Assembly: GCF_902712915.1 (NCBI RefSeq) | Contig: NZ_CACTIA010000005.1 | Location: 2,256,001 to 2,320,000, forward strand | Reading direction: 5' to 3' | From: Acidiphilium sp. C61 | GTDB taxonomy: Bacteria > Pseudomonadota > Alphaproteobacteria > Acetobacterales > Acetobacteraceae | Length of the DNA: 64,000 nt | Part shown: in pieces, positions 1 to 64,000 of the stretch | How positions within the stretch are numbered: position 1 is the stretch's first letter | How the letters are laid out: every line of letters begins with the position of its first letter | Translations under genes and position numbers: made by a program | Notes under the pieces: generated by a model | Told to the model about the DNA's origin: nothing | Databases searched by the model: none | What the model saw: only the letters and a program-made list of their open reading frames with translations

Positions 1-404
1 TGATCTCGGCACCAATGCTGACGACACTCTCGGCTGCGCGCCGCACCGCATTCGCGGTCAACGAGCGGAGTGCCCATGCTCCGGACACCAGCCGACGGAG
101 CGGCCGTCACCCGGCCGGTTGCGGCTGCTGCAAACCCAAGACGAAGGCCGACGGCGCAACTGCGAACAAGTCCTTTCCCGGTCGGCGTCCGTGGATGATC
201 AGTCATGCGTGAACAAAAGCGCGTCCCGCACCCGACGCCACGATGCCCGCCACCGTAACGCGGTGGCGGCGGTTCCGGTCTGGCGAAAAATGCCCCGTTT
301 CAGTTGCCGGCTGATGGTCATGATTGACAGCCCTTGCAGGACCCAGCGATCTTTTAGGCGACATGACGGCAATCCGCATGCCGGCGGGATGTCGAGGGGG
401 CCGG
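1..404. other. leader region without a recognisable gene
   Basis: I see no convincing coding region here; the open frames are arginine-rich shadows typical of high-GC DNA. A perfect 8-bp inverted repeat (CCGCCACC at 247-254 and GGTGGCGG at 262-269, 7-nt loop) lies about 135 bases before the likely start of the nickel permease. It has no U-tract, so it is more likely an operator or RNA leader structure than a terminator. I did not recognise a NikR operator or a cobalamin or NiCo riboswitch core. Confidence 0.4.
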
Positions 405-1403
405 ATGGAGGCGAAAGGACAGAAACGGCTGGGCGCGACCATTCCTGTGCAGCGGATTTTGTGGGGGCTTGGCGCCGCCAATGTCGTGGCCTGGATCTGG
501 GCGGCGGCTGCGTTCGGCGGGGCACCGCGGCTGCTCGGCATGGCGGGGCTGGCCTGGCTGTTCGGACTGCGGCACGCGATGGACGCGGACCATATCGCGG
601 CGATCGACAATGCGGTGCGGCGGCTGGCCGGGCGCGGCCGGGCAGCGAGCCTCGCCGGGCTGTTCTTCTCGCTCGGGCATTCGAGCGTCGTCGTGCTGCT
701 GGCGGCGGCGGTCTCGTTCGGGGCGGGGGCGCTGCGGGGGCATCTCGACAGCGTGACGCGCTATGGTGCGTGGGTCGGCACGATCGTCTCGGTCGGGTTT
801 CTGGCGCTGATCGCCGGAGCGAATCTCGTGGCCTTGCGGGCGGAGACACGCGGCGCCGCGGCGCCTGGAGGCGTGCTGAGCTGGCTGGCACGGCCGCTGT
901 TCCGCCTCGTGCGGCGGAGCCGGGACATGTATGCGATCGGGTTCCTGTTCGGCCTCGGCTTCGACACCGCGACGGAGATCGGGTTGCTCGCGCTCTCGGC
1001 CGCGGGGACGGCGCACGGGATTGCCGCGTGGCGGCTGATGGCGCTGCCGGCGCTGTTCACCGCTGGGATGTCGCTGGTCGATACCGCCGACAGCGCGCTG
1101 ATGACGCGGGCCTATGGCTGGGCGCTGCGCGACGGGCGGGTCCGGCGGCGGTATAACGTCACGTTGACGCTGGTATCCGCTGTCACCGCCGTGATCATCG
1201 GCGGCGTGGAACTGATCGGTCTGATGAAATCTTCGTTCGGGTACGGGCTCTCGCGGGCGGCGGCGCTGCTTGCCGCCCACTGGTCAGAGCTCGGCATGGC
1301 GATCGCGCTGATGCTGGCGGGACTGTTTCTGGCCGCGATCCGGCGCGCCCGGGCCGCGGCAAGGATTGCGGGCCGGAGTCCCCCGGGCGCGCCGCCCGGC
1401 TGA
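405..1403 (+). CDS. NiCoT-family nickel/cobalt permease
   Basis: This is an integral membrane secondary transporter for Ni2+ or Co2+ (HoxN/NixA/NicT family). The family signature RHAMDADHIAAIDN lies in the second membrane segment, near residue 50, and the second conserved motif LGFDTATEIGLLAL is near residue 185. About eight hydrophobic segments are visible and the length of about 332 residues suits the family. I chose the ATG at 405 because GAGGGGG lies just upstream and the extra N-terminal residues of in-frame starts at 324 and 363 look non-coding. The urease operon 15 kb away needs nickel, so nickel supply is the likely role, but cobalt cannot be excluded from sequence. Confidence 0.9.
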   Translation: MEAKGQKRLGATIPVQRILWGLGAANVVAWIWAAAAFGGAPRLLGMAGLAWLFGLRHAMDADHIAAIDNAVRRLAGRGRAASLAGLFFSLGHSSVVVLLAAAVSFGAGALRGHLDSVTRYGAWVGTIVSVGFLALIAGANLVALRAETRGAAAPGGVLSWLARPLFRLVRRSRDMYAIGFLFGLGFDTATEIGLLALSAAGTAHGIAAWRLMALPALFTAGMSLVDTADSALMTRAYGWALRDGRVRRRYNVTLTLVSAVTAVIIGGVELIGLMKSSFGYGLSRAAALLAAHWSELGMAIALMLAGLFLAAIRRARAAARIAGRSPPGAPPG

Positions 1404-1451
1404 TACCTGCCCCCCCCCCACGCGCCTGGTTCCCAAGCAGGGGTGATCGTA

Positions 1452-2453
1452 TCAGCCCTGTGCGTCCTGTGTCGCCGCCGGGGCGGGCCGCCAGTCGCGG
1501 AAGTACAGGCGGCCCAGACTTGCAGCAAGATCCATCAACAGGAGCTGAGCCTGGTCCAGATAGTCGTGAAGATTGCCGGCGAGCAGGCGCTGTGTTGGCG
1601 CGACATAGACATACTCGCGCAGGTACTCCGCCTGTTCGAGCGGATCGCCGAGGCCTTGGAGATGATGTAGCCGGGCGAGATCGCCGAGATGCGCCTCGAT
1701 CCGGCGAACACAGAGCAGCAGCGAGCGCGGAAAGGACGGATCGCGCAACAGGAAACTGACTACATCCCCGATCGAGGCGCGGGCAGAGGAGAGCTGGCGG
1801 AACGCGTGATACCCGGCTGCGGCCCGCAACACTGCATACCATTGCGTAATCTCGATGACCTTGCCGGTTTCTCCTGCCCGCGGCGAAAGCAGGTGATATT
1901 TGATGTCGAGCAGGCGCGTCGTCTGGTCCGCCCGTTCGATCAGCCGGCCCAGCATGTAGAAATGCCAGCCCTGGCCGCGATACATCGTCCCCTCAGTGAT
2001 GCCGGTATGGGCCTGCACGGCTTCCTTGAGCCGGACGCAGAGACGGGAAAGCCTGTCGCCATCCAGGGCGCCAGGCTCGATCTGACTTACAAAGCGATGG
2101 AACATGTTGATCTGGCGCCACATCTCGGTGGAGATCAGGGACCGCAGCGTGCGCGCGTTGGTTCGTGCCGCGGCGAGGCAATAGGGCACGCCCGTCGGGT
2201 TTTCGCGATCGAGCAGATAGAAGCGCCTTACGATATCGGGATACTGCGACACATCCGCCCCGGCTTCGGCCAGTCGTTGGGCGTCGTCATTGATGGCGAG
2301 CAGGGCGGACCACGCATCGGCCTCGCGACCGGGGCTTTCAAAGCTCTGGGTCACGTCGATAAGTCTCGCGAGATTTTCGATCCGCTCCAGATAGCGTGCC
2401 ATCCAGAACAGGCTTTCGGCATCGCGGGCGAGGAGTTCGGGCTCGGCGCGCAT
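1452..2453 (-). CDS. alpha-E domain protein (DUF403, COG2307)
   Basis: This is a 333-residue helical protein of the alpha-E family. The N-terminal signature AESLFWMARYLERIENLARL begins near residue 12 and FLLRDPSFPRSLLLC lies near residue 230. The family has no proven biochemical activity. Comparative genomics places it with circularly permuted ATP-grasp enzymes and transglutaminase-like proteases, and suggests peptide or amide-bond synthesis. It lies 1 base downstream of its ATP-grasp partner on the same strand, so the two are surely co-transcribed. A fused version of the same pair is encoded divergently at 4188-6329. Confidence 0.85.
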   Translation of the reverse strand: MRAEPELLARDAESLFWMARYLERIENLARLIDVTQSFESPGREADAWSALLAINDDAQRLAEAGADVSQYPDIVRRFYLLDRENPTGVPYCLAAARTNARTLRSLISTEMWRQINMFHRFVSQIEPGALDGDRLSRLCVRLKEAVQAHTGITEGTMYRGQGWHFYMLGRLIERADQTTRLLDIKYHLLSPRAGETGKVIEITQWYAVLRAAAGYHAFRQLSSARASIGDVVSFLLRDPSFPRSLLLCVRRIEAHLGDLARLHHLQGLGDPLEQAEYLREYVYVAPTQRLLAGNLHDYLDQAQLLLMDLAASLGRLYFRDWRPAPAATQDAQG

Positions 2454-2454
2454 G

Positions 2455-3951
2455 TCAGTTGGCCGCCGCGCGACCGGGCTGGTCGGCGAGCACCCAGGTG
2501 TCTTTCGAACCGCCGCCCTGGGAGGAATTGACGATCAGCGAATCGCGCCTGAGTGCAACGCGGGTAAGACCGCCGGGCAGAACCCAGCTGTCGCGACCGG
2601 TTACGACGAAGGGACGGAGATCGACATGGCGGGGCGCGATCCCATCATCCGTCAGCGTCGGGCCGACGGAGAGCGGGATCATCCCCTGACTGATCCAGTT
2701 TGCCGGATCGGCGAGCAGCGCGGCACGAGCTGCCTCGAGCTCCGCCCGGCTGGCACGGGGGCCGACGGTGATGCCATATCCGCCGGATTCGCCAACCGGC
2801 TTGACCACCAGCTCATCCAGATGATCGAGCGTGTATGCGAGCGCATCCTTCTCCCGACAGATATTGGTATCGACATTGGGCAGAATCGGATCTTCACCGA
2901 GATAGTAACGGATGATGCGGGGCATGTAGGCATAGATCGCCTTGTCGTCGGCGACCCCGGTCCCGACGGCGTTGGCGATGGCGACATTGCCAGCCCGCCA
3001 TGCATCGATCAGTCCGGGAACGCCCAGCATCGAATCCGGTCGGAAAACGGTGGGATCGAGGAAATCGTCGTTCAGGCGCCGGTAAATCGCATGAACCGGG
3101 CGCGGGCCGGCCGTTGTGCGCATGTAAACACGCGCGTTCTCGACATTGAGGTCCGACCCCTGGACCAGCGGAATACCCATTTCGCGCGCGAGGAAGACAT
3201 GTTCGAAATAGGCCGAGTTATAGATGCCGGGCGACAACAGCACCGCGCGCGCCTCGAGATCGGGGACGGGGGCCATCTCTTCCAGCGCGGCCCGCAGACG
3301 ATAGCCGTAATCATCGACAGGGCGGAGACGCATGCCGGCGGCCAGATCGGGAAAGGCGCGAAGCATCAGGTGCCGGTTTTCGACCACATAAGATACACCG
3401 GACGGCGTGCGGGCATTGTCCTCCAGGATCCGGAACGTGCCGGCCTCGTCGCGCACGATGTCGATCCCGCAGACATTCACATAGCTTCCATGTCGGATCG
3501 GAAACCCGATCATCTCCGGGCGGAAACAGGGGTTCTGAAAGACAAGATCGCCAGGAACGACACCGTCCTTCACGATTTTCGCATCACCGTAGATGTCGCC
3601 GAGGAAGGCGTTGATTGCGGCGACGCGCTGGATCGCCCCGGCCTCGATATGTTTCCATTCCGACGGCGTAAGAATGCGCGGTATGCAATCGAACGGAAGG
3701 ATGCGATCGATCGCGGTACTGTCGGAATAGACCGTGAATGTGATCCCGAGATCGATCAGCTCGGTTTCCGCCGCCTCGGCGCGACTGCGCAAGGCCTCCA
3801 ACCCGATATGAGACAGGCGGCGACGCAGAAGAGCCGGAACGTCACCATCATCTGGACGCGGATGGGTCAGTTCGCAAAAGAAGCCGCCCGGATTGTAGCG
3901 CGCGAAGAGATCAGCAGGGATATCGGCTTCTGTCAGCCCCGTATGCGCCAT
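2455..3951 (-). CDS. circularly permuted ATP-grasp protein (DUF404/DUF407, COG2308)
   Basis: This 498-residue protein belongs to the circularly permuted type 2 ATP-grasp family. Diagnostic stretches are FDCIPRILTPSEW (near residue 128), ILEDNARTPSGVSYVVENR (near 210), LSPGIYNSAYFEH (near 270), and LDELVVKPVGESGGYG (near 380), which supplies the ATP-binding lysine and glycine loop. ATP-grasp enzymes join a carboxylate to an amine or thiol through an acyl-phosphate; the substrate here is unknown. The start MAHTGLTEAD gives a normal family length. It is the first gene of a two-gene unit with the alpha-E protein and is divergent from the fused copy. Confidence 0.88.
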   Translation of the reverse strand: MAHTGLTEADIPADLFARYNPGGFFCELTHPRPDDGDVPALLRRRLSHIGLEALRSRAEAAETELIDLGITFTVYSDSTAIDRILPFDCIPRILTPSEWKHIEAGAIQRVAAINAFLGDIYGDAKIVKDGVVPGDLVFQNPCFRPEMIGFPIRHGSYVNVCGIDIVRDEAGTFRILEDNARTPSGVSYVVENRHLMLRAFPDLAAGMRLRPVDDYGYRLRAALEEMAPVPDLEARAVLLSPGIYNSAYFEHVFLAREMGIPLVQGSDLNVENARVYMRTTAGPRPVHAIYRRLNDDFLDPTVFRPDSMLGVPGLIDAWRAGNVAIANAVGTGVADDKAIYAYMPRIIRYYLGEDPILPNVDTNICREKDALAYTLDHLDELVVKPVGESGGYGITVGPRASRAELEAARAALLADPANWISQGMIPLSVGPTLTDDGIAPRHVDLRPFVVTGRDSWVLPGGLTRVALRRDSLIVNSSQGGGSKDTWVLADQPGRAAAN

Positions 3952-4187
3952 AAGTACCGCTACCTCCGCTTGTTTCAGCGCCGGGGCTCGGGCGGATCTG
4001 TCGCCGGCCGCCGGCGCGATGACGTTTGCGCTGCGCTAGGCCGTGTCTTTCTGGCGTTATCTGCTATCCTCATATCAAGTATGACATGCCTTTGGAGCGC
4101 TCGGCAATAACCCACGATGACCTCTCCGATGATCGACGATTCTGATATGCTGAAACGATGGATGATGGTGCTTAAGCGGCGCGCAAC

Positions 4188-6329
4188 GTGACCGGGACCA
4201 ATCCCGCAAGGCGCTTTCTCCCCTTCGCGATGACGTTGGGGACGCGGGAGCTGGCGGCGCGCAAGGCGGCGCTGCGGCGGATGGCCGCCGTCCAGCTACC
4301 GGGCGTCGCTCGCGCGCCGGAATACGACCCGTTGCCGGTCATGTTGCCGGGTGGGTTAGCCGCGCGGCTCGGGCGAGCCCTTTGCCGCCGGGCAGCGCTC
4401 CTGGGGGGTGCGATCGACGATCTATACTCCGTTCGCAGCCTCGTTGCGGCGGGCACCGTATCGGCGGCCACGCTGTCGGCGGCCGATGGCTGGCTGCGAC
4501 AGATGGTTGGCGATGCGGGGCTCGTCGCACCACGGCTGGCGCTCTACGCCGCCGACCTCGCGATCGACGCCGTGGGTGGCGCTGTAGTGCTCCGCGACCA
4601 TGTCGATATCGTGCCTGGACTCGGCCATGCGATCGCGCTGCGCCGCTTTACCGGGGCAGCGATGCCCGAACTGGTGCGGTCGGTCACGTTGGTCGGGCGG
4701 GGGCCGGTGATCGAACGCTGGCGGGAAGACCTCGCGCACTGGGCGGGCGGCGGCCTTGTCGCGCTGTTGGAGGGCGAGGCAGAAAGCGCTGCGGATGATG
4801 GGGCCGATGCCGCGCTGCTAGCCCGGGCGATCGGCGCGCCACGGTTGCGACCTGCGGATCTGGACTGTTTCGGCGAGGCGCCCGAATTCCGTACGCTCAC
4901 GGGCAGCCGGCCCGTGCGGCTGCTGATCCGGCGTATGGCGGCATCGGCGATCGATCCGCTGGAGCAGGGCGGCAACCCAGCAGCCGGCATTGCCGGGGTG
5001 TTGGGTGCGCTCCGGCGCCAGCAACTGGCGATGCTCAATGCGCCGGGAAGCGGGGTCATCAACGAGCCAGCCATCGCCGCCAGTATCGAGGTGGCTATCG
5101 GCGCGGCGCACGAGGCGGCATTCGGTGAGCCGATGATGTTGTGTGCCGGGGCTGGGGCAGATCTGCCGATCGTCCCCCTGGCGCCTGAGTCGGACAGTGC
5201 GGCGATGGGAGAGGCTGCATGTGTGCTGCGCCTGTTCGCGCTGCACTGTGGCTCGACCGGCTGGGTTGCGTTGCCCGGCGGGCTGGGCCTTGCACAGGGA
5301 CCGGACGGGATGACGCACATGAAAGACGTCTGGGTGGTCGATCGCGGCGAGGACGCGGAAATGCCACGCCTGCCTGTCCGCGGCGCGGTCAGCCTCGCGC
5401 GGGCGGCGACCTCGGTCTTGCCGAGCCGTGCCGCGGACGATCTGTTCTGGCTCGGCCGTGCGGTCGAACGGCTGGAGGCGGCGGGGCGCCTCTGCGCGCT
5501 GGCGCAGAGCGGATTGGCGGAGTCAAGCGCACTGCCGCATGAACAGTTTCAGCGCGAGCTGCTCCTCAGGTGCCTGGCACGCCAGCAATTGATCTCCCCC
5601 GATCTCGCAGGGCGCAACGTTACCGCGCGGCAATTGCGCGAGGCGATCAGGGGCGAGGCGGTGTTCGCACCGCTGATTGAGGCGGTGCGCCGACTTCTTG
5701 CGGCAACGTCCGACCGGTTCAGCCCGACGATGCTGGCCACGATCGAGGGCGCGCTGGAACGGGTGCTGGCCGCGCGGGCAGCCGGCCTCGTGAAGCTAGT
5801 GCCGGCCATCTTCGGATTCGCCGCCACTTGTGCCGGCGTGATCGGCGAGGACGCGGCGCGGGACGGAGCACTCCTGTTCGCAACGCTCGGCCAGCGTCTG
5901 GAACGGCTGTTCGGGCTGGCGGGCAGTTTCGCGATCCTGCTCGAAGAGGAAGGCGGGCGGCTGGCTGCGGGGGCTTCGCTGGCGATCGAACTGATCGATG
6001 CGGGGATGACCTGCGAGCAGCGCTACGGCGGCATCCCCGAACCCGATACGGCGCTTCGGTTGCTACTGGCAGATCCGGCCTATCCGCGCAGCCTGCTTTT
6101 CCAGGCGATCGCACTGGCCGAGGGCTTCGAGCGGCTGGACGCGGCGGCCGAAGCGGCGGAGGCCAGAGCCATCGGCGTCGCGCTGAAGGCTGCGGCGGGT
6201 TCGGCGTCGCCGCGAACGGCATTGGCGGCCGTCGAGGCGCGGGCGGCGGATCTCTCCAGCGCGCTGACGGGGCGCCTGTTCGCGCCGCCGGCGAGCTGCC
6301 AGCATCGTGATGGAGCAGCACCAGCGTGA
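4188..6329 (+). CDS. fused degenerate ATP-grasp / alpha-E protein
   Basis: This 713-residue protein joins both halves of the neighbouring minus-strand pair. Residues 1-400 resemble the circularly permuted ATP-grasp fold, for example SVRSLVAAGTVS, DHVDIVPGLGHAIALRRF and GWVALPGGLGLA. From about residue 405 an alpha-E domain begins, with SRAADDLFWLGRAVERLEAA. The strong ATP-binding motif VVKPVGESGG of the stand-alone enzyme is not evident, so the first half may be catalytically weak or structural. The start is GTG at 4188; ATG at 4230 is an alternative. It overlaps the transglutaminase-like gene by 4 bases. Confidence 0.8.
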   Translation: MTGTNPARRFLPFAMTLGTRELAARKAALRRMAAVQLPGVARAPEYDPLPVMLPGGLAARLGRALCRRAALLGGAIDDLYSVRSLVAAGTVSAATLSAADGWLRQMVGDAGLVAPRLALYAADLAIDAVGGAVVLRDHVDIVPGLGHAIALRRFTGAAMPELVRSVTLVGRGPVIERWREDLAHWAGGGLVALLEGEAESAADDGADAALLARAIGAPRLRPADLDCFGEAPEFRTLTGSRPVRLLIRRMAASAIDPLEQGGNPAAGIAGVLGALRRQQLAMLNAPGSGVINEPAIAASIEVAIGAAHEAAFGEPMMLCAGAGADLPIVPLAPESDSAAMGEAACVLRLFALHCGSTGWVALPGGLGLAQGPDGMTHMKDVWVVDRGEDAEMPRLPVRGAVSLARAATSVLPSRAADDLFWLGRAVERLEAAGRLCALAQSGLAESSALPHEQFQRELLLRCLARQQLISPDLAGRNVTARQLREAIRGEAVFAPLIEAVRRLLAATSDRFSPTMLATIEGALERVLAARAAGLVKLVPAIFGFAATCAGVIGEDAARDGALLFATLGQRLERLFGLAGSFAILLEEEGGRLAAGASLAIELIDAGMTCEQRYGGIPEPDTALRLLLADPAYPRSLLFQAIALAEGFERLDAAAEAAEARAIGVALKAAAGSASPRTALAAVEARAADLSSALTGRLFAPPASCQHRDGAAPA

Positions 6330-7168
6330 TCTACGACCTGACCCATCGCACGCTTTATAAATACTCCGAACCTAGCCTGTTTGCGCGGCATCTCTTGCAT
6401 CTGCTGCCGCGTACCCGTTCCGGGCAGCATGTGCGGGAGGCGTGTCTGAGGATCCTGCCGGTGCCGGATTTCCGTTTCGAGGAGATCGATTATTTTGGCA
6501 ATGCGCTGACGACGATCGTGCTTGTCGCTCCACACGATATGCTCGAAATTACGCTTCGGGCCGTGATCGAGGTCGAGGCGCCGGCGGCGAGGAACGCCAC
6601 GGCTGCGGGCGGAAGGGCGTGTGGCGCAACGGCGGCAGAGATTGCGGAGTTTTCGGTGACGACGGCGCTGACCCGCGCGGATGCAGCGATTGCAGCCTTT
6701 GCGCACGACGCTGCGGCAGGGCGGGGCGATGCGTTCGGCGTCGGGCTGGCCATGATGCAGGCGATCCATGAACGCTTCACCTATCGTCCGGGCGTGACCT
6801 CGGTGGCGACCACGGCGGCAGCGGCGCTGGCGCGCCGCGAAGGCGTCTGTCAGGATTATGCCCACGTCATGCTGGCGGCGCTGCGTGTGCTCGGCTTGCC
6901 GTGCCGCTACGTCTCCGGCTGGCTGCGCTCGGGTGAGGCGACGCGAGGGGCGGAACAAAGCCATGCCTGGGTCTCGCTGTGGACCGGTCCCGGACGCGGC
7001 TGGGTGGATTTCGACCCGACCAATAACATCGTGGTGGGGTGCGAGCACGCGACCCTCGCCTGGGGGCGGGATTTCGACGATGTCAGCCCGGTGCGCGGTG
7101 TCATTCGGGGCGGCGGGCAGCATATCCCGACCGTCGAAGTGGCCATGCAGCCGCGCACTTCCAGCTGA
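6326..7168 (+). CDS. transglutaminase-like cysteine protease (COG1305)
   Basis: This 280-residue protein begins with the bacterial transglutaminase-like N-terminal beta domain (MIYDLTHRTLYKYSEPS). It continues into a papain-like core with the full triad: Cys in REGVCQDYAHVMLAALR (near residue 175), His in SHAWVSLW (near 213) and Asp in WVDFDPTNN (near 230). The family cleaves or forms amide bonds. There is no signal peptide, so it probably acts in the cytoplasm. The GTG start overlaps the stop of the fused ATP-grasp/alpha-E gene, so translation is coupled. A ligase and an amidase in one operon suggest making and removing a peptide or amide tag; that is inference. Confidence 0.87.
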   Translation: MIYDLTHRTLYKYSEPSLFARHLLHLLPRTRSGQHVREACLRILPVPDFRFEEIDYFGNALTTIVLVAPHDMLEITLRAVIEVEAPAARNATAAGGRACGATAAEIAEFSVTTALTRADAAIAAFAHDAAAGRGDAFGVGLAMMQAIHERFTYRPGVTSVATTAAAALARREGVCQDYAHVMLAALRVLGLPCRYVSGWLRSGEATRGAEQSHAWVSLWTGPGRGWVDFDPTNNIVVGCEHATLAWGRDFDDVSPVRGVIRGGGQHIPTVEVAMQPRTSS

Positions 7169-7426
7169 TGTCGAGCCTCCTCGCGGCGAGACCGGACGGC
7201 GCGGCCGATCCATACAATGACTCACCCGATGCCGCGAATGCCTGAACGCACCACCTGCGCCCTCGCTCCCGCTGGCGGTTTCGCGCTACACTTCGTGCCC
7301 TGGCCCTTCCATCACCGCGGAAGCGCGTTCTGGCGGGTTGAGCGAGAAAACAATGACCGAACCGACAGACCATCGTGACGGCGTCGCCTTCCCGCAGGAG
7401 CGGGCCGTGCCGGGCAATGCCCGATT

Positions 7427-10400
7427 TTGAGCACCGCGCGCACCTCCCGCACATCCGTCCAGCGGATCATTCCACCGCGCCGCGCCTATAACCAATGGGT
7501 CGCTGATGACACGATGGAGGATTATGCGCTGCGCTTCACGGCGTCCCATGCCCGGCGCTGGTCAGCCTTTCGCGTCGGCAATACCGCCCTCGGTGCGATT
7601 TCCTTCCTCGCCTGCGAGGCGATCGGCGGCGCGATCACGCTGAGCTTCGGGTTCGACAACGCGATCGCGGCGATTCTCGCGGTCGGAATAGTGATGTTCA
7701 TCCTCGGCCTGCCGATCTGCCTGTACGCCACACGCTATGGTGTCGATGTGGATCTGCTCACCCGTGGCGCGGGCTTCGGCTATATCGGCTCGACGGTCAC
7801 CTCGCTGATCTATGCTTCGTTTACCTTCATCCTGTTCGCGATCGAGGCCAGCATCATGTCGGTCGCGATTAATCAAGTGCTCGGCATCCCGCCGTGGTTT
7901 GCCAACGTGATGAGCGCCCTCATTGTCGTCCCGATCGCCTTTTTCGGCTTTCGTGCGATCAGCCGGCTCCAGGTCTGGACCCAGCCGCTCTGGTTGTTGC
8001 TCCAGTTCGGCCCGCTAGTCTGGTTCGCCTGGCGGCAGACATCCCTGTTCGGGGGCTGGCGCGATTTCGCAGGCATCGGTGCCGGACATGAGCTTGGGCA
8101 CGGGCTTGCGCTGATCCCGTTCGGCATGGCCGCATCGGTCTTGCTCTCGCTCCTGCCCCAAATTGGCGAGCAGGTGGATTATCTGCGCTTCCTGCCAGAA
8201 CGTAGCGACACCGGAACGTTTCGCTGGTGGAGCGCCATGCTGCTCGCCGGCCCGGGCTGGGTCGTGATCGGCTGCGCCAAGCTGGCTGCGGGCTCCTTCC
8301 TCGCCTATCTCGCCGTGACCCATGGAATCGAGGCAACTGAGGCAACCCAGCCGGCAACGCTCTATCATCTCGCCTTTCTCGACATCACCGGGCATAGGGC
8401 GCTGGCTGGCGCCCTGACGCTGGTCTTCGTCGTCACCTGCCAGATCAAGATCAACGTCACCAACGCCTATGCCGGCTCGATCGCCTGGTCGAATTTTTTC
8501 TCCCGGCTCACCCATAGCCATCCGGGCCGCGTGGTCTGGATGATCTTCAACGTGCTGCTCGCCCTGCTGTTGATGGAAATCGGCATCTTCCGGATAATCG
8601 ACAGCATCCTAGGCCTCTACGCGAATTTCGCGATCGGCTGGATGGGCACGCTTGCTGCCGACCTGATGATCAACAAACCGCTCGGTTTCAGCCCACCGGG
8701 GATCGAGTTCAAGCGGGCACACCTGTTCGATGTGAACCCTGTCGGCATCGGCGCAATGGGGCTGTCGGTTCTCACCTCCACCGTCATGGGTCTCGGCGGG
8801 TTCGGCGCCGCCGCCCACGCGCTGGCCCCCTTCGCCGGCCTCGTTGTCGCCCTCGTTGCCGCCCCCGCGATCGCCATCGCGACGCGCGGCCGCACCTATA
8901 TCGCCCGTACGTCCGCGGCGGACGATGCCACGCCGTCACCGCGGCGCTGCATCGTCTGCGAAAACCCATTCGAGGCGCCGGACATGGCGCATTGCCCGGC
9001 CTATGGCGGCGAGATCTGCTCGCTCTGCTGCTCGCTCGATGCCCGCTGCCACGACATGTGCAAACCGGCCGCGCCCTGGCAGACCCTCCTTAGCACGCGC
9101 GTGCGCGCCGCCGCCGCAAGCGTCTTACCCGCTCCGGTAGCCGACCGGATCGACCGTCGCATCACCTCGTTCCTCGCCGTCTTCGCCCTGCTCACGCTTG
9201 CGACCGGGGCGCTCCTGCTGCTGATCGGCCTGGAATACCGTGCGATCGACCCGGCAGAGCGCGAGACCATCGCGACCACGCTCTGGATCGTCTTCCTCGC
9301 TCTTTTCATCATTGCCGGCGTGATCGCCTGGGTGCTGGTCCTGGCGCAGGCGAGCCGCCGCGCCGCCGAGGCCGAGAGCGCGCGCCAGACCTCGATGCTG
9401 ATGGACGAGATCGCCGCGCACGAACGCACGGACGCCGCACTCCAGGCCGCGAAGGAGGCGGCAGAGTCCGCGAACATCGCCAAAAGTCGCTATATGGTCG
9501 GTGTCATCCACGAGATTCGCGCGCCGCTGAATGCGATCTCCGGCTATGCCCAGCTGCTGGAGCGCGCCGGCACGCTCGACCCGCAGGACGCCGCCCGCAT
9601 TATCCGCCGCAGCGCTGAGCATCTTTCCAATCTCGTCGACGGGCTGCTCGATATTTCCAAGATCGAGACCGGCTCGCTGCAGCTCCACCGCGACCGCATC
9701 AATCTCGCCGAGTTCCTCGACCAGATTGTCGACATGTTCCGCCTCCAGGCCGCGGCGAAAGGGATCGCCTTCATCGACGACCGGCCCTCGTTGTTGCCTC
9801 GACTCGTCCATACCGATGCGAACCGGCTGCGCCAGATCCTGCTGAACCTGCTGTCGAACGCAATCAAATACACTGCCTCCGGCCATGTCCGCCTCCGACT
9901 CCGCATCCGCAGCCAGGTTGCCATCTTCGAGATCGAGGATACTGGCTGCGGCATTCGCGCCGAGGACATCGACCGGATCTTCGAGCCGTTCGAGCGCGGG
10001 CATCTTCCGGCGGCGCATGTGGTTGCCGGCACAGGGCTCGGCCTGACCATCAGCAAGCTGCTTGCCAACGTCCTCGGCGGCGAGATCACCGTGACCAGCA
10101 TCGAGGGACAGGGTAGCCGGTTCCGGTTGCGGCTGATGTTGTCCGAGGCTGAAGCCGGCGATGTGTTTGCCCCCGCCGACCGGCGCATCGCCGGCTATCG
10201 CGGCCCGCGCCGCACGATCCTGCTCGTCGACGACGACCCGGCGCATGTCGAACTCATGCACGAAATCCTCGATCCGCTCGACTTCGCAGTTTTTGCCGAG
10301 CCAGATGGCGCGCGCGGCCTGTCGCGTGCGCGCGCCATCGTACCGGACCTCGCGATTCTCGATGTCTCGATGCCGGGCATGTCAGGCTGGGAGCTTGCGT

Positions 10401-10894
10401 CCCGCCTTCGCGAGGACGCCATGGGCAGGGAGATGCCGATCATCATGCTCTCGGGCAACCTGCACGAACTGCCCGCCGCGGCCGCCTGTGCTACCGCTCA
10501 TGATGCCTTTCTGGCCAAGCCGCTGGATATCCGCGCCCTCCACGAGACCATCGGCCACCTGCTCCGTATCGAATGGATCGAGGCGCCCACCGAAGCGGAA
10601 GCGCCTTCGGAGCCGGTGATGCGTGCTCCTCCGGCGACACCGCCTCCCGCCGCAGCACCGGCGGTGGCTCCGGAACCGCTCGCGGCGGGGGATCTGCGCG
10701 ACCTTCTCGAACTCGGCCGGATTGGCTATCTCACCGGCCTTGAGGAAAAGCTGGCCGAAATTGCGCGGAAGGATCCAGACCGCGCCGGGACGGTCGCCTA
10801 TCTCGGGGCGCTGGTCGGCGATTTCGCCCTCACCCGCTTCACCACACTGATCGAGGCATGGCTTGAGGATGCGGAGAACGATGCCGGAGCCTGA
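7427..10894 (+). CDS. NCS1-type permease fused to hybrid histidine kinase and receiver
   Basis: This 1155-residue membrane sensor starts with TTG; residues just after it (PPRRAYNQWVADDTMEDYAL) look typical for the family. Residues 35-500 form a twelve-segment NCS1 (purine/cytosine/allantoin permease-like) domain. Residues 505-545 are a Cys/His cluster (CIVCENPF, CSLCCSLDARCHDMC) that may bind metal. Two membrane segments follow, then HisKA with phospho-acceptor His695 (VIHEIRAPLN), an ATPase domain (NLLSNAIKYT, DTGCGI, GTGLGLTISK), and a receiver with Asp979 (LAILDVSMPG). The helical C-terminus could be a phosphotransfer-like or docking segment. It sits beside a LuxR regulator and the urea transporter and urease operons, so urea or a related compound is the probable signal (inference). 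Confidence 0.88.
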   Translation: MSTARTSRTSVQRIIPPRRAYNQWVADDTMEDYALRFTASHARRWSAFRVGNTALGAISFLACEAIGGAITLSFGFDNAIAAILAVGIVMFILGLPICLYATRYGVDVDLLTRGAGFGYIGSTVTSLIYASFTFILFAIEASIMSVAINQVLGIPPWFANVMSALIVVPIAFFGFRAISRLQVWTQPLWLLLQFGPLVWFAWRQTSLFGGWRDFAGIGAGHELGHGLALIPFGMAASVLLSLLPQIGEQVDYLRFLPERSDTGTFRWWSAMLLAGPGWVVIGCAKLAAGSFLAYLAVTHGIEATEATQPATLYHLAFLDITGHRALAGALTLVFVVTCQIKINVTNAYAGSIAWSNFFSRLTHSHPGRVVWMIFNVLLALLLMEIGIFRIIDSILGLYANFAIGWMGTLAADLMINKPLGFSPPGIEFKRAHLFDVNPVGIGAMGLSVLTSTVMGLGGFGAAAHALAPFAGLVVALVAAPAIAIATRGRTYIARTSAADDATPSPRRCIVCENPFEAPDMAHCPAYGGEICSLCCSLDARCHDMCKPAAPWQTLLSTRVRAAAASVLPAPVADRIDRRITSFLAVFALLTLATGALLLLIGLEYRAIDPAERETIATTLWIVFLALFIIAGVIAWVLVLAQASRRAAEAESARQTSMLMDEIAAHERTDAALQAAKEAAESANIAKSRYMVGVIHEIRAPLNAISGYAQLLERAGTLDPQDAARIIRRSAEHLSNLVDGLLDISKIETGSLQLHRDRINLAEFLDQIVDMFRLQAAAKGIAFIDDRPSLLPRLVHTDANRLRQILLNLLSNAIKYTASGHVRLRLRIRSQVAIFEIEDTGCGIRAEDIDRIFEPFERGHLPAAHVVAGTGLGLTISKLLANVLGGEITVTSIEGQGSRFRLRLMLSEAEAGDVFAPADRRIAGYRGPRRTILLVDDDPAHVELMHEILDPLDFAVFAEPDGARGLSRARAIVPDLAILDVSMPGMSGWELASRLREDAMGREMPIIMLSGNLHELPAAAACATAHDAFLAKPLDIRALHETIGHLLRIEWIEAPTEAEAPSEPVMRAPPATPPPAAAPAVAPEPLAAGDLRDLLELGRIGYLTGLEEKLAEIARKDPDRAGTVAYLGALVGDFALTRFTTLIEAWLEDAENDAGA

Positions 10895-11798
10895 CAGCAT
10901 CAAGCGCCGCGATACGGTTCTGATCGTGGACGATTCGCCGGAAACGCTGGGGTTCGTTCGCAGGGCGGTCGAGGCCGCCGGCATGGCGGCTCTGGTCGCG
11001 ACCGACGGCGCCAGTGCGCTGCGGCTGTTGCACCGGATCACCCCCGATCTGATCCTGCTCGATGCGGTCATGCCCGGGCTCGATGGTTTCGAGACGTGCC
11101 GCCAGATAAAGACGGACGCGGTTCTCGCGCCGCTGCCGGTGATCTTCATGACCGGCCTGGCCGATACCGGCGATGTCGTGCGCGGGCTCGAAGCCGGCGG
11201 TGTCGACTATGTCACCAAACCGATCGTGGTCGACGAACTTCTTGCCCGCGTGCGCGTGCATCTCGAAAATGCGCGGACCGCGCGCCGCGCGCGATCCGCA
11301 CTCGATGCAACCGGCCGCTTTCTCATCGCGGTCGATCGGGAAGGCAAGCTGATCTGGTGCACGCCGCAGGCCGAGCCGCTGCTCGCGGGCGCCGATCCGG
11401 CGCGCGGTGCGGCGGGGTTCGTACTGCCGCCCCCGCTGGTGCGGCTGCTCGCCGAACCGCATGCGGTCCCGCTCGGTGAAACCATGCTGGCCGTCGGGGA
11501 CAGGACCGTCTCGATATCGTATCTGAGTCGCACCGCGCCCGACGAGTTCCTGTTCCGCATGAAGGAAACCGGCTCCGGGCAGGACGAGGCATTCCTGCGT
11601 GACTATCTCTCGCTGACAATGCGCGAGGCCGAGGTGCTGATCTGGATCGCGCGCGGCAAGTCCAACCGCGACATCAGCGACATTCTCGGCATCAGCCCGC
11701 GCACGGTGAACAAGCATCTCGAACAGATCTTCACTAAGCTCGGCGTGGAGAACCGAGCCTCCGCCGCGGCACTCGCCGTGCACGCGATGAGCCGCTGA
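10881..11798 (+). CDS. LuxR-type two-component response regulator
   Basis: This 305-residue cytoplasmic regulator has an N-terminal receiver domain with phospho-acceptor Asp61 (LILLDAVMPGLDG) and the conserved Lys in YVTKPIV. A middle region (about 125-235) resembles a small PAS-like sensor. The C-terminal LuxR helix-turn-helix includes EAEVLIWIARGKSNRDIS and SPRTVNKHLEQIFTKLGV. I chose ATG 10881 because GGAG lies just upstream and the start overlaps the kinase gene by 14 bases; TTG 10863 is the longest possible start. It is the obvious cognate output of the permease-kinase, and the nearby urt, ure and cyn genes are its likely targets (inference). Confidence 0.9.
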   Translation: MPEPDSIKRRDTVLIVDDSPETLGFVRRAVEAAGMAALVATDGASALRLLHRITPDLILLDAVMPGLDGFETCRQIKTDAVLAPLPVIFMTGLADTGDVVRGLEAGGVDYVTKPIVVDELLARVRVHLENARTARRARSALDATGRFLIAVDREGKLIWCTPQAEPLLAGADPARGAAGFVLPPPLVRLLAEPHAVPLGETMLAVGDRTVSISYLSRTAPDEFLFRMKETGSGQDEAFLRDYLSLTMREAEVLIWIARGKSNRDISDILGISPRTVNKHLEQIFTKLGVENRASAAALAVHAMSR

Positions 11799-11820
11799 AC
11801 ACCCAAGCGTTGGCCGCGCT

Positions 11821-12528
11821 TCAGATGTTCACCAGATGCGCGACGTCGTCGGCCTTCTCCTCGCTCGTGCTTCCCTCGCGTATGATCTGGCCGCGCTGCA
11901 TCACCGCGAAACGGTCGGCGAAACCCCAGGCGAAATCGAGATACTGCTCGACGATGACGATCGTCACGCCGAGCTGGTCGCGGATCCGCCTGAGCGCCTC
12001 CTCGATCTGCTGGACGATGTTCGGCTGGATCCCCTCCGTCGGCTCGTCGAGCAGCAGCAGCTTCGGCTGCCCGGCAAGTGCCCGCCCGATCGCAAGCTGC
12101 TGCTGTTCACCACCGGAGAGAAGCCCCGCCTTGCGCGAGGCGATGGTCGCGAGCTTGGGGAACATGTCGAACACATAGTCGGGCACGCGTCGGCTGGGGT
12201 CCGGGCGGCCATCCAGCGCGGCGAGGCCGGTCGCGATGTTCTCGGCGACGGTGAGCTGCGGGAATACATGCCGCCCCTGCGGCACGAAGCCTATGCCCGC
12301 CCGCGCGCGCAGATGCGGCGCCGCTGTCGTGATCTCGGTGCCGCCGAAGCTGATCCGGCCCGAGATGCTCTTCTTGATACCGACGATCGTCTTGAGCAAC
12401 GTTGTCTTCCCTACACCGTTGCGGCCGACCAGCGCGAGGGCGCCGCCATCCGGCACGGCGAGATCGACGTCCCAGAGCACCTGCGAGCGGCCATAGGCAG
12501 CACTCACCCGATCAAGCGTGAGCAGCAT
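11821..12528 (-). CDS. urtE: urea ABC transporter ATPase UrtE
   Basis: One of two ATPase subunits of the high-affinity urea importer. Its 235 residues include Walker A (GRNGVGKTTLLKT), the ABC signature LLSGGEQQQLAIGRAL and Walker B with LLLLDEPTEGIQPNIV, a wording typical of UrtE. It belongs to the branched-chain amino-acid (LivF-like) group of ATPases. It overlaps urtD by 17 bases and ends the urtABCDE operon, 22 bases from the convergent LuxR regulator gene. Confidence 0.93.
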   Translation of the reverse strand: MLLTLDRVSAAYGRSQVLWDVDLAVPDGGALALVGRNGVGKTTLLKTIVGIKKSISGRISFGGTEITTAAPHLRARAGIGFVPQGRHVFPQLTVAENIATGLAALDGRPDPSRRVPDYVFDMFPKLATIASRKAGLLSGGEQQQLAIGRALAGQPKLLLLDEPTEGIQPNIVQQIEEALRRIRDQLGVTIVIVEQYLDFAWGFADRFAVMQRGQIIREGSTSEEKADDVAHLVNI

Positions 12529-13279
12529 CCTTCGCCCTCCCCAGATAGACTGCCTCGACCTCCTTGTCGGCGCGGATGTCGGAAACGCTGCCCTCCCGCA
12601 ATATCCTGCCTTGATGCAGCACCGTCACCGGGCCGTCCAGTGCCTCGACGAAGCTCATGTCGTGGTCGATCACCACCACCGCATGCCGCCCGGCAAGCGA
12701 GCGGATCAGCGCCGCCGTCCGCGCGGTATCGTTCCTGCCCATGCCCGCGGTCGGCTCGTCGAGCAGCAACAGGTCGGCGTTCGTCGCCATGACCATGGCG
12801 ATCTCGAGCCATTGCATCTCGCCATGCGCGAGACTGCCGGCGGCAACGGTGGCGCGGTCGGCGAGGCCGACCCGTTCGAGGATGTCCGCGACGCGTGCCG
12901 TCTCGTCCGGCGGCACGCGTGAGGAGAGGCTCTGCCACAAGCCGCGATCTCGGCGCGCCGACACAAGCAGGTTTTCCGCGACGCTGAGATTGGGCAGCAC
13001 CCCGGGAGCCTGGAACTTGCGGCAGATTCCGCGACGGACGATCTCGTGCTCCGGCAGATCGGTAATCGCCTTATCCTTGAACAGGATCCGCCCGGCGGTT
13101 GCCCGCACGCGGCCGATGATCGTATCGCACAGTGTCGACTTGCCGGCGCCATTCGGTCCGATCAGGATCCGCAGCTCGCCCGGTTCCACCACGAAGTTGA
13201 CATTGTCGAGGGCCAGAAATCCGTCGAAATCGACGCTCACGCCCTCGACGCGGAGCAGGGGAGGTGGACGCATCACCAT
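12512..13279 (-). CDS. urtD: urea ABC transporter ATPase UrtD
   Basis: The second ATPase of the urea importer (255 residues, LivG-like). Walker A is GPNGAGKSTLCDTI, the signature region is GSLAHGEMQWLEIAMV, where LAHGEMQWLEI is characteristic of UrtD, and Walker B is LLLLDEPTAGMGRNDT. The gene lies 6 bases after urtC and overlaps urtE, so the two ATPases are translated together and probably act as a heterodimer on the UrtBC permease. Confidence 0.93.
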   Translation of the reverse strand: MVMRPPPLLRVEGVSVDFDGFLALDNVNFVVEPGELRILIGPNGAGKSTLCDTIIGRVRATAGRILFKDKAITDLPEHEIVRRGICRKFQAPGVLPNLSVAENLLVSARRDRGLWQSLSSRVPPDETARVADILERVGLADRATVAAGSLAHGEMQWLEIAMVMATNADLLLLDEPTAGMGRNDTARTAALIRSLAGRHAVVVIDHDMSFVEALDGPVTVLHQGRILREGSVSDIRADKEVEAVYLGRAKDAAHA

Positions 13280-13285
13280 CTCGTT

Positions 13286-14389
13286 TCACTCCGCGTTGCG
13301 CGGGCGCAGGAGGGCCAGCCCAAGCCGGCGCCAGCCAGTTGCCAGTCCTCGCAGCTGCACGAGACCCGCGATCCCCTCGGGCAGAAAGGTTACGACCAGC
13401 ACGAACATCAGCCCGAGCGCATAGAGCCAGGCGGATGGGAGCGCGCTACTGATCTCGTCCTTGGCGAAATTCACCAGCAGCGTGCCGGCGACCGCTCCCC
13501 ACAGCGCGCCTCGGCCGCCGACCGCGACCCAGACGACCATCTCGATCGAAGGGATCACGCCAACCATCGCCGGCGAAATCACACCGGCCGCAAGGGTGAA
13601 CAGGGCGCCCGCGAGCCCTGCGAGCATGCCGGCGATGGTGAAGGCAAGGACTTTGTAGGGTGTTGGGTCGTAGCCGAGGAATCGCACCCGGTTCTCGCCG
13701 TCCCGCGTGGCCCGGAGCACGGCGCCGAACCGGCTCGCCATCAGCCAGCGAAGCAGCAGGTAGGAGGCGATCGTCGATCCAAGCGTGACGTAGTAGAGCC
13801 CGACGCCGAACCCGTTGGAGTTGGTGCTGAAGCCGAACAGCCGCGAGAAATTGGTCAGCCCGTTGAACCCTCCGGTCAGGGATTGCTGGCTGACCAGCAG
13901 CGTCGAGAAGGCGAGCGCCAGCGCCTGGGTGATCAGCGCGAAATAAACGCCGCCCACCCGCCGGCGGAACACGAGCCAGGAGAATGCGGCAGCGACAAGG
14001 CCCGGCACCGCGATTACCGCGATCACCGAGACCAGCGCCGAGCGGAATGGCACCCACGCCAGCGGCAGGGTGGCGATCCCGCTCCAGACCATAAAGTCCG
14101 GCAGGTCGTTCGCCGCGTGCCCGGCGAGCTTGAGATGCATCGCCAGCATGTAGCCGCCGAGACCGAAGAACACGCCCTGTCCCAGGCTGAGAACGCCGCC
14201 CTGGCCCCAGATCAGCCCGATTCCGAGGGCGAGGATCGAATAGGCGAGGAAGCGCGCGAGCAGTGTCAGCGAATAGGACGAGACGAGTGAGGGTGCCGCC
14301 AGGCCGAACGCCACGACGGCGAGGCCGATGAGCAGCGGGGTGCGCGCCCCCGGATCGGCCAGACGCGTGCGGATGGTTTCGATGATCAT
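13286..14389 (-). CDS. urtC: urea ABC transporter permease UrtC
   Basis: Inner-membrane permease subunit of 367 residues with about ten hydrophobic segments and the LivM-like motifs GLIWGQGGVLSLGQGVFFGL (near residue 60) and GGRGALWGAVAGTLLVNF (near 290). UrtC pairs with UrtB to form the urea channel. It lies 10 bases downstream of urtB and 6 upstream of urtD. The C-terminal tail of about 35 basic residues is usual for LivM-type subunits. Confidence 0.93.
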   Translation of the reverse strand: MIIETIRTRLADPGARTPLLIGLAVVAFGLAAPSLVSSYSLTLLARFLAYSILALGIGLIWGQGGVLSLGQGVFFGLGGYMLAMHLKLAGHAANDLPDFMVWSGIATLPLAWVPFRSALVSVIAVIAVPGLVAAAFSWLVFRRRVGGVYFALITQALALAFSTLLVSQQSLTGGFNGLTNFSRLFGFSTNSNGFGVGLYYVTLGSTIASYLLLRWLMASRFGAVLRATRDGENRVRFLGYDPTPYKVLAFTIAGMLAGLAGALFTLAAGVISPAMVGVIPSIEMVVWVAVGGRGALWGAVAGTLLVNFAKDEISSALPSAWLYALGLMFVLVVTFLPEGIAGLVQLRGLATGWRRLGLALLRPRNAE

Positions 14390-14399
14390 GGCATCCCCC

Positions 14400-15308
14400 T
14401 CAGCTTTCCAGCGCGCGCGAGCGGATCGCGATTACGCCCTGCGGCCGCACCTGGAGGAACAGGATGACGAAGACCAGGATGAGCACCTGCGCAACGCTGA
14501 CATCGACGAAGATCTGCGCCAGTGCAGAGATCATGCCCACCATGAAGGCCGCGATCGTGGTGCCGGTCAGGCTGCCGAGGCCGCCGAGAATGACGACGAG
14601 AAAGGCCGGTACGATATAGCTTTGCCCCACCGTCGGCGTGACCGGGCCGAGCAGGGCCAGCACTACGCCTGCCATGCCGGCGATGCCGGTACCAAGGGCG
14701 AACACCATGAGGTCGATCCGCCTCGCGTCGATCCCCGTCGCACTCGCGACCGGCCGGTCCTGGTTGACCGCGCGGACATACAGCCCGAGCCGCGTCTTCG
14801 TCAGCAGCAGCGCGATGCCGCCGAGCACGGCCGCGGTCAGAGCGAGGATGAAGAGCCGTGCCTCCGGCACTGCGAGACCGGCGAGCGGGCCGTGCTGGAT
14901 CCGGATTGCCTTGTCCAGCCAGCGCGGTGCGACCACCTCGACGCCGATGGCCCCGAACAGGCTGCGTGCCCCTTGCTGGAGGATCAGGCTGACACCCCAG
15001 GTCGCGAGCAGCGTATCGAGCGGGCGGCTCGACAGCCTGTGGATCACGCTCCACTCCAACAGGGCGCCGATCAGCGCCGCGCCCAGGAAAGCCACCGGCA
15101 TCGCGACCAGGATTGCGAGCGGCCCGGGCACGACATGCAGCGTCAGATAGGCGAGATAGCCGCCCAGCATCAGCATTTCGCCATGTGCCATGTTGATCAC
15201 CCGCATCAGCCCGAAACTCAGGGCGAGGCCGAGTGCCGCGAGCACGAAGAGCGAGGCGACCGAAATGCCGTTGAAAATCTGCCCCAGGAAGAATGCCGTC
15301 TCGGTCAT
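14400..15308 (-). CDS. urtB: urea ABC transporter permease UrtB
   Basis: Inner-membrane permease subunit of 302 residues (LivH-like) with about eight membrane segments. Typical motifs are GLMRVINMAHGEMLMLGGYL near residue 35 and VVILGGLGSLTGTTIAAF near 235. It lacks the long N-terminal periplasmic extension that some UrtB proteins carry, so it is the short form. It follows urtA after 82 bases, a gap that often allows the binding protein to be made in excess. Confidence 0.92.
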   Translation of the reverse strand: MTETAFFLGQIFNGISVASLFVLAALGLALSFGLMRVINMAHGEMLMLGGYLAYLTLHVVPGPLAILVAMPVAFLGAALIGALLEWSVIHRLSSRPLDTLLATWGVSLILQQGARSLFGAIGVEVVAPRWLDKAIRIQHGPLAGLAVPEARLFILALTAAVLGGIALLLTKTRLGLYVRAVNQDRPVASATGIDARRIDLMVFALGTGIAGMAGVVLALLGPVTPTVGQSYIVPAFLVVILGGLGSLTGTTIAAFMVGMISALAQIFVDVSVAQVLILVFVILFLQVRPQGVIAIRSRALES

Positions 15309-15390
15309 GGTAGCGGTTCCGTCATCGGGATGACATCCGGTCCGGCCCGAGGGCGATCACCTGCTCCGGCCGGACCGTTATCAGGTCATG

Positions 15391-16587
15391 TCAGTGAAGC
15401 TTGCAGCTCTTGCCTGGGAAGGTGAGCGGATCGTAGGGCTGTGGCTCGATTTCTTTCGGCGAGCTCCAGACGATCTTGAATTGCCCGTCGGGCTTGAGCT
15501 CCCCGATATAGGCCTTCTGAACCATGCTCTGGTTCTGCGCGAACTTTACCTCGCCAAGCGGGCTGTTCATGAAACCGAGCTTCACCGCCGCGGCACGCAC
15601 CTTGTTCGGATCGAAGCTCTTCGCCTTCTCCGCCGCCGCCGCCCAGATGTAGACGTCTTCGTAGCCATGGACCATCGGGTCGTCGACCACCTGGTCCTTG
15701 CCGAACTTCGCTTGGTAGGCCTTGATAAATGCCTGGTTCATCTGGTTCGGCAGGCTCATGTAGTAGTTCCACGCGGTGAAGCTGCCTGCGAGCAGGCTCG
15801 GCCCCATCGCCTTCGCTTCCGGCTCGGCGATCGAGAAACTCATGATCGGCAGTTTGTCGGTGCTGATGCCGGCGGCGTTGAGCTGCTTGAAGAAGCTGAC
15901 ATTGGAATCGCCGTTCAGCGTGTTGATGATGATATCGGGCTTGCTCTGCTCGATCTTGGCGATGACGCCGCTGAAATCGGTCCCGCCGAGCGGAACGTAC
16001 TGCTCGCCGACGACCTTCAGCTTGTCGTGGATGATGTGCTTGCGCAGGATCAGGTTCGCCGTGCGCGGATACACATAGTCCGACCCGAGTAGGAAGTAGC
16101 GCTTGTAGCCCTTCTGTTCCGCCCAGGTCAGCGCGGGCAGCGCCTGCTGATTCGGCTGCGCCCCCGAATACATGATGTTGGGCGAGCACTCGTTCCCTTC
16201 GAACTGGACCGGGTACCACAGCAGGCTGTGGAATTTCTGGAAGACCGGCAGCATCGCCTTGCGGCTGGCCGAGGTCCATCCGCCGAAGACTGTCACCACG
16301 TGGTCCTGCTGGATAAGCTTGGTCGCCTTCTGGGCGAATGTTGCCGGCTCCGACGCCCCATCCTCCTTGATCACCGCGATCTTGTGTCCGAGCACGCCGC
16401 CTTTGGCATTGATCTGGTCGATCGCGAGAAGTTCCGCGTTCTCCAGCGGCACTTCGCTGATCGCCATCGTTCCGGAGAGCGATTGCAGAACGCCGACCTT
16501 CACCGTTGGTTCGGCGTGAGCGAGCGGCGCACACAGGGCAGTTCCGGCGAGCATGAGAAGGGATAGGCCCGCTTTTTTCAGACGCAT
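15391..16587 (-). CDS. urtA: urea ABC transporter periplasmic binding protein UrtA
   Basis: Periplasmic urea-binding protein of 398 residues. I chose the ATG at 16587 because GGGGAG lies just before it and it yields a clear signal peptide (MRLKKAGLSLLMLAGTALCA, cleavage near AHAEP). The mature protein starts with VKVGVLQSLSGTMAISE and contains FGGWTSASRKAMLPVF, NIMYSGAQPNQQALPAL and FLLGSDYVYPRTAN, which distinguish UrtA from generic Liv binding proteins. It is the first gene of urtABCDE and is divergent from the urease operon. Confidence 0.94.
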   Translation of the reverse strand: MRLKKAGLSLLMLAGTALCAPLAHAEPTVKVGVLQSLSGTMAISEVPLENAELLAIDQINAKGGVLGHKIAVIKEDGASEPATFAQKATKLIQQDHVVTVFGGWTSASRKAMLPVFQKFHSLLWYPVQFEGNECSPNIMYSGAQPNQQALPALTWAEQKGYKRYFLLGSDYVYPRTANLILRKHIIHDKLKVVGEQYVPLGGTDFSGVIAKIEQSKPDIIINTLNGDSNVSFFKQLNAAGISTDKLPIMSFSIAEPEAKAMGPSLLAGSFTAWNYYMSLPNQMNQAFIKAYQAKFGKDQVVDDPMVHGYEDVYIWAAAAEKAKSFDPNKVRAAAVKLGFMNSPLGEVKFAQNQSMVQKAYIGELKPDGQFKIVWSSPKEIEPQPYDPLTFPGKSCKLH

Positions 16588-16753
16588 CGATGATGACTCC
16601 CCACAGGGTATTTGTTCAGGGCGAAAACGTGGCAGAACGGTAGGCGTCATTCGTTGCCTCGCGGTATCGGGCATTTGACGTATGGCCGCCCCTTATCAGA
16701 CCGGGCGAATTTGCACCGTCGCCCGCCGGAGGGCGGTGCTGTAATTTCGAGCG
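16588..16753. promoter_or_regulatory. divergent control region between urt and ure operons
   Basis: This 166-base gap must hold the promoters for urtABCDE (leftward) and ureDABCEFG (rightward). I found no perfect sigma-70 or sigma-54 box. A TTGACG at about 16676 has no well-spaced -10, and TGGCAG near 16630 is only a weak match to a sigma-54 element. It is the natural place for binding by the LuxR regulator or NtrC. Confidence 0.55.
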
Positions 16754-17650
16754 ATGTCGGGGAAAATGTTCGTGGGCTCCAACCTTGTTGCAGTATCGCC
16801 TGGCAGCGGTGCCGGTTCGGCAGGGGGGGAGTGTGTCTCCGGCGGCCGCCAACGTGCGATCAGCGCAGCGAGGATCGGCGTGACACGGAGGGCCGGAAAG
16901 ACCGTGCTTGGTCGTCTCCATCAATCCGGGTCGCTGCGCCTCCGGCTGCCACGCGAAACATCGGCATCGGCGCCGACCGCGGTTCTGCTGAACACGGCGG
17001 GCGGCGTTGCCGGCGGCGACAGCCTTTCGCTGGATGTCGATTGTGGCGCTGCTACGTCCCTGACTGTCACTACCCAGGGTGCGGAACGCCTCTACCGTGC
17101 GCTGCCCTCGGACCCTGCATCGCGCATCGTCACGAGCATTAACCTTGCGGACGGAGCCTGCTGCGACTTCCTTCCTCAGGAGACGATCCTGTTCGACCGT
17201 TGTTCACTCGATCGGCAACTGGTGATCAACATGACAGGCTCTGCCCGCTTTCTCGGCATCGAGGCGATCATTTTTGGCCGGGCAGCGATGGGCGAGACGG
17301 TGCAGACCGCCAGGCTGCGGGATTCGATCACCCTGACACGCGACGGCGTGCTGCGATTTCACGAGGTTTTCCGGCCGCCCGGGCAGGTCGCCGCCTGGCG
17401 CCAACGGCCAACCGCCCTCGGCGGCGCGGCGGCGATGGCAACGATCTTGCTAGCCTGTCCGGACGCGGGCGAGCGTCTTGTCCCCTTGCGCGATGCGCTG
17501 GCATCGTTTCAGCTGGGTGCAAGCGCCTGGGACGGGCTGCTCGTGGGCCGGATCGTTGCGGCGGATGGCGCCGAACTGCGGCGTGCCCTGCTCGCATCGA
17601 TGGGCGTGCTGCGGCAGGGCCGGGCGATGCCGCGGGTCTGGTCGTGCTGA
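16754..17650 (+). CDS. ureD: urease accessory protein UreD
   Basis: UreD (UreH) is the scaffold that binds apo-urease and recruits UreF and UreG for nickel insertion. The 298-residue protein has the family motifs VLLNTAGGVAGGDSLSLDV (near residue 77), TTQGAERLYRAL (near 107) and DFLPQETILFDRC (near 138). The first 35 residues are poorly conserved in kind, so the true start may be somewhat downstream. It is the first gene of the urease operon, 12 bases ahead of ureA. Confidence 0.92.
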   Translation: MSGKMFVGSNLVAVSPGSGAGSAGGECVSGGRQRAISAARIGVTRRAGKTVLGRLHQSGSLRLRLPRETSASAPTAVLLNTAGGVAGGDSLSLDVDCGAATSLTVTTQGAERLYRALPSDPASRIVTSINLADGACCDFLPQETILFDRCSLDRQLVINMTGSARFLGIEAIIFGRAAMGETVQTARLRDSITLTRDGVLRFHEVFRPPGQVAAWRQRPTALGGAAAMATILLACPDAGERLVPLRDALASFQLGASAWDGLLVGRIVAADGAELRRALLASMGVLRQGRAMPRVWSC

Positions 17651-17662
17651 AGGGAGAGAACG

Positions 17663-17965
17663 GTGAACCTGACTCCACGTGAGAAAGACAAGCTGCTGGT
17701 GGCGATGGCTGCCGAGGTCGCCCGACGGCGCCTGGCAAGGGGCGTCAAGCTGAACCACCCGGAGGCGGTTGCCCTGATTACCGATTTTATCGTCGAGGGT
17801 GCGCGTGACGGAAGCAGCGTTTCGGCGCTGATGGAGGAAGGCGCGCATGTCGTCACCCACGCACAGGTCATGGAGGGTGTCGCCGAGATGATTCACGACG
17901 TCCAGGTCGAGGCGACGTTTCCCGATGGCACCAAGCTCGTCACCGTCCACCGGCCGATTCGCTAA
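17663..17965 (+). CDS. ureA: urease gamma subunit UreA
   Basis: The 100-residue small structural subunit of urease, full length for the family. It begins [20 protein letters not shown] and contains [14 protein letters not shown] and [18 protein letters not shown], all canonical. It assembles with UreB and UreC into the (abc)3 enzyme in the cytoplasm. Confidence 0.96.
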
Positions 17966-18060
17966 CGCGTCATCCGGTCGGCCAGGGACGCAGCGTTTAT
18001 CAACATGAAAGCGTGCCGTATCCGGTCCGGCGGGATCGGAAAGGGCGCCAGGAGAACAGG

Positions 18061-18369
18061 ATGATTCCCGGAGAAATCATTTGCGCCGATGAAGAGATCG
18101 TCCTGAACGACGGACTCGAGGGGATCGCGCTCGATGTCGCGAACACCGGCGACCGGCCGATACAGGTCGGCAGCCACTACCATTTCGCCGAAGCCAATGC
18201 GGCCCTACGGTTCGATCGCGAGGCGGCGAGAGGCCGCAGGCTCGACATTCCGGCCGGCACCGCGATCCGCTTCGAGCCTGGCCAGAGCCGGCAGGTGGTG
18301 CTGATTCCGCTCCGGGGCGCCCGCCGTGTTGTCGGGTTCCGGGGCCATGTCATGGGAGACCTCGACTGA
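18061..18369 (+). CDS. ureB: urease beta subunit UreB
   Basis: The 102-residue beta structural subunit. The start at ATG 18061 ([16 protein letters not shown]) is supported by AGGAGAACAGG directly upstream; a start at 18013 would add residues that do not look like UreB. Conserved motifs are [19 protein letters not shown] and [17 protein letters not shown]. Its stop overlaps the ureC start, so translation is coupled. Confidence 0.95.
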
Positions 18370-20090
18370 TGGCACGTCTCCCGCGCTCAGCCTATGCCGA
18401 TATGTTCGGCCCAACCGTCGGCGACCGCGTCAGGCTCGCGGATACCGAACTCTTCGCCGAGGTCGAACGCGATTTCACGGTCTATGGCGAGGAGGTGAAA
18501 TTCGGCGGCGGCAAGGTCATCCGCGACGGCATGGGGCAGTCGCAGCGCGCGCAGGCAGATGGCGCCGCCGACACCGTCATCACCAACGCCCTCATCATCG
18601 ATCACTGGGGGATCGTGAAGGCCGATATCGGCATCCGTGACGGCCGGATCAGCGGCATCGGCAAGGCTGGCAATCCCGACATCCAGCCGGCCGTCACCAT
18701 CGTGATCGGACCGGGCACCGAGATCATCGCCGGCGAAGGCAAGATCGTGACCGCCGGCGGCATCGATGCGCACATCCATTTCATCTGTCCGCAGCAGGTC
18801 GAGGAGGCGCTCGCTTCCGGCATCACCACCATGCTTGGGGGCGGCACCGGCCCGGCGACCGGTACCGCCGCGACCACCTGCACGCCAGGGCCTTTCCACC
18901 TTGCGCGGATGTTGCAGGCGAGCGAGGGATTGCCCGTCAATCTCGGCTTTGCCGGCAAGGGCAATGCGTCGGCCCCGGCGGCGCTTGAGGAAATGATTCG
19001 CGCCGGCGCCTGCGCGCTGAAGCTGCACGAGGACTGGGGCACGACCCCGGCGGCGATCGACACCTGCCTTTCGGTCGCGGATCGCCACGACGTGCAGGTG
19101 ATGATCCATACCGACACACTGAACGAGAGTGGCTTCGTTGAGGACACGATCGCGGCCTTCAAGGGGCGGACGATCCACGCCTTCCACACCGAGGGCGCGG
19201 GCGGCGGACATGCGCCGGACATCATCAGGGTCGCCGGCTTTTCCAACGTCCTGCCCAGTTCGACGAACCCGACGCGCCCCTACACCGTCAACACGATCGA
19301 CGAACATCTCGATATGCTGATGGTCTGTCATCATCTTGACGCCTCGATCCCCGAGGATCTGGCCTTTGCCGAGAGTCGCATCCGGCGGGAGACGATCGCC
19401 GCGGAGGATATTCTGCACGACCTCGGCGCGCTGTCGATGATGGCCTCGGACAGCCAGGCGATGGGCAGGGTCGGCGAGGTGATCACGCGCACCTGGCAGA
19501 CCGCCCACAAGATGAAAGTCCAGCGCGGCAAGCTTGCAATCGGCGACGAGGCAAGCGATGCCGCCGCCGACAACGCGCGGATCCGCCGCTACGTCGCCAA
19601 ATACACGATCAACCCGGCCATAGCGCATGGGCTGTCGCGCGAGGTCGGCTCCGTCGAGGTCGGCAAGCTCGCCGATCTCGTCATCTGGTCGCCTGCGTTT
19701 TTCGGTGTGAAACCCGATCTGGTGATCAAGGGAGGGGTGATCGCGATGGCGATGATGGGCGATCCGAACGCCTCCATACCCACGCCGCAGCCGGTGCATG
19801 CGCGCCCGATGTTCGGTGCGTTCGGTCGCACCCTTGCCGCGACATGCGTGACCTTTGTCTCCGCGGCGGCGTTCGAGGACGGCATCGGCTCGCGACTCGG
19901 CCTGTCGCGCATGGTTCGCCCGGTTGCGAATGTCCGCGGCGGCATATCTAAGGCCTCGATGATCCTGAACGGGGCCACCCCGCTGATCGAGGTCGACCCC
20001 GAGACCTACGACGTCCGCGCCGATGGCGAATTGCTCACATGCGAACCCGCCGCGGTCTTGCCGATGGCGCAACGGTATTTCCTGTTCTGA
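18369..20090 (+). CDS. ureC: urease alpha (catalytic) subunit UreC
   Basis: The catalytic subunit (573 residues) hydrolyses urea to ammonia and carbamate at a di-nickel centre. All key residues are visible: the HIH pair in [14 protein letters not shown], the lysine to be carbamylated in [12 protein letters not shown], nickel-binding histidines in [13 protein letters not shown] and [12 protein letters not shown], the flap histidine in MVCHHLD, and the aspartate in [14 protein letters not shown]. The length and the C-terminus (AQRYFLF) are canonical, so the enzyme should be active. Confidence 0.97.
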
Positions 20091-20539
20091 TGCGCGCGCA
20101 ACGAGTGATCCGGGCCGGTGGATGGCTAGGCGACAGCGCTACCGACAGCGTGACCCTCGATTATGACCGCCGTCACCGCCGGCGTCTGGTGCTGACCACC
20201 GATGGCGGGCGCAACCTTCTGCTAGACCTCGCGGAAGCCACCCATCTGCGAGATGGCGATGGTCTGGACTGCGGCGATAAGGGGATCGTGCGGGTCATTG
20301 CCGCACCCGAGTCGCTGATCGGCATCGCCGCGCCCCCAGCCCTGCTGATCCGTATCGCGTGGCATCTCGGCAACCGGCATCTCGATGTTGCCTTTCAGCC
20401 CGGCGACGAATGCGGTTCGCTCCTGATTCGCGACGATCACGTGATCGGTGATATGGTCCGCCGGCTCGGCGCGACGGTAACTCCTGTCACCGCCCCGTTC
20501 GACCCCGAGTCAGGGGCCTATGACGGGCATCATCATTGA
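20090..20539 (+). CDS. ureE: urease nickel metallochaperone UreE
   Basis: UreE delivers nickel to the UreG/UreF/UreD complex. The start at 20090 overlaps the ureC stop and yields 149 residues beginning [15 protein letters not shown]. The family motif LLIRIAWHLGNRHLDVAF is near residue 85 and RDDHVIGDMVRRLGA near 110. The C-terminus is only a short GHHH tail rather than a long histidine-rich extension, so nickel storage capacity is probably small. Confidence 0.93.
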   Translation: MRAQRVIRAGGWLGDSATDSVTLDYDRRHRRRLVLTTDGGRNLLLDLAEATHLRDGDGLDCGDKGIVRVIAAPESLIGIAAPPALLIRIAWHLGNRHLDVAFQPGDECGSLLIRDDHVIGDMVRRLGATVTPVTAPFDPESGAYDGHHH

Positions 20540-21231
20540 CGACCAGCGGCGGCATAGGGTCAGGCGGGCTGATTCGCCTGCTGACGCTGTTGTCGCCGGC
20601 CTTCCCGATCGGCGGCTTCGCCTATTCGCACGGCCTCGAACAGGCGATCGACGCAGGCGACATCGCGAATGACGCCCAGCTCACGGACTGGCTGGCGGCG
20701 ATGCTGACCGAGGGCGGCGGGCGGAACGATGCGATCCTGCTCCGCTTGTCGTATCGGGCGGTGGCCGGCGATCCCTCCGGCGCCGACCTCGCGGCGATTG
20801 CACTGCTCGCCCGGGCCATCGCCCCCTCCGCGGAACTGGCGCTCGAAACCCTGCAGCAGGGTGATGCCTTTGCCATCGCCGCGTCACCCTGGATGCCCGC
20901 GGCGCTTGCCCGGCAGCTCCGCGATCTGCGCCCGCTCGCCTACCCGGTCGCCTTCGGCACGGTCGCCGGGGCACAGGATTTCGGCGAGGACACCGCCGTT
21001 GCCGGCTATCTGCATGCCTGGAGCGCCGGGCTGGTCTCCGCCGGCGTGCGGCTCATCCCGCTGGGCCAAACCGCCGGGCTGGCCCTGCAATCGAGGCTTG
21101 AGGCGATCATCCTGGAAGTTGCCGCGGCAACTTGCGACGCCTCCCCGGACGATCTCTGGAGCGCCTGTCCGCGTGCGGACATTGCCTCCATGCAACACGA
21201 AACAACACACACGAGGCTTTTCCGCACATGA
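20536..21231 (+). CDS. ureF: urease accessory protein UreF
   Basis: UreF (231 residues, helical) activates and times the GTPase UreG during nickel transfer. The motif [19 protein letters not shown] near residue 18 is diagnostic. The start is a TTG at 20536 that overlaps the ureE stop by 4 bases; no better start lies nearby. The end overlaps ureG. Confidence 0.93.
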
Positions 21232-21878
21232 CAAGACATGGACCCTTGCGCGTCGGCATCGGTGGCCCGGTCGGTTCCGGCAAGACCGCGCTGATGGACG
21301 CTCTTTGCCGGGCCTTCCGCGATCGCTTCGAGATCGCTGCGATCACCAACGACATTTACACGCGCGAGGATGCGGAGTTCCTCACGCGCGCCGGCTCGCT
21401 GGTTCCCGAGCGAATCATGGGCATCGAGACCGGCGGCTGCCCGCACACCGCCATCCGGGAGGATGCCAGCATCAATCTTGCCGGTTGTGCCGAGCTTTCC
21501 CGCCGGTTCCCGGGGCTTGATCTGCTGCTGATCGAGTCCGGCGGCGACAATCTTGCCGCAACCTTCAGCCCCGAACTTGCTGACATCACGATCTACGTGA
21601 TCGATGTTTCCGCGGGCGACAAGATTCCGCGCAAGGGCGGTCCTGGCATCACCCGCAGCGACCTGCTGGTGATCAACAAGATTGATCTCGCGCCGCTGGT
21701 TGGAGCCAGCCTCGAGGTGATGGACCGCGATGCCCGGCGCATGCGTGGCGATCGTCCGTTCGTGTTCACGAACATCAAGGCAGGAAACGGCGTCGACGCC
21801 GTCGTCTCCTTCATCGTGAACGCCGGCGGCCTCGACGGCCGGAAGCAGGACTGGCAACACGATACGCCCCCCGACTAG
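21228..21878 (+). CDS. ureG: urease accessory GTPase UreG
   Basis: A 216-residue SIMIBI-class GTPase that powers nickel insertion. It has the P-loop [18 protein letters not shown], the metal-binding CPH in [16 protein letters not shown], the switch [17 protein letters not shown] and the guanine motif [12 protein letters not shown]. The ATG at 21228 overlaps the ureF stop. It ends the urease operon; cyanase follows after 83 bases on the same strand. Confidence 0.96.
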
Positions 21879-21961
21879 CCGCCGTGGACGACCAGTTTCC
21901 GACAGGATCGGTCATGATCCAGTCACCACGCACATGCTGTGCAGATCGAAGGAACGAGTGG

Positions 21962-22411
21962 ATGAACGATGCCAAAACCGCCCTCGGGCGCAAGATATTG
22001 CAGATCAAGAAGGCCAAGGGCTTGAGCTGGACGGAGATTGCCGCGCGGCTCGGCCATTCGCCCGTCTGGGTCTGCGCAGCCTGTATGGGCCAGATGTCCA
22101 TGACCGCCGAGACCGCCGAAAAGGCGGCAATGCTGTTCGGTCTCGATCCTGAGGAGGCCGCGCTGCTGGCAGAAATTCCTTATCGCGGGTCGCTGCCGAC
22201 TGAGGTCCCGACCGATCCGCTGATCTATCGCTTTTACGAGCTGGTTTCGGTCTACGGGACAAGCTGGAAGGAATTGATCCAGGAAGAGTTCGGCGATGGC
22301 ATCATGAGCGCGATCGACTTCGACATGGCGATCGAACGCCAGCCCGACCAGAAAGGCGACCGCGTGAAGGTTACAATGAGCGGGAAATTTCTTCCCTACA
22401 AGCGATACTAG
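21962..22411 (+). CDS. cynS: cyanate hydratase (cyanase)
   Basis: Cyanase converts cyanate and bicarbonate to CO2 and carbamate, which gives ammonia. The 149-residue form starting at ATG 21962 fits the family. It has the helix-turn-helix-like N-terminal domain (KGLSWTEIAARLGHSPVWVC) and the catalytic region with Arg and Glu in YRFYELVSVYG and Ser in DGIMSAIDFD. It probably shares transcription with the urease operon and lets the cell use or detoxify the cyanate that urea forms spontaneously. Confidence 0.95.
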   Translation: MNDAKTALGRKILQIKKAKGLSWTEIAARLGHSPVWVCAACMGQMSMTAETAEKAAMLFGLDPEEAALLAEIPYRGSLPTEVPTDPLIYRFYELVSVYGTSWKELIQEEFGDGIMSAIDFDMAIERQPDQKGDRVKVTMSGKFLPYKRY

Positions 22412-22500
22412 GCCCTGTGGGTATCGAACTAAGCCGCTGACGCGGTAGTTGCGTCTGAAGCAGCGGCTTTCCTGACGTGGTCTGGCGCGAGGCTCTGGAC

Positions 22501-22602
22501 TCACCTGATCCATGATGTGACGGCGAGGACGAGGCAGATGCCTGCGAGGAAGTTTCGTGCGGTTTTGTCGTAGCGTGTGGCGATGGCGTCGAAGGGCGGA
22601 AT
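22501..22602 (-). pseudogene. C-terminal remnant of IS5-family transposase
   Basis: About 32 codons ending in a stop at 22501 read PFDAIATRYDKTARNFLAGI and onward to TSWIR, the typical tail of IS5-family DDE transposases. The rest of the transposase is absent: upstream of it in that frame the sequence changes to the antisense of an integrase fragment. A truncated, non-functional copy that marks an old insertion at the edge of the accessory region. Confidence 0.7.
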
Positions 22603-22614
22603 GGCACGCTGACG

Positions 22615-23127
22615 GTGATGCGGTTCGGTCAGTTGGTTATCGACCAGGGCGAGCTTGTGCTGCTTCGCTTTGCGGCGAAGGAGGTAAAGAACGGGCGGCG
22701 TCTCGAATGCGAATTGCCGTCGCACCTGCTGCCGCACTTTCGCTACTACGTCGACGAGATCCTGCCCTTGATGGGCGGAGCCCAACCCGGGCCCTCGTTC
22801 TGGCGAAACGTCGACGGCTCACCGTTCGAGTATGCCGGGATCATGCAGATGTTCCGCCGCCTGACCGCCCGGGAACTTGGGCAAGCATTCGCCCCCCACG
22901 CCGCGCGCAGCGGAATGTCGACCGCGCTGGCCGCGATCGCACCCGACCAGCCCGGCCTTGCGGCTTCGGTGCTCGGGTCGTCCGAGCAGGTCGTCGAGCG
23001 GCATTATCTCAAGGCGACCATGCTTGAGGCCTCACGTCAGGCCAATGCGGCGCTGGAGGCCGAGCGGGAGGAGCTCAGGCTGCGTGCCCGCACCCTGCTC
23101 GCGCGGAGGAGGGGGACTCACATATAG
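22615..23127 (+). pseudogene. truncated tyrosine recombinase (integrase C-terminal fragment)
   Basis: This 170-codon frame holds only the second half of a tyrosine recombinase catalytic domain. The beta-hairpin region is GELVLLRFAAKEVKNGRR, the HxxR box is in FAPHAARSGMSTALA, and the nucleophilic tyrosine lies in SSEQVVERHYLKA. The first catalytic arginine and the DNA-binding domain are missing. The break coincides with the IS5 remnant on its left, so the IS insertion probably destroyed the gene. It is a fossil of an earlier element next to the intact island. Confidence 0.72.
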
Positions 23128-23228
23128 GCGCCATAAAATATCAATATAATCATATATTTATATAGATATATGTCTGTATTTATGCTATATTATTCATGCA
23201 GACATCCTTGCATCGCAACCCTGACGCA

Positions 23229-23252
23229 CCCGCGTGGACTATACCACGCGGG
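23229..23252 (+). other. strong hairpin in leader of orphan ORF
   Basis: A perfect 9-bp inverted repeat (CCCGCGTGG and CCACGCGGG, 6-nt loop) about 75 bases upstream of the ORF at 23327, just after an AT-rich promoter-like stretch at 23130-23195. No U-tract follows, so it is more likely an RNA leader structure or operator than a terminator. Confidence 0.5.
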
Positions 23253-23326
23253 GCGGTTCCGTCTGCCTGACCGGCACGATCATCCATGCCGGTGCGTCTC
23301 GGGCTGATGCTTTCTGGAAACTGAAC

Positions 23327-23629
23327 ATGACCACAACAACGCTGATCCAGGCGCTGCGTGCTGATGCGCGCGCGAAGCTGGAGCTCGTCCATACGCTGGA
23401 CGATCTCTACAACGCGACCGCGGTGCTGGCCGAGCTCATCGGCCTCATGCGCACGGCGCCTGAAGACCGCCCCCATGCCGCGGCGGGAGATGATCCCGAG
23501 CGGCTCCTGGCCGGCGACCTTCTGATGCTGGACACGGCGCGCGCGGATCTCGTCGCGCGTCTCGATGCCCATGGCCGCGCCCTCACGGCCGGCCTGTTCG
23601 GCGCCCATCAGGCGGCCGACCAGACCTGA
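23327..23629 (+). CDS. small hypothetical protein
   Basis: A 100-residue ORF starting MTTTTLIQALRADARAKLEL that I do not recognise. It is predicted helical and acidic, with no signal peptide or membrane segment. An in-frame start at 23234 exists but would run through the leader hairpin. A clear intrinsic terminator follows 6 bases after the stop, which supports real transcription. Its position between an integrase fragment and the island end suggests mobile-element cargo. Confidence 0.55.
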   Translation: MTTTTLIQALRADARAKLELVHTLDDLYNATAVLAELIGLMRTAPEDRPHAAAGDDPERLLAGDLLMLDTARADLVARLDAHGRALTAGLFGAHQAADQT

Positions 23630-23635
23630 CTGCAG

Positions 23636-23667
23636 CCCCACCCTGCACAACGCGGGGTGGGGTTTTT
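23636..23667 (+). terminator. intrinsic terminator after the 23327 ORF
   Basis: A perfect 8-bp stem (CCCCACCC at 23636-23643 and GGGTGGGG at 23655-23662) with an 11-nt loop, followed by TTTTT. A textbook Rho-independent terminator for rightward transcription. Confidence 0.85.
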
Positions 23668-23776
23668 GGCTTTCTGGCGGACGTTAATCGCACCATCCCC
23701 AAAAATTTTTCGCATTTATCCCTTTGATAAAGACAATCCCTGTATTGATCTGTCATTGCTAAATAGCACTACGGAG

Positions 23777-23962
23777 ATGCGAAGGATTATTCGTCTCGTA
23801 GAGGGCATCTACGATGATGACCTTGAGAATGATGAGGATAGGGGCTCATTTGGCTGGTGGATTTGGCCGAATGGGGAATTGGAAGAGTGTCCAGACGCGG
23901 GCACCCATGTCGATCTTACGTGGGAGGAACTGGATCAGGACTTCGAAATCGTTGGCAAATGA
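23777..23962 (+). CDS. small acidic hypothetical protein
   Basis: A frame ending at 23962 encodes an acidic, tryptophan-rich peptide (GIYDDDLENDEDRGSFGWWI, then WEELDQDFEIVGK) that looks protein-like but is unknown to me. The frame stays open upstream to 23657, inside a terminator, so the real start is uncertain: ATG 23777 or a TTG before it. Base composition is much lower in GC than the chromosome. It could be an orphan immunity-type protein or a fragment. Confidence 0.4.
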   Translation: MRRIIRLVEGIYDDDLENDEDRGSFGWWIWPNGELEECPDAGTHVDLTWEELDQDFEIVGK

Positions 23963-24397
23963 AAATCTCAATCCACGGAGGAATTCTACGGAATCCGTAA
24001 CCAGAGTTCTTCCCAGCGCCTTTAGCGGCTCCGTCACCACCGCTTTCGCCACTATGCCCTCGATCACCACCTGCTTAACGTCAGCTAGACGAACCTCGAT
24101 CCGACCTTGGTTTTTGAGTGTGGCTGCTACATATTGCCAATTTTGCTGATCACGGACGTGTGATGCTTATTAACCTTATCTACTGCCACTAGTCTCGCGG
24201 CGTGTCGCCATCACAACGCCCGCAGAATACGCCGTCATGGCATGCCTTCAGTCAGACCACGCGCAGCTTAAAGATGTCCGAACGGTCCCATAAAATTGTG
24301 ATCCGGAGAGCATTATCGGAGTTTGGGACAAATTTGTGGGCAAATCTTGCCGAAAAAGGGAAAAATTATTAAATATCAAGATAATAAAAAGCGGGTC
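23963..24397. other. low-GC region without a clear gene, possible gene remnant
   Basis: No complete gene is visible. On the minus strand, roughly 24160 to 23960, one frame reads like real protein (KNQGRIEVRLADVKQ, then VIEGIVAKAVVTEPLKALG) but has no good start and runs into the antisense of the previous ORF. I read it as a decayed gene. The stretch 24171-24397 shows nothing recognisable and becomes very AT-rich toward the island boundary. Confidence 0.4.
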
Positions 24398-24411
24398 TGG
24401 CGGAGAGGGTG
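24398..24411. repeat. left attachment site (att core)
   Basis: TGGCGGAGAGGGTG is identical to 42862-42875, the 3' end of tRNA-Ser including the CCA complement. This is the displaced copy expected at the far end of an element that integrates into a tRNA gene. Identity stops at both flanks, so the core is 14 bp. Confidence 0.85.
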
Positions 24412-24471
24412 TCCGAATAAATTTTTATATAAATCACTGAAATAATTGAATTAATTTAGAGATATTAGATA

Positions 24472-24485
24472 TTATCCCACACTAA
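24472..24485. repeat. 14-bp terminal repeat, candidate integrase arm site (left)
   Basis: TTATCCCACACTAA at 61 bases inside the left att core is identical to 42728-42741 near the right end. Same-orientation copies near both element ends but distinct from the core are typical of integrase arm-type sites. Confidence 0.6.
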
Positions 24486-24531
24486 AACCCTCATATTTAC
24501 CTGCGCCCCCTCGAAAAAATGCCTCTTTCAC

Positions 24532-27500
24532 TCAAACCAGCTCTGCAGAAAGCGCCTCGGCTTGTTCAAGGACATTTTGTACCGCAGTGTCTTGGAGGTC
24601 AGGGGGATAGCCATATTTCCGTAGGATACGCTTAACCCTCCGCCGAATATCGGCCCGCGCGGAGACCCTATGCGCCCAATCGACGGTGATATTTTTCCGG
24701 ATATCCTCGACCAGCTCATGGGCAATGACCCGCAAGGCAGGCTCACCCATCAGGTCGCGGGCGCTTTGGTTGTCAGCCAGGGCGTCATAGAACGCTATCT
24801 CGTCAGGGTTAAGGCCGCTTTCCTCGCCGCGCTCGCGGGCCTCACGGATTTCCTGGGCCAGGTTGATTAGTTCCTCCAGCACCTGCACCGTCGTCACGGC
24901 ATTGCCGTGGTAGCGGGCGATTGCCGCGTCCAGCCGGTCCGAAAAAGCCCTGGCCTGGATCACGTTGCGCTTGCCTTGGGACTGGACCTCGCCGTTGAGC
25001 AGCTTGCGCAATGCCTCGATGGCCAGGTTTTTCTGGTCCATGTCACGGACCTCGGCCAGGAACTCATCGGATAGGATAGAAATATCCGGGCGGTCCAGCC
25101 CGACTGCCGCCATGATGTCCACGATTTCGGTGGAGATCACGGCCCGGCTGACAATCTGTTGGATTGCCAGCTCTCGCTCGGCGGCGCTGCGGCCGGTGCT
25201 GGCGGTCGTCTTGATCAAGGCGGCCCGCACGGCCTGGAAGAACGCCACCTCATCGCGGATTTCGCGGGCCTCCTCGCTGGCGGCGGCTATGGCGTAGAGT
25301 TTGGAGAGAAGCAGAACCGCGTCGGCATAGTGGAGGTGGGCGCGCTTTTTCTCCTCTTCCTTGGATTTCTCCGCCGCCAGCTCCTGTTGCAGCGTCAAAA
25401 TCCAGTCCATCGCCCTCGCCATCACGGTAAGGCGCAGTTGCGGCGTGGCGGCCTCGGCCATTGCCGGGCGGTAATCGAAGCCCGCGGCCGTGTCCGGGCG
25501 GAACATGTCGCGCACGACCTCATAGCGCTCCATCATCGTCGCCACGGCGGCTTCCTCATCGATGCCGGTCTGTGCCCGGTCAGCACCGGAATACTGGCCG
25601 AGCGCGGTCTTCAGGTTCTGGGCGATGCCGATATAGTCCACCACCAGCCCGGCCGGCTTATCGCGGAACACACGGTTCACGCGGGCTATGGCCTGCATCA
25701 GCCCGTGGCCCTTCATAGGCTTGTCGACATACATCGTGTGCATGCTGGGTGCGTCGAATCCGGTCAGCCACATATCGCGCACGATGATGAGTTTTAGCGG
25801 ATCGTTGGGCTTTTTGGCGCGTTTGGCGAGCAGTTCGCGCCTTGTCTTGGGGCGCTTGCCTATATGTGGCTGCCAGGCCGCCGGGTCAGAGGCGGCGCCG
25901 GTCATTACCACCTTTATTACCCCGGCATCATCGTCGTCGCTATGCCATTCTGGGCGGAGTTTCACGATTTCATCGTAGAGCGCCACACAGATACGGCGGC
26001 TCATGCACACCACCATCGCCTTGCCATCAAGCGCGGCAAAGCGGGCCTCCGCGTGTTTGACAAGATCAGCGGCGATCAAGGCCAATCGCTTTTCGGAGCC
26101 GACAACGGCCTCCACGCTGCCATATTTGCGCCCCAGCCGATCTTCTTCGCCCTCAACCAAGTCTTCCGTCAGTTCCGCAATCTCGGCGTCGATCCGGGGC
26201 TTGTCTTCCTCGGGAAGCTCAATGCGGGCCAAACGGCTTTCATAATAAATCGGCACGGTCGCACCGTCGGCCACGGCGCGGCTGATGTCGTATACGTCGA
26301 TATAATCGCCGAAAATCTGCGGCGTGTTTACATCGCCGGTCTCAATCGGCGTGCCGGTAAAGCCAATGAACGAGGCATTTGGCAAGGCATCGCGCAGGTA
26401 TTTGGCGAAGCCGTACGAAACCTGGCCCCCCCTGGCGTTAATCTTGCCTTTGAAGCCGTACTGGCTGCGGTGGGCCTCGTCCGCCATCACCACCACGTTG
26501 CGGCGATCTGTCATTAGCAGGAAATCCCGCTCGTCATCTTCGGGCATGAATTTCTGAATGGTGGTGAAGATCACACCACCGGAGGAGCGGGTAAGCAGTC
26601 TGCGCAATTCATCACGACCCTCGGCACGCTGCGGCGTCTGACGTAACAGGTCTTTGCATTGGCCAAAGGTGTTGAAGAGCTGCTCGTCCAGATCGTTACG
26701 GTCGGTTAGCACCACGATGGTGGGGTTGTTCATGGCCGGGTGCAGGATCACCTGGCGGGCGTAAAAAGCCATAAGGAGGCTCTTGCCTGAGCCTTGCGTG
26801 TGCCACACCACGCCAATGCGCCTGTCCCCATCACTTCTTGTGGCTTGCACTGTGTGGTCTAAGGCGCGGCGCACGGCGTGAAATTGGTGGTAACCCGCGA
26901 TGACTTTTGCCAAGCCGCTGCCAGTATCGCTGAACAACGTGAAATCCTGCAGCAGTGCCAGCAAATGCCTCTGGTCCAGCACACCCTTCAGCAGGATTTC
27001 CAGTTCCGCCATGCCTTTGGCCACGCCATCGCCGCTGACGGTGCGCCAGGGCATGAAGCGTTCGCGGTCGGCGGTGAGGGAGCCGATGCGCGCGCTCAAC
27101 CCATCAGAAATGACCAGCGCGGCGTTGGTGCGGAACAGGGCGGAAATTTGTGCCTTATAGGTCTGCAACTGGTTGAAGGCGCCATCCAGCGTGGCGTTTT
27201 CATCGCCAGCATTTTTCAGCTCTATGACAACGACCGGTAGGCCGTTGAGAAACAGTACCATATCCGGCCTGCGGTTGGTCTTCTGCTCAATTACGGTGAA
27301 CTGGTTGACGGCCAGCCAGTCATTTGCGGCCGGGTTGGAAAAATCCACTAGCCTTACCAAATCGCCTTTTATGGTGCCGTCAGGTGCCGCAAACTCAACC
27401 GGCACACCTTCCACCAGATAGCGGTGCAGGCGACGATTTTCTTCCACCAGGCCGGGATATTCGGCGAGTTGCACGCGGCGGATCGCCTCCGCCTGCACTT

Positions 27501-27693
27501 CTGCCGGAATGGTAGGATTGAGTCGTGCTACGGCCGCGTTCAGGCGGGCAGAGAGGATGACTTCATCATAACTTGTTCGCTCAGGGTGGGCGCTGTCGGG
27601 CGCGATATCTGGCCCATGCAGGATAGAGTAGCCGAGCTCCGACACCCAGGCCAAAGCCGCATCTTCGACATGGGTTTCGGTAAAACGCGTCAC
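24532..27693 (-). CDS. hsdR: type I restriction enzyme R subunit HsdR
   Basis: The 1053-residue motor and nuclease subunit of a type I system. The N-terminal PD-(D/E)xK nuclease shows [20 protein letters not shown] near residue 145. The superfamily 2 translocase has Walker A in [17 protein letters not shown] (near 305), the DEAH-like box [11 protein letters not shown] (near 405), and GFTGTPIE (near 445). The C-terminal helical part should contact HsdM. It is the last gene of the operon, and its start overlaps the membrane-protein gene by 4 bases. All key residues are present. Confidence 0.95.
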
Positions 27694-28343
27694 GCACGCT
27701 CTCCGTCTTCAATGTAACTCAGCCATGGGATGGGGCGCATTATCGCCTTTGGTTCCTGCCCAGGAGGCGGCGTTGTCCATTCAAACGTAGCTGGATCAGG
27801 ATTGAACAGCATCTTGTAATGCGCAGTCTGAAATTTCTTGCCGAACACATCCTCATAATCGAGCCAAATTTCCCACGGCTTGCCCGTTATCGATTGAAAA
27901 TCGGTTATATTAAATTTCTCGTGGAGGCGGATGGGTATGACAAGCGGATCGGTTGGGCTGCCATAAAACGCTCCTGCGCCAAGCGCTGACAACTCCCACG
28001 GCTCTGTCATCCAGCCATTCATATCGAGAAATCGAAACCTGAGTTTCAGCTTCAGGGCTGGGCCGGTGCCTATATTTTGCAGCATGCAATTGATCACTAT
28101 GCGGCCAAAGCTGGGCGCTTCCGGTGAAGGATCAATACTTTTGATTAGCTCTCCTCGCCCGGCCCATGGGTCAACATTGTTATAGGGTGTAAGGCAGCAT
28201 ATGGGCTTGAGGCGGTCTCGGTGCTGGCGCTCGACATCCTTACGCTGTTGCTGGCCTTGGCGGATCACGCAGAATGTCGCGATAGCCAAAGCTAAAGTGC
28301 CGATGCCCGTTAACGCGCTCCACAAATCGGCCCAAGAATTCAT
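27690..28343 (-). CDS. membrane-anchored hypothetical protein in the hsd operon
   Basis: A 217-residue protein I cannot assign to a family. One N-terminal membrane segment ([20 protein letters not shown], residues 7-26) is followed by a basic stretch and a beta-rich soluble domain of about 170 residues, with motifs such as [20 protein letters not shown] and [17 protein letters not shown]. This layout resembles small anchored proteins found in phage-defence islands, but that is only an impression. It overlaps hsdR downstream and the phosphatase gene upstream by 4 bases each, so it is translationally coupled to both. Confidence 0.7.
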
Positions 28344-28837
28344 AGCGAATCAGCTTGTGCGTAACGGTTCCAGTTAAGGCGGACATACTCAGCCATACCC
28401 CGAGCGGGGGCATAGGGTGGATAGATTGCTTGGAAGGCGGCAATCGCCGCTACAATGTTCTTCTGTGCAAGAATATCCGTATGTTTCAGTAGATAAAGGA
28501 GCGCGATACTTGGCGACCGAGATTGACCCTGATTGCAGTGGAGTAGGATTTTGGAGTGGCTGATATTTTTGTGGATGGTCTCGATTGCCACATCGATGAT
28601 TTCTACCGGAATGAAGTTTGGATTCGGTGCGTCAATGAGGTTGAGAATAAGCTGCCCTTCGCGCCACGCATAAAAATACTCTGCGCCCTTAGGTGCGCTC
28701 TTGCCCGGAGCGTACCCTAAAGCCCGGCTATGATACGGTTCTTTGCAGGCATGGATGAAAAACCAGCCTGCTTGACCGCTAAGGCGCCGCTCATCCGTCT
28801 CCGATCCAACAAAGAGATTGGGAATAACCTCAATCAT
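28340..28837 (-). CDS. dual-specificity protein phosphatase-like protein
   Basis: A 165-residue cysteine phosphatase. The active-site loop HCNQGQSRSPS near residue 100 is a full HCX5R signature with the usual serine after arginine, and an upstream acid (Asp in LNLIDAPNPNF) is in the expected place. It may dephosphorylate proteins or a phosphorylated small molecule. It sits inside a type I restriction operon between hsdS and the membrane protein, with 4-base overlaps on both sides, so its level is tied to the restriction complex. Its substrate is unknown. Confidence 0.8.
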   Translation of the reverse strand: MIEVIPNLFVGSETDERRLSGQAGWFFIHACKEPYHSRALGYAPGKSAPKGAEYFYAWREGQLILNLIDAPNPNFIPVEIIDVAIETIHKNISHSKILLHCNQGQSRSPSIALLYLLKHTDILAQKNIVAAIAAFQAIYPPYAPARGMAEYVRLNWNRYAQADSL

Positions 28838-30090
28838 GCCATGGCCTCCAGGACTTTTTCGGCGTCGCGGACACGGATTTCGCCGGACATAAGCTTGGGC
28901 AGGAGAAGGTCCCGGGTGGCGGCTAGGGTCTCGGTCTCCTCGGAATTCGACCGCATTCGCTGACGCAATGGTGCAACTAATCGGTCAAACTGGTTCCTTA
29001 GTTCGTCGTCGCTCCAAGGCACGGGGAGACGATAAACGTTGTTGCGATTTAGACCGGGTACCGCCGCATCGGTGTTCATAGATTCCAGGCCAAGTGTCTG
29101 TAAGTGATAGTAGCAAAAAGTTAGTGGAGCCATCGGCTTTATATAAAAGACCGTATCGATCGGAAAAAAGGGGCGGTCTTCCCAATAAAGTACCCCCACA
29201 GTTCCTTTTCGGCCAATGATGACGGATGGACCTTCAACTAATGCCTCATTGTGGTATCCGGTAACGCCACCCGACCCGTAAACCGGTACCGGTCCAGCCG
29301 ACCTTTCGCTTGCCTTCAATGCCTTGCCATAGGCGAGCTCAAGAATATCTTCGACACGTCTTTGGCCCCACCCCTCCGGCTTGCCTTCATCATCCAGGCG
29401 GTCGGGGAAGAGGGACCAGATTTCTGGGGCGAGGTAGGGGGGGCGGCCTTCGGCTTTGGCGCGGGTGGGGCCGAAATCGACAAACCAATCCTTGAACACC
29501 GCCCGCGCCATCGCCTCCAGCGTCTCGTTCATCTGGCGGTCGAGTTCGATTTTGTCGTCCAAGGCCCCCAGGATGGACGCAATCCCCCGCTGGATTGGCA
29601 ATGGCGGGTACGGGAGTTTGAATGATCTCAAGGATGCTAAGGGCTGCCCAATTCCGGGTGTGCCTACTTGTGAGGCATACTTTAGAATTTCTTCTCGGCC
29701 AGCCCGTGACTTAAAAAAGTAATAGACAAAAAGTGGATTAGCTTTTTTTTCGTCCAGATCAATTTTCATAAGGCTGGTGGACAGAAAATAACGTGAATAT
29801 GCGCCTGTTGGCACCAGGGCAACTTCGCCCACGGAGCCACGATGAGGGAAAACAAGTGTGCTAGGTTTGACTACACACCTAGGCATGGAGTCAGCGAAGT
29901 TATCAGATATATAAACCCAATCGCCCTTCCATGCCCGGGTGTTTGAAATATTTGTTCCTCGAATAACAGGAACGCCCGAGGGCACATAGGTATCTGCTTT
30001 CATCGCAGAGCCGAAAGGGCCGATGGCGATTGCGCCGTTATTAGGTGCAGCAAGAGTACCGAGAGAGACGTCAGTCCATTCACCCATCAC
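28834..30090 (-). CDS. hsdS: type I restriction enzyme specificity subunit HsdS
   Basis: The 418-residue DNA-recognition subunit. Two target-recognition domains are visible (about 10-165 and 235-390), each followed by a helical spacer. The first spacer holds the family motif MARAVFKDWFVDFGPTRAKA near residue 190, and the C-terminal spacer ends TRDLLLPKLMSGEIRV. Target specificity cannot be read from sequence. It lies between fic and the phosphatase gene, overlapping each by 4 bases. Confidence 0.94.
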   Translation of the reverse strand: MMGEWTDVSLGTLAAPNNGAIAIGPFGSAMKADTYVPSGVPVIRGTNISNTRAWKGDWVYISDNFADSMPRCVVKPSTLVFPHRGSVGEVALVPTGAYSRYFLSTSLMKIDLDEKKANPLFVYYFFKSRAGREEILKYASQVGTPGIGQPLASLRSFKLPYPPLPIQRGIASILGALDDKIELDRQMNETLEAMARAVFKDWFVDFGPTRAKAEGRPPYLAPEIWSLFPDRLDDEGKPEGWGQRRVEDILELAYGKALKASERSAGPVPVYGSGGVTGYHNEALVEGPSVIIGRKGTVGVLYWEDRPFFPIDTVFYIKPMAPLTFCYYHLQTLGLESMNTDAAVPGLNRNNVYRLPVPWSDDELRNQFDRLVAPLRQRMRSNSEETETLAATRDLLLPKLMSGEIRVRDAEKVLEAMA

Positions 30091-31187
30091 GACCGCCCCT
30101 CCGGCATGGCAAGAAACAACCCCACGAGCGCCGTATTGATATAATAATTATTCCGCCCGGCCTGGTGCTTATCCACAAACCCAGCCTCCGCGAGTGCATC
30201 AAGATATTTCGCCGCCGTCTGGCGTGATTTCAGATCAAGCTCCTTCTGCACATATTCGATGCGCGTGTACGGATGGCGGAACAGATTGTTAAGAAGCTCC
30301 TGGCTATAGAGTTTTGGCAGTTGCGCCCGCATGCGCTGCTTCACGCTGACCATCTGGCCGCGTATGCCTTCCACCAGGCCCAAGGTGGTTTGCGCTGTCC
30401 GCGCCACGGCCTCCAGCATATACATCACCCAAGCCTCCCACTCCCCCGTGTCGCGCACGGTTTGCAGCAGCCGGTAATAATCGGATTTGGTGCGGGTGAT
30501 GTGGCCGGAGAGGTAGAGGATGGGAATGTCCAGCAGCCCTGTGCGGGTGAGGTAGAGCACATTGAGGATACGGCCAATGCGGCCATTGCCATCCGGGAAA
30601 GGGTGGATGCTTTCAAACTGGTGATGGATGAGCGCCATTTTTATCAGCGGGTCGAGGCCGGAGACACCATCATCGTTCACAAACCGCTCCAGGGCGGACA
30701 TATGCGCCAATATCTCCTGCGCATCCTGCGGCGGCACAAAAACAATCTCGCCATTGGACTCGTTTTTGAGCGCCGTGCCGGGCGTGGCGCGGAACCCATC
30801 GTCCCGGCGCTTGAGCAGGCGAAACATATCAATGAGCGTGCCATTGCGGATCAACCCGCCGGTTTGTTGCAGGTGGGCATAGCCCAGGCGCAGCGCATCG
30901 CGGTACAAGGCTACTTCCTTGGCGGCGGGCGATTGCGGGCCTTCAGGGAAGAGGTCGGCCTGGAACAGCTCATCCTGAGTGGTGACGATGTTTTCCACCT
31001 CGGAGGAGGCTTTCGCTTCCTGTAAAGCCAGCGTGTCGATGAGAATGCCCTGGTTAGGGATCGTCGCCGCCCGGCCCTTGAGCTCCGCCAGCGCGCGGTT
31101 GGCCGCTGCCAGCGCCTTCAACACCGGTACGGTTTCAAGGTCCACCGCAGGGGGCAGTTTCGGGATAATGTATGTTGGCTTTAACAT
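30087..31187 (-). CDS. Fic-domain AMPylase-like protein with winged-helix C-terminus
   Basis: A 366-residue Fic protein. The catalytic motif HPFPDGNGRIGR is complete (near residue 205). An N-terminal inhibitory helix with SSEVEN (near 60) fits the [S/T]xxxE[G/N] rule, so this is a self-inhibited class II Fic. The C-terminal 90 residues form a winged-helix region (RQTAAKYLDALAEAGFVDKH), which suggests DNA binding. Its start is 83 bases after hsdM and its end overlaps hsdS. Fic genes occur in other type I loci; the target protein is unknown. Confidence 0.9.
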   Translation of the reverse strand: MLKPTYIIPKLPPAVDLETVPVLKALAAANRALAELKGRAATIPNQGILIDTLALQEAKASSEVENIVTTQDELFQADLFPEGPQSPAAKEVALYRDALRLGYAHLQQTGGLIRNGTLIDMFRLLKRRDDGFRATPGTALKNESNGEIVFVPPQDAQEILAHMSALERFVNDDGVSGLDPLIKMALIHHQFESIHPFPDGNGRIGRILNVLYLTRTGLLDIPILYLSGHITRTKSDYYRLLQTVRDTGEWEAWVMYMLEAVARTAQTTLGLVEGIRGQMVSVKQRMRAQLPKLYSQELLNNLFRHPYTRIEYVQKELDLKSRQTAAKYLDALAEAGFVDKHQAGRNNYYINTALVGLFLAMPEGRS

Positions 31188-31196
31188 GAGAACCCA

Positions 31197-31245
31197 GACA
31201 TGTTAAAAAAACTTCGTTTTATGAACATGTCGAGTCGATATGTCC
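31197..31245. promoter_or_regulatory. repeated ACATGT-type operator cluster before fic
   Basis: In the 83-base gap between hsdM and fic three related boxes occur: GACATGTT (31197-31204), GAACATGTC (31223-31231) and GATATGTCC (31237-31245). The near-palindromic ACATGT cores spaced by about 14-27 bases look like operator sites. The Fic protein's own winged-helix domain is a candidate ligand (inference). Confidence 0.45.
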
Positions 31246-31270
31246 ATAAAAACCGAGTTTCGCGCACATA

Positions 31271-32872
31271 TCATGGGGTCACCAACTTGAGCCGCTCCCG
31301 GATGGCGGCCGTGAGCTCATCGGCCTTGGCGAATTGGGCCTCCAACGTGGCATTCAGGGCCGCGAATCGCTCGGCAAACGGCACATCATCCTCTTCCGCC
31401 TCCGCTGCCCCCACATAGCGGCCAGGGGTAAGCACATAGCCGTGCCCCGCAATCTCAGCCCGGCTGGCGGCCTTGCAGAAGCCGGGGATGTCGGCGTAAT
31501 CACCTGCTTCAGCCTCGCCGCGCCAGGCATGATAGGTGCGGGAGATTTGCTCGATATCGGCGTCTGAGAACTCCTTGCGGGTGCGGTCCACCAACGCGCC
31601 GAGTTTACGGGCGTCAATGAACAGGATTTCGTCCCGGCGGTCGCGGAAGCGGCCATTCTTCTTGTTGCGGCTCAAGAACCACAAGCACGCGGGAATTTGG
31701 GTGGAGTAGAAAAGCTGGCCGGGCAGCGCGATCATGCAATCCACCACGTCGGCCTCCACCATGGCACGGCGGATAACGTCCTCGCCACTCTGGGCGGAGG
31801 ACATGGAGCCATTGGCCAGCACCACACCCGCCGTGCCGTTGGGTGCCAAGTGGTGGACGATATGTTGCAGCCAGGCGTAGTTGGCGTTGCCCACGGGCGG
31901 GGCACCGAATTGCCAGCGCACATCCTCCCGCAGGCGTTCGCCGCCCCAGTCCGAGATATTGAAAGGGGGGTTGGCGAGGATGAAGTCGAATTTTTTGTCG
32001 CGCCATTCATCCTTGTGGAAGCTGCCCTCGTTGTTCCAGGCGATGCCGCTGGCATCGATTCCACGCACGGCAAGGTTCATTTTGGCGAGGCGCCAGGTCG
32101 TGTAATTACTCTCCTGGCCATAGAGGGCGAGCTGACCGATGCGCCCGCCATGGGCTTCCAAAAACCGCTCGGCTTGCACAAACATCCCGCCCGAGCCGCA
32201 GCACGGATCATAAACCCGCCCCTCTACGCCACGCGCAAGGTCCGGGAAGGGCTCCAGCATTTCCACCAACACGCGCACGACGGAGCGGGGGGTATAGAAT
32301 TCGCCGCCACGCTTGCCCTCGGAGCCCGCGAAGCCGCCCAGGAAATATTCGTATACGCGGCCCAACAGGTCCCGGGCCTTGGCGCCCTCGACTCCAAGGG
32401 CGATGCCAGAGATGAGGTTGATGAGCTCGCCCAGCATCACCTTATCGAGAGCGGGGCGGTTATAGTCCTTCGGCAATACCCCTTTGAGGGTGGGGTTTTC
32501 GGCCTCAATGGCGGCCATGGCATCGTCAATGAGCTTGCCGATGGTGGGCTGCGGGGCATTAGACTCAAGATGAGACCAGCGAGCCAACTTAGGCACCCAG
32601 AAAATGTTCTCACCTATATACTCGTCGCGGTCCTCGGCAGCTTCGGGGTCTTCGCGCAGCAGGGTTTCGTGCCTAGCCTCGAAAGCTAGGGAAATATGAC
32701 GCAGGAAGATCAAACCAAGAACGACGTGCTTGTAATCCGATGGCTCAAGATTCTTACGCAGTTTATCGGCGGCGGCGAAGAGGTCGCGTTCCAGGGCCAA
32801 TTGCCCTTCCGGAGCAGGGTTTTGTGCCGATTTAGTAGTCTCGCCCGATTTACGTGGCCGCCCTCGTGCCAT
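31271..32872 (-). CDS. hsdM: type I DNA methyltransferase subunit HsdM
   Basis: N6-adenine methyltransferase of the type I complex, 533 residues from ATG 32872 ([14 protein letters not shown]); GGAG precedes it, while the longer start at 32905 has a weaker site. The helical N-terminal domain ([20 protein letters not shown]) is followed by the SAM-binding motif [15 protein letters not shown] and catalytic motif [13 protein letters not shown]. Complete and probably active. First gene of the restriction operon. Confidence 0.94.
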
Positions 32873-33036
32873 GGTATCCAAGTCTCCGGTGTTCGTAATG
32901 TGCATCCATTGGTTAATTCATGGAGCAGGGATTGCAACCGGGGAAAGGGTGCGTTCACACATTTGGGCCAAGTATGGTTGCAAGGACGAGTAAGGGATAC
33001 GGCCTGGAAGGAGCCGAAGGTCAAAAAATCTAATTT

Positions 33037-34335
33037 TTACAGCTCGTTGAGTTTTGCAATCTCTCTTAGTGCAGCTTGCTCGAAGCGCCTCACCTGGCGG
33101 ATAATTTTTTGGTTTGTGCCAAAGGCAGTTGCACTGCGCCTGCCGTAGGATGAAAAATTTCGAAGTGTCCGGAGTGCCCCTTCTTCATTAATTTTGATAT
33201 ACGAAAAGCGGCGGTAAAGCTTCTTTGTGTGCACTTTACTTGGTGCTCCCGCTACGGCACGCCACTGCGCTGATTTTTTGGCACGCCGTATGGCTCGTTT
33301 CATCTTGCGCCACTGTCGGGCGAGTGAACTTTCACGAATCGCGGCTCCTGTTTCGCCAAAAGTGAAACCGAGATATTGCGCCATTTTAGTGGTGCTGGGC
33401 ATAGCCCGCCCCTTCTCGAAAAGAGTCTTTTCGGTCTTGTGCGGAGCAATCTCCAGGTTTTCAGCAGTGATCAGACCTAAAATCTCGGCTTCTATCGCCA
33501 GCGCATCTTCAGGTCTGCAAATGACAAGAATGTCGTCGGAATAGCGACGGTAGAACGCACTGACCTTATCGCAACAAGCTCTGGCTGCTGCGTCAAAGTC
33601 CATCATGTAGAGATTGGAGATAGCGGCACTAATTGGTGTGCCCTGCGGGATTCCGCGACGATGACCTTTGGCCAACTCCGGATTGGCATGAAAGGCAATC
33701 CCCTCCGCCTTCAACTCCTCCATGCTGGCGATCCGGTTACGGCTTCTCTCCTTGAGGCGCTGCCCGAACAATGGATGGGCCTTCAGTTCTTCAAGATCGA
33801 CATAGTGAAAGCGGGTAATGAAGCGAAAGACCTTGTACCAGTCATCCGCAAGCTCGATGACTCCCAGTAGAGATTTCAGCCGCCGCTTGAGAAGGCCATG
33901 GTCGAGAGTATCAAAAAAGCTCGTGATGTCGAAAGCCAAGAATACGACAGGGGCCGCTGCCTGCGCGAAAGCCATAGCCTTTGCTGCAAAATCATAGTTG
34001 CCCAGACCAAGCGCACGGTAAGCGATGACGTTGTCCGAGATGCCTGTCGCCTTGTATCGGGCGTCGAGCGCCTGATTAATCTGATGGGCATAGTAGGAAA
34101 GAATGCAGGCATCCCGGTGGGACGCATATTTGATTGGGCGTTCTTTCTGAGTGATCTTCCGCGTCCCAGTCGTTGCGCATTTTTTGTAGCGTGTCTCTGT
34201 CTTCGCGTAGTGGATGAGCGGTGAGAATGCGTGCCGCGACACTACGGCAGGGTCCATCACCTTGCGGGCAAAGGCGTCATTGACGGGCAGGTCAAAGTGC
34301 CGATAGCGGCGCGGCTTCAGCCAATCTGGCGGCAC
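33037..34335 (-). CDS. drt2: defence-associated reverse transcriptase, DRT2-like
   Basis: A 432-residue reverse transcriptase of the Unknown-Group type. Motif A is FLAFDITSFFDTLDH with catalytic Asp136; a middle motif is RGIPQGTPISAAISNLYMMD; the catalytic box is YSDD at residues 265-268 (FYRRYSDDILVIC), where described DRT2 enzymes as I recall them have YCDD. N-terminal stretches YRHFDLPV and RPIKYASHRDACILSYYAHQ match DRT2 as I remember it. I chose the GTG at 34335 because GAGGGGG lies just upstream; the longer frame to 34419 runs through the RNA structure. No maturase domain or DGR repeat is present. It should copy the upstream RNA into concatemeric cDNA. Confidence 0.88.
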   Translation of the reverse strand: MPPDWLKPRRYRHFDLPVNDAFARKVMDPAVVSRHAFSPLIHYAKTETRYKKCATTGTRKITQKERPIKYASHRDACILSYYAHQINQALDARYKATGISDNVIAYRALGLGNYDFAAKAMAFAQAAAPVVFLAFDITSFFDTLDHGLLKRRLKSLLGVIELADDWYKVFRFITRFHYVDLEELKAHPLFGQRLKERSRNRIASMEELKAEGIAFHANPELAKGHRRGIPQGTPISAAISNLYMMDFDAAARACCDKVSAFYRRYSDDILVICRPEDALAIEAEILGLITAENLEIAPHKTEKTLFEKGRAMPSTTKMAQYLGFTFGETGAAIRESSLARQWRKMKRAIRRAKKSAQWRAVAGAPSKVHTKKLYRRFSYIKINEEGALRTLRNFSSYGRRSATAFGTNQKIIRQVRRFEQAALREIAKLNEL

Positions 34336-34344
34336 GCGGTCCCC

Positions 34345-34641
34345 CTCTCGCAGAGTTCGGGGGACTGGCCCTGACCCTGGGCTCCGGCCAAAACCGGGCG
34401 TCCCCCGAACGCACGCCACCTTCTGTCAGCCTTTGCGTTCAGCATCTCAACTCCAAACGCCTCGCTAACACGGGTCTCGAAACGCGAGGTGGTATAATGT
34501 AACCGTGGAGGTTCGAGCGATGCTCGATGTCTCATTCAATCTGGCGGCGGTCATCGTGATGCTTGTCGGCACCATGTGGCCGGGTCACCATATCGAGGTT
34601 GACAGTCTCAACAGTCCGACCGCCAAACCGATTCCTGACGG
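34345..34641 (-). ncRNA. structured DRT2-type non-coding RNA
   Basis: About 300 bases upstream of the reverse transcriptase have no conventional gene but are full of paired segments. Examples are an 11-bp perfect stem (34355-34365 with 34400-34410), a 7-bp stem GAACGCA/TGCGTTC (34434-34440 with 34408-34414) that competes with it, a 6-bp stem CCTCGC/GCGAGG (34484-34489 with 34460-34465), and a hairpin TCGAGC/GCTCGA (34513-34518 with 34522-34527). A near-consensus promoter starts it at about 34641. Size and position match the RNA that DRT2 enzymes copy. The exact 3' end is an estimate. Confidence 0.75.
34484..34612 (+). other. neo: predicted template/repeat unit of a nearly endless ORF (neo)
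   Basis: This 129-base segment (antisense to the ncRNA, the sense of the cDNA) is flanked by AAC: 34481-34483 lies just before it and 34610-34612 ends it. Joined head to tail, TTGACA (34599-34604) and TATAAT (34493-34498) come to lie exactly 17 bases apart. GGAGG (34507-34511) sits 8 bases before ATG 34520. The 43-codon unit in that frame contains no stop, so translation runs endlessly through the repeats. The repeat includes a hydrophobic stretch LAAVIVMLVGTMW and then PGHHIEVDSLN. In plain genomic DNA the frame instead ends after the unit at TAA near 34649, with no well-placed -35. Confidence 0.85.
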
Positions 34642-34647
34642 CAAATT

Positions 34648-34676
34648 ATAATGGAAGCAAGGTGCTTACGCGTCAA
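34648..34676 (-). promoter_or_regulatory. promoter of the DRT2 ncRNA
   Basis: On the minus strand TTGACG (34676-34671) and CATTAT (34653-34648) are separated by 17 bases; an overlapping TATAAT (34650-34645) is 20 bases away. It would start the RNA at about 34641, upstream of the template region and reverse transcriptase gene, and differs from the predicted neo promoter, which faces the other way. Confidence 0.7.
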
Positions 34677-34768
34677 GGGCCGTTCTGAATTCGCACCGAT
34701 GGCCGTAACCGCCCAACGCCCAATACAGGCAGATACTCGTAAAGCCCCAGCTTCCTAATCGAGGCTTA

Positions 34769-37552
34769 TTAAAGCGCCAGACCCTCGGATGAGGCAGCTT
34801 CATGCTCCTGCGCCGTGCGACTCCCCATACCGGCATTCACCTCCGCGCCAAGCGCGGTTTGCTTTAGTCCCGCGCGCTCCAGTAGAGCACTCACAAGCTT
34901 GCCCCGGTCATTGGTGTAAATGGCGGTGGCCTCCTTGGCGCGGGAGAGCGCTACATAGAAGCTCTTTTGATCCAGCAGGTTCGTGGCGGCGCTATCGGCG
35001 TGGATAAAGGTTCGCTCAGCGGTTCGCCCCTGAGCCGCGAAGGCTGTCGCCACATAGGCGTGGGCAATGTGCTGGTCTCGGGGGCTATCCAGGGTAAGCG
35101 TCTCAACCTTGCCCCTGGCCAGCCGGACCGTGGCACTGCGCGTGCCGGGGTCAATGGCGGTAATCTCGCCCTGCTGGCCGTTGATCCGCCCCAGGGCGCG
35201 GTCATTGCGGGTGAACTGCATCTTATCTCCCGCCCGCAGCTCAATTGTCTCGGCGCTGAAGGCTTGAGACTGCGCCGCCCCCCATTGGCGAAGCCGCCAG
35301 TCGATCGTCCTGCCGGTCTGGTCAGCCAGCAAGATCGCCGCCTTGCCGGTGTCGATGCCGGTCACCCGGTAGGCCTGCGCCTTGGATACGCCCTTGTCGG
35401 CATAATCCTTGGCGAAGCGGATCATGTCGCCGATGGCATAGCTGTGCAGGTCTTTGGCCTCGGCACGGGTCATATCCTTGGAAACAAACCTTGGCACGGT
35501 GATCGCCGGGCCGTGAAGCTGGCCACGATCGGCAAGGGCATGGCGGATTTCCTGGGTCAGCGTATCACGCCCTTCGCGGGACGGCTCGATCACCAGCGCC
35601 TTGCGCCTCTCTTTGGTGTCCAACCTGGCGTAATCCTGGGCGATCTGGGCAAAGCGGGCCTCGCGGGTGCCTTGCTCGACGATGCGCCCGCCGCCCGAAT
35701 CCAGGGCGGCCAGGGCCTTCTTGGCATCACCAGCCAAGCTGGCCTCCACCGCTGTTTTGGCGTGCTCGTTGGTCTGGCGCAGGATTTGGGTGAGGCGGGC
35801 AGTTTCCATGCCAGCACCCTGTAGCTGGGCGAAGGCAGCGCCTGCCTCAACGGAACTAAGTTGCGCCGTGTCACCCACCAGCAGCACCCGCGCCCAGTGG
35901 GATTCGGCCAAACCCAACAGCTTAGCGGCATCGGCGGTTGAAATCAGCGAAGCCTCATCCACAATCCATAGCCGCTCCTTCGTTGTGGGGCGGCCTGGCG
36001 CGAGTAAATGCCGGGCCAACGTGTCGGCGCGGACCTCAAGCGCCTCTCCCAAAACCTGCGCCGCCGATGCCGTGGGGGCGAGTGCTACCACCTGGATGCC
36101 CCGCGCCTCGGCCTCCCGCGCGATGGTCGTCAGCACCGTGGAGGTTTTGGCGGTGCCTGCCGCCCCCTGCAAACCAATAACCCGGTTGCGGCTGGCAAGA
36201 ATTTGCCCCGTCGCTATCCGCTGCTCGTCGGTCCAGCCATGTCCCTGATGGGCGCTGCGCCGCTCGGCCTCGGCAACAACACGAGCGGCGGCAACCGGAG
36301 ACAAGATCGGTTCCACCTGCTGACGGGCTTGCTCTTCCAGCCGCAACATCGTGGTCTCGTTGGCGATACTGGCGGCGGTGGTGAAGCCCTCAAACGTCAC
36401 TCCGCGCCGGTCAAGGCACGCGCGCGCCTCCAACCCGCCGGTCTTCTCCGAGCGGGCGATGGCGGCGGCAATGTCATCATGTCCAACGCGGCCCATGCCA
36501 AACCGCCCCGCCGCCTCATGCAGCGCCGTGGTGGAGAATACGGATTGCCGCTCGCCCAGCATCGCCGCCCCCTGCGCCACGGCCCGGTCAGCCGCCAGCT
36601 CGCGTGTAAACTCCTGGTCAACGCTGAGGGTGGCATTTCCCCGCGCCTCGGCCTGGGCAACCAAACCCCGCCGTGCTTGTTCATCCCATCCGGCTGTATC
36701 GGCGGCCTCACGCCATGCGCCGATCAGCTCGGCATGAGGTAAGGCTTCTTTGGCCAGCCGTGTATCCAGCGCGGCGATCTGCTTCTCGGCGGCGCTGGCC
36801 TTGGCCCGGCTTTTGCCCCGCTCGGCCAACCGGGCCTCAATCGCCGCACTGCGCTGACTGAACGCCTCCAGGGTTTCTTCGCCAATACCGGCAATCTCGA
36901 AGGTCGAATCCTTGCCGCGCTCAATGGTGTAACCAAGACGCTGCACTTCGGCAGCCAACTCCTGGCGAAAAACGGCGCCCATCTGCTTTTGCATCTGGTA
37001 GAACGCGCGCGGTTCCAAGCTGCGCCATTGCCCGGCCTCATCGCGGGTCATGTTAAGAATGACATTGTGGGTATGAAGCTGCGGGTCGAGCGCCCGGCTG
37101 GTGCCATGCCGGAAAGAGGCGATGACCAGATTGCCGGTCGCCTCCCGCCGGACAGAGCCGTCCTCCCGGATGCGGGTGGCGGTAAAATGCTGCTCCGCCA
37201 GTCCCAGCGCGGTTTTCACAGCCCGCTCATGGGCAGCGATGAGGCGGCGGTCCCCCGTCACCTCAGCCATGATCGAAACGGATTTGGGTGCGCTGAAGGT
37301 CACATCCCAGCCGGGCCGGTGCTCCCATTCACCGTCGCGCATCGTGCCCAAGCTTTGACCGGCGACATGCCCCTCCAGCAGGCGGGCGAACTGCTCTCGG
37401 TCAACGGTCCCGGCCAGGTTCAGTACCTGCGCGCCGTGGCCCAACCATTCCGAGGGGGCAAGGCCCCCTTCGGCATAGTAAGATTCATCTGCCTCATAGT
37501 ACCTGGCGGCCTGCCCGGCGCTGGTCAGGGCGGAGATTGTCGCCACCATCAC
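34769..37552 (-). CDS. MobF-family relaxase/helicase (TrwC/TraI-like)
   Basis: A 927-residue conjugative relaxase with fused helicase. The N-terminal relaxase has the MobF tyrosine pair in YYEADESYYAEGG (residues 18-30) and the metal-binding histidines in ALDPQLHTHNVILN (near 160). The helicase half has Walker A in GLQGAAGTAKTS (near 460), IVDEAS (near 515), and the late motif YVALSRAKEATAIY (near 880). It should nick oriT, stay covalently bound and unwind the transferred strand. It overlaps the coupling-protein gene by 4 bases. The order accessory protein, coupling protein, relaxase is that of trwABC in R388. Confidence 0.93.
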   Translation of the reverse strand: MMVATISALTSAGQAARYYEADESYYAEGGLAPSEWLGHGAQVLNLAGTVDREQFARLLEGHVAGQSLGTMRDGEWEHRPGWDVTFSAPKSVSIMAEVTGDRRLIAAHERAVKTALGLAEQHFTATRIREDGSVRREATGNLVIASFRHGTSRALDPQLHTHNVILNMTRDEAGQWRSLEPRAFYQMQKQMGAVFRQELAAEVQRLGYTIERGKDSTFEIAGIGEETLEAFSQRSAAIEARLAERGKSRAKASAAEKQIAALDTRLAKEALPHAELIGAWREAADTAGWDEQARRGLVAQAEARGNATLSVDQEFTRELAADRAVAQGAAMLGERQSVFSTTALHEAAGRFGMGRVGHDDIAAAIARSEKTGGLEARACLDRRGVTFEGFTTAASIANETTMLRLEEQARQQVEPILSPVAAARVVAEAERRSAHQGHGWTDEQRIATGQILASRNRVIGLQGAAGTAKTSTVLTTIAREAEARGIQVVALAPTASAAQVLGEALEVRADTLARHLLAPGRPTTKERLWIVDEASLISTADAAKLLGLAESHWARVLLVGDTAQLSSVEAGAAFAQLQGAGMETARLTQILRQTNEHAKTAVEASLAGDAKKALAALDSGGGRIVEQGTREARFAQIAQDYARLDTKERRKALVIEPSREGRDTLTQEIRHALADRGQLHGPAITVPRFVSKDMTRAEAKDLHSYAIGDMIRFAKDYADKGVSKAQAYRVTGIDTGKAAILLADQTGRTIDWRLRQWGAAQSQAFSAETIELRAGDKMQFTRNDRALGRINGQQGEITAIDPGTRSATVRLARGKVETLTLDSPRDQHIAHAYVATAFAAQGRTAERTFIHADSAATNLLDQKSFYVALSRAKEATAIYTNDRGKLVSALLERAGLKQTALGAEVNAGMGSRTAQEHEAASSEGLAL

Positions 37553-39402
37553 ACCGGCCCCGGTCCAAGAATTGTACCCTGGATAGGGGCGCCGTGCGTT
37601 TTAGCCTTCTGGGCCTCTTCGGCCTCCTGCAATCCGCCCCAGAGTGTTTCCGAAACATCGGCGGGGATGAAGTCAGGCTGCCTGGCCGGGCCACGCGCGA
37701 TGATATGGTCATTCGTCAGCTTGATCTTCGCCACTGGTAAGCCATCAGGCAGCAGCAGATAGCCGGTGTGTTTGGGCAAGCGCAGATCGCTTTCCAGCAC
37801 GGCGGCGCGTAATTCGCGCATCGTGCTCAAGGTCCGCTGCGGTTTGCCCGTTTTGGGGTCGAACATCTCGGCCAGGGTCGGGATTTCCACCTCGACGCTG
37901 CCTATGGTTGCCGATGCCCATTCCCGGCTGGCATGGTCGCTCATTTGGAGAAATAATTTGCTGTTACAGCAGCCCAAGAGAGCCTCGCTACCATCTGGGC
38001 CGTAATGCCCGCGCATCTGACCGATGGTTTGGAAGGACAGGATGGCACAAGCACCAAATTTGCGGCCCTGCGGCAAAAGGCGTTCGAGGTTCTGGACCCG
38101 GGGGAGGTCTGCCAATTCGTCCAGCAGGAACCACACTCTGCGGGTTGGGCTGGCGGACAAACCCAGCATGGCCGACGCGGCACATTCGAGCCACAGAGCC
38201 ATTAGCGGTTTCATGGCCTCGAAAAAATCTTCCTGACGCGGCACAAATATCCATGGTTTGCGCCCCCTATGCTGGTCAATCCCCTTGAAAAATTTGGAAA
38301 CCGAGAAGGAAGCCTCACCATCCCGAGGCGTTGTGCGCAAGAACATGAGCAAGCTCACCGCCTTGACCAACATAAACAGCACGCTGGCGGTGGCACGGTC
38401 GGCGCTTTTCTCGAAGGTACGGGCCGATGATGTGTTGGCTAACCAGCTTTCCAGCTCCTGGCGCGGCATAGATTGCAGCGCATTCAGTAATCCTTTTAAT
38501 GTGCATTTCTCATCACGCCAGAGATTTCGTATTATGTTTGAAACGAGATTGCGGGATGTCTCCAGCCAAATATCCTTATCTTCATCGCCGGTCTCATTGA
38601 TGAGGTAACGGGCAATCCGGTCGGCGTCGGCTGGGTGGATAATCTCAGCGAAGGGGCTCCAAAATGCTCCGCGCTGATCAAACGGGTTCAAAATGATATC
38701 ACCCCGTGCCGGATCGTAATAATTGGCGACGAATTCGCCGCTGGTGTCGTATACCAACGCTGCCTCGCCTCGGGTTTCTATGACATCGAGCTGAAGTCGG
38801 AGCTGCGTTGTTTTGCCGCCGCCGGTTGTGCCGATCAAAGCGACGTGCCGGGTTTCCAATCCACTTGGCAGGGTGACGTCGCCAAATTGCAGGCGCGGTT
38901 CGTTGTTTTCCTCGGCTGTCATGTCAGCCAGGGTCGTTTGACTGACCATCCGCGTACCCCGGATGACCCGATCCGCCAGGCGCTCTTCTTGCTTGCGCCG
39001 CCGCCGGTCAGACGTCAGCCAGAGGCCAACCATTCCTCCGGCAAAGCCCAATCCGCTACCCAGCCCGAGGGTTCGGGCAAAGCTTACCGCTTCCTGGCGC
39101 AATGGCTGGAACCTTGCCCATTCTTTGACCCCAGTGCGCGCGGTTTGGCCGTGCCAGGCTATCGTCATCTCCGGGTCAGACGCTAAATCTGACAGGAGAA
39201 AACTGCTGAAGGCGGCTATGCCATATTCAGCATCAACCTGTATTTTCGGCGGACTGGTCATCACCGCCCCAAAGGCCAATGCGCCGATCAGCGCGCTGCC
39301 CACCAGTACGCGCGCATTGAAGCGGAATTTAACTTGACCATCGGCGCGGTCACGCGCCCGCAAGGCGGCAATATGCGCCCGGTTGCTGCTGTCTTTGGAC
39401 AT
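37549..39402 (-). CDS. type IV coupling protein (TrwB/TraD/VirD4-like)
   Basis: A 617-residue inner-membrane ATPase linking the relaxosome to a type IV secretion channel. Two N-terminal membrane segments (VLVGSALIGALAFGAVM near 35; LGLGSGLGFAGGMVGLWL near 110) precede Walker A in GTTGGGKTTQLRLQL (near 190) and the Walker B-like VWFLLDELADLPRV (near 420). No secretion channel genes are in the island, so it must feed a helper plasmid or ICE. It overlaps its neighbours by 1 and 4 bases. Confidence 0.92.
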   Translation of the reverse strand: MSKDSSNRAHIAALRARDRADGQVKFRFNARVLVGSALIGALAFGAVMTSPPKIQVDAEYGIAAFSSFLLSDLASDPEMTIAWHGQTARTGVKEWARFQPLRQEAVSFARTLGLGSGLGFAGGMVGLWLTSDRRRRKQEERLADRVIRGTRMVSQTTLADMTAEENNEPRLQFGDVTLPSGLETRHVALIGTTGGGKTTQLRLQLDVIETRGEAALVYDTSGEFVANYYDPARGDIILNPFDQRGAFWSPFAEIIHPADADRIARYLINETGDEDKDIWLETSRNLVSNIIRNLWRDEKCTLKGLLNALQSMPRQELESWLANTSSARTFEKSADRATASVLFMLVKAVSLLMFLRTTPRDGEASFSVSKFFKGIDQHRGRKPWIFVPRQEDFFEAMKPLMALWLECAASAMLGLSASPTRRVWFLLDELADLPRVQNLERLLPQGRKFGACAILSFQTIGQMRGHYGPDGSEALLGCCNSKLFLQMSDHASREWASATIGSVEVEIPTLAEMFDPKTGKPQRTLSTMRELRAAVLESDLRLPKHTGYLLLPDGLPVAKIKLTNDHIIARGPARQPDFIPADVSETLWGGLQEAEEAQKAKTHGAPIQGTILGPGPV

Positions 39403-39764
39403 TATGAATCTCCGGCAAGCTTAATTTGTCGGGTAAAAGCATCTTGAATAGCCTGAGTGAGCTTGCTCTGATCTGCACTAGGACCGGCTGCGGCGCGGGC
39501 GTAGGTGTAGGCGGCGCACGCGACAAATAGCGTGCGCTCTGTTAGGCGCTCGACATGGGCCAGCCGCGCGGCAAGCGCCCCGATCTCCTGGGCAATCTCA
39601 GCAGTGAGCTGTGGCGCGGTTTGGTCATCGGAGAGCGAGGCAATGCCCACCCGTACACACTGTTGCAGTAGGGCGTAGGTACTGGTCTCGCGGGCCTGTG
39701 CGGCGCGTTGCAGGGCCTTACTCAGCGTCAGAGGGAGGCGCACGGAGTGCTGAACAAACTTCAT
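39402..39764 (-). CDS. small relaxosome accessory protein (TrwA-like, ribbon-helix-helix)
   Basis: A 120-residue protein with an N-terminal ribbon-helix-helix-like segment (MKFVQHSVRLPLTLSKALQR) and a helical C-terminal half that may oligomerise. In R388 and related plasmids the equivalent TrwA binds oriT, helps the relaxase nick and represses its own operon. It is the first gene of the mobilization unit and directly adjoins the candidate oriT. Confidence 0.7.
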   Translation of the reverse strand: MKFVQHSVRLPLTLSKALQRAAQARETSTYALLQQCVRVGIASLSDDQTAPQLTAEIAQEIGALAARLAHVERLTERTLFVACAAYTYARAAAGPSADQSKLTQAIQDAFTRQIKLAGDS

Positions 39765-39893
39765 GGTCAGTCCTCTCCCCGCATCCGGCGCGCATCCTCG
39801 GCCAACTCAGGCGTAGCGCGAGGTATCGAGCACCCGCCATATGCGCACCCGGATCGCACCCGTAAAAAGCCGCGAAACTCAGCCGCAGGCCAG

Positions 39894-39956
39894 TGCGTGC
39901 GGTGTGTTCCTCTTTCCTTGCCTCGATGCGCAGCATCGGGGCTCTCATCGAGGCAA
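39894..39956 (+). other. candidate origin of transfer (oriT)
   Basis: TGCGTGCGGTGTG at 39894-39906 matches the F-plasmid TraI nick region (TGCGTGGGGTGTGG) at 12 of 14 positions, as I recall that site. A nick would fall between 39905 and 39906. A perfect 11-bp inverted repeat follows (TTGCCTCGATG at 39918-39928, CATCGAGGCAA at 39946-39956). It lies in the non-coding gap before the trwA-like gene, the same place as oriT in R388. Nicked this way, the mobilization genes would enter the recipient last, as in F. Confidence 0.65.
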
Positions 39957-39968
39957 AAGTGCCGGGGT

Positions 39969-40427
39969 TTATGCATCTGCCGCCCCCCGATACTGATGTT
40001 GAGGCGTAATCTTCCAACGGCCGCACATGGTCTCATCAGCCCATTGCCGGATGCTCGCCTCGATTCCCGCCTTGATGCGGATATCCAGGTCTTGGGCCTC
40101 TTCAGACGAGAGGCGCGCGGTCAGGCCTGGCGTCTCGACCAAGCCACCCGCCGGGCGGTAGCCTCGTTCATCGGTTATCGAAGGGCCGTCGATGCGGCAG
40201 AGGGAGGCCGTTCCCAGGTAGACATTGAGGGGCGGCACGTCCCAGCGATGCCAGAGCGCGACAGCGCAGCGATAGGTGTCGCCGGTCCGGCCTTCCCGGG
40301 TCAGCATCTCTATGATCGGTTTGACGAAGTGAGCGATACGCGGAGTTGACCGCACGGTGAACGTGGCGGCATCCTCGGGGAAAAAGCGGGCACGCAAACG
40401 GGCGGCGATAGTCTGAAATAAAGGCAT
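39969..40427 (-). CDS. hypothetical island protein
   Basis: A 152-residue protein from ATG 40427 (MPLFQTIAARLRARFFPE), chosen for GGAAAGGAT just upstream; the longer frame to 40514 looks non-coding. I do not recognise it. It has a mixed fold with YRCAVALWHRWDVPPLNVYL and DERGYRPAGGLVETPG, and no membrane segment. Between oriT and alpA it may be an early-transferred leading-region protein. Confidence 0.6.
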   Translation of the reverse strand: MPLFQTIAARLRARFFPEDAATFTVRSTPRIAHFVKPIIEMLTREGRTGDTYRCAVALWHRWDVPPLNVYLGTASLCRIDGPSITDERGYRPAGGLVETPGLTARLSSEEAQDLDIRIKAGIEASIRQWADETMCGRWKITPQHQYRGAADA

Positions 40428-40532
40428 AGGGTATCCTTTCCGTGCTCTGGGCACGAATCCGTGAAGTTCAATTTTTAAAGGAGATGCGGGCGGCCCCAGG
40501 CTGGTTAGTTGCAATGGGGCCGGATCAGCCCG

Positions 40533-40739
40533 TCAGGGATAGGTTTGGGTGGGAAGGCTCTGGAGCCATTGATCGATCTCGCCGGATCGCCAGCGGATAC
40601 GTCCCCCACCTAGAACTACGGGGCGTGGAAAATCCTGGTGCCGCATGCGGCGGTAAATAGACGAACGGCTCTTGTAGCCGGTTAGACGCATAACGTCGTT
40701 GATCGTCAGCAGGCGGGTTGTAGGGACATCTTGGCTCAT
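40533..40739 (-). CDS. AlpA-family DNA-binding regulator / excisionase
   Basis: A 68-residue helix-turn-helix protein: LLTINDVMRLTGYKSRSSIY followed by RMRHQDFPRPVVLGGGRIRW and EIDQWLQS, the full AlpA pattern. In P4-like elements AlpA proteins activate or direct integrase-mediated excision. Its position between the mobilization module and the integrase fits that role. Confidence 0.88.
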   Translation of the reverse strand: MSQDVPTTRLLTINDVMRLTGYKSRSSIYRRMRHQDFPRPVVLGGGRIRWRSGEIDQWLQSLPTQTYP

Positions 40740-40809
40740 CGTGCGTTAACCAGTTCAGTTTCAGGTTATGCGCACGCTGCCGTTTATCGACGGAAAGGTC
40801 TCTGCATAA

Positions 40810-40874
40810 ATCGGAAGAATCGGAAGAATTCAGAGTCTGGCCAGGAAGAATAACTAATTAAAGCTTAACTAATT
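40810..40874. repeat. short direct repeats upstream of alpA
   Basis: ATCGGAAGA occurs twice in tandem (40810-40818, 40819-40827), and TAACTAATT occurs at 40851-40859 and 40866-40874. They lie in the 135-base gap between alpA and the next minus-strand ORF. They may be operators for AlpA. Confidence 0.4.
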
Positions 40875-41504
40875 TTACAATCCACAACGATCGTAAATGC
40901 GTCTAACAAGCTTTACGAGCGTTTCATGACCCAATGGGTCTGTGGACTCTAAGGCAAAAACAGCCTCTTCAATTTGTTTCACAAACTCAGCCCGGCTACG
41001 AGGGAAGCCATTTTCAAAATAAATACGAAAAGCCTCTGCCACAGTTATTTCCCATTTGTCCTTATCTGGTTTCCTGCCGGAAGCATTCTTTTTCAAACTG
41101 TCGGATTGATCTAGTTTCTTATAAGGCTCTTCATAAACGACGATATTTTCATACACGATTTTTTGATTTCCGAATTCCATTTTAATTATTCTATCGTGTA
41201 TTATGTCAAACAGCATTCCCTCAGCGACGATTCCGATCGACAGCATCTTCTTGAATATCTGCCAAAACTCAATATCAATGTGCTTTATGCTGTACTCTCC
41301 AGGAATACCGCCGGTAGCATAAAACTCATTATCGATAAATTTTCTGATAAAAGTACTTTGAGCCTGTAGCGGATCATCGCATCCGCGCGCATGCTTTTCA
41401 TACGAATCGTATAAAGTAATCCCATCCATCAATATGTAAATCCAAAAATATTTGTTGGATTGTAGACCGAGCTTTCCTTTTCCCAAGCTCGTGCAACTAG
41501 ACAA
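40875..41504 (-). CDS. hypothetical low-GC protein
   Basis: A 209-residue ORF with markedly lower GC than the rest of the island. I do not recognise it. The C-terminal third looks like a helical DNA-binding or oligomerising region (KWEITVAEAFRIYFENGFPR, then EFVKQIEEAVFALES). The start is unclear: TTG 41504 or ATG 41429 (MDGITLYDSYEKH). Composition suggests recent acquisition, independent of its neighbours. Confidence 0.55.
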   Translation of the reverse strand: MSSCTSLGKGKLGLQSNKYFWIYILMDGITLYDSYEKHARGCDDPLQAQSTFIRKFIDNEFYATGGIPGEYSIKHIDIEFWQIFKKMLSIGIVAEGMLFDIIHDRIIKMEFGNQKIVYENIVVYEEPYKKLDQSDSLKKNASGRKPDKDKWEITVAEAFRIYFENGFPRSRAEFVKQIEEAVFALESTDPLGHETLVKLVRRIYDRCGL

Positions 41505-41579
41505 TAAAACATCACTCCTGGGCGACCTGAATTTGATTTTATATCAAGCCAAAATTTCTCAGAATGATATTCTGCATTT

Positions 41580-42725
41580 CTACCTCCTATCACAGTATGT
41601 ACCCCAGGCCTCCATGAGCGCCTTCCGCTTCTCCAGCAGATTGCCCCGCCGGTAAGCTGCCTCGACCCTGTTCCCAATGGCATGGGCCAAGGCCATCTCG
41701 GCGATATCTCCGTCAAAGTCTGTCTCTTCTGCCACCCAATCGCGGAAAGAGGAGCGGAAGCCATGCGGCACGGCGGCGACTTCCATGTCGCGGCAAATCT
41801 TGGTCAGCGTCATATCGGAAAGTGGCTTGCCACCGCGCTGGCCGGGAAACACCAACTCGCTCCGTGCCTCTCTGTAGTCTTTTGCTCGCCGGAATACGTC
41901 CAGGGCAGCCGATGACAGCGGCACAATATGCTCCCGCCCGGCCTTCATACGTTCGGCCGGGATCGTCCATAGAGCGTTGTCCAGATCGACTTCGCCCCAA
42001 GTCGCACCGCGTATCTCGCCGGACCTAGTCGCAGTAAGAATCAGCGCCACAAGAGCGAGCCGCCCTACCGTATCCCGCTCTTTGAGCTTAGCAACGAAAG
42101 CCGGAACCTCGGCATAGGGCAGCGCCGTATGATGCGCCCCCTTAGCCCTAACCTTGGGCAGCGAATTATTGATCGTGGCAATGGGCAGGGGAGTCGCCCG
42201 GTACCCTTTGCCGACAGCCCAGTCGATGATCGTGTTGATCCTTTGGCGCACGCGCCGGGCTGTTTCCGGCTTTTTAAGCCAAATGGAAATCACGGCATCC
42301 CGGACGTGGTGGAAATCAATCACGGCAACCGATAATTCGCCCAGCATTGGGAATGCGTATGTTTCAAGGCTGGATAGCCACTGTGCCCGGTGCTTCTGGT
42401 TCCGCCAGCTCGCCTTGTGCTCTGCAAACACCAGCGCGGCGGCTTCCTTGAAGGTGGGTATCCCGGCCTCTTTTCGCCGCTCGGCAACGGGGTCAAGTCC
42501 AACCTCAACCTGCGTCCGCACCTTCGTGGCGCGCTCACGGGCCAATGCCAGCGACACCTTCTTTGCACTCCCAAGCCCAACGTCCCGGCGCTTGCCGCCC
42601 TTCTGCACCCGACAAACCCAGGACTTCCCGCCCCGAGGGCTGATAACAAGGTAAAGGCCGTCGCCGTCGCCATAGCGGCCCGGCTCCTTTGCGGCCTTCA
42701 CTGAAGTGGCTGAAAGCTTACCCAA
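41580..42725 (-). CDS. int: P4-type tyrosine integrase
   Basis: A 381-residue site-specific recombinase. The N-terminal arm-binding domain (KEPGRYGDGDGLYLVISPRG) precedes a core-binding domain and the catalytic part with Arg in LTATRSGEIRGATW, HGFRSSFRDWV (HxxR box) and the tyrosine in RVEAAYRRGNLLEKR; the usual second histidine region is LAHAIGN. It sits next to the 3' end of tRNA-Ser and is transcribed away from it, as usual for integrases of this class. Complete and probably active. Confidence 0.94.
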   Translation of the reverse strand: MGKLSATSVKAAKEPGRYGDGDGLYLVISPRGGKSWVCRVQKGGKRRDVGLGSAKKVSLALARERATKVRTQVEVGLDPVAERRKEAGIPTFKEAAALVFAEHKASWRNQKHRAQWLSSLETYAFPMLGELSVAVIDFHHVRDAVISIWLKKPETARRVRQRINTIIDWAVGKGYRATPLPIATINNSLPKVRAKGAHHTALPYAEVPAFVAKLKERDTVGRLALVALILTATRSGEIRGATWGEVDLDNALWTIPAERMKAGREHIVPLSSAALDVFRRAKDYREARSELVFPGQRGGKPLSDMTLTKICRDMEVAAVPHGFRSSFRDWVAEETDFDGDIAEMALAHAIGNRVEAAYRRGNLLEKRKALMEAWGTYCDRR

Positions 42726-42727
42726 TC

Positions 42728-42741
42728 TTATCCCACACTAA
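42728..42741. repeat. 14-bp terminal repeat, candidate integrase arm site (right)
   Basis: TTATCCCACACTAA is identical to 24472-24485. An inverted partial copy (AGTGGGATA, 42755-42763) lies 14 bases on. These flank the integrase start and lie 120 bases from the right att core. Confidence 0.6.
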
Positions 42742-42803
42742 TTACCACATAGCGAGTGGGATATCATGCAACGGGATACGCCGGGATGCAACAACAAAAC
42801 ACC

Positions 42804-42829
42804 AAAATTGGCTAAAATCAGCCAATTTT
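42804..42829 (-). terminator. terminator after tRNA-Ser, supplied by the island
   Basis: A perfect 10-bp stem (AAAATTGGCT at 42804-42813, AGCCAATTTT at 42820-42829, 6-nt loop) lies 33 bases beyond the tRNA 3' end. On the minus strand the stem's own 3' arm ends in TTTT, so it can end tRNA transcripts, and it would shield the integrase gene from them. Confidence 0.6.
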
Positions 42830-42861
42830 TGTACATTATGATATTGGATAATTCATGGTGG

Positions 42862-42951
<90 letters not shown>

Positions 42952-43039
42952 GCGGTCGGGCGGGGTTATAAGCATGATGGTGCTGACTAGGCAACAGCCG
43001 CGGCGCGGGCATCGATGGCGGGGGGAGCGGGCAAATCGA

Positions 43040-43067
43040 TTGACAGCGGGATGGAGCGCGCTATAAC
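43040..43067 (+). promoter_or_regulatory. sigma-70 promoter of rplU-rpmA
   Basis: TTGACA (43040-43045) and TATAAC (43062-43067) with a 16-base spacer, about 85 bases before rplU. A strong promoter suits ribosomal protein genes. Confidence 0.75.
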
Positions 43068-43152
43068 CCCGCAATCGCGCGACGCCGCAGGGTTTCGCGC
43101 CACTTTTCTTTGTCCGCCCGCGCGGCGTTGCAGATAGAATTGGACCAGATCG

Positions 43153-43467
43153 ATGTTTGCAGTCATCCGCACCGGCGGAAAACAATATCGCGTCGTGCCG
43201 GACGCGGTGCTGAAGGTCGAGAAGCTCGAGGCCGAGGCCGGCAGCACCATCACCTTCACCGACGTTCTCGCCATTGGCGGTGAACAGGGCGTGACCCTGG
43301 GAAAGCCCGTGGTCGAGGGAGCGACGGTTACCGCCACGGTGATCGCGCAGGACAAGCTCGATACGGTCATCATCTTCAAGAAGCGCCGCCGGCAGAACAG
43401 CCGTCGCAAGAATGGCCACCGTCAGCCGGTGACCGTGCTGCGCGTGTCCGGCATAAACGCCGCCTGA
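43153..43467 (+). CDS. rplU: 50S ribosomal protein L21
   Basis: The 104-residue L21 binds 23S rRNA in the large subunit. It starts [15 protein letters not shown] and has the C-terminal [18 protein letters not shown] typical of the family. It heads the conserved rplU-rpmA-obgE group. Confidence 0.97.
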
Positions 43468-43482
43468 TCGGAGGGATATCCC

Positions 43483-45997
<2,515 letters not shown>

Positions 45998-46119
45998 TAA
46001 CCAGGGCGCTTTATCCGATCAGATCATGCCATCTGATCGGATGACGCTCTGACGGTCCCCTCTCCCGAGGGGCGCCGCTGCGATCGGCGCCTGCGGGCAA
46101 GGGGCGGTCCGGGCGCGGT

Positions 46120-46635
46120 TCAGCCGCCGAAATAGCCCGGCAGCACCTTTGAATGGCTGGTTGCAGGATTGTCCTTCAAGAGCGCCGCATCGCGGGTGAC
46201 GATGATCACCCCGGCCATCGGCGTGCCGAACCCGTGCACGCCGGGGCGCACTTTCGGCATCCACACGCCGCCCGGCGCCTTGGCGAGACCGGCATGGACC
46301 GGGCAGTAATACCATTGCGGTCCCTGGTGGCGAAAGCTGATCGCGTAGGTGTGGAGCTTGTGTCCCTTGCCCGGCGTGCCCGCCAGCGCGGGGTCGTCGA
46401 AGGTCTTGCTCGCGGCGCCGGTCTGCGGGTTGTAGCCCAGAATGGCGTGCGGCCCGGTATCCTCGTTGACGAACACCACCTTCTGGCCGGGGTGCACGAA
46501 AACGAGGCGTTCGAGGAACTCGTTGGCGCCGTTCATGTGGATGTAGACCGGTTGCGGCGGCGAGGCGGCATGTGCAGTGGCGGCGCCGAGGATGAGGGCG
46601 GAGGCAAGGCCGAGCGCGAGGGCTGATCGGTTCAT
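46120..46635 (-). CDS. exported cupredoxin-like copper protein
   Basis: A 171-residue protein with a signal peptide (MNRSALALGLASALILGA, cleavage near AHA). The mature part has a type-1 copper pattern: His in EDTGPHAILGYN, Cys and His in WYYCPVHAGLAKAPGG, and a candidate Met in GTPMAGVIIV. ATG 46635 is preceded by AGGAGA. Likely a periplasmic electron carrier or copper-binding protein; partners are unknown as it stands alone. Confidence 0.75.
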   Translation of the reverse strand: MNRSALALGLASALILGAATAHAASPPQPVYIHMNGANEFLERLVFVHPGQKVVFVNEDTGPHAILGYNPQTGAASKTFDDPALAGTPGKGHKLHTYAISFRHQGPQWYYCPVHAGLAKAPGGVWMPKVRPGVHGFGTPMAGVIIVTRDAALLKDNPATSHSKVLPGYFGG

Positions 46636-46733
46636 GATGGTCTCCTGTTTGCTGGCGTTCATCTTCGCCATCCTCGTGGCAGCACAAGGGCAGGCGAGGT
46701 GCCGCGCGATCAATCCGGCGTGAGCTTCGCGGA

Positions 46734-47522
46734 TCAGGTGCCGCTCTGGCGCACCGGAGCGAGACGCAGGGGCCAGGCGGCAGGGCTTTCGGCGGCGGCA
46801 AGATCGTCGGTCAGGTCCGTCCAGCTACCGCCGAGCAGGATCTCGGCCGGGCGAAACCGCGCCTTGTAGGCCATTTTCGGGCTCTCCGGCACCCAGTAGC
46901 CGAGATAGACGTAAGGCAGGCCCAGCTCGCGCGTGCGTTCGACGAGCCAGAGGATCGACCTGGTGCCGAGGGATTGCCGGACCAGCTCAGGGGCGAAGAA
47001 CGAGTAGACGGCGGAAAGCCCGTCGGCGAGGCGGTCGGTCAGGCATGCGCCGATCAGCTCGTCGGTCGCGTCGCGGAACTCGACCAGCCAGCTCTCGATC
47101 GGCGTATCCTCGACCATGGCGCGGTAATCGTAGAAGCTCATGCCCGCCATGTCCCCATCGCCGTGGCGGGCCTGCTGGTAGCGCTGGAACAGCTTGAACT
47201 GCTCGGCCGTGGCGCGGGGGGGCATCTCGTAGGCGCGCAGCCCTTCATTCGCGGCGATGATCCGCTTCTGGGTGCGGTTCGGCCGGAACCGGTCGCTGAT
47301 GATGCGGATGGGGATGCAGGAGCGGCAGCCGGGGCAGACCGGCGCGTAGGCGATGTTGTGGCTGCGGCGGAAGCCACCGCGCGAGAGCCGGTTGTGCAGC
47401 GCATCGGCATCGGCGCCGGCGAGTTCGGTGACGACCTTCCGCTCGGTTCGCCCGGCGACATAGGGGCAGGGCAGGGGGGCCGTTGCGTAGAAGAATTGCG
47501 GCGGGCGGCTGGAGACGGTCAC
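46734..47522 (-). CDS. bpt: aspartate/glutamate leucyltransferase Bpt
   Basis: Adds leucine from Leu-tRNA to proteins with N-terminal Asp or Glu, marking them for ClpAP in the N-end rule pathway. 262 residues: [18 protein letters not shown], the cysteine motif [15 protein letters not shown], and [20 protein letters not shown] are diagnostic. It is translationally coupled to the upstream RDD gene. Confidence 0.93.
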
Positions 47523-48013
47523 GGCGGCAGGGGGCGGCCGAGCGCTGCGGCGTGCACCACCGTCAGGCCGGAGAGAAGGTCATGCCCGGTCCGGCGCCGC
47601 CTCGTCACCAGCACCAGCAGGAAGGGCAGCATGCCCACCATGAAGGAGACGCCGAGCAGCACCGTCCAGGCGATGGCCTGGGCGAAGCTCGGCTTCAGGG
47701 CGCCGCCGCCCTCCAGCGTGTCGTCCTGCCGGAGCGTCAGGCCGAGCAGGCGCTGCCCCGGCGTGGCCGCGGCGGCGGAGCGCAGCCAGAGCACGTAATA
47801 AAGCGGCGGGACCGCCCAGGTGAAATGCAGCAGCAGAAAGCCGAGGCCGAGCGTGGCGAAGCCGAGCACCACGATCGTCCACCAGATCGCGCCGCTGAGG
47901 ATCGCGAGCAGCACGAGATCGACCAGGAAGGCGAAGATCCGCCGCGGCCAGACGTCGCGCGTGAGCCAGGCGTCGCGCGCCGCTTCGGCCTCGAGAGGCA
48001 GGGATTGGCTCAT
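47519..48013 (-). CDS. RDD-family membrane protein
   Basis: A 164-residue membrane protein with the family opening [20 protein letters not shown] and about three membrane segments, ending with [14 protein letters not shown]. The start MSQSLPLEA at 48013 is preferred to 48034. Function of RDD proteins is unsettled, with ion transport proposed for some. It overlaps bpt by 4 bases. Confidence 0.8.
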
Positions 48014-48172
48014 GGATTGCAGGATACCGCGCACGGGGCCATCGGTGCAATGGCCTGCACTGCCCGCGCGTCAATGGACAGGGGCGGGAGCGGTTGCTAC
48101 ACGCGGCTCGGATCGTTCGGTCCATTTCCTTCGACATCGGGGCCGCTCGTTCCGGCCGCAAGGATACGCCAC

Positions 48173-49105
48173 ATGAAGATCGTCGCGTGTAATTCGAACC
48201 TGCCGCTCGCGGAAGCCGTCAGCAAGGCGCTGCACCTGCCGCTCACCAACGCCATCATCCGCCGCTTCGCCGACATGGAGATCCATGTCGAGATCCAGGA
48301 GAATGTCCGCGGCGAGGACGTGTTCGTCATCCAGTCCACCTGCTTTCCGGCGAACGACAACCTGATGGAACTGCTGATCACGCTCGATGCGCTGCGGCGC
48401 GGCTCGGCGCGGCGCGTCACCGCGGTGATCCCGTATTTCGGCTACGCCAGGCAGGATCGCAAGACCGGCCCGCGCACGCCGATTTCCGCCAAGCTGGTCG
48501 CCAACATCATCACCGAGGCGGGGGCGAACCGCGTGCTCACGCTTGACCTGCATGCCGGGCAGATCCAGGGCTTTTTCGACATCCCGGTGGACAATCTCTA
48601 CGGCGCGCCGCTGTTCGCGCGCGACATCCAGGAGCGGTTCGCCGGGCGGGATATCATGGTGGTGTCGCCGGATGCCGGCGGTGTCGCCCGCGCCCGCGCC
48701 ACGGCGAGCCGGCTGGCCTGCGATTTCGCGATCATCGACAAGCGCCGCCCGCGCGCCGGTGTTTCGGAAGTGATGAACGTGATCGGCGATGTCGAGGGCC
48801 GGCACTGCATCATGATCGACGACATCGTCGATTCCGGCGGCTCGCTCTGCAACGCGGCCGAGGCGCTGATCCGCCACGGCGCGGCCTCGGCCTCGGCCTA
48901 TGTCAGCCATGGCGTGCTCTCGGGCAAGGCGCTGGAGCGCATCGGCGCCAGCCCGATCGAGACGCTGACCATCACCGACAGCATCAATCTCGATCCCGCG
49001 CGCAATCCGCCGGCCAATCTGCGCGTGCTGCCCATCGCCCCCTTGCTTGCCGAGGCGATGCGCCGCATCTCGGACGAGACCTCGGTCAGCTCGCTGTTCG
49101 ACTGA
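48173..49105 (+). CDS. prs: ribose-phosphate pyrophosphokinase
   Basis: Makes PRPP from ribose 5-phosphate and ATP for nucleotide, His and Trp synthesis. 310 residues from ATG 48173 ([20 protein letters not shown]); [20 protein letters not shown] and [19 protein letters not shown] are the flexible-loop motifs, and [19 protein letters not shown] binds PRPP. Full length. Confidence 0.96.
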
Positions 49106-49130
49106 CCAGCCGCCAACCCGGAGGAAACGC

Positions 49131-49751
49131 ATGAAACTGTTCTACACACCCGGCGCCTGCTCGCTCGGCATTCACGTGCTGCTCGAAGAGCTTGGCCTGC
49201 CGCACGAGGGCGTGCTGGTGAACCTGCGCGAGGGGCAGCAGTTCAGCGACGAATTCCGGGCGATCAACCCGAAGGCGAAAGTGCCGGCGGTGGTGCTCGA
49301 CGATGGCGCGGTGCTGACCGAATGGATCGCCATCGCCCATTACCTTGCCGCCACCAACCCGCAGGCGCAGCTGGTGCCTTCCGCCCCGGTCGAGGCGGCG
49401 CGCTGCAACGAGCTTGTCGCCTACATCAACGGCTGGATGCACCCGCAGGGCTTTACCCGCATCTTCCGCCCGGACCGTTTCGCGCCGAACCCGGAGGACA
49501 AGGAGGCGGTGCGCGAACAGGGGCGCAAGATTTTCGCCGAAGGGTTCGACCTGATCGACAACGTGCTCGCCGATGGGCGTGAGTGGCTGCTCGGCAGTTT
49601 CTCGATCGCCGACGCGGCGCTGTTCTATGTGTCGTTCTGGGCAGAGGGACGGCAGACCCTCCCGCTGCCGGCGCATGTCGCGGCGCATTACGCGCGGATG
49701 AAGGCGCGCCCGGCGGTGGCGCGGGCGATGGAGCAGGAGCGCCTGTCCTGA
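49131..49751 (+). CDS. glutathione S-transferase family protein
   Basis: A 206-residue protein with an N-terminal thioredoxin-like domain (MKLFYTPGACSLGIHVLLEE, including the Ser/Cys region near residue 10, and NPKAKVPAVVLDDGAVLTE) and an all-helical C-terminal domain. The CS pair suggests a beta-class enzyme. Substrate unknown. It overlaps the next gene at the stop. Confidence 0.9.
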   Translation: MKLFYTPGACSLGIHVLLEELGLPHEGVLVNLREGQQFSDEFRAINPKAKVPAVVLDDGAVLTEWIAIAHYLAATNPQAQLVPSAPVEAARCNELVAYINGWMHPQGFTRIFRPDRFAPNPEDKEAVREQGRKIFAEGFDLIDNVLADGREWLLGSFSIADAALFYVSFWAEGRQTLPLPAHVAAHYARMKARPAVARAMEQERLS

Positions 49752-50335
49752 TGACGCTGCCGCGCACGCCGTTCTGGTTCCTCCGCCACGGTCAGACCGA
49801 CTATAACGCGCAGGGTCTGTCGCAAGGGGCAATCGACATTCCGCTGAACGAGACCGGCCGGGCGCAGGCGCGCGCGGCGGCGCCGCTGCTGCTCGGGCGC
49901 GGGATTGTCGGCATCGTCGCCTCGCCGATGCAGCGGGCGCGCGAGACGGCCGAAATCGTCAACGAGACGCTCGGCCTACCGCTCGCCTTCGAGCCGGAGC
50001 TGCGCGAGGTGGTGTTCGGCGGGATGGAGGGCAAGCCGCTCGAACCCTGGTTCAGCGACTGGATCGACGGGCGGCTGACGCCGCCGGGCGCGGAGAGCTT
50101 CGCCGACATCACCCTCCGCGCCGGGGCCGCGCTGCGCGCCATTCTGGCGCGGCCGGGACCGCTGCTGCTGGTGTCGCACGGTGCCTTCTTCCGGGCGGTG
50201 CGCGGGCTGCTCGGCGTGAGCCTGGAAGGCCGCACGGCCAATGCCGCGCCCATCCTCTGCGCGCCGGAAGGCTTGGGGTGGCGGACGGCGATGGCCGCCG
50301 AACTCGACGAGGCGGCGGCGCCGGGTGCGATGTAG
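49751..50335 (+). CDS. histidine phosphatase family protein
   Basis: A 194-residue phosphoglycerate-mutase-like phosphatase. The catalytic RHG is in FWFLRHGQTDYNAQG, the second arginine in SPMQRARETAEI, and the second histidine in LLLVSHGAFFRAV. It may be a phosphatase rather than a mutase; the substrate is unclear. Start overlaps the glutathione transferase stop. Confidence 0.9.
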   Translation: MTLPRTPFWFLRHGQTDYNAQGLSQGAIDIPLNETGRAQARAAAPLLLGRGIVGIVASPMQRARETAEIVNETLGLPLAFEPELREVVFGGMEGKPLEPWFSDWIDGRLTPPGAESFADITLRAGAALRAILARPGPLLLVSHGAFFRAVRGLLGVSLEGRTANAAPILCAPEGLGWRTAMAAELDEAAAPGAM

Positions 50336-50496
50336 TGTCCTGCCCCTGAAATTCCGCAGAGAATTGCAGGGACAGGCAGGAAGCTGAATGATTGGTTCTA
50401 CTGGTGTCGCAAGTCTGGAATCCGGTCGGGTTCGGACGCGTGACACCAGATCGTCCTTATCCGGCCGGGCCGGATCGCCTGTGGGGGGAACGCAAC

Positions 50497-51660
50497 ATGG
50501 ATATTGGATTTTTCGCACCGCGGCACATGGATATTGGTGGCGGGTCTGCGGCGCGGATCGCGGCCCTGCTCGGCCGCCTCGGCCTGTCGCGGCCGCTGAT
50601 CGTCACCGATCCGGTCATGGTGAAGCTCGGCCTGGTTCGCCGCATCACCGATCCGCTGGAAGCGGCCGGGATCGTCTGCACGATCTTCAGCGATACCGTG
50701 CCGGAGCCGGTGGATACCGTGGTGGAGGCCGGCGTTGCGGCCGCACGCGGCGGTGAGTTCGACTGCCTGATCGGCTTCGGCGGCGGCTCGCCGATCGACA
50801 CGGCGAAGGCGATCAACATCCTGCTCGCGGCCGCACCGGGCGCGCGGATGCGCGACTTCAAGGTGCCGGTGGCCGCGGATGCGGCGGCGCTGCCGCTGAT
50901 CGCGGTGCCGACCACCGCCGGGACCGGCTCGGAAGCGACGCGCTTCACCGTGATCACCGATACCGAGACCGACGAGAAGATGCTGATCGCCGGCCTCGGG
51001 GCGCTGCCGCTGGCGGCGGTGGTCGATTACGAGCTGACCATGAGCGTGCCGCCGCGCACCACCGCCGATACCGGGATCGATGCCTTCACCCATGCGCTGG
51101 AAGCCTATGTCTCGCGGCGGGCGAACCCGGTCTCCGACGCCTATGCGCGCAGCGCGATGCGGCTGATCGGCGCCAATCTGCGCAAGGTCTGGCAGACGCC
51201 GCAGGATCGCGACGCGCGCGAGGCGATGATGCTGGGCGCGACCCTGGCCGGGCTCGCCTTCTCCAACGCCTCGGTGGCGCTGGTGCATGGCATGTCGCGG
51301 CCGATCGGGGCGCATTTCCACGTGCCGCACGGCATGTCGAACGCGATGCTGTTGCCGGCGGTGACGCGGTTTTCGCTCAACGCGTCGCTGCCGCGCTATG
51401 CCGAAGCGTCCCGCCTCGCCGGCTTCGCCCGCGCCGACGATGCCGACCAGCTGGCCGGCGCCAGGCTGATCGAGGCGCTTGAGGCGATCAACGCCGAGCT
51501 TGAAGTGCCGACGCCGGAGGGTTTCGGCGTGTCCCGTGCCGACTGGGACGCGCTGCTGCCGAAAATGGCGGAGCAGGCGCTGGCCTCCGGCAGTCCCGGC
51601 AACAATCCGGCGGTGCCGGATGCTGCCGAGATCGTGAGGATATACGACGAGATCTTCTGA
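50497..51660 (+). CDS. iron-containing alcohol dehydrogenase
   Basis: A 387-residue type III dehydrogenase from ATG 50497 (MDIGFFAPRHMDIGGGSAA), preceded by GGGGGAACG. The cofactor motif FGGGSPIDTAKAI and VPTTAGTGSEATRFTVI are typical, and the metal-binding HGMSRPIGAHFHVPHGMSNA is complete. Substrate could be a short-chain alcohol or diol. Confidence 0.92.
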   Translation: MDIGFFAPRHMDIGGGSAARIAALLGRLGLSRPLIVTDPVMVKLGLVRRITDPLEAAGIVCTIFSDTVPEPVDTVVEAGVAAARGGEFDCLIGFGGGSPIDTAKAINILLAAAPGARMRDFKVPVAADAAALPLIAVPTTAGTGSEATRFTVITDTETDEKMLIAGLGALPLAAVVDYELTMSVPPRTTADTGIDAFTHALEAYVSRRANPVSDAYARSAMRLIGANLRKVWQTPQDRDAREAMMLGATLAGLAFSNASVALVHGMSRPIGAHFHVPHGMSNAMLLPAVTRFSLNASLPRYAEASRLAGFARADDADQLAGARLIEALEAINAELEVPTPEGFGVSRADWDALLPKMAEQALASGSPGNNPAVPDAAEIVRIYDEIF

Positions 51661-51681
51661 AATCGTGTCCCGGCCGCGCGC

Positions 51682-52851
51682 TCAGGCGAGCGCGAGGTCG
51701 GCGGCGAGTTCGAGCAGGGCGAGGTCGCGTCCCGGCCCGGCGATGAGCGACAGGCCGACCGGCGCGCCACCCACCTTGCCCACCGGGATGGTGAGTTCCG
51801 GCAGGCCGGCGAAGGCGGCGATGATGCCGACACGCAGCGTGCGGGTGCGGACGTCTTCATAGACCGATTGCTCGGCTGCCACCGGCGGGGCCGGGCAGGG
51901 CGAGGTGGGGATCACCAGCACCGCGCCGCCGGCCAGCAACGCGTGCATCCGCGCCGTATAGGCGAGGCGCGCCGCCTTGCCTTCGGCGGCGGCCTCGGTG
52001 GTGAAGCCCCGCGTGGCCGCGATCCGGCCGGCGGTAACCGGGTCGAGCGTTGGGTTCACCTTGTCGATGAAGCCGCCCAGTGTCAGCCAGGTTTCGCGCC
52101 CGCGCACGGCGTTCTGCAGGGCCAGCAGGCGGTCGAGCCCCTCCGGCACCGGGTCGATCTCGGCGGTCGGGCCGAGCCTGTCGAGCGCCGGCGCGAGGGC
52201 GGCGACGACACCGGGATCGGCATTGGCGAAGGCGGCGGGAATCCTGAGGAACTGGGCGGATAGCGGCGGTGCTGGCGGCAGCAGTGCCTCGCCGACGCGG
52301 AGCATGGTCTCGGCATCGCGGGCGAACCAGCCGGGCGTGTCGAAACTCGGGGCAAGGGCCGCAGCGCCGGCGAGGCTGAGCAGCCCCTGGCTCGGGCGCA
52401 GCCCGTAAAGGCCGCAATAGCTGGCCGGAATCCGCACCGAGCCGCCGGTGTCCGAACCGATGCCGACATGGGCGTAGCCGCCTGCGATCATCGCCGCCGA
52501 ACCGCTGGATGAGCCGCCGGGCAGCCGGTCCGGTGCGGCGGGGTTGATCGGCGTGCCGTAATGGGCGTTGCGGCCTTCGAGGCCGAAGGCGAGTTCGACC
52601 GTCGTCGTCTTGCCGGTGATGCGCGCACCGGATTCGAGAAGCTGCGAGACGATCCAGGCATGCGAGAGGGCGGCGCCGAAATGCCGCCCCCAGTCGGGGT
52701 TGCCGAAGGCGGTGACTTCGCCTGCGATGTCGAACAGGTCCTTGACGACGACGTTGAGCCCGGCGAGCGGACCATGCGGATTGCCCCGTATGTCGAGCGA
52801 CTTGATCAGGCCGAGATCGGGGTTTTCGGTGAGATTGTGGCGCGTTTCCAT
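51682..52851 (-). CDS. amidase-signature family hydrolase
   Basis: A 389-residue amidase with the complete Lys-Ser-Ser triad: Lys in LNVVVKDLFDIAG, and the serines in LPGGSSSGSAAMIAGG and GIGSDTGGSVRIPASYCGLY. It is related to indoleacetamide and acetamide hydrolases and not to GatA, given its small size. Role unknown; it could add ammonia to the nitrogen economy. Confidence 0.9.
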   Translation of the reverse strand: METRHNLTENPDLGLIKSLDIRGNPHGPLAGLNVVVKDLFDIAGEVTAFGNPDWGRHFGAALSHAWIVSQLLESGARITGKTTTVELAFGLEGRNAHYGTPINPAAPDRLPGGSSSGSAAMIAGGYAHVGIGSDTGGSVRIPASYCGLYGLRPSQGLLSLAGAAALAPSFDTPGWFARDAETMLRVGEALLPPAPPLSAQFLRIPAAFANADPGVVAALAPALDRLGPTAEIDPVPEGLDRLLALQNAVRGRETWLTLGGFIDKVNPTLDPVTAGRIAATRGFTTEAAAEGKAARLAYTARMHALLAGGAVLVIPTSPCPAPPVAAEQSVYEDVRTRTLRVGIIAAFAGLPELTIPVGKVGGAPVGLSLIAGPGRDLALLELAADLALA

Positions 52852-52957
52852 ACCGGCAGGGTAACAGAGTTCGGCGTCGGGTTGAACCGGTTTCGGGCGG
52901 GGTTAAAATCGTCCCGCTGGCACCGATATTGCCGACAGAAGACAAGGATGAAGGTCG

Positions 52958-53908
52958 ATGAACGCCACTGCAATGACCGTTGATGCCGCCACCATCGAAG
53001 CCGCCGACAAGGCCGCCCGTCACTGGGTCAGCCCCGATCCCGGGCCGCTGAAGCCGGGCTCGGAAACCCACAAGCGCGCCGTCTGCGCGATGTTCCACGA
53101 AACCTTCAACCCCTACAAACCCTCGGTGATCGAGTGGCCGAAACTCGACGCGGAGACGCTGAACAAGATCACCTCGCTGCCGATCTGGGACATCGCGGTG
53201 CAGACCGAGGGCAAGGCGCGGCTGCGGATGGCGGCCTATGCGCGGATCATTGCCGATCCGGACATGAGCAAGACGATCGAGCTGAACGGCTGGGAGGAGA
53301 ACCGGCACAAGGAGGTGCTCTCCAAGCTGGTCGCGGCCTATGACATCCCGCTGGAGCCGGAGCCGGAATACCTCCAGCCGAAGGATCCCGAATGGGCCTA
53401 CATGGTGACCGGCTATTCGGAATGCATCGACAGTTTCTTTGCCTTTGGCCTGTTCGAGCTGGCGAAGCGCTCGGGCTTCTTCCCGGCCGAACTGGTCGAG
53501 ACCTTCGAGCCGGTGATGCAGGAGGAGTGCCGGCACATCCTGCTCTTCGCCAACTGGGTCGCGTGGCACCGGGCGAAGCTGCCGCTGCACCGGCGGATCT
53601 GGTTCGAGCTGCGGGTGGCGGCGGTGTGGGCGTTTCTCGGCTGGGAGCGGATCGGCATCGCCCGCGGCATGGACGATGGCGGCAAGGACAAGCCCAAGAC
53701 GCAGGACAACAACTTCACGGTCACCGGCAGCAAATCGGTCAGCGCCGAGGAGATTTCGGTGCCCGAGCTGATGCGCATCTGCCTTGAGGAGAACGACCGG
53801 CGGTTTTCCGGCTACGATCAGCGGCTGCTGCGGCCGACCACGATGCCCATGCTGGTGCGGTTCGCGCTCAAGTTCATGCCGAAGCTGCGCCGGCAGGCGG
53901 CGGCGTGA
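52958..53908 (+). CDS. ferritin-like domain protein
   Basis: A 316-residue helical protein with carboxylate/His motifs of a ferritin-like di-iron fold: GWEENRHKEVLSKLV, SECIDSFFAFGLFE and MQEECRHILLFANW. No known reaction can be assigned. The next gene, a methyltransferase, overlaps it by 4 bases, so the two probably act in one pathway. Confidence 0.75.
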   Translation: MNATAMTVDAATIEAADKAARHWVSPDPGPLKPGSETHKRAVCAMFHETFNPYKPSVIEWPKLDAETLNKITSLPIWDIAVQTEGKARLRMAAYARIIADPDMSKTIELNGWEENRHKEVLSKLVAAYDIPLEPEPEYLQPKDPEWAYMVTGYSECIDSFFAFGLFELAKRSGFFPAELVETFEPVMQEECRHILLFANWVAWHRAKLPLHRRIWFELRVAAVWAFLGWERIGIARGMDDGGKDKPKTQDNNFTVTGSKSVSAEEISVPELMRICLEENDRRFSGYDQRLLRPTTMPMLVRFALKFMPKLRRQAAA

Positions 53909-54759
53909 GCGAGGCGGCGGCCGGGGGCGGCAACGAGCGGCAGATCGCCTATTGGAACGAGGTCGCCGGGCCGAAATGGATCGGCCTCCAGGCGGCGATG
54001 GAAGCCCGGCTCACCGGGGTTGAGGACCGGCTGCTGGAGCTGGCAGCGCCCCGCCCCGGCGAGCGGGTGCTGGAGATCGGCTGCGGCACGGGGACGACCA
54101 CGGCGCGGCTTGCCGGGCTGGTGGGCGAGGGCGGGCACGTCACCGCCGTCGATGTCTCGCGCCCGATGCTGGAGGCGGCGCAGGCCCGGCTTGGCGACCT
54201 CGCGCAGGTGACGCTGCTGGAGGCGGACGCCGCCGTCGCCACTTTCGCCGCGCCGTTCGACCTCATGACCTCGCGGTTCGGGATCATGTTCTTCGAGGAT
54301 CCGGCGGCGGCGTTCGCCAATCTGCGGCGCGCGCTGGTGCCGGGCGGCCGACTCGTCTGCGCGGCCTGGGGGCCGATCGAGGACAATCCTCATTGGTCGG
54401 TGCCGCTGGGCATCGCCATCGAGCGTCTCGGGCCGCCGAAGCCACGCCGGCCGCACGCGCCGGGACCGCTGGCCTTCTCCGACCGCGCGCATGTGTGCGC
54501 CGTGCTGGCGGCGGCGGGATTTGCGGATGTCGCGGTCGCGCCGGAGCGCGTCGATTTGTATGGAAACTCTCTCGACGACGAGGCCAGGATGGCGGCCACG
54601 ATGGGCCCGGCGGGCGCGCTGATCGACGAGAGACAGGCCGATCCAGCGATGCGCGGGGCGCTGGTTGCGGCGTTTCGCGCCGCGCTGCCCGGCTATGCCG
54701 GCCCGGATGCGAGGCTGGCGGCGACCATTCACCTGATCACGGCCCGCAACCCGGGCTGA
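53905..54759 (+). CDS. class I SAM-dependent methyltransferase
   Basis: A 284-residue methyltransferase. Motif I is VLEIGCGTGTTTARLAGLV (near residue 55), then HVTAVDVSRPMLEAAQARL and FDLMTSRFGIMFFEDPAAA. The substrate is unknown. GTG start overlaps the ferritin-like gene. Confidence 0.88.
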   Translation: MSEAAAGGGNERQIAYWNEVAGPKWIGLQAAMEARLTGVEDRLLELAAPRPGERVLEIGCGTGTTTARLAGLVGEGGHVTAVDVSRPMLEAAQARLGDLAQVTLLEADAAVATFAAPFDLMTSRFGIMFFEDPAAAFANLRRALVPGGRLVCAAWGPIEDNPHWSVPLGIAIERLGPPKPRRPHAPGPLAFSDRAHVCAVLAAAGFADVAVAPERVDLYGNSLDDEARMAATMGPAGALIDERQADPAMRGALVAAFRAALPGYAGPDARLAATIHLITARNPG

Positions 54760-54804
54760 CGCCTGCCCCGCCTCGGGCGATTTCCTCACCAGAGCTGAAG
54801 ACAA

Positions 54805-54835
54805 GAAAAACGCGGACGACATTGTCGTCCGCGTT
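54805..54835 (-). terminator. intrinsic terminator of fusA
   Basis: A perfect 12-bp stem (54809-54820 with 54824-54835, 3-nt loop) followed, on the minus strand, by a run of T. A second GC hairpin lies at about 54854. Together they end leftward transcription from fusA and separate it from the methyltransferase gene. Confidence 0.88.
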
Positions 54836-54890
54836 CGGCAGGCTTCAGGCGACTGGCGCCCTTTCGGGCGCCCTGTTTAGCCGCGTTGGA

Positions 54891-56978
54891 TCAGGCGCTT
54901 TTGGCCATGATTTCTTCCGCGATGTTGCGCGGCACCGGATCGTAGTGGTGGAATTGCATGGTGAAGGAGGCGCGGCCCTTGGTCATCGAACGCAGGTTCG
55001 AGATGTAGCCGAACATTTCCTTCAGCGGCACCTGGGCGCGGACGATGACGGTCGATCCCGAGCTTTCCTGGTTCTGGATCATGCCGCGGCGGCGGTTGAG
55101 GTCGCCCACGACGTCGCCGACATGGTCCTGCGGCGTGGTGATCTCGACATCCATGATCGGCTCGAGAATGACCGGGCTGGCCTTCTTCATGCCTTCGCGG
55201 AAGCAGGCCTTGGCGGCGATTTCGAAGGCGAGCGCCGAGGAGTCGACATCGTGGTACTTGCCGTCGACCAGGGTGTATTTGAAGTCCACGGTCGGGAAGC
55301 CGGCGAGGACGCCGGTGTCGGCCTGGATGCGGATGCCCTTTTCGACCGCCGGGATGTATTCCTTCGGCACGGTGCCGCCGACCACCGAGTTCTCGAACTG
55401 GATGCCCTCGTTACGCTCCAGCGGCTGGAACACGATCTTGACTTCGGCGAACTGGCCCGAACCGCCCGACTGCTTCTTGTGGGTGTAGGTTTCGGTGTGC
55501 TCGCGGGTGATCGTTTCGCGATAGGCGACCTGCGGCGCGCCGACATTGGCCTCGACGCCGTATTCGCGCCGCAGCCGGTCGATGATGATGTCGAGATGCA
55601 GCTCGCCCATGCCGGAGAGGATGGTCTGGCCGGTTTCCTGGTCCGTCTTGAGGCGAAGCGAGGGATCCTCGCCGGCGAGCTTCTGCAGCGCCAGCGTCAT
55701 CTTCTCGACGGCGTCCTTGGTCTTGGGTTCGACCGAGATGTCGATAACCGGAACCGGGAAGGCCATGCGCTCCAGCACCACCGGATCTTCCGCGGAGGCC
55801 AGCGTGTCGCCGGTGCCGGTATCCTTCAGCCCGACGAAGGCGGCGATGTCGCCAGCCTGGACTTCCTTGACCTCTTCGCGCTTGTCGGCGTGCATCTGGA
55901 ACATGCGGCCGACGCGTTCCTTGTGCCCCTTGGTGGTGTTGAGCACCGTGTCACCCGAACGCAGCGTGCCGGCATAGACGCGGACGAAGGTCAGCGTGCC
56001 GTACTTGTCGTTGATGATCTTGAAGGCGAGGCCGGCGAAGGGGGCTTCCGGATTGGCCGGGATCACGCGGCGCTCGACCGAGGGGTCTTCCTCCTCGCCT
56101 TCCGGCGGGGCGACCTTGATGCCCTCGATGTCGATCGGGCTCGGCAGGTAGTCGAGCACGCCGTCGAGCAGCGGCTGCACGCCCTTGTTCTTGAAGGCGG
56201 TGCCGCACAGCACCGGGCGGAACGCGCCCGAGATGGTGCCGGTCTTGATGGCGCGCTTCAGGGTCTCGACGCTGACGTCGCCCTTCTCGAAATATTCCTC
56301 CATGCCGGCATCGTCGACCGCGAGCGCGGTGTCGAGCAGGGTCTGGCGGTGTTCCTTGGCCTTCTCCAGCAGGTCGGCCGGGATTTCCTCGTCATGGAAC
56401 TTCGCGCCGAGCTCGCCGCCTTCCCAGACGATCGCCTTCATCTCGACGAGGTCGACCACGCCGATGAACTGGTCCTCGATGCCGATCGGCAGCTGCAGCG
56501 GCAGCGCCACGATGTCGAGCTTCTCCTTCAGCGTGTCGAACGCGCGGTAGAAATCGGCGCCGGTGCGGTCGAGCTTGTTGATGAAGATGATGCGGGGCAC
56601 GTTGTAGCGGTCGGCAAGGCGCCAGTTGGTTTCGGACTGCGGCTGCACGCCGGCCACGCCCTCGATGATGAACACCGCGCCGTCGAGCACGCGCAGCGAA
56701 CGGTTCACCTCGATGTTGAAGTCGATATGGCCCGGGGTGTCGATGATGTTGATGCGGTGGTCTTTCCACTCGCAGGTCACCGCGGCGGAGGTGATGGTGA
56801 TGCCGCGCTCACGCTCCTGCGCCATGTAGTCGGTCGTGGTGTTGCCGTCGTGGACTTCGCCGATCTTGTGCGACACGCCCGTGTAATAGAGGATGCGCTC
56901 GGTGGTCGTGGTCTTGCCCGCGTCGATATGTGCGGTGATGCCGATATTCCGGATCTTGGCAAGCTGGGTGCCGGACAT
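54891..56978 (-). CDS. fusA: translation elongation factor G
   Basis: EF-G translocates tRNA and mRNA on the ribosome. 695 residues from ATG 56978 ([20 protein letters not shown]), preceded by GGAGAG. GTPase motifs [27 protein letters not shown] and [12 protein letters not shown] are intact, as are domains II-V through [18 protein letters not shown]. It is away from the usual rpsL-rpsG-fusA-tuf string, so it may be a second copy or a relocated gene. Confidence 0.96.
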
Positions 56979-57204
56979 GCAGTCTCTCCAGGGTGGGCTG
57001 TCCAGGATACAGCGAACAGCGTTGACAACGAAAAACGGGCGCGACCGCCGGACTGTTCTCCGGCAATCCACCCGATTGCGACCGGCTTTCGACCAATCTT
57101 CGGCCGCATAATGGCAAGCGGCACCGGATTTTGCAAGCCGCCGCCCGCCGTTTCGCGAGCGGAAGCCGCAAAGGTGCGGCTCCGGCCGAACGACCGGAGT
57201 GCGG

Positions 57205-58452
57205 TTACAGTGCTGCCTTCAGCCGGCGCATCATCCGGGTCATGAAGCTGGCCCGCGGATCGTCCGCCAGCGCCACGGCGGGAACGGTGGCCAGGGTCTT
57301 GCCCTCGGCGGTTACGGTGATGGTGCCGACCTGTTGCCCGCGATGCACGCCTCCCGCCGGCGGCGGATCGAGTGTCACGCTGGTTTTCAGCGTTTTCGCC
57401 GCCAGAACCGGCAGCGTCATCGACACGTCGTGCCCCGGCCCGACAGCAACGCTGGTGGTGCGATAGAGCGGCGCCTTCAGCGTGCCCACCGGCTTGCCGG
57501 CGGTGACGATCGTGGCGTTGGTGTAGAACTGGTAGCCGTAATCGAGCAGGGACTCGATGTCGTGGGTGCTGACCGACCAGTTCGGGCCGCCGAGCACCAC
57601 GGCGATCAGGCGCCGCCCGTTGCGCAGCGCGGTGGCGTCGATGCAATGGCCGGCCTCGTTGGTGCGGCCGGTCTTCAGCCCGTCCACCGTCGGGTCGTGA
57701 AACAGGACCGGGTTCCAGCTGCGCTGGCGGATCTTGTCGAAGGTGAAGTGTTTCTTGACCGATATCTTGAGGAATTGCGGATAGGTGCGGACGATGTCGC
57801 GCGACAGGGTCGCGACATCCATCGCCGATGTGCGCAGGTCCGGGTCGGGCAGGCCATCGACATTTGTATAATGCGTCGCCTTCAGGCCGAGCGCCTTGGC
57901 CTCGTGGTTCATCAGGCCGACGAACCCGCCGCGGCTGCCGGCAACCGCCTGGGCGAGCGCCACGGCGGCATCGTTGCCCGAATCGATGATGAGCCCGTGC
58001 AGCAGCTGGTCCACCGTCACCGACATGGCCGGCGAGATGAACATGCGCGAGCCGCCGGTGTGCCAGGCGGTGGCGCTGACCGGCACGGTCTGGTCCATCT
58101 TCAACGCGCCGCGGGTCACGGCCTGATAGGTGAGATAGGCGGTCATCAGCTTGGTCAGGCTGGCGGGCGGCCAGGGCTGGTCCGGCGCCTTGGCGGCGAT
58201 CACCGCACCGGTATCGGCATCCATCAGCACATAGGCCGCCTGCTGCGGCAGCTCGGGCGGCTGTGGCACGCCCGCGACGGCGAGCGGCGCGACCGGCGGT
58301 GGGCCGGCATCCTGCTGCGGCACCGCGGCGGCGGCGGCGGCATGGTGTGCCGGGCGGTGTGCCGGGCCCTTGTGCCGCGTGACCGTGTGGCCGGCGGCAA
58401 GGGAGGTGGTGGAAAGGAGGGCGAACGTCAGGCACAAAAGGCGGCGCTTCAT
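57205..58452 (-). CDS. D-alanyl-D-alanine carboxypeptidase (penicillin-binding protein)
   Basis: A 415-residue serine peptidase trimming peptidoglycan stem peptides. From ATG 58452 a signal peptide ([20 protein letters not shown]) is followed by a His/Ala/Pro-rich linker. The penicillin-binding motifs are complete: SxxK in [13 protein letters not shown], SxN in [16 protein letters not shown] in [16 protein letters not shown]-terminal beta domain and a basic helix ([13 protein letters not shown]) that likely anchors it to the membrane follow. Confidence 0.93.
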
Positions 58453-58620
58453 GGCTGCGGGAGTCCGGTCTGTTGGCATATCGAGAGCCATACAATCGCG
58501 GGCCATGCCGTGGCAAATCGCGAGGTCGTGCGAGGCGTTCACGCCGCTGTCAGGACCGGTTCCTTGACTTCGCGCCCCCCGCACGGTTGAACCGGGCGGA
58601 ACATTTCAGAACGGTTGGAC

Positions 58621-59379
58621 ATGGCGCAGACGAAGGATACGGTCGCAGGCTCGGTCAGGGAGTGGGTTGTCACGATCGTTTATGTCGTGGTGATCGCCGT
58701 GTTCATCCGCTCCTTCCTGTTCGAGCCGTTCTTCATTCCCTCCGGCAGCCTGACGCCGACGCTGCTGCCCGGCGATTTCGTGCTGGTGACCAAGTGGAAC
58801 TACGGCTATTCGCGCTGGTCCTTCCCGTTCGGCGAGCCGGACTTCAAGGGGCGGATCTTCGGCTCGCTGCCGAAGCAGGGGCAGATCGCGGTGTTCGCCC
58901 TGCCGCGCGATCCGGCCGTCGACTACATCAAGCGGGTGATCGGCGAGCCGGGCGACTCCGTGCAGGTGACCGACGGGCAGCTTTACATCAACGGGCACGA
59001 GGTGCCCCGCACCTCGGCCGGGACCTATATCGAGACCCCGCTCGATTCCGGCGAGGGCGTGCCGGTCAGCGTGCGGCTCTATCGCGAGCACCTGCCGGAT
59101 GGCGTCACCCATCTGATCGCCAAGGAAACCAGCCAGGGCTTTGCCAACAACACGCCGGTCTATCACGTGCCGGCTGACCATCTGTTCATGATGGGCGACA
59201 ATCGCGATTTCTCCGAGGATTCGCGCTATCTCGACGCCGTCGGCTACGTGCCGCTGGCGAATTTCGTCGGCCGGGCGCGGATCATCTGGTTCTCCATCCG
59301 GCTCGATCATCCGTGGTGGGCGTTCTGGTACTGGCCGGTCGATATCCGCTGGGACCGGCTGTTCACGGTCATCCATTGA
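58621..59379 (+). CDS. lepB: signal peptidase I
   Basis: Removes signal peptides from exported proteins at the inner membrane. 252 residues: one N-terminal membrane segment (VVTIVYVVVIAVFIRSFLF), catalytic Ser in FIPSGSLTPTLLPGD, catalytic Lys in DYIKRVIGEPGDSV and MGDNRDFSEDSR. The usual Met after the catalytic Ser is Leu here. First gene of lepB-rnc-era. Confidence 0.95.
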   Translation: MAQTKDTVAGSVREWVVTIVYVVVIAVFIRSFLFEPFFIPSGSLTPTLLPGDFVLVTKWNYGYSRWSFPFGEPDFKGRIFGSLPKQGQIAVFALPRDPAVDYIKRVIGEPGDSVQVTDGQLYINGHEVPRTSAGTYIETPLDSGEGVPVSVRLYREHLPDGVTHLIAKETSQGFANNTPVYHVPADHLFMMGDNRDFSEDSRYLDAVGYVPLANFVGRARIIWFSIRLDHPWWAFWYWPVDIRWDRLFTVIH

Positions 59380-60041
59380 ACGAGGCGGCGGAGGCGCTGC
59401 TCGGGCATCGCTTCGCGCGGCCTGACCTGCTTGCCCAGGCCCTCACCCATCGCTCCGCCGTCGGGCAGGGTGGCCTCGGATCGAACGAACGGCTGGAATT
59501 CATTGGCGACCGCGTGCTGGGCCTGCTGATCGCGGAATGGCTGATCGAGCGGTTTCCGCATGAGCGCGAGGGTGGGCTGGGGCCGCGGCTGGCACATCTC
59601 GTCTCCCGCCAGTCGCTTGCGGAGATTGCCGAGCATGGCGGGATTGCCGGGCTGCTCTCGGTCTCGCCGGGGGAGAGCCGGCGCGGGGTGCGCAACCGCG
59701 CGACCGTGCTGGCCGATGCGCTGGAAGCGCTGATCGGCGCGCTCTATCTCGATGGCGGGCTGGAGCCGGCGCGCCTGTTCATCCGCCGCATCTTCGCACC
59801 CCGGATCGACGGGCAGCCGAGCGCCCCGCCCAAGGACCCGAAGACCGCGCTGCAGGAATATGCGCTGGCGCGCGGGCCGGTTCTGCCGGCCTATGAGCTG
59901 GTGGAGCGGACCGGCCCCTCGCACGCGCCGCGCTTTCGCATCCGCGTGACGGTCGAGGGACGCTCGGCCGAGGGACTCGCCGGAACCAAGCGCGAGGCGG
60001 AGCAGATCGCCGCGCGCGACCTGCTGGAGCAACTGCAATGA
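59376..60041 (+). CDS. rnc: ribonuclease III
   Basis: Cleaves double-stranded RNA, including rRNA precursors. 221 residues from a TTG at 59376 that overlaps the lepB stop. Signature NERLEFIGDRVLGLLIAEWL has Asp in place of the usual Ser after Gly (FLGDSVL is common). The acidic site continues at ADALEALIGALYLDGG, and a dsRNA-binding domain forms the C-terminus. Confidence 0.95.
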   Translation: MNEAAEALLGHRFARPDLLAQALTHRSAVGQGGLGSNERLEFIGDRVLGLLIAEWLIERFPHEREGGLGPRLAHLVSRQSLAEIAEHGGIAGLLSVSPGESRRGVRNRATVLADALEALIGALYLDGGLEPARLFIRRIFAPRIDGQPSAPPKDPKTALQEYALARGPVLPAYELVERTGPSHAPRFRIRVTVEGRSAEGLAGTKREAEQIAARDLLEQLQ

Positions 60042-60925
60042 CGACCCGCTGTGGTTATGTCGCCCTTCTCGGACGGCCGAATGCCGGCAAGTCCACCCTG
60101 CTGAACCAGGCGGTCGGCGCCAAGGTGTCGATCGTGACACCCAAGGCGCAGACCACGCGGTTTCGCATTTCCGGCATCGTCATGCGCGGTGGCGACCAGA
60201 TCGTGCTGGTCGACACGCCGGGCATCTTCGCGCCGAAGCGGCGGCTCGACCGTGCAATGGTCGCCGCGGCGTGGGAGGGCGTGGCCGGCGCCGATCTCGC
60301 CTGCCTGATCGTCGATGCGGCGAAGGCGGACCCGGACGATCTCGCCGAGCCGATCGAGGCGCTCGCCGCGACCGGGCGGCCACGCTGGCTGATCCTCAAC
60401 AAGATCGACCTGCTGCCGCGCGACAGGCTGCTGCCGCTGGCCGAAACGCTGGCGCGCCAGGGCGGGTTCGCGGAAGTGTTCATGATCAGCGCGCTGAAGC
60501 GCGACGGCGTCGATCGCCTGCTCGACGCGCTGGCCGCGGCAATGCCCGAGGGCCCGCATCTCTACCCCGAGGACGAGCTGACCGACCAGACCGAGCGGAT
60601 GCTCGCCGCCGAGCTGGTGCGCGAGCAGATCTTTCTCCAGCTGCGCGACGAGGTGCCTTACGGCGCCTCGGTCGAGACCGAGAGTTTCAGCGAGCGGAAG
60701 GACGGATCGGTGCGGATCGACGTCACGGTCTATGTCGCGCGCGCCGGCCACAAGAAGATCGTGCTCGGCGAGGGCGGGGCGCGCATCAAGTCGATCGGGT
60801 CGCGGGCGCGGCGGGATCTCGAGCGCCAGCTGGAGCGGCGGGTGCACCTGTTTCTCAACGTCAAGGAACGCCCGGGCTGGGACGAGGAGGCCGCGCGGCT
60901 GCGCGCCCTCGGCCTCGATGGCTAA
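60038..60925 (+). CDS. era: GTPase Era
   Basis: Small-subunit assembly GTPase. 295 residues: GRPNAGKSTLLNQAV, VDTPGIFAPKRRLDR, LNKIDLLPRD, then the KH domain with VYVARAGHKKIVLGEGGARI. ATG overlaps rnc by 4 bases. A hairpin at 60928-60955 follows the stop. Confidence 0.96.
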   Translation: MTTRCGYVALLGRPNAGKSTLLNQAVGAKVSIVTPKAQTTRFRISGIVMRGGDQIVLVDTPGIFAPKRRLDRAMVAAAWEGVAGADLACLIVDAAKADPDDLAEPIEALAATGRPRWLILNKIDLLPRDRLLPLAETLARQGGFAEVFMISALKRDGVDRLLDALAAAMPEGPHLYPEDELTDQTERMLAAELVREQIFLQLRDEVPYGASVETESFSERKDGSVRIDVTVYVARAGHKKIVLGEGGARIKSIGSRARRDLERQLERRVHLFLNVKERPGWDEEAARLRALGLDG

Positions 60926-60927
60926 AC

Positions 60928-60955
60928 ACCGGCGCCGGGTTGGCCCGGCGCCGGT
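60928..60955. terminator. bidirectional hairpin between era and acyl-CoA dehydrogenase
   Basis: A perfect 12-bp GC-rich stem (60928-60939 with 60944-60955, loop TTGG) in the 38-base gap between convergent genes. No clear U-tract on either side, so termination is likely but not certain. Confidence 0.65.
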
Positions 60956-60963
60956 TCAGAACA

Positions 60964-62082
60964 TCAGGCGGCGAGCCGGCGGCGATGGTGATCGGCGTTG
61001 CCGAACATCGTGTCGATCATCGTCAGCCGCTTGAAGTAGTGGCCGGCCTTGTATTCCATCGTCATCGCGATGCCGCCATGCAGCTGGACCGCCTGCTGGC
61101 CGACGAAGTGCAGCGCCTTGCCCACCCCGGCCTTGGCCAGCGCCATCGCCTTGCCGCGCGCCTCGGCATCGTCGTCGGCGGCCGAGAGGGCGGCAAAGAT
61201 GGCAAGGCTGCGCGCCTGTTCCAGCGCCACATACATGTCCACGGCGCGGTGCTGCAGCGCCTGGAAGACGGCAATCGCCACCCCGAACTGCTTGCGCTGC
61301 TTCATGTAGTCGACGGTCAGTGCGACCAGGGCCTCCATCGCGCCCACCGCCTCGGCGCAGAGGGCGGCGATCGTCTCGTCGCGCGCGCGCTCCAGCACCG
61401 CGAGATCGCCGATCTGCCGCGCCGCCGGAACCCGCACGCTGGCGAGCGAGATTTCCGCGCCGCGCAGCAGGTCCTGCATCGGATAGCCTCGGCGGGAGAC
61501 GCCTTCGGCCTTCGCATCGACCAGGAACAGGCCGATCCCGTCGCGGTCGCGCCTTCTGCCCGAGAGGCGGGCGCTGACGATCAGCCAGTCCGCCGTGTCG
61601 CCACCGAGGACCACCGACTTCTCGCCCTCGAGGATGAAGTGATCGCCGTCGCGCTTCGCGGTGGTGGTCACGTCTTCGAGGTCGTGGCGGGAACTGCGCT
61701 CGGTATGGGCGACGGCGACGATCGTCTCGCCGGCGGCAAGTGCTGGAACCACCTCGTCCCTCACCGCCGCGCTCGAGCCGTGGCGGAGGACGGCGCCGGC
61801 GAAGATGATCGCGGCGAGATAGGGTTCGAGGGCCAGCGCCTTGCCGATCTCCTCCATGACGATCATGGTCTCGACCGGCCCGCCGCCGAAGCCGCCCTGC
61901 GCCTCGTCGAAGGGCAGGGCGAGCAGCCCGGCCTCGGCATATTCGGCCCAGACCGCGCGGTCGAACCCTTCGGGAAGTTTCGCATAGGCCTTGCGCTTTT
62001 CGAAATCGGCGTAGCGGCTGGCGAAAAGCTTGCCGACACTGTCGCGCAGCAGGCGCTGTTCTTCGGTGAAATCGAAATCCAT
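60964..62082 (-). CDS. acyl-CoA dehydrogenase, small-subunit (PimD-like)
   Basis: A 372-residue FAD enzyme from ATG 62082 (MDFDFTEEQRLLRDSVGKLF). It has VALTVDYMKQRKQFGVAIAV and the C-terminal QLHGGIAMTMEYKAGHYFKR. The divergent N-terminal half resembles the small subunit of pimeloyl-CoA dehydrogenase pairs. With the next gene it probably forms a heteromer acting on a dicarboxyl- or long-chain acyl-CoA. Confidence 0.87.
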   Translation of the reverse strand: MDFDFTEEQRLLRDSVGKLFASRYADFEKRKAYAKLPEGFDRAVWAEYAEAGLLALPFDEAQGGFGGGPVETMIVMEEIGKALALEPYLAAIIFAGAVLRHGSSAAVRDEVVPALAAGETIVAVAHTERSSRHDLEDVTTTAKRDGDHFILEGEKSVVLGGDTADWLIVSARLSGRRRDRDGIGLFLVDAKAEGVSRRGYPMQDLLRGAEISLASVRVPAARQIGDLAVLERARDETIAALCAEAVGAMEALVALTVDYMKQRKQFGVAIAVFQALQHRAVDMYVALEQARSLAIFAALSAADDDAEARGKAMALAKAGVGKALHFVGQQAVQLHGGIAMTMEYKAGHYFKRLTMIDTMFGNADHHRRRLAA

Positions 62083-62092
62083 TGTCTTGTCC

Positions 62093-63304
62093 TCAGAACC
62101 CCAGGATCGCCTTGGCGATGATGTTGCGCTGGATCTCGTTCGAGCCGCCGTAGATCGAGATCTTCCGCCAGTTGAAGTAGGTGGGCGCCGCCTCGGCCGC
62201 ATCGTCCGGCCCGATCGGCATGGCGTTGCCGTCGTCATCCGGATCGGTCGAGCCCTGGAATGGCATGGCGAGCGGGCCGACGACGTCGAGCAGCAGCTCG
62301 GTCGTCGCCTGCTGGATTTCCGAACCCTTGATCTTGAGGATCGAGGATTTCGGGTCCGGCCGGCCATGCTTGCCCGATTTGCGCGCTTCGGCGAGGACGC
62401 GGAGCTGGGTGATTTCCAGCGCCTTGAGATCGATCTCGACATCCGCGAGCTTCTCGCGGAACCAGGGCGCGTCGATCAGCCTGGCATCGCCGGCGCGCTC
62501 GATCGCGGCGAGTTCGCGGATGCGGCGCAGGCGCTGCTTCGAGGCGCCGACGCGGGCGATGCCGGTGCGCTCGTTGCCGAGCAGGAACTTCGCATAGTCC
62601 CAGCCCTTGTTCTCCTCGCCGACGAGGTTTTCCGCCGGCACCTTCACCTCGTCGAACCAGACCTCGTTCACCTCGTGCCCGCCATCGATCAGCTGGATCG
62701 GCCGGACGGTGATGCCGGGGGTCTTCATGTCGACAAGGATGAAGGAAATGCCTTGCTGCTTCTTCTCCGCCCCCGGATTGGTGCGGGCGAGGACGAAGAT
62801 CCAGTCGGCGTATTGCGCAAGGGTCGTCCAGGTCTTCTGGCCGTTGATGATGTAGTGATCGCCCTCGCGGCGGGCCGTCGTCTTGAGGCCGGCGAGGTCC
62901 GATCCCGCGCCCGGCTCGGAGAAGCCCTGGCACCACCAGATGTCGAGATTCGCCGTGGCCGGCAGGAATTTCCGCTTCTGCTCGTCATTGCCGAAGGTCG
63001 CGATCACCGGGCCGACCATGGAGACGTTGAAGGGCAGCGGGCTCGGCGCGGGGGCCGATTGCAGCTCGTCGAGCAGGATGAATTCCTGCACCGGGCTCCA
63101 GTCCCGCCCGCCCCAGGCGCGCGGCCAGTGCGGCACCGCCCAGCCTTTCGCGTTGAGCTTGCGCTGCCAGTCGATAATATCCTGCTTGCCGATCTCGCGT
63201 CCCTCGATCAGGCGCTTGCGCACCTCTGCGGGTAGGTTGTCGCGGATGAAGGCGCGCACCTCGTCGCGGAACGCGATTTCCTCGGGCGAAAAGCTGAGTT
63301 CCAT
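62093..63304 (-). CDS. acyl-CoA dehydrogenase, large-subunit (PimC-like)
   Basis: A 403-residue acyl-CoA dehydrogenase: WWCQGFSEPGAGSDLAGLKT (FAD-binding), YIINGQKTWTTLAQYADWIF, and the C-terminal FNWRKISIYGGSNEIQRNII, where the catalytic glutamate region of this subfamily lies. It resembles PimC. 10 bases upstream of the small-subunit gene. Confidence 0.9.
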   Translation of the reverse strand: MELSFSPEEIAFRDEVRAFIRDNLPAEVRKRLIEGREIGKQDIIDWQRKLNAKGWAVPHWPRAWGGRDWSPVQEFILLDELQSAPAPSPLPFNVSMVGPVIATFGNDEQKRKFLPATANLDIWWCQGFSEPGAGSDLAGLKTTARREGDHYIINGQKTWTTLAQYADWIFVLARTNPGAEKKQQGISFILVDMKTPGITVRPIQLIDGGHEVNEVWFDEVKVPAENLVGEENKGWDYAKFLLGNERTGIARVGASKQRLRRIRELAAIERAGDARLIDAPWFREKLADVEIDLKALEITQLRVLAEARKSGKHGRPDPKSSILKIKGSEIQQATTELLLDVVGPLAMPFQGSTDPDDDGNAMPIGPDDAAEAAPTYFNWRKISIYGGSNEIQRNIIAKAILGF

Positions 63305-63418
63305 GGCGCTCTCCTCAGTTGTTCGTGATATGGCCGGCGGCCGATTTGCGGCTGCCGGTGCTGGTGTCGGTGCGGTTGTCGGGCCGCCCGCGCGGAGCGG
63401 CGGCGATGGAAACCGGGC

Positions 63419-64000
63419 TCATGACGCCGCCGCACTGGAAGCCCTGGCGGCCGCGTGGGCGTCGCGTTCCTCTGCTGCGAGTTCCTTGCGCGAAAACTTG
63501 CCGACCGATGTCTTCGGCAGGGTCTCGCGGAATTCGAGGGCGGCGGGCAGTTCGTGCTTGCCGAGCTTGTCGGCAAGGAAGTCGCGCAGCGACTCGATCG
63601 TGAATTCCGCAGCACCCGGCTTCAGCGTTATGAAAGCCTTGGCCGACTGGCCGCGATAGTCATCCGGCACGCCGACGACGATGACCTCGGCGACATCGGG
63701 ATGTTCGTAGATCGCGCTCTCGATCACGGTCGGGTAGACGTTGAAGCCGCCCGAGAGGATCATGTCCTTCTTGCGGTCGACGAGAAAGACCATGCCGTCC
63801 TCGTCGATATAGCCGACATCGCCGGTCAGGAAATGGCCGTCGACGAAACTGCGGGCGGTTTCCTCGGGGTTTTGCCAGTAGCCGATGAAGGTGTTGGGCG
63901 AGCGGATGCGGATTTCGCCGGTTTCGCCATAGGGCAGCACGCGGGATGGATCGTCGAGGGCGACGACGTCGAGCTTGATGCCGGGCAGCGGCATGCCGGC
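63419..64000 (-). CDS. AMP-forming acyl-CoA ligase (partial, C-terminal part)
   Basis: The visible 190 residues are the C-terminal part of a fatty-acyl-CoA synthetase; the rest lies beyond the window. Motifs are TGDVGYIDEDGMVFLVDRKK (hinge and Asp/Arg), DMILSGGFNVYPTVIESAIY, and KTSVGKFSRKEL with the adenylating lysine. It activates acids for the two dehydrogenases downstream on the same strand. Confidence 0.92.
   Translation of the reverse strand, partial: AGMPLPGIKLDVVALDDPSRVLPYGETGEIRIRSPNTFIGYWQNPEETARSFVDGHFLTGDVGYIDEDGMVFLVDRKKDMILSGGFNVYPTVIESAIYEHPDVAEVIVVGVPDDYRGQSAKAFITLKPGAAEFTIESLRDFLADKLGKHELPAALEFRETLPKTSVGKFSRKELAAEERDAHAAARASSAAAS

Follow-up and report, generated by a model that had tools for sequence, protein, structure and literature searches.

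The DRT2 reverse transcriptase (RT) encoded in the window, by which we mean the whole 64,000-nucleotide stretch of DNA analysed here, belongs to a phage-defence enzyme family and very probably copies a 129-base template over and over, with the nascent AAC end jumping from one GUU to another, and so gives rise to neo, a gene of 43 codons that has no stop, together with its promoter. In the related system KpnDRT2 of Klebsiella pneumoniae, as reported by Tang et al. 2024 and Wilkinson et al. 2024, repeated copying is primed by the 3' end of the ncRNA and a second strand is made on phage infection; the joined promoter is then transcribed and a repetitive protein is translated that stops growth (PMC11100668, PMC12039810). 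By analogy, the RT of the window would copy the template in its upstream ncRNA from a primer at the ncRNA 3' end, and in each round the new DNA end would leave GUU-1 (34610-34612) and anneal to GUU-2 (34481-34483). The head-to-tail copies would create a gene that is not in the genome, and phage infection would lead to second-strand synthesis, transcription from the joined promoter, production of repetitive Neo and growth arrest. Judged from sequence, this is likely a GUU-jumping variant of DRT2 neo-gene assembly and hence a second version of a known defence.

The predicted repeat unit and its junction in the window

The elements of the predicted unit are as follows.

34484-34612, plus strand (cDNA sense): predicted neo repeat unit, 129 nt, 43 codons, with the ncRNA template on the minus strand
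34493-34498, plus strand: TATAAT, -10 box of the junction promoter, 9 nt past the junction
34507-34511, plus strand: GGAGG, Shine-Dalgarno sequence, 8 bases before the ATG
34520-34522, plus strand: ATG, predicted neo start, at offset 36 in the unit
34599-34604, plus strand: TTGACA, -35 box of the junction promoter, 8 nt ahead of the junction
34610-34612, minus strand: GUU-1, the last template bases copied ahead of the predicted jump
34481-34483, minus strand: GUU-2, predicted re-annealing motif (landing site of the jump), 3' of the template

The plus strand reads AAC at 34481-34483 and again at 34610-34612, which corresponds to GUU/GUU in the RNA. The order of TTGACA and TATAAT in the genome is wrong for a promoter; placed head to tail, copies of 34484-34612 give TTGACA-17-TATAAT followed by GGAGG, 8 bases and ATG. 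Frame 0 alone among the cDNA-sense frames is open around the circle, and one unit encodes the peptide ARWYNVTVEVRAMLDVSFNLAAVIVMLVGTMWPGHHIEVDSLN. The predicted unit-to-unit join reads ...GTCTCAAC up to the junction and GCGAGG... after it. The element positions, the 129-nt length, the 17-base spacer, the GGAGG, the ATG and the open frame had all been proposed in the earlier note and were all borne out.

A comparable junction was defined by at least 11 of 12 promoter bases with a spacer of 17, a shared end of at least 3 nt, a length divisible by 3, an open frame and a Shine-Dalgarno sequence with an ATG. Such a junction was found in none of the 1264 other 300-nt tiles of the window (both strands) and in none of 20,000 dinucleotide shuffles of the region, where a promoter score of 10/12 was reached in 7. 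On these tile and shuffle counts, a chance origin of the junction was rejected as unlikely. The joined junction sequence was not found in the genomic window when up to 2 mismatches were allowed. In viral contigs, the joined junction pattern gave 0 matches (a weak test) and the template-border pattern likewise 0; a search of viral contigs with the RT alignment gave 29 pattern matches and 0 relatives.

The reverse transcriptase, the ncRNA and their setting

The remaining features of the locus lie on the minus strand, apart from one hairpin that can be read on either.

33037-34335, minus strand: DRT2 RT, 432 aa, GTG start, YSDD active site
34671-34676, minus strand: TTGACG, predicted -35 box of the genomic promoter for the ncRNA/RT operon
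34648-34653, minus strand: CATTAT, predicted -10 box of the same promoter, spacer 17
34349-34642, minus strand: DRT2 ncRNA, about 294 nt, ends inferred, from an alignment of 27 loci
34620-34640, minus strand: 5' handle hairpin (helix 1; 5 of 6 pairs with compensatory change, 90.1% paired)
34515-34525, either strand: small hairpin GAGCGAUGCUC around the start codon (helices 2-3; helix 3 paired in all lettered cells)
34472-34476, minus strand: GACCC, pseudoknot strand 1, 4 nt past GUU-2
34373-34377, minus strand: GGGUC, pseudoknot strand 2
34350-34416, minus strand: match to Rfam RT-13 (RF03017), 3' domain of the ncRNA, 90.7 bits (gathering threshold 69.1)

By profile and structure match, the enzyme beside the 129-base unit is a DRT2 (UG2) RT: it matched the PADLOC Drt2 profile at 2.7e-131, compared to 1.7e-24 for the best non-Drt2 family, and the KpnDRT2 structure 9c0i at 4.2e-53 in a structure search. 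Its score against the NCBIfam Drt2 model NF041746, 382.6 bits, is slightly below the curated cut-off of 390. The longest RT open reading frame begins at 34419, within the ncRNA. The start is likely the GTG at 34335-34333, 13 bases past the inferred end of the ncRNA, which has GAGGGGG upstream and gives 432 aa, the length of P0001, an RT relative with 97% identity. The predicted minus-strand genomic promoter (34676 to 34648) would start the ncRNA near 34642.

The locus (28834-37552) has a type I restriction-modification system with a Fic gene on one side (HsdM 31271-32905, Fic 30087-31187, HsdS 28834-30090) and a TrwC-type relaxase (34769-37552) on the other; it therefore likely travels with a defence block on a conjugative element. 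When the neighbourhood was compared with plasmids by megablast, 34 records were returned, and among the matches listed the coverage was 9% each.

The consensus structure of the ncRNA has 48 pairs in nine helices, and compensatory changes were seen in 37 of the pairs across the 27 loci. Paired cells made up 95.8%, compared to 84.8% in shuffles and 27.7-47.3% in slid versions, a count made on the same alignment from which the structure was derived. The pseudoknot (helix 5) is 100% paired in all 27 ncRNAs, with compensatory change in 3 of its 5 pairs (for example AACCC/GGGUU, GUCCC/GGGAC and GACUC/GAGUC). Helix 4, which would hold GUU-2, had no compensatory change in the 27-locus alignment. The neo start codon lies within a conserved hairpin, GAGC-GAU-GCUC, that is able to fold in both the ncRNA and the mRNA sense, and may either keep the start site closed or contribute to the fold of the RNA.

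The RT-13 cut-off was passed in 5 of the 7 loci of the GUU clade that were tested (the window, L001, L007 at 2912-2978, L029 and L081 at 2403-2472); L025 was below it, as was L038 with 64 of the 69.1 bits. Both ACA loci tested passed the cut-off of RT-12 (L047 at 2829-2963 and L091 at 1652-1788). Among the loci tested, Rfam RT-12 thus marks the ncRNAs of the ACA type and RT-13 those of the GUU type.

Conservation of the unit, the proposed jump motif and the reading frame

Relatives were taken from one scan of species genomes (the best 80 of 329). The clade set of 50 loci consists of 44 of these 80 (the clade members with upstream DNA), 2 plasmid loci, 3 later loci and the window; the later ones (L103, L106 and L107) were fetched once the unit rule was fixed, and all three pass it. 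From the plasmid matches H1-H28 we fetched H1, H3, H4, H6 and H12, and from the E. coli matches H29-H31 we fetched H29 and H31. Loci L020 and L055, in which the RT is cut at the contig end and upstream DNA is missing, and L085, also without upstream DNA, were left out, as were L086-L089, L092-L098, L104 and L105, which were already represented; one of these, L093, is a second copy of L032 and fell below the -10 threshold. The search expression required GT at both ends of the unit. L026 lay outside the search range and was added by hand with the same anchors, and no clade locus with upstream DNA failed the rule.

The unit is a multiple of three with frame 0 open in 50/50 clade loci, the window included. 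Its length is 129 nt in 38 loci, 132 in 6, 123 in 2 and 126, 120, 114 and 66 in 1 each. At least 10 changes of unit length can be placed on the RT tree (70-row and 92-row versions), all by multiples of 3; if insertions and deletions ignored the frame, the odds of ten such changes would be about 1 in 59,000. The earlier note had anticipated that homologous loci would keep the junction promoter and the open frame despite drift, and this holds in all 50. Its central claim, that the promoter and the endless reading frame form only by tandem copying, is supported both by the chance test and by these loci.

The -10 box is TATAAT in 24/50 loci, with variants elsewhere, and the -35 box is TTGACA in 31/50 and TTGACG in 10/50; weak boxes are present in L032 (CATATA) and in L037 and L039 (TTGCGC). 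A motif resembling a Shine-Dalgarno sequence with an in-frame start was found in 48/50 units, the start being ATG or GTG at offset 36 in 45 and at offset 39 in 3; this combination was not found in the short units of L030 and L026. L026, from an uncultured alphaproteobacterium, has the shortest unit (66 nt, 22 codons, with GTT/GTA flanks). In L058 (Sinorhizobium psoraleae) the RT frame has 7 stops in a pattern like a frameshift, and the upstream unit of 129 nt is still open.

The flanks of the unit are GUU/GUU in 46/50 loci, and in the other 4 the third base is mismatched between the copies (GUU-1 site: GTT in 48/50 and GTC in 2/50; GUU-2 site: GTT in 48/50 and GTA in 2/50). Within 12 nt of these sites, 0/50 clade loci had a valid ACA/ACA unit, and the published ACA rule was rejected for this clade; L106 alone has an ACA pair near both places, which would give 145 nt and is not open. 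Based on sequence, GUU-1 and GUU-2 are likely the positional counterparts of ACA-1 and ACA-2. In both types the first motif follows the 5' handle hairpin and the second immediately precedes the pseudoknot, so that GUU/GUU would do the job of ACA/ACA. The accessible text of the KpnDRT2 reports places the end of the template at base 148 and a pseudoknot strand at G155-C159 (PMC12039810, PMC12596737), so that the order of template and then pseudoknot appears to be common to KpnDRT2 and the clade; the E. coli locus L091, read by eye, has the same order.

These data bear on the strongest of three alternatives, which we consider improbable: that the rolling-circle mechanism is the same and the jump falls a few bases off GUU, or is imprecise, so that the codons at the junction differ. 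In its favour, unit length and spacer set only the offset between the two ends and not the exact base, and there are the 4 loci with a mismatched third motif base. Against it, with the offset fixed by the unit length, the two flanks agree at the three motif positions in 50, 50 and 46 of 50 loci, where the match of GU in 50/50 is partly built in because the search rule asked for GT at each end, and at the next base in 4/50. Among the other flank positions, the one before the motif agrees in 35/50 and the one eleven bases after the first base of the motif in 44/50, and the rest in 0 to 26/50. The AAC/AAC proposed in the earlier note as the shared ends is thus the best conserved run of identity between the template flanks. 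G31, U32, G160 and U161 are invariant in the 27 aligned ncRNAs, and the correspondence with ACA-1 and ACA-2 relative to handle and pseudoknot also argues for a jump at GUU itself.

In 23 units with less than 80% identity, the 523 interior codons hold 0 stops in frame 0; the other two forward frames have 30 and 7, and the three reverse frames 14, 8 and 37. T at codon position 2 reaches 44.4% in frame 0, compared to 13.2% and 14.8% in the other forward frames, and hydrophobic residues 58.7%, compared to 30.6% and 28.0%. In 11 disjoint near pairs, substitutions were more conservative in frame 0 (mean BLOSUM 1.62) than in the other five frames (at most 0.62), and synonymous changes made up 35%, compared to 15-27%. 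An excess of substitutions at the third position was absent from these pairs (38/26/33 at positions 1/2/3, p = 0.33) and was dropped as a proof of coding; Neo therefore seems to be constrained in composition and openness more than in exact sequence. In the predicted structure of one repeat (mean pLDDT 77), residues 2-31 form a single helix, and the likely product, Neo, is a hydrophobic repeat protein, helical for the most part, which would arrest the infected cell.

It is very unlikely that an ordinary small antisense gene, transcribed and translated from the linear genomic copy, accounts for the open frame. Two Rhizobiaceae plasmid records do annotate antisense hypothetical proteins that overlap the unit (L081:2177-2305 and L082:2171-2305, with units at 2213-2341), and the first in-frame genomic stop past the unit lies at 10-17 codons in 20/50 loci, most commonly at 13 codons (10/50), which in the window would be about the place of the -10 box of the genomic ncRNA promoter. 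However, the two boxes stand in reverse order for a promoter in the genomic copy, the codons ahead of the ATG are kept open too, and the stop is not conserved: it lies anywhere from 4 to 89 codons past the unit in 49/50 loci and is absent within 300 nt in 1. A linear antisense gene was rejected, as it would be one without a conserved stop. In L081 and L082, routine annotation picks up a linear piece of the predicted neo unit. Least probable of all is that ncRNA structure and promoter letters account for the whole conservation and there is no Neo protein, a reading consistent with the missing third-position excess and with the folding of the template, and opposed by the absence of stops, the three-fold excess of T at position 2 and the doubled hydrophobicity in one forward frame only, by the ACA controls and eight divergent loci, which lean the same way, and by length changes only in multiples of 3.

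Units in other lineages and comparison with known systems

The procedure used for the clade also found ACA/ACA units of 111 to 132 nt in 9/13 gammaproteobacterial loci, and as a positive control it returned the ACA/TGT unit of 117 nt, the commonest published length, in the E. coli loci L090 and L091. The ACA controls have the same hydrophobic tendency in frame 0 as the GUU units. The gammaproteobacterial loci without an ACA unit are L084 and the Dyella loci L072, L074 and L080. The three Dyella loci each have a 129-nt candidate with a spacer of 18 and another microhomology, which perhaps represents a third type of jump. In L084 (a Photobacterium damselae plasmid), the RT falls inside the ACA group and an ACA/ACA unit was not found in the fixed geometry; a generic scan gave a 111-nt candidate with other letters. 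The ACA rule is thus not universal even within the ACA clade.

In the 92-row RT tree, a branch with support 100 separates the 50 GUU rows from all others, and another (98) sets apart the 9 ACA rows together with L084. Both trees were quick and unrooted; the first (70 rows) included 20 outside loci, mostly unit-bearing, and the 92-row tree 42. Of the 32 loci that belong neither to the clade nor to the ACA group, 10 had an open unit, divisible by three, in the GUU geometry, compared to a mean of 0.85 and a maximum of 4 in 100 shuffled sets of these loci. Four of the 10 belong to Planctomycetota. Some have matched flanks of different letters (GTC/GTC in L061, GTA/GTA in L077 and ATT/ATT in L054), and the units of L071 and L076, with non-GU motifs, may be chance matches. 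With these two omitted, the hydrophobic content of the 8 divergent units is 63.1% in frame 0, compared to 34.8% and 35.3%. A unit in the GUU geometry was not found at the threshold in 22/32 outside loci, including 7 of 8 from Bacteroidota; among those without one are L057, L063, L064, L068 and L079 (Bacteroidota) and L083 (a Calothrix plasmid). Promoters of the Bacteroidota and Calothrix relatives may differ from σ70 boxes.

It is fairly probable that the GUU type is a second branch of DRT2 gene assembly, which spans Alphaproteobacteria and extends with the same geometry into Planctomycetota, and that the letters of the jump were replaced and the junction slid by two bases while spacing and frame stayed fixed. 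The ACA type would then be one branch among several, with a jump code that is free as long as the copies match. We rate this wider reading lower than we otherwise would because the eight divergent units are scattered on the 92-row tree among loci without a unit.

The GUU rule finds a unit in every fetched clade locus with upstream DNA, so that genes absent from a genome become predictable from it, and it also points to units in some further lineages. These results suggest that the mechanism needs matching flanks, the 17-nt spacer, the frame, the handle and the pseudoknot, and that the letters ACA are dispensable; they also tie the Rfam RNAs RT-12 and RT-13 to DRT2. Tang et al. found Neo "more challenging" to annotate in DRT2 clades that are divergent, and raise the possibility of other mechanisms there (PMC11100668). 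The GUU type was not found in print in the open-licence literature, though part of it may be in fig. S6 of that paper, and the same literature held nothing relevant on RT-13 or on DRT2 in Alphaproteobacteria. The earlier note thought the unit possibly new. Its length is not, since 111 and 129 nt are both reported among KpnDRT2 relatives in the accessible text of PMC12039810; its GUU motif and the place of its junction do differ from the published type.

The system of the window resembles KpnDRT2 in having a DRT2 RT next to a pseudoknotted ncRNA, split σ70 boxes that would be rejoined at 17 nt, a unit divisible by 3 and a stop-free frame with a ribosome-binding site. It differs in the flanking motif (GUU instead of ACA), in its RT, which belongs to a separate clade, and in the 3' domain of its ncRNA, which matches Rfam RT-13 and not RT-12. 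While the junction of the ACA type lies 11 nt before the -10 box and 6 nt after the -35 box, in the GUU type these distances are 9 and 8. In the ACA loci fetched, as in the GUU type, the -10 box is read in the same phase (TAT AAT, Tyr-Asn) and the total spacer is 17 nt; thus, frame and promoter spacing are kept and the junction is two bases elsewhere. The ncRNA 3' domain of the window matches all 67 positions of RF03017, a model that covers the 3' domain only, with handle and template upstream of it, and whose entry names no function. DRT10 and telomerase, as described in the accessible portion of PMC12632851, are similar in that repeat addition is guided by a repeated alignment segment beside the RNA template, whereas their repeats are short, non-coding and primed by protein or DNA, and no gene is assembled.
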